Of a DNA stretch of 64,000 nt, positions 1 to 64,000 are shown piece after piece. This stretch comes from Heloderma charlesbogerti (taxonomy: Eukaryota; Chordata; Lepidosauria; Squamata; Helodermatidae): positions 372,001-436,000 of the forward strand of contig JANEZZ010000302.1 of assembly GCA_026122225.1 (NCBI GenBank), in the 5' to 3' direction. Every line of letters starts with the position of its first letter. Position 1 is the stretch's first letter. The translations under genes were made by a program, and so were the position numbers. The notes beneath the pieces are model-generated. The model was not told where the DNA came from and ran no database searches. It was given only the letters and a program-made list of their open reading frames with translations.

Positions 1-500
1 AACCAAATCTTACACAAATTGCTTTACTCAATTAAAAAAAAAAAAAAACAGAAATCTGCCAGCTGAGCCAACTTGATGCAGATCTAGTCGGGCCAGCTCA
101 CAGGAAAATAAGCCAAAGTCCAGGGGTTGAGCTGACTAAAGCTCAGCAAACTTTACCCCCTGGATAGATTCCTCTGAGATCCCTAATCCAGGCCCAGAGC
201 TTTGAGTGTTTAGCATCATCTTGTGTTCAACCATGTTAGTGCTGAATTAGAGTTGCCATCTCTTTTATTCTGATGGGCTGCTCTTCTTCAATGACTCTAT
301 GGCAATAGGTACATCTTTTTCCCCTCCATGCTGGGAACATCCATACCTATTCAATTTGGTTGGTGCAGATGGGTAAGAATTACACTGCTGTTCAGTTTTG
401 ATAAGAATTTACCAGTATTTGGAAAGTTCTTCATAACTGGGAGAGAGGGGACTTGAGGGATAGAAAAAGCAAATGGAGGAAAATGTGAAACTGACCAGTT
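1..500. other. no recognisable feature
   Basis: Plain AT-leaning non-coding sequence with a run of A near position 40. I see no open frame, terminal inverted repeat or repeat family that I can name. Confidence 0.6.
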
Positions 501-504
501 CACC

Positions 505-775
505 CATTCCTACCCACCAACCCATTTGTCTGATGGCTGAACTATTCTTCTAGCGAACTAGTCTTCTTCTGATCTGGAGACAACTAGCTTCTGAACCAGC
601 TTCCGATCTGAAGACTGAACTAGCTTCTGAACTAGCTTCCGATCTGAAGACTGAACTAGACTAAACTAGTCTTCTTCTGATCGCAGAACTAGTCTTCTTC
701 TACCCACCAACCCATTTGTCTGATCGCTGAACTAGTCTTCTTCGCTGAACTGGTCTGAACAAGTCTTCCTGACTG
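505..775. repeat. complex minisatellite built from CTGAACTAGTCTTCTTCTGATC-type units
   Basis: Short related words are shuffled in tandem: GAACTAGTCTTCTTC recurs about five times, GATCTGAAGACTGAACTAG twice, and a longer block beginning ACCCACCAACCCATTTGTCT occurs at both 512 and 703. The 703 block repeats the first almost exactly for about 40 bases. Spacing is irregular, so this is a higher-order, rearranged tandem array and not a simple microsatellite. No function is implied. Flanking sequence on both sides is unrelated. Confidence 0.8.
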
Positions 776-779
776 CTGC

Positions 780-1869
780 TGGCTTCCTCAGTGCCTGCGC
801 AGAAATGATTGATGCTCCACCGTCAATTTCAACGTCCCCTACTACCACAATCATCCTTTTTCAGAGTTAGAACAAGGCTGATAGCCAGCCAGTTCCCTAT
901 CGCACCTCTCCAGGATAATAACGGGACAATGTGTTAAATCACATTGCGTGCATCTGTCAGTTGGATCCAAAACCCCAAACTCTGAAAGGCAACATGTGAT
1001 AAATCTGATCACCAGAATGGGAGGCAAGAGTGCCGGGTGGGGACTCATCGTTCACATGCATTCCTACAGGATTTATTAAATATTTAAAGTCACTACATAG
1101 ATCTAAAGAGCTGTGTTATTTATTTTTTGCAAGGGCTGATCAATCATGGATGTCCTCAAAGGAAGTCAGACCTTTAACTACTCATCTGATTACATCAGCT
1201 CCATCCCCGTTGCCCCAGTTGGGGTGGTGCTTAATATTTCATCAGCACAGCTTCTAGGCAAAGCAGGGCTGGAGGTTGATTTCCTAATGGAACAGCTATT
1301 TGGTGTGTGGATTTTTTTATTACTTTTTTTAGCAATTTGGATTGAGGGGGTGCAGGGAAAAGGAAGAGAAAAATCACCTTGTCTTGGTTGCTCACTTGCT
1401 CTCTCTCACTTTCAGAGCCTCAGCAGATTTACTTTACAAAACCAATCCAGCCAAGAAAGAGAAAAGTTTCATTTAGTATGTGCCACATAAACTGTCAGCT
1501 TCCTGCTGGATCTGAGCAGCATTCAGAGAAGGGTGTATGTGCAGACTGCAGGAGCTGCCCAGCTTCCTTCTGTGATTACAAAAGCAAATCTGGTGTCATC
1601 ACAGGGGGGGAAAAAAAAAAAAAAAGACTGGGGGTGTCTTTGCTAAGGGCTGATTCAAAACATCACTTGCCCCTAAGCAGCTCCCCTGGGGTCAATGGCA
1701 AACTCCAGAAAGGTGGGTCCAAGTGCCGTATTTTGTGGGTCCATTTTTTTCAGACCCTTTCCAGAGAAGAATGCCCAGATGTCCCAAATGGATATCCAAA
1801 AAGGGTCACAGCAGACATGGCAGCCAGAATGCCCCAGATGGTATCATGGCAAGCTATTTACCTTTCTCT
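780..1869. other. no recognisable feature
   Basis: Non-coding sequence. Short open frames here have no family resemblance that I can see. A G8A14 homopolymer tract lies near 1605-1625. No inverted-repeat termini found. Confidence 0.55.
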
Positions 1870-1877
1870 GCTTAAAG

Positions 1878-2247
1878 CAGGGGCAGGGAACTGTTCTGGC
1901 TGCAGGAGCCAGATTGCCACCTAGGATACCGCCCTCCCAGAGCTGTATGACATTAGAGGGTAACCTCCTCCTTCCTGAAGCCCCTCCCCTTCTCCACAAG
2001 GCCCTGCCCCGTGGCATTATTGTATTCTGTTCTCCATGCAGAGAGAGGCATGGAGAAAGGGAATGAGCAGAGAAACCCTGCTCTTATCTCCAATCATGGA
2101 AGAGAGATAAGAGTAGGGTTTCCCTGCTCACTGCTAAGGGAAGGCTGCCTTTGTCTAATTATTGGGAGAGGCATGGGAAAGGAGGTGGGTCCTGGAAGAG
2201 AAGCTGGCAGGCCAGATGGGGGAACTCACAGAGGTTCTGTACCCCTG
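1878..2247 (+). mobile_element. non-autonomous hAT-type DNA transposon (370 bp) with perfect TSD
   Basis: The 8-base sequence GCTTAAAG lies directly before the start and again directly after the end, the TSD length of hAT transposons. The ends are short imperfect inverted repeats, CAGGGGCAGGGAACTGTTC and GAGGTTCTGTACCCCTG. The interior shows no transposase coding. It shares its end types and internal text with the elements at 4503, about 17160 and, inverted, 51008, so it belongs to a repeated family in this genome. It would depend on a transposase supplied elsewhere. Confidence 0.8.
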
Positions 2248-2255
2248 GCTTAAAG

Positions 2256-4494
2256 AGTGCAGACTCCACTGGACATCCAACAATTGGTCCATTCTTCACA
2301 TGCCTTTACATTCAGCTGCATGAGGAGTCAAAGAAGCTTCTCTGCATCCTTCTAGGCTGGGTCTTTACTGCTTCCACCCCTGCACACACACTCAGTAGGC
2401 AATGCAAAGCAGGGGGTGTATGGAGGACACTATCTGATTTCCACTGGGAGGAGTATCATGTGAAGGAACCTAAAGGCTAGTTTGAGTCAAAATTCCTCCA
2501 GAAAAAATAATGTGTAGACACTGGAGTACCCTCAGGCTACCCCAGCCATGATAGGGAGGCTTAAACCCTGCCTCAGTTCAGTCTCCCCCTTTGGTCCTGC
2601 TGGATTTTCTAGGCCTCGGAAATGGAAGCCAGGGGAGTTAATAAGTATACTGGCTTCCCCTTCTTCGGCTTCTCTTTGTCTCTCCCAGTAGTGGAGCAAA
2701 ATCCTCAGTTGTCCTTTTCTCAGCCTCCCCCCACCCCACATCTGCCTTACATAATGGTACAACCCCAGTGCCATCTCACAAGAGTTTCTAGGCTCCCTGT
2801 AGGCTGGTTTGCATTCCTGCCACCATGGAAATAGGACTGCAGCTCACTGTCGCTCACATGGGACTCCAAAAGAACACTGAGCTCCTTAAAAGGGGGAAGC
2901 ATCCCTGCCCCACTGTGGGCATTCAGCTTCTCTTACTATCCAAGATGGTGGTTGGATGGGATGGGCAAGCAATGTCTGAATAAGCTCCATGCAGGAGGTA
3001 AGGGCGTGATCCCAGGCAGAAACTCATCAGGGTGGTTGATCCTGTTTCCCAGGATTACATTTTCTATTGGGGAAGGGGAAGAGATGAACTTCCCATTCTT
3101 AATCACTCCACATGGCAGGTCATTAAAGGCTGTTTGGGGCTCAGTCAGAGCCATTTGTCCTGTCTGACTCCCTGCCATATCTATCCTCAACAGAAGGCAG
3201 TGAAAAGAGCCGGTCCATCTCTCTCAGATCCCCAAGAATAAGTTTTCAGAGTGTACATCTATGGGTAAGAAAATATCATTATCGGCATTCCCCAATGCCC
3301 CACACCTCGAAGGAAACCTAAAGGAGGAAAACGTACAGCAGCTTGCCCTCAAGAGAATGGAACAGCAGGTGGGGACTGAACTCCTGGCTGTTTTTGGCAG
3401 TGAAGACAGAGGAAAAAACCCTCTGAGAACCAGCAAGACATCACAAGACTCCTGTTAGTGTCTTTTCCACATCTCAAATACTTTGAAACTGTAAGCTGCA
3501 GGCAGAAGCCTGTCATTCTATTGTGCATCAAATAGAACTACCATTGACAGAGGACAATAGATGTTGGTGCACCGGCAGCTGATACATCTCAAAGGTGTGG
3601 AAGGTGGTGCTAGAGCCACGTTCCACAGCCAGCAACCTCACAAGATGATGTGTCTGTTGGACTGTACCTTTTCAGTTTACTGTGGAGGAGGGGGGATCAT
3701 ATGTGTGAATACTCCTCCACATTTAAAACAAAATGCTAAAAACCTGACATCCTAGTTCTGTACATGCAGGGAGATTTTTTATTTGTATTTTGCTTTCGAC
3801 TTTTTTTTTTCCTTGTGAATGATGGGATTATTTAGTAACGATGCCTTATGATAGAAAGGCAATTAGCAGAGAAAAACAAAAACGGCAAAACAGAATGAGC
3901 ATTTACCAGTCCCACATGCATGCAGGCTATCTTATAACAATAAAAGAGGAGACCCCCCCACCGCCATCTTTGGTGAAGAAAAGGTAAAATGGTTTTACTC
4001 ACAAATAATCTTGCATGAAAAATGCAGGTACAGCACAGAGTTTGAAAAAGAGTTTGTTCAGTCCATTTTGTGTTCCATTACATAGGCAGGAGCGAGAGAG
4101 CAAACACACGTGCTCCCAGCAATGGTGGAAGTCAGAGAGGGGCAGGGGGAAGGAAGGGAAGGAGCAAAAGGAAGAAATCACAGGAAACCACATTGTAGGC
4201 TATAGAGATCCTAAGGCTAGCTGTGGTCAAAATCCCCATGAGTTTCCTAACTGCAACAATGCCCCCTTCCAGTAACTTGCAGAGGAGGGTGCAATATTCC
4301 CCAGAGTGAGGGAGCATTCAAACACTTGATCCTCTACCTGCAGTTAAAAATGCAACAGAAACGTCTTACGATTGCTGATTGTGCATTTCAGTGCATAGAC
4401 CAGGGATTGGAAAACAGATGTTTGTGCACTGTAATTCGTAAGTGGCTGCTAGGCACTTAAAGAAAAGGACAATAGAAGAAATACTGTCATGACT
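2256..4494. other. no recognisable feature
   Basis: About 2.2 kb of unassigned non-coding sequence. It has small open frames in every frame but none with domain character, no tRNA or SINE head, and no terminal repeats that I could pair. Confidence 0.5.
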
Positions 4495-4502
4495 GCATAG
4501 AG

Positions 4503-4892
4503 CAGGCCTGTAGATCTTCATGCCCAGGGGGCAAATCCAGTCCACCTAGAATCCCATGTCACCCTTCCAAAGTTTGCCAGATGGCCATGCCTCCTTCCCC
4601 TGGCTCCACTCCCTTTTCCCTGACTACCCTTTGTTGGGTAGCTTCCCAGATTTTGCATATTTTTTTTCCTCCATTCTAAAAGGTTGAAATGCCCTTTCCT
4701 AAGGCTTAGTTGCTGGCAGTAAAAGCTTTAAGTGAAAATATGCTGATATTTGTGGTCATTTTAGTCCCACCCATTTAGCCTTTGGCTCCACCCCCTTTTC
4801 CCTTCGTTCCCACCCACCATCAGGATGTGGCCCCCATGAACTTATTAAAAATTGAATTTAGCCTCCTTGCTTTAAGAAGTTCAACACCTCTG
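4503..4892 (+). mobile_element. non-autonomous hAT-type element, same family as 1878
   Basis: Flanked by GCATAGAG on the left and GCATAGAT on the right, an 8-bp TSD with one difference. Ends read CAGGCCTGTAGATC and AAGTTCAACACCTCTG. Internal text such as GGTTGAAATGCCC followed by TTTCCTAAGGCTTAG and a block of GGCTCCACCCCC is shared with the copy near 17160. No coding capacity. Confidence 0.75.
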
Positions 4893-4900
4893 GCATAGAT

Positions 4901-5575
4901 AAGGGCAGAAACAAAGTTTGGGAGACCAGATGCAAAGCTGGAGGGCAGGACTCTGTACCTTTAATAGTACTGTATAAAAGCAGGTTAGCTTATGCAGGTT
5001 TCCTAACCCCTGCATGACAGCATTGTGCCTGCCAAAATGTGTTTTTTTCTGCACCATATGTCTTCCTCTGCATCTGATTCTAAACAAAGCTGGAAGTAGC
5101 ATGAACTGGGCATAAAGTCATCAACAGTGAGAAATTCAAACTTAAAAATGTTTAAATGTAAGATAGCCTTTTAAAAAGTTAGATTGTTTTACTGATGACC
5201 AAGAGTAAAGTAGTAACTTGTCAAATTAAGTACCATACACTGTTCGGGGGGGGGGGTGTTTATGTTTGTTTGTTTTTCCCTAGACCCTTTTTAATTCAAT
5301 TGGATCCTGAATGGGGAATGTTGAAAAATCTGAACAAAAATATTACCAAGATTTTTCCACTCCACAGACAGATGCTTGTAGAAAGGGGAAAGTATGTATA
5401 TGTATTTTAGCAATATGTCCACAAGCAAGCAAGCAAACCATAAACAGATATTTGCCTGGTCACTGATGGCACGTAAGAATAAATCTACAGGCAATCTGAG
5501 AGGGAAGCTTTGGTAAACCAGAAGAGAGCCGGCTACTTCACAAAGAGAAACAAGGAAACTACCAGTGTGCCAAAA
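4901..5575. other. no recognisable feature
   Basis: Unassigned non-coding sequence; a G10 run at about 5246-5256 is the only local peculiarity. Confidence 0.5.
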
Positions 5576-5579
5576 ATAA

Positions 5580-5838
5580 GTCTCAGCTATATGTGAGCCT
5601 TTTAGCTTTTTAGCTTTCTAGACTTTTAGCTTTGCTGTTTTAAATCTGTATTTTAAATTCCTGCACTGCTGCTAGGTTTTATTGTGGTTGTATTGTTATA
5701 TTGTGGTTTTAATGTTCTATACATATATTTTAAATTGTTTTATTGTGTGCCGTTTGGTTTTAATTCTTGTGAACTGCCCAGAGAGCTTCGGCTATTGGGC
5801 GGTATAGAAATGAAATAAATAAATAAATAAATAAATAA
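5580..5838 (+). mobile_element. L2-type LINE 3' untranslated tail
   Basis: The stretch is the 3' tail only. A T-rich segment is followed by GAACTGCCCAGAGAGCTTCG, GGGCGGTATAGAAATG and a terminal (AAAT)n run. The same tail appears in antisense at 6457 and 40084, where it is joined to recognisable L2-like C-terminal coding sequence, and in sense at 53890. The coding part is missing here (5' truncation, the usual fate of LINE insertions). Confidence 0.75.
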
Positions 5839-5985
5839 TATGTGGACAGAATGACTAGTATTAAAAATGACTGGCTAGTAAATGTTGTGAAGATAAATTA
5901 ATAGAAGGCCTGAACTGCAGTGTGTGTTTGGGAACAACTATGGGTTTCATTTTCATTGACTCAGCATATGAAGACATTAGGGACT

Positions 5986-6309
5986 TAAGGGGCACTCCTA
6001 TGCAGATTTCGACAGAAAAAAGTCCTACAATTCTAGCAGTGGAGGCTGGGGTTCTAAATCCAATTTCGGTGGGGTTATAAATCCATTCTGGGTTTTAATC
6101 AGAACTATCCAGAACTCTAAAGGCACTATCCAAAGTGCTGAACCCTATTCCCAAAATGGGTTCAGCACCTTGGATAGCTCCTTTAGAGGTCTGGCTGGTT
6201 CTGACTAAAACCCAGAATGGATGCACAGCCCCACCAAAATCTGGGTTCCCAGCCTCCACTGAACTCTAGGACTTTTTCCTGGCTAGATACGCACAGGATT
6301 GTGCCCTAA
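5986..6309. mobile_element. palindromic MITE, outer element of a nested pair
   Basis: The two halves, 5986-6036 and 6262-6309, are inverted copies: left GGGGCACTCCTATGCAGATTT with AAAAAAGTCCTACAATTCTAG, right AACTCTAGGACTTTTTCC with CGCACAGGATTGTGCCCTAA. The halves match the uninterrupted palindromes at 31520 and 36637. They are separated by the hAT MITE at 6037, so the outer element is older. Superfamily not determined. Confidence 0.7.
6037..6261. mobile_element. palindromic hAT-type MITE (CAGTGGAGGCTGG ends), nested
   Basis: It begins CAGTGGAGGCTGG and ends CCAGCCTCCACTG, a perfect inverted terminal repeat, and almost the whole 225 bp folds back on itself (CCAAAATGGG... arms around 6150). 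The flanks are AATTCTAG and AACTCTAG, an 8-bp TSD with one mismatch, consistent with hAT. Related copies lie at 22344 and 45103. It sits inside the centre of another palindrome. Confidence 0.82.
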
Positions 6310-6456
6310 CAGATCACCGCCAGTCTGCTCTTTTCATTTATTGTTCCCTAGGCTTGTCTTCCCTGATTCCACTCTTCCCCAGATTCCAATTTAAGTAGGA
6401 GAATTTCCAACAAATGAATTCCAAGAATTATAGCATGTGCTGTTTGCTGCATTTTT

Positions 6457-7490
6457 TGTTACCATTCATTAATTCATTCATTCATTTCTATACTGCCCAA
6501 TAGCCAAAGCATTCTGGGCGGTTCACAAAAATTTAAACCACAAAGTGCAGCATAAAACAATATAAAATATAAAAGCTCAAAACCACAAAGTAACAGTACA
6601 ACCAGAATAAAACCAGAATAAAACCTAGCAGCAGCGCAGAGATTTAAAATACAGATTTAAAACACCAGAGCTAAAAGACTAGGAAGCTAAAATGCTAAAA
6701 TACTGGGAGAATAAGAAGGTAAAAATAAACATAAAAACCTGGCGCCAGAAGAAGTACAATGTAGGTGCCAGACGAACCTCTCTAGCAAGCTCATGCCACA
6801 GCTGGGGTGCCACAGCAGAAAAGGCCCTCTTTCTGGTAGCCACCTGCCTCACTTCCTTTGGCAAGGGCTCATGGAGAAGGATCCCTGAAGTAGGGATGTT
6901 GCAAGCACCCAAATTAGTCTGGGGGGCCAGAAAATCCCCCCCCCCAGGGCCCTGCTCACCAAACTCCGGGGCACTGATGGGCCCAACCGACAAGTGCCCT
7001 GGAGCTTGGCAAGCAGCCGGGGAACAGCTTGCCCTTGACAGCCGACTAGGCAGGAGGAAGAGGAGGCGGCGCCCCATCGCAAGCACCCTCCCGGACACTC
7101 CCCACACTCACCTGGGCCCCATCCAGCAAACACCAGCCATTTTGCTGACGTGTGGTTTGTTGGGTTTTTTATGAAAAAAGGGAGCTAAAAGAAACTGCAC
7201 ATATTTAAATGTGCACATTTTTTAAGCTCCCTTTTTCGTTAAAAAAAAAAAAGCTGCAAAATGGTGGGCACTTACCAGATGGGCCCGGGATGAGTACAGG
7301 TGACTCACCGAGCTCCTCGGGCCTTGAGCACAGGTCTGGGGGGGCGAGCAGGGGGGCGCTTCAGCTGGAGCCCGGAGAACCTGGGTGGGGGTGGGTTTGC
7401 ACATCCCTACCCTGAACATGATCTTAGGGTCCAGGCAGGCACATATGGGAGGAGGTGATCCTTCAGATAACCTCACCCCAAGCCTTCCAT
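6457..7490 (-). mobile_element. L2-type LINE 3' end, interrupted by a hAT element
   Basis: Read on the minus strand, the piece encodes the ending typical of L2-class LINE proteins. The phrase RAFSAVAPQLWHELAREVRL is followed by a T-rich 3' UTR and a tail close to that at 5580. At 6891-7409 a hAT element interrupts it; the LINE resumes at 7418 with the text TCTTAGGGTCCAGGCAGGCA, which in the uninterrupted copy at 40084 follows immediately. Several in-frame differences make it a dead copy. 5' truncated. Confidence 0.78.
6891..7409. mobile_element. hAT-like TAGGGATG element inserted in the L2
   Basis: It starts TAGGGATGTTGCAAGC and ends GTTTGCACATCCCTA. The flanks CCCTGAAG and CCCTGAAC form an 8-bp TSD with one mismatch. 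The interior holds a hairpin in which AAAAAGGGAGCT pairs with AGCTCCCTTTTT around a centre of ATTTAAAT near 7205. GC-rich arms contain splice-donor-like sequences (CAG|GTGAGT on the minus strand near 7108, CTG|GTAAGT on the minus strand near 7272). The same terminal bases and palindromic core occur in the larger chained-palindrome family. No coding. Confidence 0.85.
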
Positions 7491-7494
7491 TCAA

Positions 7495-8025
7495 CTGTAT
7501 GTCTCCACAACACCTCTAAATTATTGAGGGACATGTGTGGATTGATGAAGCACCATCTTTTTGGAGTGTTTTTAATTAGTTTTTGTTGTTTCAATCAGTC
7601 TTGATAGGATTGTATGTATGATTGCATCCAGTGCAATGATGGTCAGTTTTGAAGTGCAGGCACTCATCATGACATTCCTCATAGCCATAACCCCCAAGGA
7701 GAGTCCAAAAGGTCCGGTAGCTGTTGATCCATATCAACTTAGGAGTTCTAGCAGTTTTCATCTTCACCAGCTCTTTTGTGAACCTAATGGATCTTAATTG
7801 CCCATTCAAGACCAAGCCACCCCAAAATTCTTTGCGATGCGTTGCTACAGGGATAGCTCAGAACAACATAGAATTGCTGGGAAAATGTGAGGATTGCAGC
7901 TACGCTCAGAAGGAACAGCAGAGTCTGAGGGGGGTGGCAGGTGATGTCAGCAATCCTGCTAATCAAAAGTGCCAAGGCGAGCCCTAGCTCCACTAAACCA
8001 CTGATTGCGTCAAGATGTGTAACTG
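7495..8025. other. no recognisable feature
   Basis: Unassigned non-coding sequence between two LINE remnants; it may include older LINE sequence too decayed to recognise. Confidence 0.45.
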
Positions 8026-8029
8026 CCTC

Positions 8030-8640
8030 GGTGCCTGGTTTGGAAGTCGCAGCTAGGGCAGAAGGAAGCAGCTAGAATGCTCAGTGGGGCACCTAGCTAT
8101 ATCCATATTATGCCTGTCTTACAAGAACTGCACTGGCTGCCTATTAGCTACTGAGCCATGTTTAAGGTTCTGTTGTTGACATGCAAAGCCATAAATAACT
8201 CAGGACCAGGGTACCTAGCAGATGCCTTCCTCTATATGCACCCAGTCAACACTTGTGATTCTCAGAGGGGTTCTTACTGGTCATTCTGCAACCAACAGAA
8301 TGTTTTCTTGTAATACCATGAAAGTGCACCTTCTCAGCTTCCCTCTGGTCTGGAACACTTTCCCATACACAGTTTGAGAGGCAGAAACTGTGCCAAGGTT
8401 AAAACGCCTTTCGAAAATGTATTTGTTTACACAGGCTTTCCCTGGCTTGTAATGGACTATGTCACTGCTCTATTTTACTGTTTATGTTTCTGCTGTAATG
8501 TTTTTAATTATTGATCAGTTTTTATATGATTGTGTACTTTATGTATTTTAGTGTAAAGAGATTTTATTATATTAAGCAGTATATAAGTAATGTAACTGTA
8601 AGTAAATACATAAATAAATGTATTTACTTAAAGAGTGGCT
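8030..8640 (+). mobile_element. decayed L2-type LINE, C-terminal coding remnant plus 3' UTR
   Basis: In the plus strand, frames broken by indels still spell HIMPVLQELHWLPIS and FKVLLLTCKAINNSGPGYLA, which match the well-known C-terminal region of L2/CR1-group reverse-transcriptase proteins (pattern HI.PVL..LHWLP, FK.L.LTYKA.....P.YL). Further on, the 3' part is AT-rich and ends in ATAAATAAATG. Many stops and frame changes show it is old and inactive. Confidence 0.65.
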
Positions 8641-8649
8641 GGGTGACCA

Positions 8650-10185
8650 GCCAGATGGGCGATTAATAAATTTAATAATAATAATAATGTGGTTAGTGCA
8701 ATGTTTTTCTAAGGTGCCCCAAGTTGCTGTGCATTAGCAAGATGCCCCCAAACTATCTTGATAATGCATATATACAATCCCATCAAGATAGCTTTTTTGC
8801 AGTTTTCAGTTAATACACATGCATGCTGCAATAATGAAGAGGGGAAGTTTTAATGAAGTGAAAGCTACATCAAACCGTATGAGCAAAATATTCTGTATAA
8901 AATTCAGGAATAAATTTTTGAAACACCCAGAAGAATGCAATATTCCTAATGCATTGGTTCTGCTTTGGAGACAAAACCAGATCGCCTCCAACTCCTTGAT
9001 TCTACAAGTTGGGTTGCTAAAAATATGTATACACCCCTTTCATTATGTGCATCCATATGCAATGCATGCTGACAGCTACCACACTGTGGGAAAATATGTC
9101 CCAAACTGTAGATGGGAAGTCATCTCGTAGTCACTGCCGTGAGCATTAGTTGCACTGATATGTTCGAAAAAGAGCTTTGTAGCATTTTCTCTGCAGAGCA
9201 CTCCAGAACATGACAAAACAGCTTTTAAGTTAAGGTGGGATTATTCCAGTACATCTCTTTTGTGTGCCTGGCCTCATTGAACAGTTATGGCCAGACTAAC
9301 CAGGGCAGGTGTTATGAGACCAGAGACAGCTAAATCTATGTAATCATGTAATTTTTTGCATGATTGAGCTCAGAAATGTAATAATAAGGAAAAAGGGAGG
9401 GTGGAGAACAGAAAAAAAAAACCCAAAGTAAAACGAAGAAGAAAAGGAGGCAGGCAAGTGAGGCAACAGTTCAGCAAAACCAGCAGTTGACAAAGATGAA
9501 TGGTTAGATGGAGCTGCTTTACCCAGTCTGCAAGCATGGAAGCCCTGGTCATCTTTTGCTTCCCCAAGCAGGGAGCCAGGATGCAGAGCAACCAATGAGA
9601 ACCCAGGTCAAAAAGCCTGAACCCTAGAAATGCCGAGCATTCTGTAAAAGACCCTGGGGCTCCTTAGCAGAGTCACTGCTTGTTAGTGGACAAAAGGATT
9701 CACTAATTACTCCCTAGCCATAGTACAAGACATGCAGGGCCTTGCTACAGGGACTTGGATGAACACAGAAAACTCTTTCTTCCATAGAAACTGAAGTTAA
9801 GATACTGAGATGTATCCTAACGCAACTTGTAGTGAGATTGCTTTTGTCTCTGGTCATCAACAATGATGAGCCACATTTTTAGATGAGTAAAGACTGCAGG
9901 GCCAGCCACCTTGGCTCTGCCCACTGGCTCCATCCCAAAGGAGCTCATAAATCCCTTTATGCCCAAGGTGAAAACTTTGGCAGAGCCATCTCCTTATTGT
10001 GCCCCTCAACTGCTCCCTCCCCTGCAGTGACGGAGACACCAGCAAATGACAGTCATCAGCTCAGCAGAGCCAGCCCTACCATTAGGAAGAGTGAGGTGAC
10101 CACCCAGGTGGCAAGATGTTGGAGGACAAAGTTGTGTGTGATATGCAGCATACCTTTGCCCCCTAAGCTAGCCTCCTGACCTTTC
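8650..10185. other. no recognisable feature
   Basis: About 1.5 kb of unassigned non-coding sequence. A short (AAT)n run at about 8668-8687 is the only simple repeat. No paired terminal repeats. Confidence 0.5.
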
Positions 10186-10188
10186 GTG

Positions 10189-10240
10189 CAGTGGAGGCTG
10201 GCGCCCCATTGCCACTGATGAGGAAGGAGCACTTTTTTTG
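10189..10240. mobile_element. fragment with CAGTGGAGGCTGG MITE end
   Basis: The exact 13-base end shared with the MITEs at 6037 and 45103 occurs here, but I could not find the matching other end, so only one terminus survives or the rest has decayed. Confidence 0.4.
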
Positions 10241-10659
10241 CCTGGGCCTTGGCTTATGTTGTGGGAAATGATGGCAATGAATAATGTAAGTGAGGGTTCT
10301 ATTATATGCCATCCATAGCTATTACTATCTTGCATTTGATTCAAACAGAAAAATAAAACTATCCAAGAATGTAGTTCTGAGTTTTCCCTCATTGTATAAG
10401 AGCTCCCTTCCAGCTGGCCACCTAGAGTTGATGATGACTTTTTTGGGATGAGTGTTTCCCTTCCGCCTTCAGAGAAAAATGCATCACCCCCAAAAGGACA
10501 AATATTTGCATAAGAACTGCATATGTTCATTTATATGTACATATTCACATTTAGAAATAATTGCTATAATAAATGCCATTATGGATGGAAGGATGGATCA
10601 GTGTATTTCCAACCCATGGCGGTTTCACCCATGTTCTTTCATAAGTCTGTTCCATCCCA

Positions 10660-10840
10660 TTTCTGCAGCATTCTCCTCTGGATGTTTTGGACTACAACTC
10701 CCATCAGACCTGGACAGGAAGGGTAATCAACAGGGGTTATGGGAATTTCAGTCAAAATCATCTGGAGGGTTGAGGAAGGCTGTGTTCTCAGTTAAAATCA
10801 TCTGGAGGGTTGAGGAAGGCTGTGTTTTCGCATCAATTTG
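10660..10840. mobile_element. remnant of palindromic MITE (GATGTTTTGGACTACAACTCCCA type) with internal duplication
   Basis: The left arm GGATGTTTTGGACTACAACTCCCATCA is followed after about 35 bp by the decayed opposite arm ATGGGAATTTCAGTCAAAATCATCTGG. A 40-bp piece starting AAAATCATCTGGAGGGTTGA is then tandemly duplicated (about 10755 and 10795). The intact form of the family is at 37869. Confidence 0.6.
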
Positions 10841-10869
10841 CATTTTTAAAAAATAACTGCATGAAAACT

Positions 10870-13160
10870 CTTATTATTTTTAATGTATTTTCCCACAGAA
10901 CATTGACTTTTGTATGGAGGCTTATCAAGGGTTCTTCACTGAGAAGATCTCTAATGATACACAAGGTCTCCTCAAAAGGCAGCTTACTTTCCACTAGCGA
11001 ACTTCCCTTTGAAACACACAGCTGGAAGTTATGTGCCAAGTATGTCCTTCTAGGGCACACTTTCCATGTGTGTGAGGCACTGATGAAGCCCAAGAGACCC
11101 AGCTGTCACCCTAACTGGACTGAGCCTATGTACACATGCAGCAGAATGAAATGGTGCAATGGAATGTACCACTTCAGATAGACAGGAGGCCATTCAAAGA
11201 TAGTGTCCTTGTAACATATGCATGATAATGTATTTGTGTTTGAATTATAAAATGTTATCCAGATAAGTTAGAGTTTATAGAATGTTTGTGTATGAGTGCA
11301 AGGTGAGCGGGTCTTGTGAATGAGGGAATTCTAAGGTGTTTTAAAAACTAGAGAACTGACAGTTTAGCAGTTAGACAGGGTTTAGGGATTCAGAGAATGT
11401 AGATCTAGTTAATGGAGTTTGGGGAGAAGGGTTTAGAAGGGATAGGTAAGTTAGGAATAAGTATACAACAAGTGAAATTATATATGTATGTATATATGTA
11501 TGTATATATATCGTCGTGTGTTTAATAGAATTTTAGTTGTTTTATTATTATATATAATCCCATGTATCAGTTTAATTTATTAATGCTACCAAAATAGAAG
11601 AGTCTATTTTCCTGTTTACTACTCCTGTATTGGTTAAAGGAAACCTGTTAACTTATTGGGTGTTTCCTTAACACAAAGGAGAAGGGCTGAAGCTTTGAGA
11701 ATCAGTGAGGAAAACTGGCCAAAAAACTGAGGCAGACATCCTGTTGTTGTTGTTTTCCAGCTTCAACAGACAGGGAAACATCCAGTTTCAACTGGAGGGA
11801 GAATAACCCAGAGCAGGAACATAACAGGTCTCCACCTGCTAAGGAAGTGGAACTTCTTGTGAACAGAAAAGTAGCATACAAGGAGGAAAGGTTCCAACCC
11901 AGCCCCTTGCCGCTTTTCTGTTGAACACATTTGTTTGTTTTTTAAACGTAAAGAGAGAATTCAAAAGTAGCAATGCTTAAGAAATTTGTTCTTCACAAAT
12001 TCTGATATGAACTGACCTGATGCATATCTCCTGGACTAATGTGTGGATTGGAATATAGCTATCCTTTCAATTATGCATTCTGCCGCATTTTGCAATATTC
12101 TCAGTTCAAAAATATGTCTCAATAGTCAATATGCATTTTAAAAATGTGAGACAAAGTAGGTTCAGAAGTGGAGATCTTGAAAGAAAACACTTTAGAAATG
12201 CGTTTTTAAAGAAAAACATTTCAAATATACATATTTGAGAGTGAATTTTGCTGCAGATATTCTTTTAATGCAAATGAATGTGGAAATGGGATGGAACAGA
12301 CTTAATACACATGTGAAAGTTACATGGACCAGCTGGAAACAAACTGATCCATCTTTTTTTCTTTCTTTTTTTAATGTGATTTACCCCCTGCACCCAACTT
12401 GCATTCTGAAGTGGTACAGTCCATTTGATTTTGCCGGATGAGTATACCAGCTGAATGCATAGTTAAGGAGTAAGCTGACATGAAAAGAAAGAGAGAGAGA
12501 GAGAGAGAACTGTTCCTTGAATGAAGAAAGTTTTTAAAACACTGACTTACAGCAATAGGAATTGTTGTTGCTTAGACTGGAATTCTTTTTTTAAAAAATA
12601 TAACACAGACATTTTACTGTGTTGTTGTTGTTCCTTTCTGTTTCTTCTCTATTTCAGTTCTGCCTGCTAGGATATGCAGAACAACGCTGTATGAAGTTAA
12701 AAGGCTTTAAAAGGGAAAAAAGAAGGCAAGATCTGTTTATTCCCAGACTGAAGAAAAGCACATATCCCCAAACAGCCAACAGTCTTCTGATAAGGAAAAG
12801 CACAATGCCATATAAGTTGAGCTAAGTGCACAGTATTCAACAGGTTCCCCATGTGACCATATGTGCCTACAGGCACAAATGGTAGTTCCAAAAGAAAAGA
12901 AAAGAAAATTACAGAGTCACACAATTAGTTGGGTGAGAAAATTAATACTCCTGCTCTTGGAGGACTTTAATTGCACATATAAACTAAACATCCATTTGTT
13001 CTCTTCCATATAAAGTCACTGCACTCATCTAAAATGAATTGTGCTCTTCGGTTTTCCATTCCACTCCAATAGTACATGCACAGACCACACAAATGCCGCA
13101 GTGTATAGAAATCAGAGCATGCACTTAAAAAAGAAAGAGCCCCACATTTGCTATTTCAAT
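10870..13160. other. AT-rich, mostly unassigned sequence
   Basis: No gene or clear element. It contains (TATG)n near 11483-11510, a short (GA)n at 12488-12508, and stretches around 12000-12430 that share short phrases with 10480-10670 and 52090-52405 (for example a prefix of GGGATGGAACAGACTTA), hinting at an old shared interspersed repeat that I cannot name. Confidence 0.4.
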
Positions 13161-13164
13161 TCTG

Positions 13165-13335
13165 CCTTGATTGCCAAGATACATTTTTAAAAGTTTACTG
13201 CTGCGTTGTACAGAACAGCATTAATTGAGTGTTAACGAGCTGTCAGATCAGCTTCCCACTGTCCTTATTATTGGATGTCACAGTACCAGTGATGTCCCAA
13301 TTAAGCAGAACCTAAATGCTATTTAATAATATTAC
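13165..13335. promoter_or_regulatory. candidate conserved non-coding element
   Basis: A repeat-free AT-rich block has the texture of vertebrate conserved non-coding DNA: homeodomain-like words CATTAATTGAG and CCAATTAAGC around a palindromic GTTAACGAGCTGTC. This is inference from texture alone; only cross-species alignment can decide. Confidence 0.2.
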
Positions 13336-13462
13336 TGCTGTATACTAAACTTTCCCCTCAGTGTCATCCAACTCATTTATCAGGAGGTTTCCATTATCGA
13401 TGTTGTGATTACATAGTACAGGCAGTTTACTACATGGGAAATTCAGGCACTGTGGATTATAT

Positions 13463-13708
13463 GCCAGCGTGGTGTAGTGGCAAGAGTGTTGGACTAGGAG
13501 CTGGGAGATCCGGGTTCTAGTCCCCACTCGGCCATGGAAGCTCACTGGGTGACTTTGGGCCAGTCACAGACTCTCAGCCCAACCCACCTCACAGGGTTGT
13601 TGTTGTGAGGATAAAATTGAGAGGAGGAGGATAATGTAAGCCACCTTGGGTTCCTTGCAAGAGGAAAAAGGCGGGGTATAAATGCAATCAATCAATCAAT
13701 CAATCAAT
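13463..13708 (+). mobile_element. tRNA-derived SINE, full length
   Basis: The head is tRNA-like. An A-box-like stretch GTGGTGTAGTGGCAAGAGTG is followed by a B-box-like GGGTTCTAGTCC. Next come a conserved middle (CTTTGGGCCAGTCAC, CAGGGTTGTTGTTGTGAGGA) and a LINE-like 3' end CCACCTTGGGTTCCTTGC with GGCGGGGTATAAATG, then a terminal (CAAT)n run. The same SINE occurs in antisense at 18796. Transcription would be by RNA polymerase III; mobilisation would use a LINE with a matching tail. Family name uncertain. Confidence 0.85.
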
Positions 13709-13791
13709 ATGTACATAACCTCTTCGATTGTGAGCACATTCCATGAAGCTTAGAATCACTGCAGTACTGTGGGAGGAGTGATGCTTCTTGA

Positions 13792-13850
13792 CATGCTGCA
13801 CATGGAAGACTGGCTGAGGACGGTGGGAATTGTAGTCTAATGCATCTGGG
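13792..13850. mobile_element. fragment of palindromic MITE
   Basis: Carries GGGAATTGTAGTCTAATGCATCTGG, a decayed copy of one arm of the 37869-type palindrome. No partner arm. Confidence 0.35.
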
Positions 13851-13867
13851 GCAAACTGCAGAGTGGC

Positions 13868-14185
13868 TGTGTGCCCTCTTTTAAAGAGAACAGTCCTCTA
13901 TTTGATGGGGTATCAGAAGACAGTACTGTCTTTGAAGGTGTCCTCTATTTGAAGGGGCTGTCCAGTCCAAAATCTAAAGATAAAGGACCATAAGAAGGGA
14001 GGATGTACAAGGGAAGATGCTCATCAACAATTAACACCTGGACAACAGCTGAATGAGCAGGCACATGGGCCACCTGATCACGCTTTTCCCCACAATGGTG
14101 TGCAGTATTGTATTTCTATTTGAATTATGGTAATTATTTCTAAATGTGCATCTACACAAATAAATTAGCATATGCAACTATTCTG
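13868..14185 (+). repeat. unnamed interspersed repeat, copy 1 of 3
   Basis: This block and 19125-19480 share a series of phrases in the same order: ACAGTCCTCTATTTGA, AAGGTGTCCTCT, CATCAA with GACACCTGGACA, GAGCAGGCA, and GTATTTCTATTT with AATTATTTCTAAAT. A third, inverted and partial copy lies at 26226-26388. No coding sequence or terminal repeats are visible, and I do not recognise the family. The three copies show it is dispersed. Confidence 0.7.
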
Positions 14186-14189
14186 CAAG

Positions 14190-15040
14190 TTTGTATGTTC
14201 TTTGCCTTCTTTGTTTTGTTTTTGGCGATGTATGTCCTACTCCTACATTTTGGCAATGGCTGGGTTGGGGGAAGCTAACCTAGCCCAATGTCCTGTTTCC
14301 AACAGGGAACAGCCAGATGCCCCCTCCCCCAGAAACACACAAACCAGGGCATGAGGACAAGAGGCCTCTCCTGATGCTTTCTCCATATCAGCTGGTACAT
14401 GAAGGCATGCTGCTTCTAAATTGGGGTGGGTGGGTTGGAGGTGCAGTTAGTTATCACAGCTAATAGCAGGTTGTGAACTGACATTTAAAGAAGGCTGTCT
14501 AGCACCTTGACAGTATTGGGGAACCAGGAGAGGTTTGAAGAGCAGAATGGAGAGAACCGGTTGGGGGGGAGGGGGGAGAACATAGAATAGCCTGTGAGCA
14601 GCACAGCACACAGGTCCTTTCTCCATGAAGTTATCTGCCAGGGAGAAAAGGGGCTGGACCAAGCACAGGGCCAAGTCTTGGAACAAGACAGAACGCTTCC
14701 TAAGCCAACTGGGCCCAGGAAACCTAACTGTTTCTCTGAAGAGCTGCAGTGGCTCACATGGTAAGACTTTAACCCAATTTTCAGAAGGTCTGCTGTTCAA
14801 TTCCCCAATGGCTGACAACCCCAAAGCTCTCTGCTATTAGAAGGCACAGAATCCCTGTCCATATTGGGCTGTTCACACAAGCTCCTTCTCATCTCCAAAA
14901 TGACAGAGGTTTATTTGCTCCAGTACAACAGGTTTGGCAAAAGGAGAAGACATCTCCTCTGCTTCTCGCTGTCCAGGTGGGCCATTTGGGTTTGGGTAGA
15001 GTCTGTTTCTGGCTTGCTCTCCCTCTTGTGTCCCCACAAG
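14190..15040. other. mostly unassigned; weak tRNA-like head near 14745
   Basis: At 14745-14820 the text GCAGTGGCTCACATGGTAAG followed by CTGCTGTTCAATTCCCCA resembles A and B boxes of a decayed tRNA-derived SINE, but no tail is recognisable. The rest is plain non-coding sequence. Confidence 0.35.
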
Positions 15041-15376
15041 TACGTAAGAACAAAAGAATTTAAGAAGAGCCATGCTGGATCAGACCAAGGGCCCATCCAG
15101 TCCAGCATTCTGTTCACACAGTGGTCAACCAGCTGTCGAACAGGAACCCATAAGCAAGACACAAGTGCAACAGCACCCTCCCACCCATGTTCCCCAGCAA
15201 CTGATGTACATAGGTATACCACCTCTGATACTGGAGGTAGCATAGAGCCATCAGGACTAGTAGCCATTGATAGCCTTTCCCTCCAGGAATTTGTCCAAGC
15301 CGCTTTTAAAGCCATCCAAACTGGTGGCCATCACTACATCCTGTGGTAGCAAATTCCATAGTTTCACTTTGCGCTA
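15041..15376 (-). mobile_element. CR1-type LINE 3' end
   Basis: Antisense copy of the CR1 3' end seen in sense at 22578. From its left edge it reads AAGAAGAGCCATGCTGGATC, TCCAGCATTCTGTTCACACA, then the antisense of the C-terminal coding end (GGATGGCTTTAAAAG in sense). The copy stops within the coding part, so it is strongly 5' truncated. The 8-base terminal repeat is reduced to TAAGAACAAAAG. Confidence 0.8.
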
Positions 15377-15379
15377 GGT

Positions 15380-16090
15380 ATCCTTTGTTATCCCATCTTC
15401 AGAAATGTATTCATGCAGAAGGTCTCCCTATGCTCAAGCGGGTGCTGCTCGCAATTGCTGGCATCCCAATTCTTGTTTTGTTTTTTCTGGCAGAGGTACC
15501 AAGCAATCATCAGCTGTAATTATTCCAGAACTCATCACAGATGGAATTTGGAGGTTCTCAGCCTTAAAACAGAATTCATTATTCAAATTTTAAATCTGGC
15601 CTTCTGTAGGGAGCTCCGAATAGACTCGTTACTGAATTCTGAGGTGTTGCAGTTTGGTTGGCTCAATATTCTGATCTAATGTTACTAGTGGCTATTCCAA
15701 AAACCACCCAAGCTTTCAATGGCTCCACCTGTTTGGACCATTTCACACATTTGGTGCTTCTCCAGGAGAGGCTTCTGTGGCACTGTCAGTGATGCCTTCC
15801 ACTCACAGCACCCCCACCCATGTTTCCCCACTGCTTCTTCTGCCTCTTTCTTTACCATGGAAAATCCATTAAGGAAAAAGAAAAGACAGTGCCTTTGTGA
15901 GTCTTAATAATAGGAGCCCTCTGTCTGGAAGCCCCCATTTTGTCTCACCAAACCTGTGCTTGCCACCAGAAGGGATATATAGGCAATCTGAAGAGCAAAG
16001 TGTTATGAGACACGTCTTTTCAAACACCCATTTGCAACCTCCAGTGTACACTTAAAACATCTTGTGTGAAGGAGCCCTGATTATGCCTCT
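15380..16090. other. no recognisable feature
   Basis: Unassigned non-coding sequence with no pairable repeats. Confidence 0.5.
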
Positions 16091-16099
16091 ATGAATGTA

Positions 16100-16326
16100 C
16101 CAGGTGGACCAAAAGTAGGTATACAGTTGTTCAGAATGTTGATAGGAGGGGGAGAGAATGTGTGAGCAGAAGATGTGTGGGTGGAGTCAGAATGACGGTT
16201 GGGAAGAATGAGTGACAGGGAGTGACAGTTAAATCAGTTAAGTGTAGAGAGTGAGGGGAGTGAGGCCCTTAAGTAGGTATACAGTTGTTTAGTTTTTTAC
16301 TGTATACCTACTTTTGGACCACTCTG
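16100..16326. mobile_element. mariner-type MITE (227 bp)
   Basis: The ends are long inverted repeats: GTGGACCAAAAGTAGGTATA on the left and its near-exact complement TATACCTACTTTTGGACCAC on the right. They are flanked by TA on both sides, the TSD of Tc1/mariner elements. The interior is GT/GA-rich and has no transposase. A second copy of the subterminal text AAGTAGGTATACAGTTGTTT lies just inside the right end, giving a doubled end. Confidence 0.85.
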
Positions 16327-16329
16327 TAT

Positions 16330-17155
16330 ATTATGCATCAACACATGGTGGTGTAGTAGAGACAGGGCTCACAGGGATGCACCACCAGGCCTTTTTGATT
16401 AGCAGGGACCATGATGTCATCTGCCGCCACCACCACTACCCCCTTCAAACTGCTGTGTTATCTCTGAGTTGAGCTGCAATCCTCACAGTAGCTGGGGGGT
16501 GGGGATGAATTTCCCCAGCCACAATATATTGTACCGGGTTGTAATGCAAAGTGTTTGGAGCGGCTAGGTCTTGAATGGACAATTAAGACCCATTCGCTTT
16601 ACAAAGACCAATCCTGGTGGAGATAAAAAGTGCTAGAACCAGTTTCTTGATATGGATCAATCCAGCTGCCTGAATTCTGGGACTCTCCATGGTGGTGTGG
16701 CTATTGGCAACTGTCATGATGAGTGCCTGCAGTTCAAAATTTCCCACTTCACCACTGTCCATACAATGTCTGTATTCTTTCTTGCAATATAGCAGGCTCT
16801 GTCCAAGACGTGTATGCATGTGTGAGGGGGGGAGGAGGGAGAGAGAGAGAGATTGCCAGGCTGGCCAGCTTATTGATATATTTATGGTGGTGTTTTACAT
16901 GTTACTGTTTGTTTTTTAAGATGATGATGATGATGCATTGTCCTGCCAAAGGTATTTGCTTTAGACTGTTTAATTAAAATCGAAAAAGCTATAAGTTCTA
17001 AAACATGAAATAGAACAAATTCATCTGAGTAGGGTAGCCAAAATCATTGAATTCCCATTGTTCCCAAGCCTTTTTCTGCCCAAAGCATTCTTCTCCCAGA
17101 CTAGCTCATATCTTGCATTGGAGCTGGTTTGGGCATGGAAAGAGGGTAGGAGGTA
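16330..17155. other. no recognisable feature
   Basis: Unassigned non-coding sequence with a (GA)n run near 16840 and (GAT)n at 16920-16935. Confidence 0.5.
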
Positions 17156-17159
17156 AAGC

Positions 17160-17536
17160 CATAAAGGGCAGGGGGAGGGACAAATCTCAGGCCCATGGAC
17201 CAAATCCCCCCTTTCTTGGCCAAGGTCTCCTACTCTCCTTCCCCCCGACCACCAATTATTTGGTGGTTTCCCAGCCTTCCTTGGCAGGGTTCCTTTTCCA
17301 ATCTCAGTTGTTGAAATGCCTCTCCTAAGGTTTACTTACTGACACTAAGAGCTTTAAGCTACAAGATGCAGGTTTGTTTGTTTGTTTGTTTGTTTTATAT
17401 AATGTTGGCCCTACTCACTCTGGCTTTGGCCCCACCCCCTTTTGCATTTGGCTCTGCCGACCACTGAAATGCAGCCCCCGAGAGGTTCTCTGGGATTGAA
17501 TTCGGCCCTCAGGCTGAAAGAGGTTCTGCACCCCTG
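17160..17536 (+). mobile_element. hAT-type element of the 1878/4503 family, left end eroded
   Basis: It shares GTTGAAATGCCTCTCCTAAG, GGCCCCACCCCCTTTTGC and the right end GGTTCTGCACCCCTG with the copies at 1878 and 4503. A left terminus with matching TSD could not be fixed. A (GTTT)n run at 17371-17394 interrupts it. Confidence 0.55.
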
Positions 17537-17539
17537 CCA

Positions 17540-18710
17540 TAACTGATGCAAGCTGATGGAAGGTTTAGTATCCCTTCATAATGCACCCTTCTGGGCACGT
17601 TCCTTCATCCTCCCACTTTGTGGTCAACACACTCCAGGAAACAAATCTCCAGGCCATCACTACTTTGTTAATAAACGACTAGCTTCTTTACAACTGCAGA
17701 TTCTAGGAAACTCTCAGCCTGCATAGAACCAGATAATCCACACATCTACAGTCGAGGAGATGAAGTGGAAGTTAGAGAAGTTACCAGCAGTCTGGGCATG
17801 AACTTCATGGCCAGACTTGCTTCGCAGGGATGCCCCTCCCTTAGGGTGGCTCCCTCCTACATTGGCTTCCATGAGTGGCCAGCCTGGCGGAGTGTCTGAG
17901 CCCTGCCCTTAACTTTTCCTGCTTCACTCTGTGAAAGACCCAAGCGTCCCGCCTCAAGTCACACCCCTCACCCTCCTCCTCCTCCTCCTCCTCTGAAACT
18001 TGAGTTCTCATGGTGGAGGAATGGGGGAGCCATTCAGTCTGGGCCATTTGTGTGTCAAGGTCTTGGGAAGAAAGTCTCCCCATATCTGGGCTCACTAGGG
18101 AGGGTGCCTCCCTCTGTTCTTACTGTTCCCATTCTGATTCTGAATCTGAGCTGCCAGACATCACCACACACTCAGATTCATTCCAGACACTTTCATTGTC
18201 AAAGCCAGACACCCCCCTCCCCAGCCCTGCTTTATACATGAATGGATTAGGGGTTTCCCCATTCCTCCCCTTTGTTTATCTGGTTTGCTCTGCCTTGTAT
18301 TCTACTCCTCCTCAATTATGATTTTTTCTAGGGGTGTGTGTGTTAAAATTAAATTGCAGAATTGGAACATGGACAGTTTGCTGCAGCTTTCATCCTTTCC
18401 ATCAATTTGTATCTTTCCCCTTCCTCTGTGTTAACCTGCATGCATTGCTAAAACATACAGAAATTCAGTCCTGGGGCATGATCATGAAAAAAAGAATAAT
18501 CATGCATGTGATTGCATCAAGATTGCTTGTTTGTATCAGTGTGCACGCTAGTAATTGTAGGGGGGGATGATCTGAATGAACTGAAATACTTCACATGTGC
18601 ACAGTATTTCCTAGAAAATTCAGATATAACAACATGGAACAAAGAATTCCTAGGATAGTGCTTTGAAGACTCTAAAGTGCTTTGCATACAATATCTGGTT
18701 GTAAATCCAT
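17540..18710. other. no recognisable feature
   Basis: Unassigned non-coding sequence; a (CTC)n run at about 17970-17995 is the only simple repeat. Confidence 0.5.
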
Positions 18711-18712
18711 GA

Positions 18713-18795
18713 AGCAGGGGTAGGTAATCTGGTTCTCTCCAGATGTTTTAGACTACAACTCCCATCATCCCCAGTCAACATGACCAATAGTTGGG
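18713..18795. mobile_element. left arm of palindromic MITE cut by a SINE
   Basis: The text CCAGATGTTTTAGACTACAA and CTCCCATCATCCCC is the arm of the 37869-type palindrome, followed by the start of the return arm (AGTTGGGGAT). The SINE at 18796 begins immediately after, and no complete return arm is found beyond it. Confidence 0.6.
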
Positions 18796-19043
18796 GATTA
18801 TTTATTCATGTATATATTTATTACATTTATATCCTGCCTTTTTTCCTCCTTAAGGAACCCAAGGCGGCGTACATAATCCTTCCCCTCTCCATTTTTATCC
18901 TCACAACAACAATCCTGTGAGGTAGGTTTTGCTGAGAGTCTGGCCCAAAGTCATCCAGTGAGCTTCCATGGCTGAGTAGGGACTAGAACCTTGATCACCT
19001 GACTCCCAGTCCAACACTCGAGCCACTACACCACTGGCTCTAG
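18796..19043 (-). mobile_element. tRNA-derived SINE, antisense copy
   Basis: Reverse complement of the SINE at 13463. It starts with the AT-rich tail and TATCCTGCCTTTTTTCC, passes AAGGCGGCGTACATAA and CTGGCCCAAAGTCATCCAGT, and ends in the tRNA-like head (GGGACTAGAACC, then ACACTCGAGCCACTACACCA). Diverged but full length. Confidence 0.8.
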
Positions 19044-19124
19044 AAAGTAGGACACCTTCATTCAGCCTCAGATGTTTTGGACTACAATGGACTTACTGTG
19101 CTACAAAAGATCTGGAGCTTGACA

Positions 19125-19480
19125 GAAGGTGACCCACTTTATACAGCACAGTCCTCTATTTGAAGACCTGCTGGAGGACAGTCCTCTATCTGAAGGTGTC
19201 CTCTGTGATGGACTGCCCAGACCAAGTCTCATTTAAAGCTGAACCACCATAAGATGGGAGAGCAACAGGGACCTTGCAGTTGTCCATCAAGAGCTGACAC
19301 CTGGACAGCAGACTGAGCAGGCATACAGGTCACCTGGACAGTCTTTTCGCTATGCCAAGATGTACTGTATTTCTATTTACATTATAGTAATTATTCCTAA
19401 ATTTGCATTTATGCATATAAAACAGCAAATGCAAATATTATGCAAATGGATGTTCTCTTTGGTCCTCTTTTTTTGTGATG
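19125..19480 (+). repeat. unnamed interspersed repeat, copy 2 of 3
   Basis: Collinear with 13868-14185 and more diverged at its left end (ACAGTCCTCTATTTGAAG occurs, then a second ACAGTCCTCTATCTGAAG, a small internal duplication). It ends in an AT-rich stretch with ATGCAAATGG. Confidence 0.7.
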
Positions 19481-19484
19481 CAAT

Positions 19485-20755
19485 TCCTCTTTGGTGATGT
19501 GTAAGTGGCTACCCTACCACAGATGCAAAGTAAAAATAAGCTCCACAAATGGATGGGAGATGGGACTCTGTATCGGAGCAAATGCTCTGGCTAGAAGAAA
19601 AGGAGAGCAGTTGCATAAGTTAATTGCCTTGGGAGGTTTTCCATGTAAGGTAGCTAATGACACATACACATGCACACATCATCGGGCCATGTGCTCATAC
19701 CTAGTCCAGGAAGCCAGAGGCAGAGAGCAAAGCTGGTGGCTGCTGGATTCTAGGTGGCAAATGACATCCCTTCTGCTGCCCAGCAATGGCCTGATCAGGT
19801 TGCTTTGCAATCACGTATCAACTGGTATCAACTGCTCCCTTGAAGGATTCAACCTTGAAAGCCATATAAAGCTTTTTGCTCTCTCAGTGTGTCTGTCAGG
19901 TGCAGCTTGCAGCCTGTTCATAACAGAGCAAAGCGCATTATGGACATAATCCAACATGGAGTTGGAAACAGGCTTAAGCACATTTGACTCCCCTTTGGAT
20001 GGTGTCCTATGTTAATAATTTTACACTGGAACAATCCAGAGAACAAGGGAAGGGGAGGTCTCACACACACACACACACACACACTAGTGTTGGGGTATCG
20101 TTTTAGCAAGGATTTTATTAGTTATGTTTCTATTTACATCAGGACGCAAGGCCCCATTCACCTATATATTTAGCAGCTCCAGTTCTAAGTGAAGTGCAAC
20201 TTACATGTGCACATGGGAAGATATATGGGAGATGCGCCATGTGCACGTGGGAAGAGATATGGGACATGTGTCATATACACATGGGGAGAGAGAGTATTGG
20301 AAATGCATAGGCAGAGATGATTCCTTGGGTCCTCCTCACCTAATATTTGCTGAACTGACAGGCAGGGATTGGGATGGGAATGACCCATGCGGTTGGCCGC
20401 TCCTATGCATTTCCAGCACATTCAGGCACATACCCCAGAGGCATGGGATCACACCACAGAGAAACCACTCCAGTGCTGCTGGTGGTATCTGTAAATGGGG
20501 CATACGTTTTTACCTATTTAAAATAGTTAATGTTGGGCACCCCTGTTGCCAGACATCTGTGGGGTTTTACAAACATATTCAGTTTGATAACTAAGAATAG
20601 ATCATCCAGCTTCAGAGGCAGCTGTGCCACCCCATAGTCACAAAGAGTAGGGAAAGGGGCTCCTCCATCGAGTGGTTCCACCTTCCTACCACCAAGGGGA
20701 AGTGGGAGAATCTCTGCCTCCACTGTTTCAGCTTGCCACCTCTGTTCAGATAATG
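19485..20755. other. mostly unassigned; (CA)n and a short minisatellite
   Basis: (CA)n occupies 20062-20084. At 20203-20295 a unit of about 37 bp (CATGTGCACATGGGAAGATA...) is repeated about 2.5 times with changes. No gene or transposon is recognised in the remainder. Confidence 0.6.
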
Positions 20756-20759
20756 GCAC

Positions 20760-21025
20760 CAGGTTGGCTCTTGCTTCCCTGCATTTAATTGGCATTAAAG
20801 ATTAAAGAGCAGATTACCAAAAGCAATCACAAAGAATCCACTTGTCTATATTTCACAACAGCTCACAAGCGGTTTGATATTTGCTGTCAGCTGGCATTTA
20901 ATTACAGTGCCAGATTCAGAGAATATAATTGACAGAGCGCTGAGGACTAATTCTTGAAAAGAGATGCTTTTTACCATGCGACAATGTGCTGGCTAATTGA
21001 CGCAAACTTCCTCTTTTACAAAGGA
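20760..21025. promoter_or_regulatory. candidate conserved non-coding element
   Basis: A compact, repeat-free block contains AGATTAAAGAGCAGATTA, GGCATTTAATTACAGTGCC and TATAATTGACAGAGCGC, dense in TAAT-type homeodomain words and with a small inverted repeat GGCATTTAATTACAGTGCC. This texture is typical of deeply conserved vertebrate enhancers, but conservation was not tested. Confidence 0.25.
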
Positions 21026-21144
21026 AGGAGATTTGTTAGGGCTTCTTCTTGTAGCTTCTGTCTTTCCCAAGCATGCACATCCTCACAACTGCAGATCACA
21101 CTACCTGGATTTGGACTAGAGGAAGGACCCCACACACACAGAGA

Positions 21145-21245
21145 GAGAATCATAGAATTGTAGGTTTGGAAGGGGCCTATAAAACCATCGAGTCCAACCC
21201 CCTGCTCAGTGCAGGTATCCAAGTCAAAGCATCCCTGACAGATGG
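21145..21245 (-). mobile_element. CR1 LINE 3' fragment, classic type
   Basis: It reads AATCATAGAATTGTAGG, TTGGAAGGGGCC, ATCGAGTCCAACCCCCTGCT and CAGTGCAGG, the antisense of the well-known 3' end of CR1 LINEs of birds and reptiles, whose terminal repeat is ATTCTATG. About 100 bp only. It differs from the other CR1 copies here, which end in TTCTTATG repeats. Confidence 0.8.
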
Positions 21246-21256
21246 CTGTCCAGCCT

Positions 21257-21298
21257 CAGAGAGAGAGGGGGGGGAGAGAGAGAGAGAGAGAGAGAGAG
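21257..21298. repeat. (GA)n microsatellite
   Basis: An almost pure GA run with one G8 interruption, directly after the CR1 fragment. Confidence 0.9.
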
Positions 21299-21332
21299 CT
21301 CTAAGTCACATATCCATGGGGTACCAGACTTA

Positions 21333-21438
21333 CAATGGGTTGTATCCAATGGGTTGCATTCAATGTTAGTCTAACTAAAGTCCCATTCATTTCAACGAGT
21401 CTACTCTAAGTACAACTAACATTGGATACAATCCAATG
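21333..21438. mobile_element. palindromic MITE of the 51590 type
   Basis: The inverted arms TTGTATCCAATGGGTTGC and ACATTGGATACAATCCAA flank CATTCATTTCAACGAGTCTA. The central text TCCCATTCATTTCAA is shared with the palindromes at 31061 and 51590. No TSD could be assigned. Confidence 0.65.
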
Positions 21439-21439
21439 A

Positions 21440-22335
21440 CTATTTCCAGCCTGATCTTTAGGTCTGTTTACTCAAAGGAAATCCCAGGTTCAGTGCAATG
21501 TGACCTCAAACATGAATACAACAGGATTGCTATTTTAAAAGTCCAGCTAATGGAAACCCTCCAGTTACTCATATAGCTGGGCAAGATCCATGGTATAATT
21601 TGCATTGCAATGCTTGATAGACTGGTACATGATCTCACAAGTTAATTGTAAGGATGGAAAGAAATCTGCAAAATGTCAGGGGCATTGCTTGAGGTGGGGA
21701 AGAGAGGTTGTTTTGTGGACACCTGCCATTTTTATCAAAATGTTCATTTAAAAGGGAAAGAGAAAGACACAATTCTGTGAAATACGCCAGGTTTCTAAAG
21801 TGTGGGTGTCTTCCAAAACAGAGAGTGAGAGGATTAAAAAAAAAAGCCATCTCCCCCATTTTGAAAGACACCAAATTTGGCTTCCACCAGGTTGCCTGTC
21901 CTAGCATTCAAGAACTACACACAAGTCAGCAAATATCCTCCATGTCCCAAGATCTAAAATCAATCATACTTTCAGTAGTACTATTTTTAGTAGTGCTATT
22001 TTTAGCTACTATATACAGAAAAAAAAATGGATAAAGCCTCCCCCATTGGCATTCTAATGAGAAACACCCCTGGCTCTATGGAATTAGAGGATTTTCATGG
22101 ATACTATTCAATAGTCCCTCCTCAATAGGAAAAATAACCTCCCTCGTTGGAAAACCCATTAATTGGCCTCTTCTAACAAGGACTTAAAAGCTTGTATTGG
22201 TTCACTGCTGTGATTTATTGGTTAAAATGTCTTAATCGTGGGTCTTTACGGAATTGTTTTGACTGGATTATCATCAACGCTGGCTCCTGTGAAAGGGAAC
22301 TGCTGGGGGAAAGATATCCCTCTCTCTACAACAGG
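21440..22335. other. no recognisable feature
   Basis: Unassigned non-coding sequence. No transposon ends, SINE head or recognisable frame. Confidence 0.5.
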
Positions 22336-22343
22336 AGAGGAAC

Positions 22344-22508
22344 TTGTGGAGGCTGGTGGCTCTGATATCAGTGGGGTGGTAAATATGCTTTGTGTTTCAG
22401 TCAGAACCCATCAGAACTCTCAAGGAGCTTTACAAGGTGCTTCTGCAACTTTGATAGCTCCTTTAGAATACTGATGGGTTCTGACATTGGAGCCACCAGC
22501 CTCCACTG
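22344..22508. mobile_element. hAT-type MITE of the CAGTGGAGGCTGG family
   Basis: The left end is GTGGAGGCTGGTGGCTC (first two bases changed to TT) and the right end is GAGCCACCAGCCTCCACTG. The flanks AGAGGAAC and AAGGGAAC match at 6 of 8 positions. The interior shows TCAGTCAGAACCCATCAG pairing with ATACTGATGGGTTCTGAC. Confidence 0.75.
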
Positions 22509-22577
22509 AAGGGAACCTATGGCCCTCCAAATGTTGGACTCTCATCAGCCCCAGCAACATCTGGAGGGCCACAATTA
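22509..22577. mobile_element. small palindromic MITE remnant
   Basis: GGCCCTCCAAATGTTG and CAACATCTGGAGGGCC are inverted copies around CTCATCAGCCCCAG. It belongs to the 37869 type and lies between the MITE and the CR1 that follow each other here. Confidence 0.6.
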
Positions 22578-23165
22578 CAGAAAGGGGCAACTAAAATGAT
22601 CAAGGGTCTGGAGCATCTCCCCTATGAGAGAAGGTTACAACAGCTGGGATTGTTGAGCTTGGAAAAAAAGAGGGTAATGGGAGACATGACAGATGTCTAC
22701 AGAATTATGCATGGTGTGGAGAATGTGGATAAGGAGACATTTTTCTCCCTCTCTCAAAGTACTAGAAACAGGGGTCATCCTATGAAGCTGATTGGTGGGA
22801 GATTCAGGACAGATAAAAGGAAGAATTTCTTCACACAGCGCATAGTTAAACTATGGAATTCACTACTACAGGATGTAGTGATGGCCACCAATTTGGATGG
22901 CTTTAAAAGGGGGTTGGACAAATTCATGGAGGAGAAGGCTATCGATGGCTACTAGTCTTGATGGCTATGTGCTATCTCCAGAACCAGAGGAAGTGAGCCT
23001 ATGTACACCAGTTTCTGGGAAACATGGGTGGGAGGTTGCTGCATTCATGCCCTGCTTGTGAGTTCCCAGTCAACAGCTGGTTGGCCACAGTATGAACAGA
23101 ATGCTGGGCTAAATGGGCCCTTGCTCTGGTCCAGCAGGGCTCTTCTTATGTTCTTATGTTCTTAC
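22578..23165 (+). mobile_element. CR1-type LINE 3' end with C-terminal coding sequence
   Basis: The plus strand is open for 119 codons (22596-22955) and encodes the C-terminal end of a CR1 LINE ORF2: LEHLPYERRLQQLGLLSLEK, RKNFFTQRIVKLWNSL and NLDGFKRGLDKF match the CR1 pattern (ER...LGL.SLEKRR..GD, RKNFFT.R....WN.LP, FK..LD). This region lies after the reverse-transcriptase domain, which is missing through 5' truncation. A stop follows, then a 3' UTR ending in TTCTTATG repeats, the form of the CR1 terminal 8-mer in this family. It is the most complete CR1 copy in the window. Confidence 0.85.
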
Positions 23166-23169
23166 ACAC

Positions 23170-23440
23170 CTCTGCTCAAGAATCAAACCAGCCTATCTTC
23201 TTGGGAGACCTCTCAAAAGCTTTTCTCTCAAGCCCCACTAGTTTTCAGTTGCTCTTCTTTCATTCAGAGGTCTCTCCGCAAAGGAAAGTTGAGCTTTAAG
23301 AGCCCCAGTATTCTTCTCCAGCTCTGATTAACACCCAAGCCAGAGGAAAATTGACAGCTTCCATCTCATCCTTCCCACTAACACTCCAATCCCATTAAAG
23401 ACTTACCAGCCAGTGGCAGTAGCAGCAGCGTGTATCAAGA
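23170..23440. other. no recognisable feature
   Basis: Unassigned non-coding sequence. A lone TAGGGATGTCTGTC at 23441 looks like the end of the TAGGGATG hAT family but is cut after 15 bp by the CR1 that follows. Confidence 0.4.
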
Positions 23441-23455
23441 TAGGGATGTCTGTCA

Positions 23456-23675
23456 AACATAAGAACATCAGAAGAGCCATGCTGGATCAGACCAAAGGTC
23501 CATCTAGTCCAGCATTCTGTTCACATAATGGTCAAGCAGCTGCCTGTGAGAAACCCACAAGCAGGACATGAGTGCAACAGCACCCTCCTACCCATGTTCC
23601 CCAGCAACTGGTGTACATAGGCATACTGCCTCTGATACTGCAGGTAGTAGTATTCATTGATGGCCTTATCCTCCA
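23456..23675 (-). mobile_element. CR1-type LINE 3' end, short
   Basis: Antisense 3' end: AACATAAGAACATCAGAAGA, TGGATCAGACCAAAGGTCCA, then the 3' UTR as far as TTGATGGCCTTATCCTCC. No coding part retained. Confidence 0.8.
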
Positions 23676-23847
23676 TCAACTGGAGGATAAGGCCTGGGAA
23701 AACAACCTAAATGTCAGATTGGCATGGAAAATAAGCAGAATTATTTCGAATTTCGGGTGGGGAATAACTTCTACTCATTGCCAAGCCAATCTGACATGGG
23801 GGGGGGGGTTGGGCTTGCCCTTTACTAATTGTTGTGGCCCTTTCCAC

Positions 23848-23893
23848 TTCCTTCCTTCCTTCCTTCCTTCCTTCCTTCCTTCCTTCCTTCCTT
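23848..23893. repeat. (CTTC)n microsatellite
   Basis: About 11 tandem TTCC units, directly after an imperfect inverted repeat (TGTCAGATTGGCATGG at 23712 with CCAAGCCAATCTGACAT near 23785). Confidence 0.9.
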
Positions 23894-23899
23894 TTGGTT

Positions 23900-24510
23900 G
23901 TACATTCCCCCATACAGATTTGAAATGTAGAATGTAAGCTCCTGGGGGGGCAGGGAGACATGTGTCTTGCTCATATAGCTCTGTAACACATCACATGCAT
24001 TTTGCCTGTGCCGTACAAGCCACCAACAATCGAAACGTCCTGTTTGTCTGTCCTCTTCAGCTTCTTCTTACAAAAGTCCTTCCCAGATTAAAAAAGAGAG
24101 AGAGAGAAGAGGCTCGAGTGTTGTCAGAAATTAAATCTGATTCTTCAATCTTTGGCTTCATTTTTATGAAGCGGCCATTAGAAATCTAAACAGGGTGGCA
24201 GTACCAGCGAGCCCAATCAGATCTTTGCTCTAGTCCTTTCTTTGTTGTTTGTGCCCTTCCCCATCTGTGGAAACCTATATTTAATCCCTAATTGTTTCTC
24301 AGTCATAGTTATTATGGCACTGCAAGGAGGATTTGCATTGCAAACGCCATGGGGTTTATTTTATTTTTATTTTATTTTATCTGGCCCACAGGGAGGTGTA
24401 AGCTTTCTGTCTGGTGTCCTTTAGCATCTGTCTCATTTCCATATTTTATAAGCTCTTGTCTCCAAGAAAGGGTGGGCCATTTTGCCCCTTCACTGGCCGC
24501 CAGCTAATAG
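23900..24510. other. no recognisable feature
   Basis: Unassigned non-coding sequence, with a TTTTA-rich stretch near 24357-24380. Confidence 0.5.
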
Positions 24511-24512
24511 CA

Positions 24513-25654
24513 TTTTCCACTGCATCATGGAGAAAGCAAGAGAATTCCAGAAAAACGTCTATTTCTGCTTTATTGACTACGCTAAAGCCTTTGATTGTGT
24601 GGATCACAACAAACTGTGGCAAATTCTGAAAGTGATGGGAGTACCAGACCACCTTACCTGTCTCCTGAGAAACCTGTACAAGGGTCAAGAAGCAACAGTA
24701 AGAACCAGAGATGGAACAACCGATTGGTTCAAAATTGGGAAAGGAGTACGACAAGGCTGCATATTGTCACCCTGCTTATTTAACTTATATGCAGAGTACA
24801 TCATGAGAAATGCCGGGTTGGATGAATCAGAGGTCGGAATTAAGATTGCTGGGAGAATTATCAACAACCTCCGATATGCAGACGATACCACCCTAATGGC
24901 AGAAAGCGAAGAGGATCTCAAGAGCCTCTTGTTGAGGGTGAAAGAGGAGAGTGCAAAAGCTGGTTTGAAACTCAACATTAAAAAAACGAAGATCATGGCA
25001 TCTGGCCCCATCACTTCCTGGCATATAGAAGGGGAAGAAATGGAAGCAGTGACAGATTTTACTTTCTTGGGCTCCAAGATCACCGCAGATGGTGACTGTA
25101 GCCATGAAATTAAAAGACGCTTGCTCCTTGGGAGGAAAGCTATGGCAAACCTAGACAGCATAGTAAGAAGCAGAGACATCACCTTGCCGACAAAGGTCTG
25201 TCTAATCAAAGCTATGGTTTTCCCAGTAGTAATGTATGGCTGTGAGAGCTGGACTATAAGGAAGGCTGAGCGCCAAAGAATTGATGCTTTCGAACTGTGG
25301 TGTTGGAGAAGACTCTTACGAGTCCCCTGGACTGCAAGGAGGTCAAATCTGTCCATCCTAAAGGAAATCAACCCTGAGTGCTCATTGGAAGGACAGATAC
25401 TGAAGCTGAAGCTCCAATATTTTGGCCACCTAATGAGAAGCGAAAACTCCCTGGAAAAGACCCTGATGCTGGGAAAGACTGAAAGCAAAAGGAGAAGGGG
25501 ACGGCAGAGGATGAGATGGCTAGATAGCATCACGGATGCAATGAATATGAACTTGAGCACGCTCCGGGAGAGAGCGCAGGACAGGAAGGCCTGGTGTGCT
25601 ATGGTCCATGGGGTCACGAAGAGTCGGACATGACTGAACGACTGAACAACAACT
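24513..25654 (+). mobile_element. RTE-clade BovB LINE, 5' truncated, open RT frame
   Basis: This is a BovB retrotransposon copy cut at its 5' side inside the reverse transcriptase. It includes the 3' part of the single ORF and the short 3' UTR ending ACATGACTGAACGACTGAAC and AACAACAACTA. BovB inserts by target-primed reverse transcription using an APE-type endonuclease, missing here. The two other BovB copies in the window are both on the minus strand. Its intact frame and low divergence suggest a fairly recent insertion. Confidence 0.93.
24527..25633 (+). CDS. BovB reverse transcriptase, C-terminal 368 residues, uninterrupted
   Basis: The frame shown starts at a Met that aligns with an internal Met of the full protein, so it is a fragment and not a natural start; an open extension reaches 24482 in unrelated sequence. 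Visible motifs: YFCFIDYAKAFDCVD near residues 11-25, with the first catalytic Asp; VRQGCILSPCLFNLY near 82-96; and LRYADDTTLMAE near 121-132, with the YADD catalytic box. Next comes the RTE thumb/connector region (SWTIRKAERQRIDAFELWCW, then LLRVPWTARR) and the characteristic BovB ending HGVTKSRT before TGA. No stop or frameshift is present, unlike the minus-strand copies. The endonuclease and RT finger domains (about 600 residues) are absent, so the piece cannot act alone. Family assignment is firm; activity is not implied. Confidence 0.9.
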   Translation: MEKAREFQKNVYFCFIDYAKAFDCVDHNKLWQILKVMGVPDHLTCLLRNLYKGQEATVRTRDGTTDWFKIGKGVRQGCILSPCLFNLYAEYIMRNAGLDESEVGIKIAGRIINNLRYADDTTLMAESEEDLKSLLLRVKEESAKAGLKLNIKKTKIMASGPITSWHIEGEEMEAVTDFTFLGSKITADGDCSHEIKRRLLLGRKAMANLDSIVRSRDITLPTKVCLIKAMVFPVVMYGCESWTIRKAERQRIDAFELWCWRRLLRVPWTARRSNLSILKEINPECSLEGQILKLKLQYFGHLMRSENSLEKTLMLGKTESKRRRGRQRMRWLDSITDAMNMNLSTLRERAQDRKAWCAMVHGVTKSRT

Positions 25655-25659
25655 ACAGA

Positions 25660-25940
25660 CACTTCAGTAATACAAGCTTCAAACAGGGCAATGAAATCAT
25701 TTGGCCAGCCAGTTGCTAAGGCAGGTCAATTCTTATCAATGAAATGTAGCCTGAAATGATGGTCCACATTTCTCTTTCATTTAGAAGAATCACCATCTCT
25801 CTGACATTTGGCAAGATCTACAGAAGCACGGTGAGAGACAAAACAAGTGGCTTATGGGCAGGAATGTGCAAAACCTTTTTCCATTTCTACTCTCAGATAT
25901 TTCTTGCCTTGCCAAAATTGTAGCATCCTACATTCCCGAC
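25660..25940. other. no recognisable feature
   Basis: Unassigned short spacer between the BovB and a CR1 3' end. Confidence 0.5.
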
Positions 25941-25941
25941 A

Positions 25942-26220
25942 TATAAGAACATGAAAGCATAAGAACATAAGGAGAGCCCTGCTTGATCAGACCAAGGGTC
26001 CATCTAGTCCAGCATTCTTCCACACAGTGTCCAGCCAGCTGTTGACAGGGAAACTCACAAGCAGGACATGAGCACAACAGCACCCTCCCGCCCATGTTTC
26101 CCAGCAACTGGTGTACATAGGCTCACTGCCTCTGGTACTGGAGGTGGCACATAGCCATCAGGACCGGTAGCCATTGATAGCCTTATCTTCAAGGAATTTG
26201 TCTAATCCCCTTTTAAAGCC
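25942..26220 (-). mobile_element. CR1-type LINE 3' end
   Basis: Antisense copy with TAAGAACATG and AAGCATAAGAACATAAGG (terminal 8-mer units), the standard 3' UTR, and a short piece of coding end (GAATTTGTCTAATCCCCTTT). Truncated in the coding part. Confidence 0.82.
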
Positions 26221-26225
26221 AATAC

Positions 26226-26388
26226 AGAGGTGCCAGTTTAGAAATAATTATTATAATTTAAATAGAAATACAGTACATCTCACTGTAGTATGGAATACTC
26301 TGACCAGGTAAGCTGTGAGCCTTGTTCAGTCAGTCTGCTGTCCAGTTGCTAAGTGTTGATGGACAACTTCAAGGCTCTTTTGCTCTTA
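26226..26388 (-). repeat. unnamed interspersed repeat, partial inverted copy 3 of 3
   Basis: Its reverse complement matches the later part of 13868 and 19125: TCCATCAACACTTAGCAACT and ATTTCTATTTAAATTATAAT-like phrases in the same order. It sits between two CR1 3' ends, as if the repeat and the CR1 pieces formed a composite. Confidence 0.6.
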
Positions 26389-26440
26389 AGAATATAAGAA
26401 CATAAGAAGAGCCATGCTAGATCAGGTCAAGGGTCCATCT
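26389..26440 (-). mobile_element. CR1-type LINE 3' end, stub
   Basis: Only about 50 bp of the CR1 3' end (ATAAGAACATAAGAAGAGCC up to GGGTCCATCT) before the hAT element cuts it. The next CR1 piece at 26803 starts again from the terminal repeats, so the two are separate copies and not one split element. Confidence 0.7.
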
Positions 26441-26793
26441 TAGGGATGTCGGAGAATTTCTCCACGAATCTCCGGGAGGCCGAATGCCAACGCATTTGGC
26501 CCCCCGAAATTGGTGGGGAAACTCTCCGACACCCCCCGTCCCCCCCCCCGGATGGGACTTACCTCGTGCGAATGTCCCTCGCAGTGGCGGGTCCCAGCGG
26601 CAGTTCGGCGGTGGGGCAGCGGCGGCGGTGGCCAGTCTTCCAACTGGCTGCCGCCGCCGCCATTTCCAAGTAAAGTAAAAACAAACAAAAGTGATAGGCG
26701 GGGCACTCCCCCCCGGCCAGAATTTCGGTGGGGAGGGGCGGGGCGCCTCCCCACCTGCCAAGAATTTCGGGGGGAGAAACGGAGCGCCTCCCA
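26441..26793. mobile_element. chained-palindrome hAT-like element, hairpins deleted and right end lost
   Basis: The left end TAGGGATGTCGGAGAATTTC with the inner inverted repeat GCCGAATGCCAACGCATTTGGC is type A of the family. A splice-donor sequence on the minus strand (ACGAG|GTAAGTCC) lies near 26557-26566, and a minus-strand ATGGCGGCGGCGGCAGCC near 26668. After GTGATAGGC, the first half of a hairpin, the sequence jumps directly to the type B arm (GGGGAGGGGCGGGGCGCCTC). All hairpins are therefore missing. The B terminus and TSD are absent. Confidence 0.8.
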
Positions 26794-26802
26794 AGTACTG
26801 AA

Positions 26803-27036
26803 TGTAAGAACATAAAAGAGCTGTGCTGGATCAGACCAAAGGTCCATCTAGTCCAGTGTTCTGTTCATACAGTGGCTGACCAGCTGCCCACAGGAAACCT
26901 ACAAGTAGGACATGAATGCAACAGCACCCTCCTGCCCGTGTTCCCCAGCATCTGATGTACAAAGGAATACTGCCTCTGATACTGGGGATAGCATAGAGCC
27001 ATCAGAACTAGTAGCCATCAACAGCCTTCTCCTCCA
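26803..27036 (-). mobile_element. CR1-type LINE 3' end, abutting BovB
   Basis: Antisense 3' UTR from TGTAAGAACATAAAAGAGC to CAACAGCCTTCTCCTCCAG, where the BovB 3' end follows with no gap. The CR1 coding part does not reappear beyond the BovB, so either CR1 ended here or the junction lost sequence. Confidence 0.8.
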
Positions 27037-27430
27037 GTTGTTGTTGGTGTTCAGTCGTTCAGTCATGTCCAACTCTTTGTGACCCCACCCCATGGACCAT
27101 AGCACGCCAGGCCTTCCTGTCCTGTGCTCTCTCCTGGAGTGTGCTCAAGTCCATATTCATTGCATCGGTGATGCTATCTAGCCATCTCATCCTCTGCCAT
27201 CCCCTTCTCCTTTTGCCTTCAATCTTTCCCAGCATCAGGGTCTTTTCCTTTTCCAGGGAATTTTCTCTTCACATTAGGTGGCCAAAATATTTGAGCTTCA
27301 GCTTCAGTATCTGTCCTTCCAATGAGCACTCAGGGTTGATCTCCTTTAGGATTGACTGATTTGACCTCCTTGCAGTCCAGGGGACTCGTAAGAGTCTTCT
27401 CCAGTACCACAGTTCGAAAGCATCAGTTCC

Positions 27431-27958
27431 TCAGTGCTCAGCCTTCCTTATAGTCCAGCTCTCACAGCCATACATTACTACTGGGAAAACCATAGCTTTG
27501 ATTAGATGGACCTTTGTCGGCAAGGTGATGTCTCTGCTTCTTACTATGCTGTCTAGGTTTGCCATAGCTTTCCTCCCAAGGAGCAAGCGTCTTTTAATTT
27601 CATGGCTACATTCACCGTCTGCAGTGATCTTGGAGCCCAAGAAAATAAAATCTGTCACTGCTTCCATTTCTTCCCCTTCTATATGCCAGGAAGTGATGGG
27701 GCCAGATGCCATGATCTCAGTTTTTTTAATGTTGAGTTTCAAACCAGCTTTTGCACTCTCCCCTTTCACCCTCAACAAGAGGCTCTTTAGATCCTCTTCG
27801 CTTTCTGCCATTAGGGTGGCATCATCTGCGTATCTGAGGTTGTTGATAATTCTCCCGGCAATCTTAATTCCGACCTGTGATTCATCCAACCTGGCGTTTC
27901 TCAGGATGTACTCTGCATATAAGTTAAATAAGCAGGGCGACAATATGCAGCCTTGTCA
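27431..27958 (-). pseudogene. BovB RT, palm/thumb fragment bounded by stops
   Basis: Minus-strand reading, following the frame of the intact copy at 24527. It contains SPCLFNLYAEYI, LRYADDATLMAES (YADD box) and the thumb text MANLDSIVRSRDITLPTKV. A TGA at 27956-27958 replaces the Arg codon of VRQGC, a C-to-T change at a CpG (CGA to TGA) as expected of methylation decay. A second stop ends the fragment after IRKAEH, where the intact copy has IRKAERQRID. Confidence 0.88.
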
Positions 27959-28180
27959 TACTCCTTTCCCAATTTTGAACCAATCAGTTGTTCCATGTCC
28001 GGTTCTTACTGTTGCTTCTTGGCCCTCGTACAGGTTTCTCAGGAGACAGGTAAGGTGTTCTGGTACTCCCATCTCTTTAAGAATTTGCCACAGTTTGTTG
28101 TAATCCACACAATCAAAGGCTTTAGCGTAGTCAATGAAGCAGAAATAGACATTTTTCTGGAATTCTCTTGCTTTCTCCAT
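27956..28180 (-). pseudogene. BovB RT, palm fragment with first catalytic Asp
   Basis: Contains MEKAREFQKNVYFCFIDYAK and the AFD that carries the first catalytic Asp, then LWQILKEMGVPEHLTCLL and the TTDWFKIGKGV that precedes the premature stop. It overlaps the same text in the plus-strand BovB with few differences. Confidence 0.88.
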
Positions 28181-28250
28181 GATCCAGTGATTGTTGGCGA
28201 TTTGATCTCTAGTTCCTCTGCCTCTTCAAAACCCAGATTGTACTTCCAGT

Positions 28251-29084
28251 TCACATGCTGCTGAAGCCTAGCTTGTAGGATTTGGAGCATAACCTTGCTG
28301 GCATGTGAAATGAGCGCAATTGTATGGTAGTTGAACACTCTTTGGTGTTGCCCTTCTTTGGAATTGGAATGTAAACTGACCTTTTCCAGTCTTGTGGCCA
28401 TTGTTGAGTGTTCCAAATTTGTTGGCATATTGAGTGCAGCACTTTAACACCATCATCTTTTAGGATCTTAAATAGCTCAGCTGGAATACTGTTATCTCTG
28501 CCAGCTTTGTTGTTAGTAATGCTTCCTAAGGCCCACTTGACTTCACTCTCTAGGATGTCCGGCTCAAGTTCAGTGACCACACTATCATGGCTATCAGGGA
28601 TATTCAGATCTTTCCTGTATAGTTCTTCTGTGTATTCTTGCCACCTCTTCTTAACCTCATCTGCTTCTGTTAGGTCCCTGCCTTCTTTGTCCTTTATCAT
28701 GCCCATCTTTGCACACAACGTTCCCTTGAGATCTCCGATTTTCTTGAAGAGATCTCTAGTCTTTCCCATTCTATTGTTTTCCTTGATTTCTTTGCATTGT
28801 TCATTTAAGAAGGCCTTCTTGTCTCTCCTTGCTATTCTCTGGAACTCTGCATTCAGTTGGGTATATCTTCCCCTTTCTCCCTTGCTTTTCACTTCCTTTC
28901 TTTCCTCAGCTACTTGTAAAGCCTCATCAGACAGCCACTTGGCTTTCTTGCATTTCTTTTTCTTGGGGATGGATTGAGTTGCTGCCTCCTGAACAATGTT
29001 ACGGACCTCCGTGCATAGTTCCTCAGGCACTCTGTCTATCAGGTCTAATCCCTTAAATCTATTCCTCACCTCCACTGTATTCAT
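28251..29084 (-). pseudogene. BovB linker and RT fingers, open for 277 codons
   Basis: Encodes the region between endonuclease and RT palm. A basic helix-rich stretch (KKKKCKKAKWLSDEALQVAE) is followed by the RT finger block with GSITNNKAGRDNSIPAELFK, matching the RTE pattern N.KA.G.D.IP.E..K, then WKRSVYIPIPKKGN, the conserved I..PKKG. The frame goes off at about residue 255, where ECSTTIQLRSF departs from the usual NYRTIALI; a frameshift near 28325 moves the correct reading into another frame. Confidence 0.85.
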
Positions 29085-29591
29085 AAGGGATATGATTTAG
29101 TTCATACCTGAATGGTTTAGTGGTTTTCCCTACATTCTTCAATTTAAGCTGAAATTTTGCAACAAGAAGCTCATGATTTGAGCCACAGTCAGCTCCAGGT
29201 CTTGTTTTTACTGACTGTATAGAGCTTCTCCATCTTTGGCTGCAAAGGACATAATCAATCTGATTTCGATATTGTCCATCTGGTGATGTCTATGTGTAGA
29301 GTCGCCTCTTGTGCTGTGTTGCTATGATCAGCATGTTCTCTTGGCAAAACTCTATTAGCCTTTGTCCTGCTTCATTTTGTACACCAAGGCCATGCTTGCC
29401 TGTTATCCCGGTGATTTCTTGACTTCCTACTTTAGTATTCCAATGCCCTATGATGAAAAGGACATTTTTTTTGGTGTTAGTTCTAGAAGGTGTTGTAGGT
29501 CTTCATAGAACTGATCAAGCTCAGCTTCTTCGGCCTCAGTGGTTGGGGCATAGACTTGAATTACTGTGATGTTGAATGGTTTGCCTTGGAT

Positions 29592-30179
29592 TCATACTGA
29601 GATCATTCTATCATTTTTGAGATTGTACCCTAGTACTGCTTTTCCCACCCTCTTGTTGACTATGAGTGCTACTCCATTTCTTCTAAGGGATTCTTGCCCA
29701 CAGTAGTAGATATAATGGTCACCTGAATTAAATTCGCCCATGCTTGTCCATTTTAGTTTGCTGATTCCCAAGATGTCGATGTTCAATCTTGCCATGTCAT
29801 GTTTGACCACCTCCAGCTTACCTTGATTCATTGATCTTACATTGCAGGTTCTTAAACATATTTGTTCTTTACAGCATCGGACTTTCTTTTCACCACCAGA
29901 CACATCCACAGCAGGGTGTCCTTTCGGCTTTGGCCCAGCTGCTTCGCTCTTTCTGGCACTACTTGGAAATTCCCTCTGCTCTTCCCCAGTAGTATATTGG
30001 ACACCTTCCGACCTGAGGGGCTCATCTTCCGGCGTCATATCTTTTAGCCTTGTGATATGTTCCATGGGGTTGTCTTGGCAAGAATACTTGAGTGGGTTGC
30101 CATTTCCTTCTCCAGTGGACCGCATTTTGTCAGAACTCTCCACCATGACCTGTCCTCCTTGGGTGGCCCTGCACAACAT
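29592..30179 (-). pseudogene. BovB leader and APE endonuclease N-terminus
   Basis: The open frame runs through a basic leader and into the endonuclease: LRTCNVRSMNQGKLEVVKHD has the conserved Asn of APE-type nucleases, followed by DILGISKLKW. At the place where the family has the metal-binding Glu (ISELKW in my recollection of BovB) this copy shows Lys, so the endonuclease would be inactive even without the downstream stops. The remaining endonuclease (29090-29590) is broken in all frames. Confidence 0.82.
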
Positions 30180-30245
30180 AGCTTATGGCTTCACTGAGTT
30201 ATGCAAGCCCCTTCGCCACAACAAGGCAGTGATCCACAGGCTATT

Positions 30246-31055
30246 GTTGCAAAGGTACATGGTACGGTTTTTGCACTTTACAGATCATAGGTGGAATAGG
30301 CTTAATGGTGCATCATGTTCCATCCTCAAAAGGCATTCTAAATATGCTTAGAATATTTCTAAGCAGCAGATGCAGTATATAGATCTAGGTCATTGCCACA
30401 CTTTGCATGTACAGTTATGCCTGCATGGACAGTGTCTGCTTCCCCATCCCCACCCCTACCACACAGATCCAGAGATACTATTTGGAAAACTGTCACCCAT
30501 TTGGGATGCTGATGATGCACAAAAGTGAATGTGAGGTTTTCAAATTATAACCTAAAAGTAGTGGATAGGACTTACGGCATCACTATGCACAGAATGCTCT
30601 TGCACTGAGGTGCATCACACACAAAGTTCCCAGAGTTATGCCTTGATACACAATTGGAAATAAAAGCAGCATTTCCCCACACATGTGTCCCCCCCTCCAA
30701 GGTCTATTGAGTGGTTTTGGGTATGCATTTGCAGCTATGCACCGCCTGGAACCTGCCACCTATGTTCCCTTAAGCTGTCATGAGGATTCTCAGAAAGTAG
30801 CATGGGATCAACGCCTAATGGGTCCACATGCTCTTAACCATTCTGAGACCCTCCCCAATTGCTAGTGCAATGCCTATTTTGCATTAATATGCTGCAAGGT
30901 GGGGCACCGATTCTCATCTCAGGCTTCTATGTGTTCATTCACTTGAAGCTTGATAGATTTCTGTCAAGGCAGACAGCAATGCCCTTCTTAGGATGCATTT
31001 CTCTCTGAACTAGGTCTTTCATGATTTCATCCCCTCTCTTTCCAATGTTCAGGCT
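30246..31055. other. no recognisable feature
   Basis: Unassigned non-coding sequence beyond the BovB 5' end. Confidence 0.5.
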
Positions 31056-31060
31056 ATGGG

Positions 31061-31507
31061 TTAAATCCAGTGTTTGTCCTACTTAGAGTAAGCCCAACAA
31101 GGTGCCTGACCCCTCCCACTCAAACACACACGCACGCACGCACGCACACACATACACAAACACACACACTTCTTTACTGGCAGGTGGGATTGTTGTGAAA
31201 TAGCTTTCTGTTGATGCTAAAAACTGTGGCTTCAAAGGAGATGTTTAGTGTGTTGGAGCTCAGGCCTCACCTCTGCCTTGTAATCAGTCTTTTGGACAGG
31301 TTACTTGTGCTTTGCCACACCTCCTGTGACAGCCATTTTGTGGTGGCAACCAGGATAGTTTCTCAAATTGCCAAATGCACCCATGGCCCCAAAAGGTTGC
31401 CTACCTCTGGAGTAAACTCACTGAAATGAATGGGACTTCAGTTAGACATGGCTAAATTAAGTCCCATTCATTTCAATGAGTCTGCTCAGAGTAGGACTAA
31501 CATTGGA
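31061..31507. mobile_element. palindromic MITE of the 51590 type, split by an insertion
   Basis: The left arm GGTTAAATCCAGTGTTTGTC and CTACTTAGAGTAA lies at 31067-31092. The rest (ACTGAAATGAATGGGACTTC, then CAGAGTAGGACTAACATTGG and ATTAACC) follows from 31406. The word GAGTAA stands at both breakpoints, so the sequence between is an insertion with a 6-bp TSD. Confidence 0.7.
31093..31399. mobile_element. unidentified insertion with 6-bp TSD GAGTAA
   Basis: About 310 bp inserted in the palindromic MITE. It includes a (CA/CG)n run at 31116-31170 and text such as GTTGCCTACCTCTG at its right end. No terminal inverted repeats or tail could be identified, so its class is open. Confidence 0.5.
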
Positions 31508-31519
31508 ATTAACCCTATG

Positions 31520-31621
31520 AGGACACAATCCTATGCATGTTTAGAAGGAAAGAGTCCTACAACTCCTAGCATCCCCCAGCCAGCATGTTTCTGTCTAAAC
31601 ATGCATAGGATTGCACCCTGA
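31520..31621. mobile_element. palindromic MITE of the 36637 type
   Basis: The inverted arms ACAATCCTATGCATGTTTAG and CTAAACATGCATAGGATTGC enclose GAGTCCTACAACTCCTAGCA. It follows the previous palindrome with about 10 bp between. No coding. Confidence 0.75.
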
Positions 31622-31624
31622 GTG

Positions 31625-32310
31625 TCACTGCTTATGTAGCCAAAATGGAACCACCCATACAGAAAAGGTATCAGCAGGTTTGAGGAGAACCCTGAGGTTT
31701 GAAGAAGTACAACAGCAGCAGCAGCAGCAACAACAAATGAGGGGGGACCCTATTGGGGAGCTGAAAAACAGTCCATGCTAAAAGGCTGACTAACTGTTGA
31801 AGGAAGAAATGGAACCCTGTGGACAGGAGAGAGAATAGAACAGAGTGGCTGGAATCCTGAACAGGGAACATTCCACACTGCAGCATTTTGTTGCAGTTCT
31901 CAGTTGTAACTCTATATTCCATCAACATGTTCTCTTGACATGATGGAGTATGACTTATCAGTAACACAGGAACAAACAGGTATCTGTTGACTGCTTTTAA
32001 TTCTTTAGTTGTTGGGGCAGGTGTTATATAGCATGTAGAGATAGCTAAAGAAGACATTCTTCCAAAGTTTGCAACAAAAATAAAGAAAGTGTACCCATTG
32101 GTGAACACACATAGCGCCTGCTTTTATGGAAATGAGGAAGTGGCACTTTTGAGATGAAGGCAGTGCAAATTTCATTGGTCCAGAATTAAAGCAGGCAGGT
32201 GGTTTTTTTGGGATCCAAAACCTGAATGGATACAGAATTCCTCTTGGAGGTTTTGTAGATCATTGTACAGAATTTCTCTGTTCTCCACCTCACCCTTTCA
32301 AAGGGGCTCA
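31625..32310. other. no recognisable feature
   Basis: Unassigned non-coding sequence with a short (CAG)n/(CAA)n stretch at about 31710-31735. Confidence 0.5.
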
Positions 32311-32317
32311 GCACACT

Positions 32318-32663
32318 AGGGATGTACTAGAATTTCAGTTTGCAAATCACTCAAAAACATCCCATTCGCAACCCCAAACTCAAATGCAAACAGGAGTGCA
32401 CATCTCTGAAAATGCTCACACATTCCTGAATTTGCAGTTGTGTTCAAAAAATGTGCACTTAAAAATGCACATTTTAAAAAGTTGCTTAGTTTAAAATGGT
32501 TTAGTCAATGGAGGAGAAGTGCACACTTTTGAAAAATGCACCCTTCCCCCATTCAAAATATGCCCAAACAAACTGGAAAAAACCAGGCTGCAAACAAAAA
32601 TAGGAGTGAGCCAAACCAAGGTTTGCAGTGAAGTTCAGAGACTTTTGTGAGCTCAAGCATCCC
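32318..32663. mobile_element. possible hAT-like element with TAGGGATGTAC end
   Basis: Begins TAGGGATGTACTAGAATTTC and could end CTCAAGCATCCCTG. Internally, AATGTGCACTTAAAAATGCACATT is palindromic, as in the 6891 element. The flanks do not match as a TSD, so the boundaries are uncertain. Confidence 0.45.
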
Positions 32664-32761
32664 TGGTTCTCCCTTCCCTACAGAACACCACAGGAAGGAT
32701 ATTCCCTTCGGGCAGATATGGGTTCTAGCTGGCTGGTCATTTGCTCAGATTGACGTCTAAA

Positions 32762-33181
32762 TGGGGATGTGTGAACCAGCAAAATGCGAGCTTGCCAAAG
32801 TTCTCTGAATTTCATCTTGAAGCTTGTTCCAACTTGAGTTGGATATCAGATTGCAAGCTTTGGGGGGGGGGGGGGTTGTTTCTTTTCACATGACAATCCA
32901 TACACAGTTTTGTGTGTATTTTTCCTAATGTACACATCAGTTGTGTGCATCTTTAAAATGTACACGATCTTCTCCCATTGATTCAAGAGTACTTGTGCAT
33001 ATTTTTCAAAAGTACACATGCTTCAAATCTATGCATGCATGCTGTAAAACACGTTGTATTTTATCCATGGATCATATTGAAAGCTTGGAAATGTATGGAC
33101 TTCAGCTGCAGATTGCAGCCAAGTCCATGTTCAGTCTGGAAGGTGCACACTGGGTCAAAATGAATTTCTCATACACCCCTA
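32762..33181. mobile_element. possible hAT-like element, diverged
   Basis: The left end TGGGGATGTGTGAACCAGC and the right end AATTTCTCATACACCCCTA are inverted near-copies. The flanks CGTCTAAA and CTTCTAAC agree at 6 of 8 positions. The interior has repeated TGTACACAT/ATGTACAC words and a G12 run. Confidence 0.5.
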
Positions 33182-33261
33182 CTTCTAACTGGAATTTCCA
33201 AGGATCCCAAATTGGCCAGCATAAGCCCCAGTCACTATGGACCACAGAATACAGTCATTAG

Positions 33262-33923
33262 TAGGGGTGTACGAAGCCCCGCTTACCTGGCTCCGCCGGG
33301 CTCCGCAGGTGGAGGGAGGCGCTCCATCCCTCCCACCGGAATCCTCGCTGGCTCCGGCCGCCCGCAGCCGGACATCCGGCTGCTGGGCAGCCCTGCAGGG
33401 ATGCAAATGGCGGCTGTCATAGCCGCCGTCATTTGCATCCCTGCAGTGAGCCGTGATAGGCTACCTAAATATTTACGTAGCCTATCACGGCAGGGGAGAA
33501 AAAAACCCAGCATACGCAAATGGCGGTAGCTGCTGCCATTTGCGTATGCTGGGGTTCCCCCCCCCGCCATGATAGGCTACTAAATACTTACATAGTCTAT
33601 CATGGCCTCCACAGGGACACAAATGGCATCCCTGCGTTAGCCGTGATAGGCTACTTAAGTATTTATGTAGCCTATCACGGCTGAAGAAGGAGGAAGCGAA
33701 TGGCGGCCACAGGATGGCCGCCATTCGCACAGCAGCGCAGACGGGAGCAGGCAAGTGCTCCATTTTGCACACCTTTCGTGGGGTGAGGGCGGCGAGCACT
33801 TCGTCCTGCGTGCCTTTCATGGTTGGGGGGGTAGGGGCTTAGTTCCGCAACGGTTTTTGGGGGGCCGAATGCACTGGCAGTCAGCCTCACCAAGATCCGT
33901 CATGGAATTCTGTAACATCCCGA
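33262..33923 (-). mobile_element. chained-palindrome hAT-like element, complete (662 bp)
   Basis: Flanked on both sides by GTCATTAG, a perfect 8-bp TSD. The left end (type B) is TAGGGGTGTACGAAGCCCC; the right end (type A) is GGAATTCTGTAACATCCCGA. Palindromes in order: 33398-33444 (ATGCAAATGGCGGC and its complement), 33449-33491 (TACCTAAATATTTACGTA centre), 33510-33551, 33566-33605, 33638-33682, 33686-33735. A minus-strand splice donor CCAG|GTAAGC lies at 33281-33290. There is no transposase, so it depends on one from elsewhere. The strand is given with type A as the start. Confidence 0.9.
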
Positions 33924-33961
33924 GTCATTAGTGATAGAACCAGAGGCACTATCTTAAAGTA

Positions 33962-34079
33962 TTGCCAGCCATCTGAGGCAGCCTCCTACAGTGGAAAGTC
34001 CCAGAGGAAGATAGTCCTATCCACTGCCTTGTTGGCACCAACAGTAACGGTCTGTTTCATATCAGGTACAGCCAGAGGA
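33962..34079 (+). repeat. 118-bp direct repeat, left copy
   Basis: Starts TTGCCAGCCATCTGAGGC and ends GTACAGCCAGAGGA. It matches 34496-34613 with roughly nine differences and no gaps, and ends exactly where the partial hAT-like element begins. Confidence 0.9.
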
Positions 34080-34495
34080 ATTTTGATTCAGAGGAGAATC
34101 AAAAAGGGACGCAAATAGCACCCGCTACGCTATTTGCGATCCCCTTTATTTTCGCCGTCATAGTCTACGTAAATATTTACGTAGATTAAGAGGGCAAAAA
34201 TAAGGAACGCAAATGGCGGCGACCATAGCCGCCGCCATTTGCGTACGCAGTTGTTGTTGTTTTTTTTACCCAGAGCCCTCCGCGGCCGGAAATCCGGCTG
34301 CAGACGGCTCTGGCCTGGCTGGGCCTGGCTGGCTGCTCCACAGAGCTGCCACGGACCACAGCCGGCCACGGAGGATTCCGGGGGGAGGAACGGAGTGCCT
34401 CCTCCCCTAGTGAGGATTCCGGGGGGAGGGACGGAACACCTTCCCCCACCATCAACATAATCTGTGAACAGGTAAGTGACTTTTGTACATCCCTA
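34080..34495 (+). mobile_element. chained-palindrome hAT-like element, type A end missing
   Basis: The right end (type B) is complete: CAG|GTAAGTGACTTTTGTACATCCCTA, with the splice donor at 34471-34477. The left end begins abruptly inside a hairpin (TTTTGATTC, loop, GAATCAAAA at 34082-34105). Palindromes follow: ACGCAAATAGC with GCTATTTGCG, TACGTAAATATTTACGTA at 34161-34180, and ACGCAAATGGCGGC with GCCGCCATTTGCGT at 34207-34247. The 118-bp direct repeats abut both edges, so the missing end was not lost by simple deletion. Confidence 0.87.
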
Positions 34496-34613
34496 TTGGC
34501 AGCCCTCTGAGGCATCCTCCTACAGTGGAAAGTCTCAAAGGAAGATAGTCCTATCAACTGCCTTGTTGGCACCAACAGTAACGGTCTGTTTCATACCAGG
34601 TACAGCCAGGGGA
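34496..34613 (+). repeat. 118-bp direct repeat, right copy
   Basis: Starts TTGGCAGCCCTCTGAGGC directly after the element's terminal CCCTA. Its first eight bases would be the right TSD of a normal hAT insertion. Confidence 0.9.
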
Positions 34614-34704
34614 CACCCCCGCCCGAGTAGCCGCCACTTCTGCAGCTGGTTAGAACCAGTTCCAGCTAGATCGCTTCCTGCCCAGCTTGCAAGGACAGGT
34701 CAGC

Positions 34705-34991
34705 TGTAGAGACATGTCAACTACGCATGCTTAATGAAGTTCATAAATATTATGTGGCCACCCCACATAGCTAATGAGGTCATAATACTGAACGTATATA
34801 AGCTGTACCAAAAACATATAGGGTGTGGTTCTCCCTTGTGGCGTTAGCCGCGAGAATCCACCCGAACAGCGCTGTTTGTCTCCTGACAAATAAAACTGCG
34901 TTGGACTGAATCTCAGAGTTGTGTGTGTCTCTAAGGGAATATTGGCATACCCTTCCTAGAGGGAATGAACTTAAGCATAATTTGTGCAACA
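34705..34991 (+). mobile_element. possible solo LTR of an endogenous retrovirus
   Basis: The block starts TGTAGAGACATGTCAACTAC and could end GTGCAACA, giving TG...CA edges. In between are a TATA-like CGTATATAAGCTG at 34793, an AATAAA polyadenylation signal at 34889 and a GT-rich stretch after it, in the spacing of a retroviral U3-R-U5. No flanking duplication or internal viral sequence was found, so this remains tentative. Alternative: a promoter-like piece of another repeat. Confidence 0.42.
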
Positions 34992-34999
34992 TTAGGAGA

Positions 35000-36630
35000 A
35001 CGCATCAGACAGTTTGACATTGTGGAGGCCCAATGCAGATACATGGAAATTCAACCTGCAGAGAAACCTGTGAGTAACACAAAACCCATTCACTGATTGG
35101 CAGGAACTGGGCCAGTGACGCATTGCCTTGAAAGGTATTTTCAGCCAAAGATCTCTATACACAAGTAGAAAATCATTAAGAGTGAATACAATCAAGCACA
35201 AAGAAGGAGGAGGGGTAAGGGGGAGAAGTCAGCCTGGAATAGATTTCTGGTTTGGGGAATTTCAAAGTTATATTTAGAAAGGAATATAATGGAACTAGAT
35301 AAACTAATGTAGCTAAATATTTACACAGAATCTCCATATTAAAAGAGCCCCCGAGAGAAATCAGACAAAGAAACCAAGATAACTGAATTTGGGGATGCAA
35401 GTTAGTAAATAATGAATATGTAGAAGGATGTATTATTATTATTATTATATTCACTTAGGAAGGAGAGAAAGCACAGAGATTGGAAAATATCAATTTATAA
35501 AAAGGAACAAATTGCAGAAGAATCATTCAACTTCCTCAACGCACCGACAACCACACAGCATCTAGCATGTCAACCATCTGTGTAGTACTTTGGAGGGTCA
35601 GGGCGATCAGTTTCTTAGGCCTATTTCAAGCTTTCAAAGACATGCCAGCCGGCCACTCCTTTGGATTAGCAAGGGTGCTTTCTTGTATTGCTTTGAAGGT
35701 TATAGAAGCAAACAAAACCCCCAGCAGATATTGCAAAAACAACAACAGCTGCAAAAACAACAGACGTTCCTCAAATCTGGTGCGTAGTCTGTGTCTGGGC
35801 TGTACCACTTCACACCACATGTGGGGGATCACATGAACCAAAACTCCCCCCCCCAACCCACATAAGTTGCTAGATGCCTTGGATAAATGCTCAAACTCCC
35901 CTATTTACCTGGGAAAAGGACTATTTTAGTATTTTCTGGTCACTCTTCCCTAGTAAAATGCCTCTCCCTGTTTTTGCCTTTGGGGGGTGCCTTGCTAAAA
36001 ATCTTGTTAGTGAAGGTGGCTAGAGTTTTCTTTCTTCAGGGTTCAGAGATCCTCCCTGGGGTCTCTGGAAGCAAAATGTCTGAGTGGAGAATGGATGCAT
36101 TTTGTCTCTAGTGCAAATATAGGTAAATGCATGAACACGTAACGACACCATGCGATGCACAGCCTGTCATTTCATATGCTGTCCCTGCTGAGGTGTATTT
36201 TAAACTGTTGGCAACATATTGCGAGACAATTCTGTTTTTCTAATGTATTGTTATTCTCGCCCCATTTCTCTGAGCAATTAGAAGTGCCGGGGGTGCAGTC
36301 CTTACCCTGGTTTGGTTTTCAGTGGGAGGTGGTCACTGGAGGCTTATGGGAGTTTTGTAATATTTGGCTTTGTTTCAAAATATACAGGTTGAGCATAGGT
36401 GAGAGCACAGTTTAAACACTCTGCCAGCCAAAGGCCACTGCTCCCACATCAGATCTCTAGAGGGTGGTATCCAGTACCCCCAGATGCTCTTAGCTTACAA
36501 ATCCCAAACTCAGCAAATGCTCTCTCTCCTACTCTGTCTCTTATTGTTTCACTTCGCACAGAGGTACCTATATTACATCATCATTAGCTGGAGTTGTAGG
36601 AGAGGGAGGTTTGCTTTTGCCACCTTCAGG
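35000..36630. other. no recognisable feature
   Basis: About 1.6 kb of unassigned non-coding sequence with an (ATT)n run near 35431-35449 and CAA-rich text at 35730-35765. Confidence 0.5.
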
Positions 36631-36636
36631 AGACTT

Positions 36637-36777
36637 AGGGCGCAATCCTATGCATGTTTAGACAGAAAAAAAAGAAGCCCTACAACTCCCAGCAGTCCCC
36701 AGCCAGCCATGATGGCTGGGGAATGCTGGGAGTTGTAGGACTCTTTTCTGTCTAAACATGCATAGGGTTGCACGCTT
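36637..36777. mobile_element. palindromic MITE with AATCCTATGCATG arms (141 bp)
   Basis: Nearly the whole element is one palindrome: GGGCGCAATCCTATGCATGT, AGACAGAAAA, CCCTACAACTCCCAGCA, with the return arm TGCTGGGAGTTGTAGGACTC to CATGCATAGGGTTGCACGC, closing on a CAGCCAGCCATGATGGCTGG centre. The flanks GGAGACTT and AAAGACTT could be an 8-bp TSD (6 of 8). It is the best copy of the family at 5986 and 31520. Confidence 0.8.
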
Positions 36778-36861
36778 AAAGACTTAAAGATGGCCTGACA
36801 TCACTGAAATATCCTGGGCTATTAACAGTCCTTTATCAATCCATAACTCTGGGCAACTATT

Positions 36862-37050
36862 GCCTTGAGGCAATCTTCCTCAACCTGGCACCCTCCAGAT
36901 GAGTTGGACTGCAATTCCCATCATTTCCAGCCAGCATGTTCAATGGTCAGGCTGGCAGGGGATGATGGGGGTTGGTCAGGCTGGCAGGAGATTTGGGGGT
37001 TTGTAGTACCACACATATGGATGGTACCCAGAGGATGGCTGCCTCAAGGC
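36862..37050. mobile_element. palindromic MITE of the 37869 type, rearranged
   Basis: Contains TCCTCAACCTGGCACCCTCC, GTTGGACTGCAATTCCCATC and a partly duplicated centre (GTCAGGCTGGCAGGGGATGA, then GTCAGGCTGGCAGGAGATTT). The outermost GCCTTGAGGC and GCCTCAAGGC are exact inverted copies. Confidence 0.65.
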
Positions 37051-37054
37051 AACT

Positions 37055-37860
37055 CACGGTGATAGTCCCTATTCACAGAAAACTGAGAGCAAACCCATTA
37101 TAGTATCTTCGTTCAAAAGAACAAAGGCCACCTTGGCTTTGTTAATCAGCAGAGGACAGACTATTACAGAGTAAATTAATGAAACAGGCAAAGAAGGACC
37201 TTCGGCCAAGTGTGAAGGGGGATCAGATAGTGATTCTTGGAATGAAGAGAAAGGCATTGCAAGCAAGTCTCATTTTCATATGAGAAAAGTGGGAGGATAT
37301 GCAGGCAGAAGTGTTCCACTCTGGCCTGTCTTCTCCGTGGCATCCTACTTTCCTGTGCAGGAGATTTGGGGGGAAACTGCATTGTCAAGAACTTCTGACC
37401 ACTGCCCCAAGTGGCGAAGTGTGTAACTACAGCATCTCATCAAAGACCGTTCTAGACCTGGACTGACTCCACTTACCCAGGCTGGTGAATCCTTCTAAGC
37501 AGGAAGGAGTATAAGGAACTTCCTGTTGCAGTTCAGCCTTGCTTAACCAGCTAGGTTTAGGCAGCTGAGCTCTGGGGTGCCTTGTGTTCCTAGTGTTTCC
37601 TGGTTTGTCCTCTGATCCCTATTGCTTCTCAAGTCCTGCCTTGTTCTCTGAATCTTGCTTTCTGAGTTGTCCTCTGAACCCGATTGCTGTTTGGCACTCC
37701 TGTGCCCCAGTTCCCAACTCCTGACTCACTCTGGACTGTTGTCTATAACCCTGCAATGCATTCAGTCTTTTGAGCCCTGCACTTGTAATGTGAAGTCGTA
37801 CCATCCCACTTCACATTACCCCTCAAGGAAAACTAGGACATAGTGACACAGGTTGGTCAT
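37055..37860. other. no recognisable feature
   Basis: Unassigned non-coding sequence. Short open frames on both strands show no domain character. Confidence 0.5.
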
Positions 37861-37868
37861 CAGCTGGG

Positions 37869-38004
37869 CAGCCTTCCCCAACCTGGTGCCTTCCAGATGT
37901 TTTGGACTACAACTCCCAGAATTCCTGACCATTGGCCATGCTGGCTGGGACTTGTAGGAGTTGAAGTCCAAAACATTTGGAGGTCACCAGGCTGGGGAAG
38001 GCTG
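37869..38004. mobile_element. palindromic MITE, intact representative
   Basis: Left arm CAGCCTTCCCCAACCTGGTG, CCAGATGTTTTGGACTACAA, CTCCCAGAATTCC; right arm CTTGTAGGAGTTGAAGTCCA, AAACATTTGGAGGTCACCAG, GCTGGGGAAGGCTG. The arms pair over about 60 bp around CATTGGCCATGCTGG. No TSD assigned. Arms of this family recur at 10660, 13792, 18713, 22509 and 36862. Confidence 0.8.
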
Positions 38005-38009
38005 ATGTA

Positions 38010-38630
38010 AGGAAAACTAGTTGGCTAAGAGGGATTATGAACTAGGTCTTCAACCCCTGCCTTAAAATGTTCTATTGTGGCACATTTCCCTTCTCCTCAA
38101 CTCTCTGGTCTCTAGGATGGCAATTGGAACAGGAAGAGGGCATCTTTCATGGTGCCAGCTTTGGCATATGGGATCTAGACTTTTAAATGATCTTCATCAA
38201 TACCTCAACTAAAAGGGGTCTGTGACTATGTAAGACTCAAAAACAAAAATAGAACGAAATAACAGAAGTGTGGAAGTTTGGATTCTTCCCCCCTCCCCCC
38301 CAGCCAAATGCCAATTAAGCTTCACTTTTTCTCTCACTTTCTTTTTAAAGCAGCATATGGATTAGGTAAATTTGATGTTATTTTAGTTCAGTAACCTATA
38401 GCAGCCTGTGCAACAGAGAGAAAGATGGTTAAAAATAGGGTTTAAGAACAAATTGCAAGGCAGTGTCTCTTTCGATCTGGAAAACTGAACAAAATGAGTT
38501 AAACATGAAACTTCTTAAGGAAAAACCATTGTGCCTCTGCACCCACTCCAAAAAACCCCAAGCTTCTAACTATTTCACTCCAGGCAGCTTGGTGAGGTAG
38601 TGTTCCCCGCTGCAACAGGGCAGGGGTATG
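38010..38630. other. no recognisable feature
   Basis: Unassigned non-coding sequence. Confidence 0.5.
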
Positions 38631-38639
38631 AACTATGAA

Positions 38640-38929
38640 TATGGATGTCCATTGCTGGGAAATCTGGTTCTTTTTTTTATTATTTGACAGAGTTCTGCAG
38701 CATGTACAACTCGATTTGCATTTGTGAGCCAAGTTGCAGGCTTTTCACCGAACTCCAGGAACCATTTTTTTTGTGTAATGTGTAAAATGCCCGGAAAACC
38801 CATGAACTGTCCCAACTTGCTACAGACCAACATAGGCACCACAATGGGGACTGGAATGAAGGGAGGGGGGCAGAACCTAGGAGAACTCATCGAACTCCAC
38901 CCCTCAAATGGATTTTTCCAACATCCCTA
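38640..38929. mobile_element. hAT-like element with perfect TSD (290 bp)
   Basis: Begins TATGGATGTCCATTGC and ends GATTTTTCCAACATCCCTA. ACTATGAA lies immediately on both sides, a perfect 8-bp TSD. The termini resemble those of the chained-palindrome family (TATGGATGT against TAGGGATGT), but the interior has no hairpin chain and is not GC-rich. It is probably another non-autonomous element moved by a related transposase. Confidence 0.87.
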
Positions 38930-38944
38930 ACTATGAACTTATAA

Positions 38945-39126
38945 AGCTGCACTCTAACTTGTCGGACTATTGGTGAATCTAGTTCAACGTTGTCTGCACT
39001 GACTGGCAGAATCTTGCCATGGTTTCAGGCAGGGGTCTCTCCCAGCCTTACCTGGAGATACCAGAGACTGAACTTGGGGGAACCTTCAGTATACAAATCA
39101 GGTTCTTCACCACTGAGCTATGGCCC
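38945..39126 (-). mobile_element. tRNA-headed SINE with CR1-like tail, diverged
   Basis: Antisense copy of the SINE at 47935: the tail side reads TGGTGAATCTAGTTCAACGT and CACTGACTGGCAG, the middle TTTCAGGCAGGGGTCTCTCC, then the tRNA-like head (CAGAGACTGAACTTGGGG, CACTGAGCTATGGCCC). Confidence 0.7.
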
Positions 39127-39129
39127 ATA

Positions 39130-40080
39130 TTGTGTTGTGTATCACAGCTCTGACACTGCACAGGTGTCAGGACTGGACCCAAGACTGAAACGGTTCTACA
39201 GATTGTGCAGTATAAGGTTGGTGTAGGCTGTGGTGGGAGGATTCTGGACTGTACCAGTTCAGACTGACTGCAGGAGTCCCTTCCCCCCCCCCGGCCCCCA
39301 TGTAAAAAGCACATCCAGCCATAGTGCCAGCTCCAGGTTCTTGAGTGCTCTTGAACAAGACAGCCCAAATGCCCCCCCTTCCTCACTGAGTCTACTTTCT
39401 CTCCACCACTATCATCAGCTGCTGTTCCCCCTCCTCCCCCTCCTCTTCCTCTTTCCCATCATTTCTACCGCTTGCTTGCTTGACAGGCAGAGAGCCAGTG
39501 AACAACTAGGCAGTGGCATCTAGTTCTCCTCCTTCTCACCACCTCTCAAAGAGAGAGGCAGGTGAACAAGCAGGTTACAATGGTCAAGGGAAGGAGCAAC
39601 TCCACGGGGCTCCTGTCAGTGTTGGTCCTCGGCACATATGTGCCCTTGATGCCAGCCCTGTCCAGCCAATGTTTATTGTAGCCTTATCCCCAATGTATTG
39701 GTTTGATTTACTACACGCAAGAAGCTTTTTTTTCCATGGATAAGCATGCATAATGGGACTCTCATTTATTACTGTTCATCTGCAGTGGACAGAGCACTAC
39801 TGGGGTCTCTTTTATTACCCCCCCCCCAGCTGTTTTCCTCTAGCTGTTTTCCCCTGAACTTTTCAACCAGCCTTCAAGGTCCCCAGAACTGAAGCTTGTT
39901 TTTAGCCATCAGCTCAGCCTGGGAAAGGGTAGAACCCAATGGTACTGAAACTCTCAGCGGGTTGCCGACACTTGCTGGTACAACAATTCTCTCCAGATCA
40001 GCTCCTAGACTTTGCATAAACATCCCCTTTCCACCCTGTTCCCCAGAGCTTCTTCCCTTAGGACAACCCACTGCCCAGCT
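39130..40080. other. no recognisable feature
   Basis: Unassigned non-coding sequence with pyrimidine-rich text at 39415-39450 (CCTCCTCCCCCTCCTCTTCC). Confidence 0.5.
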
Positions 40081-40083
40081 CTG

Positions 40084-40565
40084 GATATTTATTTATTTAT
40101 TTATTATTTAATTTCTATACCACCCAATCGCCAAAGCTCTCTGGGTGGTTCACAAAAATTAAAACCAAAAAGCACACAGTAAAACAATATAAAACATAAA
40201 AGCATTAAAACCACAATATAACACTACAACCAGAATAAAACCAGAATGAAACCTAGCAGCAATGCAGAGATTTAAAATACAGGTTTAAAACAGCAAAGCT
40301 AAAAGACTAGACAGCTAAAATGCCCAAATGCCTGGGAAAATAAAAAGGTCTTCACCTGGAAGGAATACAATGTAGGTGCCAGGCGAACCTCACTAGGGAG
40401 CTCATTCCACAGCTGGGGTGCCACAGCAGAAAAGGCCCTCCTCCTAGTAGCTACCTGTCTCACTTCCTTTGTCAGGGGCTCATGGAGAAGGACTACTGAG
40501 GATGATCTTAAGGTCCAGGCAGGCACATATGGGAGGAGGCGATCCTTCAGATAGCCTTGGACATC
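40084..40565 (-). mobile_element. L2-type LINE 3' end, best-preserved copy
   Basis: The minus strand is open for 94 codons at 40299-40583 and encodes EPLTKEVRQVATRRRAFSAV and APQLWNELPSEVRLAPTLYS, then KTFLFSQAF, the ending of L2-group LINE proteins. The 3' UTR follows, ending with the complement of GAGAGCTTTGGCGATTGGGTG and an ATAAAT tail. 5' truncated. Confidence 0.85.
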
Positions 40566-40569
40566 AACC

Positions 40570-41530
40570 TTGTACCTCCCCATTCCCTACAATGTCTTCA
40601 TATTGCCTGGCTCAGAAGTGCCAGTCTTGGCAGCTAGTAATGTATCCACAGGAATAAAGTACATGGTAGGCTAAACTACACCTGGGAGGCTTGCATAAAT
40701 AGATGCATCTTTGACATCTGCCTAAAAATAATAATTGGGAACGGCTTGGTTTCCTGAGCAGAGAACGTTTGCCCCATCACTGCTTCTCCCTATCTGCCCC
40801 ACACCCAGGCCATGAGAGTGGCTGCTCCACAAGGCTGGTTAAAACAAAATACTGCATACATGTTCAAAGCACGCTGCCCTGTTTGATGCTTGGGAAATAT
40901 TCCCCTTGACTCTGCGGAGCCCGTTCCGGTGGCTAGGGCTGTGTGGCGGGACCAGGCTGCTCATTAAATGGCTTCATAAAATGAGCAAGATAATTCATGC
41001 AGTGCAAAGGAAGCAAACAGAAGCACCGACAGCCACAGCCCAGCCTGGCTCAACACTAGAGCTTGAACCCAAAATATTTTGAAAGACCTGTCACGTTCCA
41101 GTGGAATACATGAATTCAGCTCAGCTGAACAGCAGCAGGGAACTTTTTCCCTAGGCTCCATCTACATGGAAACGGAATGAGAAATGCTTTCTGGTTATAT
41201 CCAGATTTTCATGAAATCACTTTGGTCCATCAGGGGTGCATGAAGCAAGAAAATTGGAGTATACGCTACCTAAAAACCCACTTTCACAGGTCACACAGCA
41301 CTTAAAGCCCCCATACTTTGGGGTTGGGTGTGTGGAGTACAACTGAACATCATCAACCCCGTAGATGCTGCTCAGGAAATGAGAGAGCCTTGTTCCCCAC
41401 CCCTCTCCATGCTCCCGTGCTCAGGGAAGTTTACTGGAAGCTCTGAATTAAGCCCCTGTAGTTTACCTCACATCTCTCCCTTCTCATCCATCATTCGGAT
41501 ATTATGAAAGATTAAAAGATATTGCAGTAT
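40570..41530. other. no recognisable feature
   Basis: Unassigned non-coding sequence. Confidence 0.5.
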
Positions 41531-41535
41531 TCTGA

Positions 41536-41815
41536 CTGGGGAAAACAGGCTACTAACTGTGAATGGATAAAGCAGCTACTTCACTATTGTGAATGCCTGA
41601 AGTAGTGCTACTGCGCTATTCTGAATGGGAAATACAGGCTACATATTGTGAATGGGGAAAGCAGCTACTGCACTATTGTGAATGCCTGAAACAATGCTAC
41701 TGCGTTATCCTGAATGGGGAAACAGGCTGCATACAGTGAATGGGGAAAGCAGCTTCTGCACTAGACTACATATTGTGGATGGGAAAACAGCACTACTGCA
41801 TATAGTGAAAGGATG
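41536..41815. repeat. 89-bp minisatellite, about three units
   Basis: A unit beginning GGGGAAAACAGGCTACTAAC and including GCAGCTACTTCACTATTGTG and CTACTGCGCTATTCTGAAT repeats at about 41538, 41628 and 41716. The third unit is shortened and then reshuffled. Within the unit, the words CACTATTGTGAATG and CATATTGTGAATG are themselves related, so the array probably grew from a shorter unit. Confidence 0.85.
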
Positions 41816-41819
41816 AAAC

Positions 41820-42185
41820 ACTGTGAAGAAGTGCTAAATGGGAAAGAAAGCCTGTGTCCAGAAGCCCCTACTGAGAATGGGGACAAAGAGGGAATGGTGG
41901 GGGAAGGGGCAGCCCTACCCCTTGACCATGTCACTGCCAGGTCACAGCCAGGCCACAGTGGCATGCCCAGAATTCAATACAGGGGGATGGGGCACACTGT
42001 AGCAGAACCGCATGGGAGCCTCATTTAAGGAAAAAAGATGCACTAAAAGGACTTTCCGAAAATGCACATTTTCCAGAGGGAAGCTGTGGGGTTGCTACGA
42101 ATTGGCGACAGCATCATCTGTCATGAACGACCCTGATGTGTTCTTGTTCTGCACTAAATCAGCTGTGTAGATTGGTCCCTGTTGG
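41820..42185. other. no recognisable feature
   Basis: Unassigned non-coding sequence up to the BovB 3' end. Confidence 0.5.
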
Positions 42186-43118
42186 TGGTTGTTCTTGTTG
42201 TTCTTGTTGTTCAGTCATTAAGTCATGTCCAGCTCTTCGTGACCCCATGGACCATAGCATGCCAGGCCTTCCTGTCCTCCGCTCTCTCCCGGAGTGTGCT
42301 CAAGTTCATATTCATTGCATCGGTGATGCTATCTAGCCATCTCATCCTCTGCTGCCCCCTTCTCCTTTTGCCTTCAGTCTTTCCCAGCATCAGGGGCTTT
42401 TCCAGTGAGTTTTCTCTTCGCGTTAAGGAGGCGAAAATATTTGAGCTACAGCTTCAGTATCTGTCCTTCCAATGAGCACTCAGGGTTGATTTCCTTTAGG
42501 ATGGACTGATTTGACCTCCTTGCAGTCCAGGGGACTCGTAAGAGTCTTCTCCAGCACCACAGTTGGAAAGCATCGATTCTTCGGCACTCAGCCTTCCTTA
42601 TAGTCCAGCTCTCACAGCCATACGTTGCTACTGGGAAAACCATAGCTTTGATTAGACGGACCTTTGTCGGCAAGGTGATGTCTCTGCTTCTTACTATGCT
42701 GTCTAGGTTTGCCATAGCTTTCCTCCCAAGGAGCAAGCGTCTTTTAATTTCATGGCTACAGTCACCGTCTGCAGTGATCTTGGAGCCCAAGAAAATAAAA
42801 TCTGTCACTGCTTCCATTTCTTCCCCTTCTATATGCCAGGAAGTGATGGGGCCAGATGCCATGATCTTCGTTTTTTTAATGTTGAGTTTCAAACCAGCTT
42901 TTGCACTCTCCACTTTCACCCTCAACAAGAGGCTCTTTAGGTCCTCTTCACTTTCTGCCATTAGGGTGGCATCATCTGCGTATCTGAGGTTGTTGATAAT
43001 TCTCCCGGCAATCTTAAGTCCGACCTGTGATTCATCCTGACATTTCTCATGATGTACTCTGCATACAAGTTAAATAAGCAGGGCAACAATATACTGCCTT
43101 GTCGTACTCCTTTCCCAG
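42186..43118 (-). mobile_element. RTE BovB LINE, 5' truncated, third copy
   Basis: Minus-strand copy of the BovB 3' end, cut inside the RT just upstream of the VRQGC region. It retains the YADD neighbourhood, thumb and C-terminal region with small deletions (GATTCATCCTGACATTTC lacks six or more bases against the other copies). The 3' edge carries an extended GTTGTTCTTGTTGTTC tract. Confidence 0.92.
42446..42961 (-). pseudogene. BovB RT C-terminal fragment
   Basis: Open for 171 codons: MAESEEDLKSLLLRVKVESA, MASGPITSWHIEGEEMEAV, MANLDSIVRSRDITLPTKV, SWTIRKAECRRIDAFQLWCW. It starts just after the YADD box. It differs from the 24527 reading at only a few residues, but the reading is lost before the BovB C-terminus (KSRT) is reached. 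Confidence 0.87.
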
Positions 43119-43419
43119 TTTGGTGGTAGAAGATGGCAAAAGAGCAAAGACAGAAATTTGTTCAGTTCAAACCCACACTTTTTTCTTTTATTTGGGTGAA
43201 CTTTGAAATACACTCTTCTGCAGGTTTTTCAGAGAGATTGATTTGGAAGGAAGATTTGCTGCAGAGATCAGTGACTTGATAGCACATGTGTGTGATGTTT
43301 CCCATACACATCCACCACCTCCTAGATTAGCTTTGCAAATCTTTTAAAAATGTTTGTAGTTTTTAAATGGAAAGGTATGTATGTACTGTATCATACATAC
43401 ATACAATGATACATACTAT

Positions 43420-43870
43420 CTCTTTTAAATACTTACAGGCCACCTTTTGAGAAAGTATTCCAACCAAGGTGGCTTAGAAAAATATACAAAAACACATTAC
43501 AAATCTAGTTTTAAACTGAATTTAAAACTACCATTTGCAAAATTAAAGACTTCTTGTTGTTGTTATACACTTTGCTTAGCCACCTTTCAGGATTGCAACC
43601 TTGAATTGAAAGCCAGCAGCACCGAGTCGATTAAAAATAACAATTCAACTCCCCACACACAATTGTCCAGAAACCAAAAATACTTTCTCCCCTCCCCCAA
43701 CCCCAACCAGCAGCATATTCAATAGCTTTTTTTCTGGTTAAAAGCCATTTGAAACAGGTGACTCTTCAAAGCCCTCTTGAAAGCCATGTCCAACAAGGCC
43801 AACTGTACATCCTTCAAGAATGGGTTCCATAAAGTATGGGCCACCACTAAGTAGGTAACAGATGAGTATA
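43420..43870 (-). mobile_element. L2-like LINE 3' end, decayed
   Basis: On the minus strand near 43740-43850, frames broken by indels read LWNPFLKDVQLALLDMAFKR and ALKSHLFQMAF-like text, the C-terminal pattern of L2-class LINEs. The region toward 43420 is the AT-rich 3' UTR, with GCCACCTTGGTTGG-type tail text. Confidence 0.5.
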
Positions 43871-44049
43871 TGAATAGATAACTGTGCCTGCAATATGAGG
43901 GGCATAGGAAGCTGCTTTGGCGGCCATCTAGTGCTCAACACTGACTGGCAATAGCTCCCTGGGGTTTATTTCCTATAACTACCTAGAGATACCAGGGAGT
44001 GAACTTGTGAGCTTTTTCATGCAAAGTGTGTGCTATGTGCTATGGCCTT
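43865..44049 (-). mobile_element. tRNA-headed SINE with CR1-like tail, diverged
   Basis: Antisense: GGGGCATAGGAAGCTGCTTT is the tail start, CAACACTGACTGGCAATAGC the middle, and GAGATACCAGGGAGTGAACT followed by GTGTGCTATGTGCTATGGCC the decayed tRNA-like head. Compare 47935. Confidence 0.7.
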
Positions 44050-44054
44050 CCCTT

Positions 44055-44522
44055 ATGTCAACAGTTTTTTAGCCAGATGCCCCTCCCCTTATACTTTAGG
44101 AAGGCTAAGCAATATGGCTGGACCAGAATTTGATTTGCTGGTATGGATGTCTATCAAATAAATGGCTCATATCATTGGTTCAGATGACCTTCCTGTAGCT
44201 TCTATTTAAATGTTACATCCATCTTCACCAGAAGCTCATGCAATCAAATCTCATCTCCTGCTCTGCTTCAGGTGAGAAGTTTATCATACTGGACTACAGA
44301 ATCATACTGGACTACATAAAGAAGAGTTCCCAGTCTGCGTTGGAAGAAATTGTACTGGATGCTCTCGATGAAGAAAGAGATGTATTTGCTTTTATTGATT
44401 CACCCACTGCATTTCTTGGACTACTTTGGTCCAGAACACTGCCCTTAATCCAGTTTTCAACCATGGGCTGAAACCCAATAAGGATCCAAAATGCCAGCAT
44501 TATTTACAAAGCAACTATCACA

Positions 44523-44559
<37 letters not shown>

Positions 44560-45094
44560 TGCTTTTAAAATGTAGTGGGTAGAGTGCTGGACTTTGAGAG
44601 AGACCTGGATGCAAATCTCTATTCAATCGTGAAGATCCCTTTCTCTGACCCACCTTGCTGGGTTGCTTCAAGGCTAAAATGTGGGGAGCACTCCAAGCAT
44701 TTTAGATTTATTTTTATTTATTACATTTCTATACTGACCACCAGTCGAAGCTCTCTGGCTGAAGCTCTCCTGCATGCCCCTTTGAGCTCCTTGGAAGAAG
44801 GACATAATGGGAATGTGATTAAACATTCCATTCTATCTAGATTCTTTGGTGTAGTGGTTTGCACTTGCAGCATCTGTCGGGGAGTGGGACACGAGGGTAA
44901 TAGATACCCTAGGATTGGATCAAAATGAGCCACAACTTTTATTGGCTACAGCTCACATAGCTTTGGTGTGTCATAGGGCGAGGATCCCATCATTGGACAA
45001 TTCTCCACCTCAGCCTGCATGCTGTGTTAATGGTTGGTGTGGCAGGGCAAGAGTCTCACACCCACTGTGGTATGTATCAATGGCATGCAACAGG
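44055..45094. other. mostly unassigned; (CA)n and L2 tail scrap
   Basis: (CA)n lies at 44525-44555. An antisense L2 3' tail scrap (TTTATTACATTTCTATACTG) sits at 44705-44755. An open plus-strand frame at 44238-44471 has no recognisable family. Confidence 0.5.
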
Positions 45095-45102
45095 CATGCT
45101 AG

Positions 45103-45815
45103 CAATGGAGGCTGGTGGCTCTGGTTTCGGTAGGGCTGTGAATCCATTCTGGGTTTTAGCCAGAACCAGCCAGAACTCTAAAGGAGCTGTCCAAGATGCT
45201 GACCCCCATCCCCAAAATGGGTTCAGCACATTGAACATAAGAATATAAGAAGAGCCCCGCTGGATCAGACCAAGGGTCCATCTAGTCCAGCATTCTCTTC
45301 ACACAGTGGCCAACCAGCTGTCGACCAGGAACCCACAAGCAGGACCCGAGCGCAAGAGCACCCTCCTGCCCATGTTCCCCAGCAACTGGTGTACATAGGC
45401 TCACTGTATCTGGTACTGGAGGTAGCACATAGCCATCTAGACTAGTAGCTGTTGATAGCCTTTTCCTCTAGGAATTTGTCCAACCCCTTTTAAAGCCATC
45501 CAAATTGGTGGTCATAACTATATCTTGCAATAGCTAATTCCCTAGTTTAACTATGTGCTGTGTGAAGAAGTTCTTCCTTTTATCTGTCCTGAGTCTCCAA
45601 CCAATCAACTTCATGGGATGACCCCACTGGGTTCTAGTATTTTGAGAGAGGGAGAAAAATGTTTCCCTATCCACATTCCCCACACCATGGATAATTGTGT
45701 AGACCCCTTTCATGTCTCCTATCATTGGATAGCTCCTTTAGAGTTCTGCCTGGTTGTGACTAAAACCCAGAATGGATTTACAGCCGATCAGAACTGGAGC
45801 CACCAGACTTCACTG
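45103..45815. mobile_element. hAT-type MITE with perfect TSD, split by CR1
   Basis: CATGCTAG flanks both ends, a perfect 8-bp TSD. The left half (45103-45236) begins CAATGGAGGCTGGTGGCTC; the right half (45725-45815) ends GAGCCACCAGACTTCACTG. The halves are the two arms of the palindrome seen whole at 6037. The CR1 lies at the turning point, so the MITE came first. Confidence 0.88.
45237..45724 (-). mobile_element. CR1-type LINE 3' end inserted in a MITE
   Basis: Antisense copy with terminal AAGAATATAAGAAG, full 3' UTR and part of the coding end. Minus-strand text GVYTIIHGVGNVDRETFFSL and TDKRKNFFTQHIVKLGN matches the copy at 22578 with changes. It stops where the MITE resumes with GGATAGCTCC. 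Confidence 0.87.
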
Positions 45816-45823
45816 CATGCTAG

Positions 45824-46793
45824 CCCAAAAGCAGGACTAGAACCTTGAAATACCAGTCCAAGATCCTTTATGGGAACCCCCTTTTAGGGGGCAGGGTGAC
45901 ACCAGCACAACCTCCTGGAAATGCTGAAACAGATCCAGCCCAATGGGCAATATTATCCAACCGTCTCATTCCGCTAGTGCAAATGACATTGACACAGCGG
46001 AAATTAGGTTCCAAACTATGCACAAGGGGAGAATCCAACTGAATTTCTGCTTGTGCAACCACTCGCACAACGGGTTGTGCACCACTGTCAGGAGTGCACC
46101 ATGAACTCTGCTAGTGCTCACTGAGCTAACACAATTCACAAGCACTTGTGAAACTGAAAGCTTCAGCGGAGCTCCACTGGTGCTACTGGAGTTTGTGGAA
46201 TGAATCCGTTAGATGAAGCCCAAAGCCTCCAGTGCCTGCAGCAAAACAGCTGTGACAAAGGAAATGGAACACATAAACTGTATAAGCAGCTGCATTGCTT
46301 TATGGAAGGCAAAATCCTCAATGATGGTGCATAGCCAATCTCGCAGGTGGATAAAATTCCTTCCTAGCCCCATCAACTGGTAGCACACCTTTGCCCATAG
46401 CAACATAAATAATTGAATAATTCAGGGGGTTCATGGGAATGATGGTGACAGTAATGGCCAAGCCTGTGTGTGGGGCCCTATTGTATGTCCCAGGAATGAA
46501 CCAGAGAGGGAACTTTCCCCCCAGGTCTGCCTCCAGGAACCAACCAGCACTGCTGATTGACCCCCAGGGTTGGCTCCCAGTATGCCATGCAGCCACAGGA
46601 CCCTCTGGGCGACCTTTCTGTCCTGTGCAGCAGTGCAAATAGGATGCCAGATGAGCAGGGACCTGAGCATATCTGTGTACAAGACCCCACTTGTGCATCA
46701 GAAAAACATGATGCAAAAAGAATATTGAGGCAAATTATACATGTGATTACATCCAGTTTGCTTTTGAAAAACATCTTTTGCCAGTGCACGTGC
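45824..46793. other. no recognisable feature
   Basis: Unassigned non-coding sequence with overlapping short frames that look like chance. Confidence 0.5.
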
Positions 46794-46801
46794 ATCAGGC
46801 A

Positions 46802-47407
46802 TAGGGATGTCAGAGAATTTCGCCACGAATCTCGGGGAGGCCGAAAGCCAGCGCATTCGGCCCCCCGAAATCAGTGGCGAAATGGTCTACCCCCCCCCCG
46901 CCCCCCGGGATGGGACTTACCTTGGGCGAATCCTCCTGGCGGCGGCGGCTCCGGCGGCGGTTCGGCAGCGGTTCGGCGGCAGCGGCTGCGGCAGGCGGTC
47001 TTCCGACTGGCTGCCGCCGCCGCCATTTCCAGTAAAAAAAAAAACTGATAGGCTACGTAAAGATTTACGTAGCCTATCACGGCTAGATTTTTAAAAAATA
47101 CCGTGACAGGCTACGTAAATGTTTACGTAGCCTATCACGGCTGAGTAAAAAAAAAAAAAAAACTGCGTGTACGGAAATGGCGGCGCCCATGGGTGCCACC
47201 ATTTGCGTTCCTTATTTTGGCACGTCTAGTTTACGTAAACATTTACATAGACTACGGCGAAAATAAGGGGAACGCAAATAGCGTAGCGTCTACGCTATTT
47301 GTGTTCCCCTTATTTTCGCCGTAGTCTACGTAAATGTTTACATAGACTACGCACGGTTTGTTTTTTTTTACTCAGCCGTGATAGGCTATGTAAACATTTA
47401 TGCAGAC
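46802..47407 (+). mobile_element. chained-palindrome hAT-like element, type B end missing
   Basis: The left end (type A) TAGGGATGTCAGAGAATTTC includes GCCGAAAGCCAGCGCATTCGGC. A minus-strand splice donor CAAG|GTAAGTCC lies at 46914-46924, preceded on that strand by ATGGCGGCGGCGGCAGCC. Hairpins: 47045-47083, 47099-47143 (ACGTAAATGTTTACGT), 47164-47210 (AAATGGCGG...CCATTTGCG), and a long inverted pair over about 47230-47350 whose arms include AATAAGGGGAACGCAAATAG. The element breaks off inside the next hairpin. The left neighbour ATCAGGCA has no partner. Confidence 0.87.
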
Positions 47408-47409
47408 TC

Positions 47410-47930
47410 GGGGTTACTGGGTTTTGCCATGGTTAATCCTGCCAGTGTAAATAAAAGCATTACCCAGTGGGGACATATCTGGACTGCTGGAACCCCAGCC
47501 TAAGTTGATTCCTGCTGGGGGATATTTTCCAAAGCACCAGCCTTGCTGCTAAGCTGAACAGGGCGCCTTTCTCTTGCAGCAGCTGAATGCAAGGGCAGAG
47601 CCGATATCCATAAATCAGCATATTACTCATTTTCTAGCATTGCAGCCTGACAGCTGTTACAAGAGCACATTGTTATGAACTGTCAGGCAGTGAAGCACAG
47701 TGCCTTTTACAACATATGTTGACTTTTATCTAATGTTGTTTCGTAATTAGCCCCAGGGAGTTGGAATCTGGGCATCCAACTGGCTGTCTGATCTCAGCTA
47801 ACCTTTGCTTCTACTGGGAGAAAGTTAACGCCAGGAAAGGAGGAGTCTCCATGACTTCAGGCTTGGGGAGGGGGGAAAGCAAGGGATCTCTAATTTAATG
47901 TCTCTGTCCCTGAAACGATGATCAAATGGA
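47410..47930. promoter_or_regulatory. unassigned spacer with candidate conserved non-coding block (about 47600-47775)
   Basis: No gene or transposon. The block around 47600-47775 (ATCAGCATATTACTCATTTT, CTGACAGCTGTTACAAGAGC, TTTCGTAATTAGCCCC) is repeat-free and enhancer-like in texture. Unverified. Confidence 0.2.
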
Positions 47931-47934
47931 TTGG

Positions 47935-48133
47935 AATATAGGAACATAGGAAGCTGCCTTATACTGAGTCAGACCATTGGCCCATCTAGCCCAGTATTGT
48001 CAACACTGACTGGCAGCAGCTCTCCAGGGTTTCAGGCAGGATTCTTTCCTTGCCCTACCTGGAGAAGCCAGGGATCGAACCTGGGACCTTCTGCATGCCA
48101 AGTGTGTGCTCTATCACACTGAGCTATTGCCCC
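47935..48133 (-). mobile_element. tRNA-headed SINE with CR1-like tail, best copy
   Basis: Read on the minus strand it begins with a nearly complete tRNA-like sequence: GGGGCAATAGCTCAGTGTGA (A box), then AGGTTCGATCCCTGG-type B box. A middle segment (CCTGAAACCCTGGAGAGCTG, CTGCCAGTCAGTGTTGACAA) follows, and a 3' part CTAGATGGGCCAATGGTCTG with TATGTTCCTAT, similar to the CR1 3' end here (GGATC...TATGTTCTTAT). It would be transcribed by RNA polymerase III. It is a SINE and not a functional tRNA gene because of the long tail and sister copies at 38945 and 43865. Confidence 0.85.
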
Positions 48134-48135
48134 GC

Positions 48136-48685
48136 CTGATGTTCTCCCTGGAGAACCTTGTTCTCCAGGTTCCCCAGGAAGGTTGGAAGTGTATGCAGAA
48201 AATGCCTGAAATAGCAGTATTGCTGCTACAGGCTCCATTGAACCTGAATCCAGATCTGAAATGTCTTGTTGGATTTCAGGAAGCATGCACACATTCACAC
48301 GATGCTTCCAAAGTTCCCATCCAAATTTATCTTAGCATTTTGGAGTTCCAAATGACTGTCTTGTGTCCAAAGCAGAACTGATCAGTGATACAGTGCTAAA
48401 TTCTAAAGTGTAAGGGCTCATTCTAACAAACCTCACAGCTGTGCCTTCAAGGAGAATCCAAAGCCACACTCCCAGGGTACAATTATATCCCGACTTTCTC
48501 TTATTTATACTCTAAGAAACCAACACTCTGGTTTAAAACCCCATCATAAAACACAGACATCCAGAAAAAAAAACCCCAAAAACACTAATATAACCTCAAA
48601 ATTATGTTTTACAAGCTGTATCTGCAGTCTTATTTGACTGACAGCAGTGTTGTAGTAAAGCCAGGACTCACAGTATATAGACCTA
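48136..48685. other. no recognisable feature
   Basis: Unassigned non-coding sequence. Confidence 0.5.
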
Positions 48686-48689
48686 TGGT

Positions 48690-49035
48690 GCAGAACAAGT
48701 ATTTCTTCGCACAGTGCAGAGTTAAACTATCCAATTCACTACCACAAGACATAGTGATGGCCACCAATCTGGATGGCTTTAGAAGGGGATTAGACAAATT
48801 CCTGGAGGAGAAGGCTATCAACAGCTACTAGTCCTGATGGCTATATGCTACCTCCAGTATCAGAGGCAGTATGCCAATATACACCAGTTCCTAGGGAACA
48901 TGGGCAGGAGGGTGCTGTTGCACTCAGGTCCTGCTTGTGGGGTCCTCATGGGCAGCTGGTTAGCCACTGTGTGAAGAGAATGCTGGACAAGATGGATCCT
49001 TGGTCTGATCCAGCAGGGCTCTTCTTACGTTCTCA
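48690..49035 (+). mobile_element. CR1-type LINE 3' end
   Basis: Sense copy: the coding end includes ATNLDGFRRGLDKFLEEKAI (48749-48829), stop, then the 3' UTR to GGATCCTTGGTCTGATCCAG and CTTCTTACGTTC. The upstream coding part is missing. Confidence 0.85.
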
Positions 49036-49039
49036 ACAA

Positions 49040-49630
49040 TTCCATGGAACACTACAGCACTGGAGTGAGAAACTTTGCACATTCCTAAGATGAACGTGCA
49101 AAGCTGCCTGATAATGTTGATCAATTGACCAGCTGAAACGGAAAGCACCATCGCCTCTCCAGAGAGCAGGAATAGTGCCCACGGCAAAGGTAAAGAGTTA
49201 TCCTGCCTTGAGCAACTGTCTTCCCCACAGGCCAAGATTTCTCAGGGCCCATGGGAAGAAGGTTTTCAAAGATATTGATGCTCTGGAATTACAAGTCACT
49301 TTCTTCTTAGAGCTGCTCTTGTGAGATTCTTTTGTGGATCAAGCATCTGCTAACCAAGAAGAATCACAGTCACCATGTAGGCTCCTTTTCAACAACTGGT
49401 CACAGCAACTTCTGAACAGCCAGGGGTTCTGCTGTTGCGCTCACTCATCCTACCCAGATTGCTTCCCCCATCTCCGAGTGTGGTTAGAAAGGACAATCAC
49501 AGTGTCCCAGATAGCATTTATTTATTTACTTTATTTAATAGATTTATATACAAAGCAAACACATTAAAGCACATTAAACTAAAGCATTTATTTTAGAAAA
49601 AACATGAAAATCAAATGCATTACCATAGTT
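49040..49630. other. no recognisable feature; possible LINE tail near 49505
   Basis: TTTATTTATTTACTTTATTT at 49518 may be an antisense LINE tail. The remainder is unassigned. Confidence 0.4.
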
Positions 49631-49634
49631 CATA

Positions 49635-49732
49635 CTTCTATTATATTTCTATACCTCCCCATAGCTGAAGCTCTCTGGATGGTTCACAAAATTTAAAAAA
49701 ACCACTAAAACTATGTTATACAAAGTGCAAAA

Positions 49733-49781
<49 letters not shown>

Positions 49782-50180
49782 TGATAGAACTCACACAGAC
49801 AGCATATATCTAAAAAAAATAATAATAATCAACCAAAGACAATCCAGGACCTGATTTAAAAAATTCATTACATGCTGCCAAATGCCTGAGAAGAGAACAG
49901 TTTTAACCTGGCACTGAAAAGATAACAATGTTGGCTCCAGGAGGGCCTTGTCAGGGAGATCATTCCATAATTGGGAGGCCAACAACAAGGCCCTCTCCCT
50001 TGCTGCCACACTCTTATCCTGCCTTAGAGGAGGGCCTTAGATGCAGAATATAGTGTATGGGTTGGTTCATGCTGGGAGAGGTGCTCCATCAGGTATTGTG
50101 GTCCTGAGCTGTGTAAGGCTTTATAGGTCAAAACCAGCTCCTTGAAACAGGTTCAGAAACATGCAGGCAGCCAGTGCAAA
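49635..50180 (-). mobile_element. L2-type LINE 3' end, diverged, with (AT)n expansion
   Basis: The minus strand reads AARERALLLASQLWNDLPDK and LLEPTLLSF, matching the L2 ending AFS.APQLWN.LP.....P.L.SF. The 3' UTR toward the left carries an (AT)n tract at 49734-49778 that interrupts it. The far end includes text with AAAGCCTTACACAGCTCAGG. Old copy. Confidence 0.7.
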
Positions 50181-50184
50181 CAAG

Positions 50185-51000
50185 CACATTCAGTCTGGGA
50201 AGGCCTGGGTTGTACTTTGATAACAAGGCTGGACATTCTGGGTTAGAGACCCCTAGCACCATCCACCCCAAAACTATAGTTTCCATGTTCCCTGTGGAGA
50301 GGGGAAAGCTATGTCGCAGATTAGGTCTTGAATGCATTCATGCTCTCTGGGAAAAACCACAAGATGGCTCCCATGCCTTGCCTATCACTTGTCCTTTTTT
50401 GCTTCCTTACTTACCAAGTCCTATTTCTATCCTTTACTTCTCCATGGCACATAGAACCATGGAGAAGCAAATTGTGCTTGAACATTTTTCAGTCTTGTCA
50501 GTCTGCAGCTCCAGCTGTGCCCAATAACAGATGAGGATGTTAAAAACCAGACAGCACACAGCTGGACACCCCTGATCCTAGGAAAGGTTTTCCAGGGCTG
50601 GCTGCTCAGAAAGCCATTTGCTCCCAGATCTGCCCGAGGGAGAGAATAGAGAGACAGAACCTCTGAAGTCTTGTCAAAGACTCGTATGTGTTTTCAAGCT
50701 TGAGTCACATGGGATAGAAAGGGCGGGATGGGCTAGCTCCACAACCTCTCACTCCCATGCCAGATATTTATGGAAGGCCTTGGCACTGGCTTAGTAGACT
50801 GCTGTGGTTGGGCAGTTGACACAAAACCACAGCTCAGTTGTTTTAGGAGAAGGCCCTAAAACAAGTTAGAGCACAAGTTCTGCATGCTGAGGGCCCAGGT
50901 TCTCTGGTCCCCAGGCCTTTGGCATCTCCCATTAGATTTTGTTGCCTGAAGCAGAGCCCCAAAGCCCCCTCCTCCCCACCACCACTGGAGCTACCCCTGT
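50185..51000. other. mostly unassigned; weak tRNA-like stretch at 50855
   Basis: GTTAGAGCACAAGTTCTGCA and CCAGGTTCTCTGGTCC at 50860-50912 look like a decayed tRNA-type SINE head on the plus strand. No tail is clear. Confidence 0.35.
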
Positions 51001-51007
51001 AAGCCAG

Positions 51008-51352
51008 GGGTGTTGAACCTCTTCCAGCACAAGGGCAGCTCTCAGGGGCTACATTCCTGTGGTGAGCGGAGCTGAAGACAGAAGGGGCTGGGTCCAAATA
51101 CCAAAACTACCAGCATATTGTAGCTTAAAGCTCTTCCCGTCAGTAACTGTGCCTTAGGAGAGGTATTGCAACCTTGTAGAATATGGGAGGGGGATGTGCA
51201 AAAGCCAAGAAACCAGGAAATGATTGGTGGTCAGGGAGAAAGTGGTGGGCCCCTGGGAAAGGAGCATGGCCAACTGGGGAAACCCAGAGGGCCAGATTGG
51301 AACTACAGGTGGGCCACATTTGGCCTGCAGACCTGCAGTTCAATAGCCCTCC
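51008..51352 (-). mobile_element. hAT-type element of the 1878/4503 family, inverted
   Basis: Starts CAGGGGTGTTGAACCTC, the complement of the right end of the 4503 copy, and continues with the complement of its interior (GCTTAAAGCTCTTCCCGTCA, CCTTAGGAGAGGTATTGCAA). It ends near TGCAGTTCAATAGCCCTC. The possible flanks CTGTAAGC and CTTTAAGA match at 6 of 8. Confidence 0.65.
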
Positions 51353-51474
51353 TTTAAGAAGTCTTGCTGCACCATTTGGACATCAATACCTTCCTTCATC
51401 TATTGCATGGGTGCACACTGGGCCGGCCCTGTCCAGGCCCAAAGATTTCTGGTAGGTAGTCTGGGAAAGACATG

Positions 51475-51577
51475 GGCTTGAGATCTTGGGGATCCAACTG
51501 GCAGAAGGAGTCATAGACAGTACTTGGCTAGATGGATCAACAGTCTGACTCCCTATAACGTAGCTCTATACGTTCAA
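51475..51577 (+). mobile_element. tail of tRNA-headed, CR1-tailed SINE
   Basis: Sense 3' part: GACAGTACTTGGCTAGATGG and ATCAACAGTCTGACTCCCTA, as at 47935. The head is missing or unrecognisable. Confidence 0.55.
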
Positions 51578-51589
51578 GGACACAAGGGG

Positions 51590-51719
51590 TAAAATCCAAC
51601 ATAAGTCCTGCTTAGAAGAAACCCATTGAAATGAATGAAACATAAGTTAGTCATGACTAACTGAAGTCCCATTCATTTCAATGGGTCTACTCTAAGTAGG
51701 ACTTCTGTTGGAGTTTATC
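51590..51719. mobile_element. palindromic MITE with CCCATTCATTTCAATGGG arms (130 bp)
   Basis: Left arm AAAATCCAACATAAGTCCTG, CTTAGAAGAAACCCATTGAA; right arm TTCATTTCAATGGGTCTACT, AAGTAGGACTTCTGTTGGAG, centred on TTAGTCATGACTAA. Best copy of the family also at 21333 and 31061. No coding. Confidence 0.8.
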
Positions 51720-51759
51720 CAAGGATCTGTGGTTAATTGAAAGCCTAATGCAAGGACAG

Positions 51760-51960
51760 AAGAAGAGGAATCTGCCAGACCCCTCTGTTATCAAACCACA
51801 TACAAAACCCCAAATAAGTCAAATCCTTTGAACCAAGCTAAAACTAAATTAAAATCCTAACCAAAAAATCCAAACTAAAAATTGAAAACTAATCCAAATC
51901 CTATCCAAAATCCAAACCTAACCAAATCCTAAGGCAAACCAAACAAAGCCAAATCCTCTG
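51760..51960. repeat. A/C-rich low-complexity tract
   Basis: Degenerate repeats of words such as AATCC, CCAAA, CCTAACC and AAATCCTA without a fixed period. Confidence 0.65.
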
Positions 51961-51964
51961 GGCT

Positions 51965-52900
51965 TCTCCAAAGAGCTCCCTTTTTTATAGATGGTCACAA
52001 AATGGTTTTCTGGAAAAAAAAATAAACTTGATTAGCTTTTTGGAAAAGTTCAGCTGCGGGGCCAAGCAAGAATAAGCGATGGGGAATCAGTCTCTTCCTG
52101 GTCTATGCCACTTCCACATGTGTTCACCCATAAGTCCATTCTGTCCTGTTCCCACAACATTTATTTTTAATCTGCACAAACATGAACATTTAAATATTTA
52201 GTTAAACATGCATTTCTGCAGATAATTATTCTCAAAATATGCCTTTTTCAGTGTATTTTGATACTTCTTTTTAAAGCTGATAATTGCATCAGAACATTCT
52301 AGAAATGCAAAAGCCAGTGGATTGCTACATTCTGATTCAAACTGGTCTGGAAAGGGAGATAAGGTCAATTTCGCAAAGACTGAATTCCTCAAACATCCCT
52401 AAACAAGATGAGGCCGCCAGGAAGTGAACTCTGCAGGCTGATTCCCCGGCCACAGCTTTGGTTCTCATCTGTGTGCTGGAGCCCCAAGAGAGTCTGATCC
52501 GATTTTGCCTATGGCCCGATGCTAAACAAAATTCCAACATTACCCAGGCCTAGGTCTGTTTTCAGCCATAAAGGGAATTTTAGGGTTAGATCCCTAAAAT
52601 AAAGATCCCACAGAATCCCATTCTGTCAGAATAATCCCATTCCACCAAAATAAGTATTCAGAAGGGGGTCGTACTTTTAAGCAAATTCCCTGCTTGCAAA
52701 GTCAGGACAACACCAGAAGTGTGGTAAAGCCAGAGGGATTAAATAGCCTGGGAAAGAAACAAGGGATTGGGTTGAAATAAACATTTTTCAGGTTCTTCCC
52801 ACCACTACCCAGAAAGCGCTATTCTTCCTTAAATGCAGGTGTGCATATGTGCATTTTGAAGAAAATTGATAGCATACCAAGATAAATATGGCTCGCTCTC
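51965..52900. other. mostly unassigned; possible hAT right end at 52397
   Basis: GAATTCCTCAAACATCCCTA at 52382-52401 looks like the end of a TAGGGATG-type element, and text to its left resembles 12000-12430. The left end could not be found. Confidence 0.4.
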
Positions 52901-52904
52901 TTTT

Positions 52905-53235
52905 TCAGAAGCCAGCTGGCTTGTTGCAGCAGTCAAACCCAACAGCGGCTGCATAATTCATAAGCTCCCTACCAGTACACAAATACGCCATTTCCCCACA
53001 GGCCATCCCAAGCAAGCTTGTCTCGCTCTTGACTAGGAACCACAAAGTTGAGGGAGAGCAACAGGAAACATGAAAGCTCGTTGGCAGAGCCTTAATTGTG
53101 AATTACGCAAAGCGCCCTGCTCATGAATTATACAGGAGGCCCAACGCGCTCATACGTGGATGTCGTTCAGGCAATGGACTTGTTTATATGTTCTGCTTGG
53201 GTGGCTTTGAACTATAGCTCCCTACTTAACTGTAA
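52905..53235. promoter_or_regulatory. candidate conserved non-coding element
   Basis: Repeat-free, of moderate GC, with words such as GGCTGCATAATTCATAAGC, TTAATTGTGAATTACGCAAA and TCATGAATTATACAGG. Enhancer-like texture only; a conservation test is decisive. Confidence 0.25.
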
Positions 53236-53340
53236 CATCCTCATTTTCTTTTGAGCAAAAAAGAAAAGAGAAAGATATTCTCAGCTCAGCCAATATTTTC
53301 TTCCCCTCCTCCCTAAAGCATACTCACTCTCTCCCCCTCC

Positions 53341-53341
53341 A

Positions 53342-53375
<34 letters not shown>
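53341..53375. repeat. (CA)n microsatellite
   Basis: About 16 CA units. Confidence 0.95.
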
Positions 53376-53378
<3 letters not shown>

Positions 53379-53384
53379 TTCATC

Positions 53385-53885
53385 TCCCATGGGTATTGAA
53401 ACAATAGGAGCCATGTTTTATGACAGTTAGAGCACTGGATGAGAATGCTAGGTGGGGAGAGAAATGCCTTGGCAAACCATTTTGCTATTCATTATCTGTG
53501 CCCCTTATGTAAACATGCAGAGAATCAGGTGGTAGCATCCCTAGGTGTGTGTGTGAAGATTATATATGCTTCCCCTATGTACAACATCTCCCTGCAGGTA
53601 GAAAACTAGCTACACAGGGGAAGAGGCCTGGGATAGAGTCTCTCACCCTGTCAAGCTAGTTTTCTACATGTGCAGGTCATTTTGTGAAGAGTAGCCTTCC
53701 ACATCTGATCCCTCTACCTCAGAGAGGTGGACAGCCATAATAGGGAGACGGCCAGAGGACCACCTACCAAGCCCCCTGGAGGCTGTATGATGTCGGGAGG
53801 TATGGCCCCACCCCCTGTCAGTAAAGGGGAGTGGCCTGACCCCTGGGCATCATTTGGTTCTGCCAGGAACTGGCTTTGCCTGCCC
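53385..53885. other. no recognisable feature
   Basis: Unassigned non-coding sequence with GAAAACTAGCT and AGCTAGTTTTC as a short inverted pair (53599 and 53656). Confidence 0.5.
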
Positions 53886-53889
53886 TGTG

Positions 53890-54115
53890 CTTTCTCCCAC
53901 TGGGAGATTTTTTTTTTATTGTTGCATGTTTTAAATTGTTGTGTAAATGGTTTTATATATTATGTTTTATATTCTATTTTTATGGACTTGATCTTTTGTA
54001 AACCACCCAGAGAGCTTTGGCTAATGGGCGCTATAGAAATGTAGGATGATGCATGCTGCCTTGGCGGAAAAGCAGGATATAAATATAACAAATGATAAAT
54101 AAATACATCCCTTCC
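53890..54115 (+). mobile_element. L2-type LINE 3' tail
   Basis: T-rich run, then TTTGTAAACCACCCAGAGAG, CTTTGGCTAATGGGCGCTAT, and a second tail-like piece ending AAATGATAAATAAATACA. Matches the tail at 5580. No coding. Confidence 0.7.
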
Positions 54116-54130
54116 ATGACTGGAGATGAC

Positions 54131-54601
54131 TAGGGATGGCTGAAACCTCCCCTGCCCACCCCTCATGCTGCTCGCTGAACCCTTGCTACTTACCCGACCC
54201 AGTGAGCAGTGCGGGGCGAGCTGCTGGGCCATCCGGGGGGCTCTCAGCAGCTCTCGTTTATTCAGCAAGCCTCCATTTTTAGACAAGATGGGGCTCTGAA
54301 TTTTTGTAGATCTAGATCTACACAACGGTGGCTGTAAAGGTTCATTTCTACGGCTGAAATGAACCTTTATGGCCACTGTTGTGTAGATCTACTGTGCAAA
54401 CAGTACATCTACAAAGAACAGCACCCCATTTTGCACAAAAATGGACACTCGCATGGATGCCGAGTGGCTGTGGTGAGTCCGGGCCTCGCACATGGGGTGG
54501 GGGGTGAAGATGGGGGTTTACCAAGTCATGTTCAGGGCCATGGGTGGGTGGGTTTGGGGGAGGGGGTTCCTCAACCCAGTCAGGTGCCCATGCCATCCCT
54601 A
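54131..54601. mobile_element. hAT-like TAGGGATG element with central palindrome (471 bp)
   Basis: Starts TAGGGATGGCTGAAACC and ends CATGCCATCCCTA. The flanks GAGATGAC and GAGATAAC are an 8-bp TSD with one mismatch. The centre is a strong palindrome: GTAGATCTACACAACGGTGG and AAGGTTCATTT pair with AAATGAACCTTTATGGCC and TGTTGTGTAGATCTAC (54313-54394). Donor-like words point outward at both arms (minus GGGTAAGTAGC near 54190, plus GTGGTGAGTCC near 54471). Confidence 0.88.
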
Positions 54602-54609
54602 GAGATAAC

Positions 54610-54890
54610 AGACCTCTAAGAAGCTTCACAGATGGGGGACAGACAGTGGCCAGCCCGTGTTTTTCCCAGCTATTTACAGGCATTCTTGAACAGAGCATGA
54701 AGCCTTTGTTTTTGGAACTGCCATGATCGAACAATTCAACTGTCACCTGGCAGCAGCCATGATATCAGGCTGCAGCAGTGGGAAAGGGGGCAGGGTCACC
54801 ATCAGCTATGCTGAGAAGCCGCCACCATCAGGCTTCTCCCCTCCCATCAACTGTCACCTGGCAGCCCCCAATCCATCAGGCTACAGCAGA
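54610..54890. other. no recognisable feature
   Basis: Unassigned. Contains a loosely repeated phrase CATCAACTGTCACCTGGCAG / CAACTGTCACCTGGCAGCAG. Confidence 0.45.
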
Positions 54891-54892
54891 GG

Positions 54893-54964
54893 GAAGAAGA
54901 GAAGAGAAGAGAAGAGAAGAGAAGAGAAGAGAAGAGAAGAGAAGAGAAGAGAAGAGAAGAGAAG
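54893..54964. repeat. (GAAGA)n microsatellite
   Basis: About 14 units of a 5-bp purine repeat, directly upstream of a hAT element. Confidence 0.95.
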
Positions 54965-55040
54965 CAGGGCCACTCCATCAGCTGAGCTGAGAGACCTTCC
55001 ATCAGGTTATACAGTGGCCACTCCATCAGGCTATAGCAGA

Positions 55041-55599
55041 TAAGGATGGACGAAAGTCCCTTTCCTGGTCCCGCAGCTTGCTTCGTGGTGGGGGGAGGCG
55101 CTTCGGTTCTCCCCCCGAAGTTCTTGGCGGGGGGGAGGCGCCTCGCCCCTCCTGACCAAAATTCAGGCCAGGGGGGAGGCGCCCCATCCCTCGCTTCCGA
55201 AATTCAGGCCGGGGGTGAGCGCCCCATCTCCCCGGCCGTGAAATAAAAAAAGTAAATTGGGAAAAAAAAATGTGATAGGCTACGTAACGATTTACGTAGC
55301 CTATCACGGCTAGATTTTCAAAGTCAGCCATGATAGGCTACGTAAATCGTTACGTAGCCTATCACGTGTTTTTTTTTTACTTTACTTTACTTTGTAATGG
55401 CGGCGGTGGCAGCTGGTCGGAAGACCGGCCGCCGCCCCCGCCCCCACGCCGCCGGGACCCGCCACCGAGAGGGAAATTCAAAGGTGGTAAGTCCCATCCC
55501 GGGGGGGGGGGCGGAGAATTCCACCACCAATTTCGGGGGGCCGAATGCGTTGGCATTCGGCCTCCCGGAGATTCGTGGAGAAATTCTCCGCCATCCCTA
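55041..55599 (-). mobile_element. chained-palindrome hAT-like element, complete short form (559 bp)
   Basis: ATAGCAGA flanks both ends, a perfect 8-bp TSD. The left end is type B (TAAGGATGGACGAAAGTC), the right end type A (GAAATTCTCCGCCATCCCTA). Only two hairpins remain: 55272-55309 (ACGTAACGATTTACGT) and 55330-55366 (ACGTAAATCGTTACGT). Each is a palindrome and each is the inverse of the other, giving a palindrome of palindromes. The type A arm has ATGGCGGCGGTGGCAGCTGG at 55397 and a plus-strand donor GGTG|GTAAGTCC at 55484-55494. The type B donor is mutated. Confidence 0.92.
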
Positions 55600-55604
55600 A
55601 TAGC

Positions 55605-55910
55605 AGAAGGAGGAAGGGAAGGGAAGAGAAGGGAAGCAGGGGAAGTCCACCGGCTCAGCTGAGAGACCCGATACATTCAGTGCCTCCTGTCCTTGAAGTC
55701 GTTATAAGAACTTTGTGACAAAGAATGACTGCCTCTTTGCTCCCCCACCCTCCCCCGCCCCTGCCCCCGCTACCAATCTCTTTTCCTTTCATGATGTGTG
55801 TTTTATAGCGTAACCCTGAGGGCAGGAACAGTCTTGTTGCTGATCTCTATTTGTCTGAAGTGCGGGGTAAACCCCCCACTTTAAATACAGAAATAAATAG
55901 ACCTACTCTC
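55605..55910. other. no recognisable feature
   Basis: Unassigned; purine-rich at its left edge, with a GAAGGGAAGAGAAGGGAAG stretch. Confidence 0.5.
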
Positions 55911-55914
55911 TTTT

Positions 55915-56110
55915 TCTCTCTTTTTCAAGGAGACCAAATAAGCTAATAACCAACTTCTCATCTTGTGGTATTGAATTACGTGAATTATTCATTGCGATTC
56001 ATAATGAACAAGCTGATGCTTTAGGTTCTGGGCAACCTGCAAGCATGTCTTCCAGGATTCCCAAACTCATCTTTTACACTCTTACAAGAGGCTATTGTTT
56101 CTACTTTTAA
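55915..56110. promoter_or_regulatory. candidate conserved non-coding element
   Basis: Repeat-free text with AATAAGCTAATAACC, GAATTACGTGAATTATTCAT and GCGATTCATAATGAAC. Enhancer-like texture; not tested. Confidence 0.2.
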
Positions 56111-56114
56111 AACC

Positions 56115-56640
56115 TAACAGACCATTACCATAATCAGATGAGACTCAATCCATTGCAATTACCATATCTTCTGCTAGCTCCCTCACCCACTATTAATAAA
56201 ATCCACTCTACAAATTTCTGGCTGCAGATTCTGCCTTGCTGGGTTGGATTGGGTCACCTGCAAAGGCACAAGCCTTGTGCTGTTCTGGACATATGCCGAT
56301 GGACTAGAATTCCTGGCAAAATACTTATCATTTAAGTAGTCAGTTCTTTGGAAGAAGAGTTCTTTTGAAATTAGTTGATATCCAAGTAAATAAGCATAGG
56401 ATTGGGATAAAAGGAAAGGGGGAACCCTGTCCTATATATGCTGGACCTTGACTTGAGTAAAGGACTTCATGAGCGTTTTACCACCACATATAAAAACACC
56501 GATACACAACACTTAACTAAGTCAAGTGCCATTCCTCTCTCAAGGACACAAACACACCAAGGCTGCAATTATGTGCTCACTTAATAGCACACAAACAGTC
56601 CCACTGCAACCCGTGGGACTTCCCTGGGGCCAACCCAAGA
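56115..56640. other. no recognisable feature
   Basis: Unassigned non-coding sequence up to the TSD of the next element. Confidence 0.5.
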
Positions 56641-56652
56641 CAGTATGCTGCC

Positions 56653-57581
56653 TAGGGATGTCAGAGAATTCCGCCACGGATCTCGGTGAGGCCGAATGCC
56701 AGTGCATTCGGCCCCCCGAAATCTGTGGTGGAATGGCCTGCCACCCCCCTGCCCCCCCGCGGATTCCCCCCGGGACGAGACTTACCTGGGGCAGATATTC
56801 CGGGTGGCGGCGGCTGCGGTGGCAGCTGTGGCGGCTGTGGCTGCGGCGGCTGGTCTTATGACTGGCTGCCACCGCAGCCATTTGCAGTCTTGTCATTTGG
56901 GTTTTGTTTTTGTTTTTTATGCCACCGTCATTTGCAGTCTGGAGAATTTTTTTTTTTAAACAGAGATGTGATAGGCTACGTAAAGACTTAGGTAGCCTAT
57001 CACATCCCGGTTTAAAAAAAAAAAGAAAACGCGTATGCAAATGGCGGCGGCTACGGCCACCGCCATTTGCGTTCCTTATTTTTGGCCGTCTTAGTCTACG
57101 TAACTACATAGTTTGCGTCCCTTTTTGATTCACCGTTTTAGCCTACATAAATATTTATCTAGGCTAAAACGGCGAATCAAAAAGGGATGCAAATATCGCC
57201 CACTACGCTATTCGCGTTCCTCTTTATTTTCGCCGTAATAGTTTACGTAAATATTTACGTAGACTAAGACGGCCAAAAATAAGGAACGCAAATGGCGGCA
57301 GCCATAGCCGCCGCCATTTGCGTAAGCATTTTTGTTTGTTTGTTTGTTTGTTTTTTACCCAGAGCCCTCCGCGGCTGGAAATCCGGCTGCGGACGGCCCT
57401 GGCCTGGGCCAGGCCGGCCGCTCCGCTGAGCCGCCGCAGAGCACAGCCAGCCATCAAGGATTCCAGGGGGGAGGACCGGATTGCCTCCCCCCCCATCAAG
57501 GATTCCAGGGGGAGGGATGGAACGCCTCCCCCCACCATGAACATAATCCGCGGAAAGGTAAGTGACTTTCATACATCCCTA
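56653..57581 (+). mobile_element. chained-palindrome hAT-like element, complete (929 bp)
   Basis: ATGCTGCC is repeated exactly on both sides (8-bp TSD). The left end is type A (TAGGGATGTCAGAGAATTCC, with the small inverted repeat GCCGAATGCCAGTGCATTCGGC), the right end type B (CTTTCATACATCCCTA). Hairpins: 56967-57003; 57030-57073 (GCAAATGGCGG...CCGCCATTTGC); 57112-57188, whose arms include TTTTTGATTCACCGTTTTAG; a partial one at 57189-57218; 57229-57275; and 57283-57324. Outward splice donors: minus CCAG|GTAAGTCT at 56780-56789 and plus AAAG|GTAAGTGA at 57554-57565. On the minus strand an ATG at about 56881 opens a frame that runs to the CAG of the donor. No transposase. Confidence 0.94.
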
Positions 57582-57589
57582 ATGCTGCC

Positions 57590-59018
57590 CAAGCATAGTG
57601 GATAAGGAAGTCCCGTCCTCACTACCACCACACACACACACCCTTTCCACATACATTCCATATACTTTCAACATACACCCGGACTGGCTGGCAAATCTTA
57701 CTTCAGCGTTGTTGGTGATGAGTCAGTGTCCTGCTAGCTTTGAGCAGTGGCAAGTAGAAGGTAGGTCTGGATCTACTGGTGATATGCAGTAGATTCACAT
57801 GGGGTTCTGACTCCATTAGCAGGAAAGAAATGACTTCCCCTGCCCTAAATTATACTGCTGAAATAAAGGAAGTTAGGGGGTAACATGTACTGAATATCTG
57901 TGTAGAAGGACTACAGGCTCCATTCAGTTCTGGTACTCAAAACAAATCCCTGGATTCAGAATTCTTTAATTCTAGCTGTATGCCTTGTGCATCAAGGTCT
58001 TGATGGTGGATCTCAGAGTTCTCGAACGAAAAAGAAAAAACAACAACTATTAGATTCTGCAAGCCAGGCATCTGGCTTAAAGGATGCATGGCAGGCTACT
58101 CGACACACACACCTCTGCCCTCCATCATCTCAGCCCACTCACTACCTTCAGCATCCACCACATCAAGTAGCTGACACAGGTTACCCAATGGTAGGGCCAG
58201 TGCTGGCTCACTTCAAGTAAACAAGCATAGGATTGGTCTGCAAGCCACTTTGTACAGTCAGCAGAATCCAATGATAGAGCTCTTCCTTCAACTGTATCAC
58301 CTGGTTGCCGATGGGTGTGCGTGTGTGTGTTCGTGCGTGCATGCGCACACAAAGGGGGGGGGAGTTGTATGCACTTACAAACCCCAGAGAGAAGCCTCTC
58401 TCTGACATGCTAGATTTCTATATGCAGGCAAGATTCCCTCACCCTTGGGAAACAAACAGTCAAACCTCTACCTTCAGCCAAGAGTACTATAATCCAGAAA
58501 AAAAAAAGTTTTACCACTGCTTTTGCTGACAGTATAAACTGGTCCATTGATTCTTTGCTGTCTTTGCAGGAAAGGGCACCTGAATTCCATAATACAATAA
58601 TCCTTCTCCATTTTGCCACACACAGGCTTCTTAGCCAAGGATTTTCGTATTTTTAAAAGGTGGATTTTTGAGGCATTTCCTTTTAAAGGAAAAAAAAAAA
58701 AAGCCCTGATACAAACATAACTGAAAAAGAAAACCTCAGGCTAAAACCTTGAGGGAACCAAAGGGGTGGGTGGGAACTGCCTTGTGTGTTTTATGAGAGA
58801 TTAGGGCAAACTTAGTTTTGTCTTAAGCCACTAAAGACTCATAAAAGCCCCAATGAAGATGGTGAGCCTCCGAAAAACCTCACAGGGCTTAGGAAAGAAA
58901 AGTCAATTTAAAGTCAGACAAAAGCCTTGCCTAAAGAAGTTAGCAGGGGTTTCGCACAAGTTGAAAGAAGTGGCAAAGGATAGATTAGAGACAGTTACAA
59001 AACTTTGAAGCAGAGGTC
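57590..59018. other. mostly unassigned; (GT)n near 58313-58348
   Basis: No gene or transposon recognised in about 1.4 kb. A short (CA)n at about 57630-57642 and an imperfect (GT)n with TGCG interruptions at 58313-58348. Confidence 0.55.
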
Positions 59019-59027
59019 ATGAGGGAT

Positions 59028-59986
59028 TAGGGATGTACAAAAGTCACTTACCTTTTCGCGGATGTGATTCGCGGTGGGGGGGAGACGCTCCGTCCCTCCC
59101 CCCGGAATCCTCGACAGGGGGAGGCAATCCAGTCCTCCCCCCTAGAATCCTGCCCAGCTGGCTCTGCTCCGCGGCGGCTCCGTGGAGCAGCCGGCCAGGG
59201 CTGGCCGCAGCCGGAGTTCCGGCCATGGACTGGCTGCTGCGGACGCAAATGGTGGCCGCCATAGCAGCCACCATTTGTGTCCAGCCAGGCTGCTGTGATA
59301 GGCTACGTAGGTATTTACGTAGCCTATCATGGCAGGCAAAAAAAAAAAACCAGCGTATGCACATGGCGGCGGCTACAGCAGCTGCCATTTGCGTTCTCTA
59401 TTTTTCGCCGTTTTAGCCTACGTAAATATTTACGTGGGCTATTACGGTGAAAAAAAAGGGGAATGCAAATAGCGTAGTGGACGCTATTTGTGTTCCTTTT
59501 TTTTACGCCGTTTTAGCCTACGTAAATATTTATGTAAGCTATTACAGCAAAAAAAAGGAACGCAAATAGTGCCCACTACGTTATTTGCATTCCCCCTTTT
59601 TTTCACTGTAATAGCCTACATAAATATTTCCGTAGGCTAAAACAGTGAAAAATTGGGAATGCAAATGGCGGCTGCCATAGCCGCCGCCATTTGCGTACAC
59701 TGGTGTTTGTTTGTTTTTTGGCTTGCTGTGATAGGCTACGTAAATACTTATGTAGCCTATCACGGCAAACACCAGGACGCAAATGGTGGCCGCAGCAGCC
59801 GGTCAAAAGACCAGCAGCCGCTGGAGCCGCTGCCGCTGGAACATCTGCCCCAGACAAGCTTCGTCCTGGGGGGGAATCCGCGGGGGGGCGGGAGGTGGGA
59901 GGCCATTCCGCCACAGATTTCGGGGGGCTGAATGCCAGTGCATTCGGCCTCACTGAAATCCGTGGTGGAATTCTCCTCCATCCCTA
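59028..59986 (-). mobile_element. chained-palindrome hAT-like element, complete long form (959 bp)
   Basis: TGAGGGAT is repeated exactly on both sides (8-bp TSD). The left end is type B (TAGGGATGTACAAAAGTCAC), the right end type A (TTCTCCTCCATCCCTA), so it is inverted relative to the element at 56653. About ten hairpins alternate between two types. ATGG type: near 59240-59280, 59353-59395, 59459-59500, 59556-59598, 59655-59697. TACGTAAATATTTACGTA type: near 59289-59331, 59405-59450, 59506-59550, 59600-59650, 59720-59765. The type B donor AAAAG|GTAAGTGA (minus) is intact at 59045-59055; the type A donor is lost (CCCCAGACAAGC). No coding. Confidence 0.94.
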
Positions 59987-59994
59987 TGAGGGAT

Positions 59995-60818
59995 ACATCG
60001 AGGTGTACCATATCCGTGCAGAGGGATTCAAAATGTGAGGTTAAGGATGCTTCCACAATTCTGCTTATCTGGATTTCTCCTTGGATTTTGGAATATCTGG
60101 TCCCATGTACAAAATGGAACTGATTCATTAGAATAATACACTGTTCTCTTTTTAATTTCTGGACTATGTGAAGAAGTTGGTAATTTTGGCACATTGTTAT
60201 CAAAACTGAACTGAACTGAAATTCTCACGCATCTGCACTGGCCAAATTGAAGAGGTACAACCATTCCCAGCATGGAGAGGACTATGTCATGTAGCTGTTA
60301 AAGATAAGGATCCTGTCATTTAAAAAGAGTTGGCAACCCTAATTCAGCACCACAAACATAGTTGAATACACAGGCAGCCAAACCTGGACATTTAAGAACT
60401 AAGCACTCAAAGAGTCTGGATGGATGAATGTCAATTTTGGTTTCTCCCTCTGTTTGTCTATCTGTCTGTCTTTCAAGAGCTTTTCTGCACAAGGCTGTTA
60501 ATCACTGTATCTACTTTCAGTTTCATCACAGAACTGAGATCCGAGCGCTACACAAAGGGCTTTCCCTTTCCTGCTTTTCTGCTATATAATCACTCTGTGG
60601 TGCTGTGGTATAATGGAATAACTCAGTTACACAGGTAGAGAAATGGGTTTTGTTTTGCTTTGCTTTTACAAATAATATGGCATTTTCCCAGCTATATATA
60701 TAAAAAAAAAATCCATGGAAGTGCTCTTACATTAAAAAACAGAAGCAAAACTGGAGGGTCAAGATGTTGTCTAAAGAACCTATAAACAAGTGCACAATAA
60801 ATGCCTTGTGTAAAAAAG
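59995..60818. other. no recognisable feature
   Basis: Unassigned non-coding sequence. Confidence 0.5.
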
Positions 60819-61061
60819 CTCTAAATTAGGACTGTGCACCACTTCAGTCCAAAGCCCAAATAATGAGGTGAAGAAGGCTGATTCGGAAGTGCCTTGTCTT
60901 GCTACAAGGCAGATCAGAACAGCACTGAGGCACCCCGAACCAAAGCGGATCACCTATGAGGAGCCTCAGTCTGCCTTGTATATTTGGAGCTCTCCTTATG
61001 TCTTCTGAGCAGCCCAAGCAGTCCGCCTCCAAAATGTATCAAGTTGTGAAAGATCATGCAC

Positions 61062-61106
61062 TGGAGGAGGAGGAGGAGGAGGAGGAGGAGGAGGAGGAGG
61101 AGGAGG
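61062..61106. repeat. (GGA)n microsatellite
   Basis: About 15 uninterrupted GGA units within the large hAT-type element. Confidence 0.95.
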
Positions 61107-61289
61107 CACCAAATCTATCACTTTGAGAGAGATCCAACCACCGGGAGGGGCAGAAAATGAGGAGGGAGAGGGGAAGGGGAGAGGAGGAGGAGGGAGTGAG
61201 CTTTGCTGTGAGTCAGCCTCTGTTTGCTTATTATGAGAGAGGTGGTGTTACTGGAGAGGAGAGGACTGTCTGAATGTTATTTGGCTAGA

Positions 61290-61330
61290 GCAGTGGTCTC
61301 CAAAGTGGGGTGCATGCACCCCAGGGTGGG
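61290..61330. mobile_element. possible nested hAT end
   Basis: CAGTGGTCTCCAAAGTGGGG with GTGCATGCACCCC resembles the start of another hAT family (pattern CAGTGGTTCCCAAAGTGGG known from vertebrates). The opposite end was not found. Confidence 0.4.
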
Positions 61331-61846
61331 AGCAAGAAGATCCATTGGGGTGCATGAGCTGCCTGATAATGGAGCAGCCTCCTGCTGCCCTGACGAGCTG
61401 CCATTGTATGCAATGATGGTGGAGGCAGCAGGATGGGACAGGAGCCGAGAGGGAAGCTCCATGGCATTTCTCTCTCGGCTCCAGTCCTATCCTGCCTCCA
61501 CTGCAGCCACTGAGAGCAACTGTGCCAGTCTCCACAAGGCATGGCAGAGGAAGCCGTGGCACCAGAGCAGCTAGCATCCTGCTGAAGGAGAGTGGGAAGG
61601 AGATTAACCCTCCCCACTCTCCTCTAGCAGAATGAAGCCAAGAAGAAAGTGCATGCTATGACAACTCCCCCCACTTCTGTAATAAGTTTACCATTCATTC
61701 TTGTTGTTTGTTCATTTAAAAATTCTGAAAATTTCGCAGTAGTTGCTTATCTTCCACCCCTGCCCCTTTTCAGTTCTCTCTCAACCATTAATTTGCCCTT
61801 ACTTTGATTTGGTCTACATTTTTTATAAATGTGTATGTGTATATAT

Positions 61847-62146
61847 AAAAGGTAAAGGTGTCCCCAACCAGTCGTGTCCGACTCTCGGGTGCGGTGCTCA
61901 TCCCCGTTTCTAAGCCGAAGAGCCAGCGCTGTCCGAAGACACTTCCATGGTCATGTGGCCGGCATGACTGAACACGGAGGTGCACGGAACGCTGTTACCT
62001 TTCCCACCGAGGCGGTACCTATTTATCTACTTGCAATTTCTTGCTTTCGAACTGCTAGGTTGGCAGAAGCTGGGACTGAAGACGGGAGCTCATTCGGTCA
62101 CGCAGCACTCGGGTCTCGAACTGCTGTCCTGCCAACCTTCCGGTCT
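61847..62146 (-). mobile_element. Sauria-type SINE with BovB-like tail, 5' truncated
   Basis: On the minus strand the 3' part reads GAGAGTCGGACACGACTGGT, then CACCTTTACCTTTT. The first piece is close to the BovB 3' end in this window (AGAGTCGGACATGACTGAAC), as described for Sauria SINEs, which use BovB to move. The body includes CCGGCCACATGACCATGG and TAGATAAATAGGTACCGCC. A B-box-like GTTCGAGACCCGAG lies near 62110, but the tRNA-like 5' end with the A box is missing. Confidence 0.78.
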
Positions 62147-62822
62147 ACACTCCCCTCCACTCCCCTTCTCAATTCCTGTATTCCTTCCATTCCCATTTTT
62201 TAACTCTTTTCCCTAAAAAATAAATAAAAGCCCCTTTCTCTTCTGTTAGGATTATAGTTACCCACACACACACACTTGCAGTTTAGCTTTTTTTTTGCTC
62301 TTGTGTGTGTGCTTGTGCTCCATGGACAAGCAAACAGTTTGTGTCAAATGACTACACACAGTCCACATTTCCAAAAACAGTGGGAAAAGCACTTCATTAA
62401 CAGCTAATGCTACACTGTGTGTTGCAAAGCAAGCAAGCCGAATATGAAGCATCTTGGGGGTCTTGGCAGGGGCAGAGGTGGGTGAGGTACTGCTGTGCCC
62501 TCCTGGCAGGGCTGCTGTGTTGCTTTCTGCCTCTGTCAGTCCAGTAGATAACTGTTGTTGCTCTTCATTCAAGTCAATGTGCCCACCTGGCAGGGTTGCT
62601 GTCTTTGTTTGCTTCCTGCCTACCAGCCGATGTTTTCTCAGGCAATTCAGCCAAAGAGACCCTGAGGTTATTGCCTGTGAATAGGAAAGTAATACTATTT
62701 GCAGTTCAAAGAAAGCTACAGCAGAATATAGGGACAGTAACCTCCTTACCGCTTCAACACCTAACTTGCTTATCCCTTTATGAACTTTGGTTTGAATTTC
62801 TGAGAACAGAACATTTTACCTG

Positions 62823-63105
62823 TTCCTAGCACAAAAAGCCCTGGGCCAAACTGTCTGAAATTTGTCAGGTGGGATCCCCTCGAGGTTGGGTGTGCATTCC
62901 CCAAATTTCATGCATTTCTGTGCAAACTGTGACAGTTATAGCTCTTTGCTTTGAGAGATTTCCTTGAAAAAATCAAATTTCACCTGCACCTAGCACAAAA
63001 ACTAGTGGGCCAAACTGTCTGAGATTTGGCAGGCAGGATGGCCTCCAGGGGGCTGAGAGTTCTCCAAATTTCATTAATTATCATGAAAAGTGAAAAAGTT
63101 ATGGC
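62823..63105 (+). repeat. imperfect tandem duplication, unit about 170 bp
   Basis: CCTAGCACAAAAAGCCCTGG, GCCAAACTGTCTGAAATTTG and CCCCAAATTTCATGCATTTC recur as CCTAGCACAAAAACTAGTGG, GCCAAACTGTCTGAGATTTG and CTCCAAATTTCATTAATTAT about 170 bp later. It lies near the right end of the large hAT-type element. Confidence 0.75.
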
Positions 63106-63303
63106 CGTTTGTGTTTTCCCATGCAAGTCAATGGGAAAACACCAAAAATGAGTGATTCGGATGTCCAAATCTCGCTTTGAATTTGGATTCGAATCAAAGA
63201 GACTGGGGTCCAAATTGGTCCGAAGCACAGTGGGGCCACTTTGGAAGGTCCAAAGCGAGATCTGAAGTGAAGTGGGGGGTCCGTGCACAGCCCTACTCTA
63301 AAT

Positions 63304-63525
63304 CTTAAGTTCTTTCTGTCCCCAATATGAAGAAATGTATGATTTCTAGTAAATTCTGACCAAAAAGGAACTGAAACAAAATTCTCACCAATCCCAAATT
63401 GTAAGAGCCAAACAAGTGAACACAATTTCTTTTATGGAAAGGTGACATATAAATTACAGCCTAATCTAATTAATTTTAGCAATTGTCTTAGTTAAAACTA
63501 GAAGTTGTTGTATTGATTATGTATT
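63304..63525. other. no recognisable feature
   Basis: Short AT-rich unassigned spacer. Confidence 0.5.
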
Positions 63526-63529
63526 TGTT

Positions 63530-63860
63530 ACAATTATTTATACCCCACCTCTCAAGATACAAATCTTTCCAAGGTGGCGTACATGTAATGTAAAGATATA
63601 TTAATAAAAATCACAGTAAACAATATTAAAATATAACATATGGATCCTTCTAACAGGACAGTTGGTGGTCAGAGGCCCCTTGAAGGCAGCAGACGGTCCT
63701 GCTGGAGCAGGTCCTGATCCCAATGTCACTTTTGCTTGCCTTCCTCTCTCTCCTGGAATTCCAGGAGGAGCAGAAGGCAGGTTAGCCACAATGGAATGAA
63801 GCAGATTCTTTCTTCCATAACTCAGGTCTGCCATTGATTCAGCCAATCCCTCCTCCCTGC
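63530..63860 (-). mobile_element. LINE-like 3' end, family uncertain
   Basis: Antisense tail text TATACCCCACCTCTCAAG and CTTTCCAAGGTGGCGTACAT resembles the 3' UTR of the LINE at 43420. The following 200 bp may be its decayed coding end, but no motif is clear. Confidence 0.4.
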
Positions 63861-64000
63861 CTGTTGTTGTTGTTGTTGCTGTTTTACTTCAGCTATCATA
63901 ATGGATCTCTAAAAGCCGAGAGGATGATCAAGCCAAAGTTGAGAACTTTTACAGTCACACCTCTGTCACAATTACAGACATTTATGTTTGATCAGGGAAG
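63861..64000. other. no recognisable feature
   Basis: Unassigned sequence with a short (GTT)n stretch. Confidence 0.5.

Follow-up and report, generated by a model that had tools for sequence, protein, structure and literature searches.

Foldback transposons have been reported among elements of the P and Mutator types (PMC3169594). In Galileo, of the P superfamily, inverted repeats are extended through internal tandem repeats and recruited inner sequence (PMC4168063). Tm1, a Mutator/Foldback element of root-knot nematodes, has asymmetric tips (A1 and A2) outside composite inverted repeats, an inner motif in variable number and MITE-like members (PMC3169594). Among hAT elements, maize Ac/Ds makes an 8-bp target site duplication (TSD), has the ends C/TAGGGATGAAA and TTTCATCCCTA, and includes large non-autonomous classes with unrelated filler within short common ends (PMC3260210), while Mar, a hAT MITE of Drosophila, has 8-bp TSDs and 11-bp TIRs (PMC3517528). 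Bacterial BIMEs of REP sequences contain regularly spaced palindromic units in alternating orientation and have been proposed to be non-autonomous mobile elements (PMC2817692).

The repeat family studied here, from Heloderma, resembles each of these systems in the features listed and differs from each in others. Ac/Ds is a plant family, only its first 8 end bases match the Heloderma family, and the available part of its description reports no foldback array (PMC3260210). Galileo has a P-type transposase and long TIRs, whereas the Heloderma family has differing A and B tips and alternating units of ~50 bp (PMC4168063). Tm1 has a 9-bp TSD, a Mutator-type transposase and a repeat motif of ~14 bp, in contrast to the alternating palindromes of the Heloderma family (PMC3169594). 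BIMEs are bacterial and depend on the RAYT transposase of the IS200/IS605 type (PMC2817692), and the text on Mar contains neither of the strings 'palindrom' and 'secondary structure' (PMC3517528).

We analysed a window of 64,000 nucleotides, the whole stretch of DNA under study, and found seven family copies. Four are complete (c33, c55, c56 and c59), with coordinates, ends and 8-bp TSDs exactly, to the base, as the earlier note had given them; three broken copies (c26, c34 and c46) had been overlooked. The copies and their main parts, with palindromes labelled T1 and T2 (subtypes T2a and T2b), are as follows.

26441..~26800, minus strand: c26, keeps the left-hand B end but no A end; right border approximate.
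33262..33923, plus strand: c33, complete, with a different order, a row of separate hairpins; TSD GTCATTAG, DNA fold.
~34080..34495, minus strand: c34, keeps the right-hand A end but no B end; left border approximate.
46802..47408, minus strand: c46, B end kept, A end lost.
55041..55599, plus strand: c55, complete and short, two T2a hairpins flanking a palindromic spacer; TSD ATAGCAGA.
56653..57581, minus strand: c56, complete, B end left, A end right; TSD ATGCTGCC.
59028..59986, plus strand: c59, complete, A end left, five T2 axes, mirror axis at ~59528; TSD, mirror pairing, DNA fold.
59020..59027 and 59987-59994: left and right copies of the c59 TSD, TGAGGGAT.
59262..59794, plus strand: c59 array of ten half-units in the order a a b1 b2 b3 / b3 b2 b1 a a.
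55130..55226 (c55, plus strand), 57451-57538 (c56) and 26696-26792 (c26): A-end tandem units of ~41 bp, found by TRF.

The family is a non-autonomous hAT-type family with TAGGGATG ends and a very high copy number. When the window was searched for TAGGGATG/CATCCCTA pairs (at most 1 mismatch per end, spacing 300-1200 bp), the four complete copies were the only TSD-flanked pairs, and five letter shuffles gave 0 each. We extended the comparison to 16 two-ended copies of 559-973 bp. An 8-bp TSD with at most 1 mismatch flanks 12 of them (exact in 9) and is absent in 4, including both A-A' copies; 29 of the 32 ends start with TAGGG. The short TIRs of hAT elements are known to begin with YARNG. None of the ten frames of 120-187 aa overlapping the window copies had a Pfam match at E 0.01. 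These TSDs, TAGGG ends and frames support the earlier reading as a hAT-like MITE, and the family is short, lacks a transposase and is high in copy number, as MITEs are. The G+C content of whole copies is 49-61%; the inner region of MITEs is usually A+T-rich (PMC3942097). The 2.30-Gb genome contains 25,721 exact 25-bp A ends and 4,933 perfect 34-bp T2a palindromes (reversed-pattern control 0, control 0), and in 220 kb sampled from one contig 11 family matches account for 3.1% of the bases. From the A ends and this sample we estimate about 1e5 copies.

The fixed order of two distinct ends, A and B, noted earlier holds in 14 of the 16 two-ended copies, and the other two have A at both ends. In 13 of the 16 copies A and B differ beyond ~8-10 bp, and in one (L024a) the B tip has ~15 bases in common with A. 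Inverted repeats reaching the tips, as in a foldback-type element, were found in the two A-A' copies and not in those 13. The A end contains GC-rich tandem units of ~41 bp, 2.1-2.4 copies each (TRF), in which slippage could act. Two TSD patterns were considered. In the seven window copies the Ac-type pattern nTnnnnAn looked favourable, matching at 8 of 14 positions (P 0.018); the 12 TSD-flanked copies matched at 10 of 24 (5 copies with T at position 2, 5 with A at position 7), and an Ac-type preference was dropped. Mar differs in its Buster-type TSD, nnnTAnnn (PMC3517528), and TA at positions 4-5 was found in 0 of the 12 TSDs of the Heloderma family.

The interior had been described as a chain of alternating palindromes of two types. 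The chain is present, and both of its palindrome types belong to one half-unit X of ~50 bp that alternates in orientation, X X' X X', each type having its axis at one end of X. We aligned 28 half-units from six of the seven window copies, and the mean identities of the pair classes were 0.65-0.74 versus 0.53 after shuffling. The palindrome core TACGTAAATATTTACGTA (at most 3 mismatches) occurs 17 times in the window and CGCAAATGGCGGC (at most 2 mismatches) 24 times; the highest values in 100 shuffles were 0 and 3. Alternation is not strict, since two T2a hairpins are adjacent in c55 (arms of 63 nt, 89% complementary) and in c46, and one T2 is lost in c56. The order in c56 is that of c59 minus the first T1-T2, with its best axis at T2b, ~57152, and the lost T2 is still present in L002, which has the same order. 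Two-ended relatives of c46 with a similar order lie at L021:3144-4116 and L021:5018-5961. The noted range of 2 to about 10 hairpins did not hold at its lower bound: the c26 array has been cut down to part of one T2a arm, leaving zero complete hairpins. T2 axes number 2 to 6 per copy among the 16 two-ended copies.

The mirror order of the array was then assessed by pairing its half-units. In c59 the mirror pairing ranked 1 of 945 pairings, and its self-complementarity was reached by 0 of 300 unit-order shuffles. Among eight copies examined, four were testable, and in all four the mirror pairing ranked first at one axis and at none of the six other axes tested. The arrays of the larger copies are thus mirror-ordered about one axis, indicating that their interior is one large foldback and that such copies can pair with themselves over nearly their whole length; the position of the axis varies between subfamilies. 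In all 16 copies the best axis scored higher than any of 12 letter shuffles. Of the 8 copies longer than 850 bp, 7 scored above 300; none of the 8 shorter ones did, and their axes are weak (scores 94-198). L026a and L026e have their best axis away from the centre. Letter shuffles lose the X X' periodicity, so these scores alone do not establish mirror order, which rests on the pairing ranks in the four copies. Three copies were folded as DNA. The predicted folds of c59 and L021a are one long hairpin each (z -26 and -29), and both contain long inverted repeats of repeated units; the predicted fold of c33 is a row of hairpins and not a single foldback.

To assess correction within single hairpins, arm agreement was compared within and between hairpins. 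The values were 0.790 versus 0.802 for T2a (47 hairpins) and 0.768 versus 0.727 for T2b (reached in 123 of 5000 shuffles), where the middle eight bases also showed a within-hairpin excess (0 of 2000 shuffles). This speaks against special maintenance of single hairpins: T2a arms are no more alike within than between hairpins, and T2b has a small excess, which subtype structure may explain. A pooled test of all T2 arms (5 of 5000) was set aside because it mixes subtypes.

The reading that we consider probable is a non-autonomous hAT family moved in trans, with a foldback interior built from the ~50-bp X in alternating orientation. What we observed directly are the ends with their TSDs, the array of X and X', mirror order in testable copies, the subfamily-specific axes and the very high copy number. 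A hAT transposase would act in trans on the TAGGGATG ends and make the 8-bp duplications. Each master's array would have arisen by inverted (foldback) duplication, most simply if a short palindrome let a broken 3' end, or a polymerase, switch over to the other strand. Masters would then have spread, and inserted copies would decay with little correction of single hairpins, losing hairpins by deletion. The earlier note had proposed growth by slippage or template switching. Replication slippage between direct repeats of ~100 bp (the X X' units), growing and shrinking the array like a minisatellite, would agree with the TRF period of 99-100 bp (up to 2.9 copies in c59) and with the range of T2 axis numbers. 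However, the best partners of half-units are mirror-placed and opposite in orientation, not direct neighbours of the same orientation, so slippage is improbable as the source of the array, while inverted template switching fits. Inverted duplication is favoured because the mirror order fits it. As the family is clustered, recombination between inverted neighbours could also have produced some of the mirror copies.

Selection on the palindromes might also have shaped the array. There is perhaps one chance in a few that the palindromes are kept for a function, each T2 arm being a putative binding site for the transposase, in paired sites, or for host factors, so that arrays with more sites would transpose better; by analogy, the subterminal repeats bound by the BED domains of Hermes are quasi-palindromic (PMC10368747). 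The T2a core TGATAGGCTAC (83 arms) differs between elements by 0.069, compared with 0.246 for the A end (16 copies) and 0.299 for the B end (14 copies), but its value is biased down, because an arm had to match a 14-mer with no more than 3 mismatches to be counted, and c55 has an exact TSD with only two T2 sites. Selection of the hairpins as RNA or DNA structures, for example as small-RNA precursors, is the least credible account: the predicted DNA folds are very stable and T2b arms agree slightly more within than between hairpins, yet the 47 T2a hairpins have arms without compensation. Capture of a pre-existing palindromic satellite by a hAT element, which the regular array separable from the GC-rich ends might suggest, is also most unlikely, because all 17 T2 cores (at most 3 mismatches) lie inside six of the seven window copies and the window has no free-standing array.

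If the family is a hAT-type foldback, its ~1e5 copies, at ~3% of sampled sequence in a 2.3-Gb genome, would offer numerous natural replicates in which to study inverted duplication. The subfamily-specific mirror axes open the origin, shift and decay of palindromes in a vertebrate genome to counting, as well as whether foldback arrays trigger local rearrangement.

A PF05699 profile search of the genome gave 150 scored matches of 871 candidates, with open frames of up to 908 aa. An autonomous partner would have the ends TAGGGATGTACG...ACTTACC; no autonomous hAT with the family ends was found, and these ends were absent at a border in the six transposase 3' flanks examined. The A-end 12-mer read outwards, CGTACATCCCTA, lies ~325-445 bp beyond the hAT domain in all six, four times exactly and twice with 1 mismatch. 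It cannot be taken as an end because the one pair of flanks aligned remains homologous well beyond it. Exact matches of the family were absent from viral and GTDB contigs, where the window's own records were possibly excluded, and a structured-RNA search gave a single weak tRNA-like match. The titles and abstract openings of the matches listed, which cover few subscription papers, contain no description of the family. Chompy of crocodilians is a further element for comparison.

A more doubtful extension, slightly less credible than the binding-site account, is that each mirror arm was copied anew from its partner in the germ line, either ahead of transposition or in the course of it, possibly by hairpin-primed repair after hAT excision. 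Every new master would then get fresh, near-perfect arms, and its axis could shift. Divergences of mirror arms by local alignment (0.040-0.119 non-CpG) were discarded because such alignment chooses the best-matching stretches, and were replaced by counts over shared columns. In two of three copy pairs, fewer differences separated mirror arms than separated the same arm in sister copies: 16 and 19 versus 33 and 25 of 198 sites in one pair and 14 and 18 versus 29 and 22 of 164 in another. The third pair did not show this, with 20 and 23 for mirror arms versus 8 and 12 of 166 for the sister-copy arm.

The four complete copies of the earlier note (c33, c55, c56 and c59) were confirmed, with correct bases and an exact 8-bp duplication flanking each. 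We searched the window for TAGGGATG/CATCCCTA pairs (1 mismatch per end, spacing 300-1200 bp, exact TSD). The results showed these four copies and no others, and 5 letter shuffles of the window gave 0 pairs with TSDs. Self-comparison of the window added c26, c34 and c46, all of them broken; the interval 17368-17399, the eighth it gave, is not a copy but a GTTT simple repeat. The seven copies jointly make up ~4.5 kb, or 7% of the window (summed lengths; two borders approximate), and none of the ten frames (120-187 aa) overlapping them had a Pfam match. Broken copy c34 is flanked by 118 bp of host sequence present twice (33962-34079 and 34496-34613, 93% identical), the second beginning exactly where the A end borders, an arrangement resembling the product of exchange between a filled allele and an empty one. 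Around c26 lies an interspersed repeat (26390-26440 and 26800-26990, with six more places in the window), which we take to be CR1-like.

From A to B, the element consists of the A end, the array, a GC-rich stretch and the B end. The A end is TAGGGATGTACRAAAGTCACTTACC followed by GC-rich units of ~41 bp, one to about four by eye (2.1-2.4 by TRF in c26, c55 and c56), and the B end reads approximately TAGGGATGNCRGAGAATTC and has a palindrome immediately inwards of it. Read inwards, ACTTACCT occurs at position 19-20 in 5/5 window A ends (0-2 mismatches) and at 108-128 in 4/6 window B ends (0-1 mismatch), those of c33 and c59 being without it. Two kinds of dyad axis occur in the array. T1 axes are of the CAAATGGCGGC type, AAATAGCG being their variant b (T1b); T2 axes fall between TACGTAAAT and ATTTACGTA and come in two subtypes, TGATAGGC- (T2a) and TAGYCT- (T2b). 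T1 arms contain GCCGCCAT and T2 contains TTACGTA (e.g. window 57287-57322 and 57244-57261), presumably resembling a YY1 site and a bZIP site, respectively.

The array had been described as a chain of two alternating palindrome types. We cut six window copies at the T1 and T2 axes with hand-placed borders and read each half-unit from T1 to T2 (n=28), leaving out c26, which has no array left, incomplete half-units and T2-T2 junctions. All 28 were alignable along their length, with mean identities of 0.729 for half-units with a common T1 axis (8 pairs), 0.738 for a common T2 axis (11 pairs), 0.647 for other pairs within one element (58 pairs) and 0.651 across elements (301 pairs). Shuffled partners gave a mean of 0.527 (maximum 0.686). 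Each palindrome type is thus one end of the same ~50-bp half-unit X, and the array reads X X' X X'. Some a-type half-units carry ~10-20 extra bases, mostly poly-T.

Larger arrays each form one foldback rather than a row of hairpins. For the ten half-units of c59, mirror pairing about the axis T2.3 was the best arrangement: it had the top mean identity (0.816 vs a mean of 0.679) among all 945 possible pairings and was still top, among 105, without the central pair. None of 300 random orderings of the units (mean 422, maximum 610) attained the c59 array's self-complementarity score of 693. An automatic half-unit cut of 8 copies left 4 with enough contiguous half-units (c59 and, from 10-kb sampled stretches, L002, L021b and L024a); mirror pairing ranked 1 at one axis in 4/4 (1/105, 1/15, 1/15, 1/15) and at 0/6 of the other axes tested. 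This axis is T2b in c59 and L002, and T1b in L021b and L024a. An axis scan at every position of 16 copies gave best scores of 94-452, in every copy higher than the top value from 12 letter shuffles (39-72), although the order tests are better evidence because letter shuffles destroy array periodicity. The seven copies scoring >300 (c59, L002, L20_23, L021a, L021b, L024a and L024b) all belong to the eight copies >850 bp; c56, with one T2 lost, scored 178. Three copies were folded as single-stranded DNA: the hairpin row was predicted in c33 (z -18.6), whereas a single long hairpin resulted for c59 (z -26.5) and for L021a (z -29.1).

We compared T2 arms within and between hairpins, with five unclassed hairpins dropped. 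For T2a (47 hairpins), arm-to-arm identity was 0.790 within vs 0.802 between hairpins; 4,854/5,000 shuffles attained the observed value, indicating no sign of within-hairpin correction or pairing selection. For T2b (25 hairpins), it was 0.768 within vs 0.727 between (123/5,000 shuffles; 0/2,000 for the middle eight bases). In the window set, both arms share a C/T difference in these eight bases, and the T2b excess may therefore reflect a subtype mark copied onto both arms. Whole arms were compared at shared non-CpG sites in three sister-copy pairs. In L021a/L024b (198 sites), mirror arms within a copy differed at 16 and 19, the same arm of the two copies at 33 and 25, and opposite arms of the two copies at 35 and 31; the corresponding values were 14 and 18, 29 and 22, and 19 and 32 in c59/L002 (164 sites), and 20 and 23, 8 and 12, and 27 and 20 in L021b/L024a (166 sites). 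These sequence differences suggest that the arms were made or equalised after the masters split in 2/3 pairs (L021a/L024b and c59/L002), and that the foldback predates the split in L021b/L024a. We interpret these counts as recurrent foldback of masters rather than as continuous correction.

Ends were assessed in 16 two-ended copies (4 window, 12 sampled; one-ended and broken copies left out). The TSDs noted earlier were present in 12/16 (nine exact, three with 1 mismatch) and not found in L002, L020b, L20_23 and L026d. The fixed A/B order likewise held except in L020b and L20_23, where A-type ends flank both sides. The mirror score of L20_23 (452) was the top of the 16, that of L020b only 196. 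Either the foldback of these two copies takes in the ends as well, or they arose by recombination of inverted neighbours; the second origin, or alteration after insertion, is favoured by the lack of TSDs. The B tip of L024a is a hybrid, its first ~15 bases being of A-end type. Same-subfamily divergence is about 5-13% of non-CpG sites, and the family is therefore not very recent. A different element in a sampled stretch (L019:3212-3777) has the same ends (TAGGGATGGC...CACATCCCTA), an exact TSD (GCTGCCAT) and CAGGTGAGT close to one end, the T1/T2 array being absent; it is probably another family mobilised by the same kind of transposase.

Genome-wide counts were made in the assembly of 2,302,168,690 bases (3,246 contigs), where the window is G000:C270:372001-436000. 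Exact A ends number 12,868 + 12,853 (reversed control pattern, 0), and this exact 25-mer is present in 4/16 two-ended copies; the rough copy estimate from exact A ends is about 1.0e5. A non-random genome sample of 22 stretches x 10 kb on contig C1 (L001-L022) held 11 clustered matches (variance/mean 2.24, P 0.0009) covering 6,789 of 220,000 bases, a density giving about 1.15e5 copies, also roughly. The extended sample (three added queries) had 21 match intervals in 260 kb, a total inflated because four extra stretches were picked beside clusters, with the L020/L023 copy counted twice. The perfect 34-bp T2a palindrome has 4,933 sites in the genome (control 0). On C1, 35/60 exact A ends, counted from the listing, lie within 5.249-6.124 Mb, or 13% of the contig.

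For PF05699, 871 genomic candidates yielded 150 scored matches, several of them in open frames 879-908 aa long; none of 14 control genomes gave a signal. The A-end 12-mer read outwards (CGTACATCCCTA) occurs in six hAT transposase 3' flanks (exact in 4, 1 mismatch in 2), about 325-445 bp beyond the transposase domain, the flanks being alike by eye. In one aligned pair, homology runs about 1.8 kb, continuing well past CGTACATCCCTA; thus the autonomous partner was not found among these six flanks. The 12-mer lies inside the 3' part of the 879-908-aa family, whose stop-free frames are numerous (G000 contigs C235, C1725, C356, C2157 and others) and which is perhaps young. Divergence between elements was 0.069 for the T2a core TGATAGGCTAC (83 arms, a value biased down by choosing arms with few mismatches) vs 0.246 for the A end and 0.299 for the B end. 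The BED domains of Hermes bind to repeats in subterminal position, two of which are bound as a quasi-palindrome (PMC10368747, available part), and by analogy T2 arms are possible candidate binding sites.

As far as the available parts of the sources go, Ac/Ds agrees with this family in the leading 8 bases of the ends and in having an 8-bp TSD (PMC3260210), Tm1 likewise has a foldback structure with asymmetric tips (PMC3169594), Galileo TIRs grow by recruiting inner sequence (PMC4168063), and bacterial BIMEs are alternating palindromic units proposed to be non-autonomous elements (PMC2817692). No hAT family of this build appeared among the entries listed in the literature searches. With copies numbering about 1e5, a species-level automatic repeat-library entry probably exists somewhere; the news is the structure, not the repeat's existence.

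Among 20 other window ORFs, RVT_1 was the sole Pfam family, in two ORFs. The LINE ORF fragments, which resemble RTE/BovB, are:
24452-25633, LINE ORF fragment with RVT_1
28251-29096, LINE ORF fragment
42446-43069, LINE ORF fragment with RVT_1
Among the best 120 of 8,000 scored matches, the reverse transcriptase ORF 24452-25633 was 79% identical to yak, 84% to Podarcis muralis and 80% to Varanus komodoensis, with a cattle homologue also present. Taken with what is known of RTE/BovB LINEs, these matches suggest, short of proof, that the DNA comes from a squamate reptile. A weak tRNA-like match (48060-48133, minus strand; 30.8 bits, cut-off 29) is perhaps a tRNA-derived SINE.
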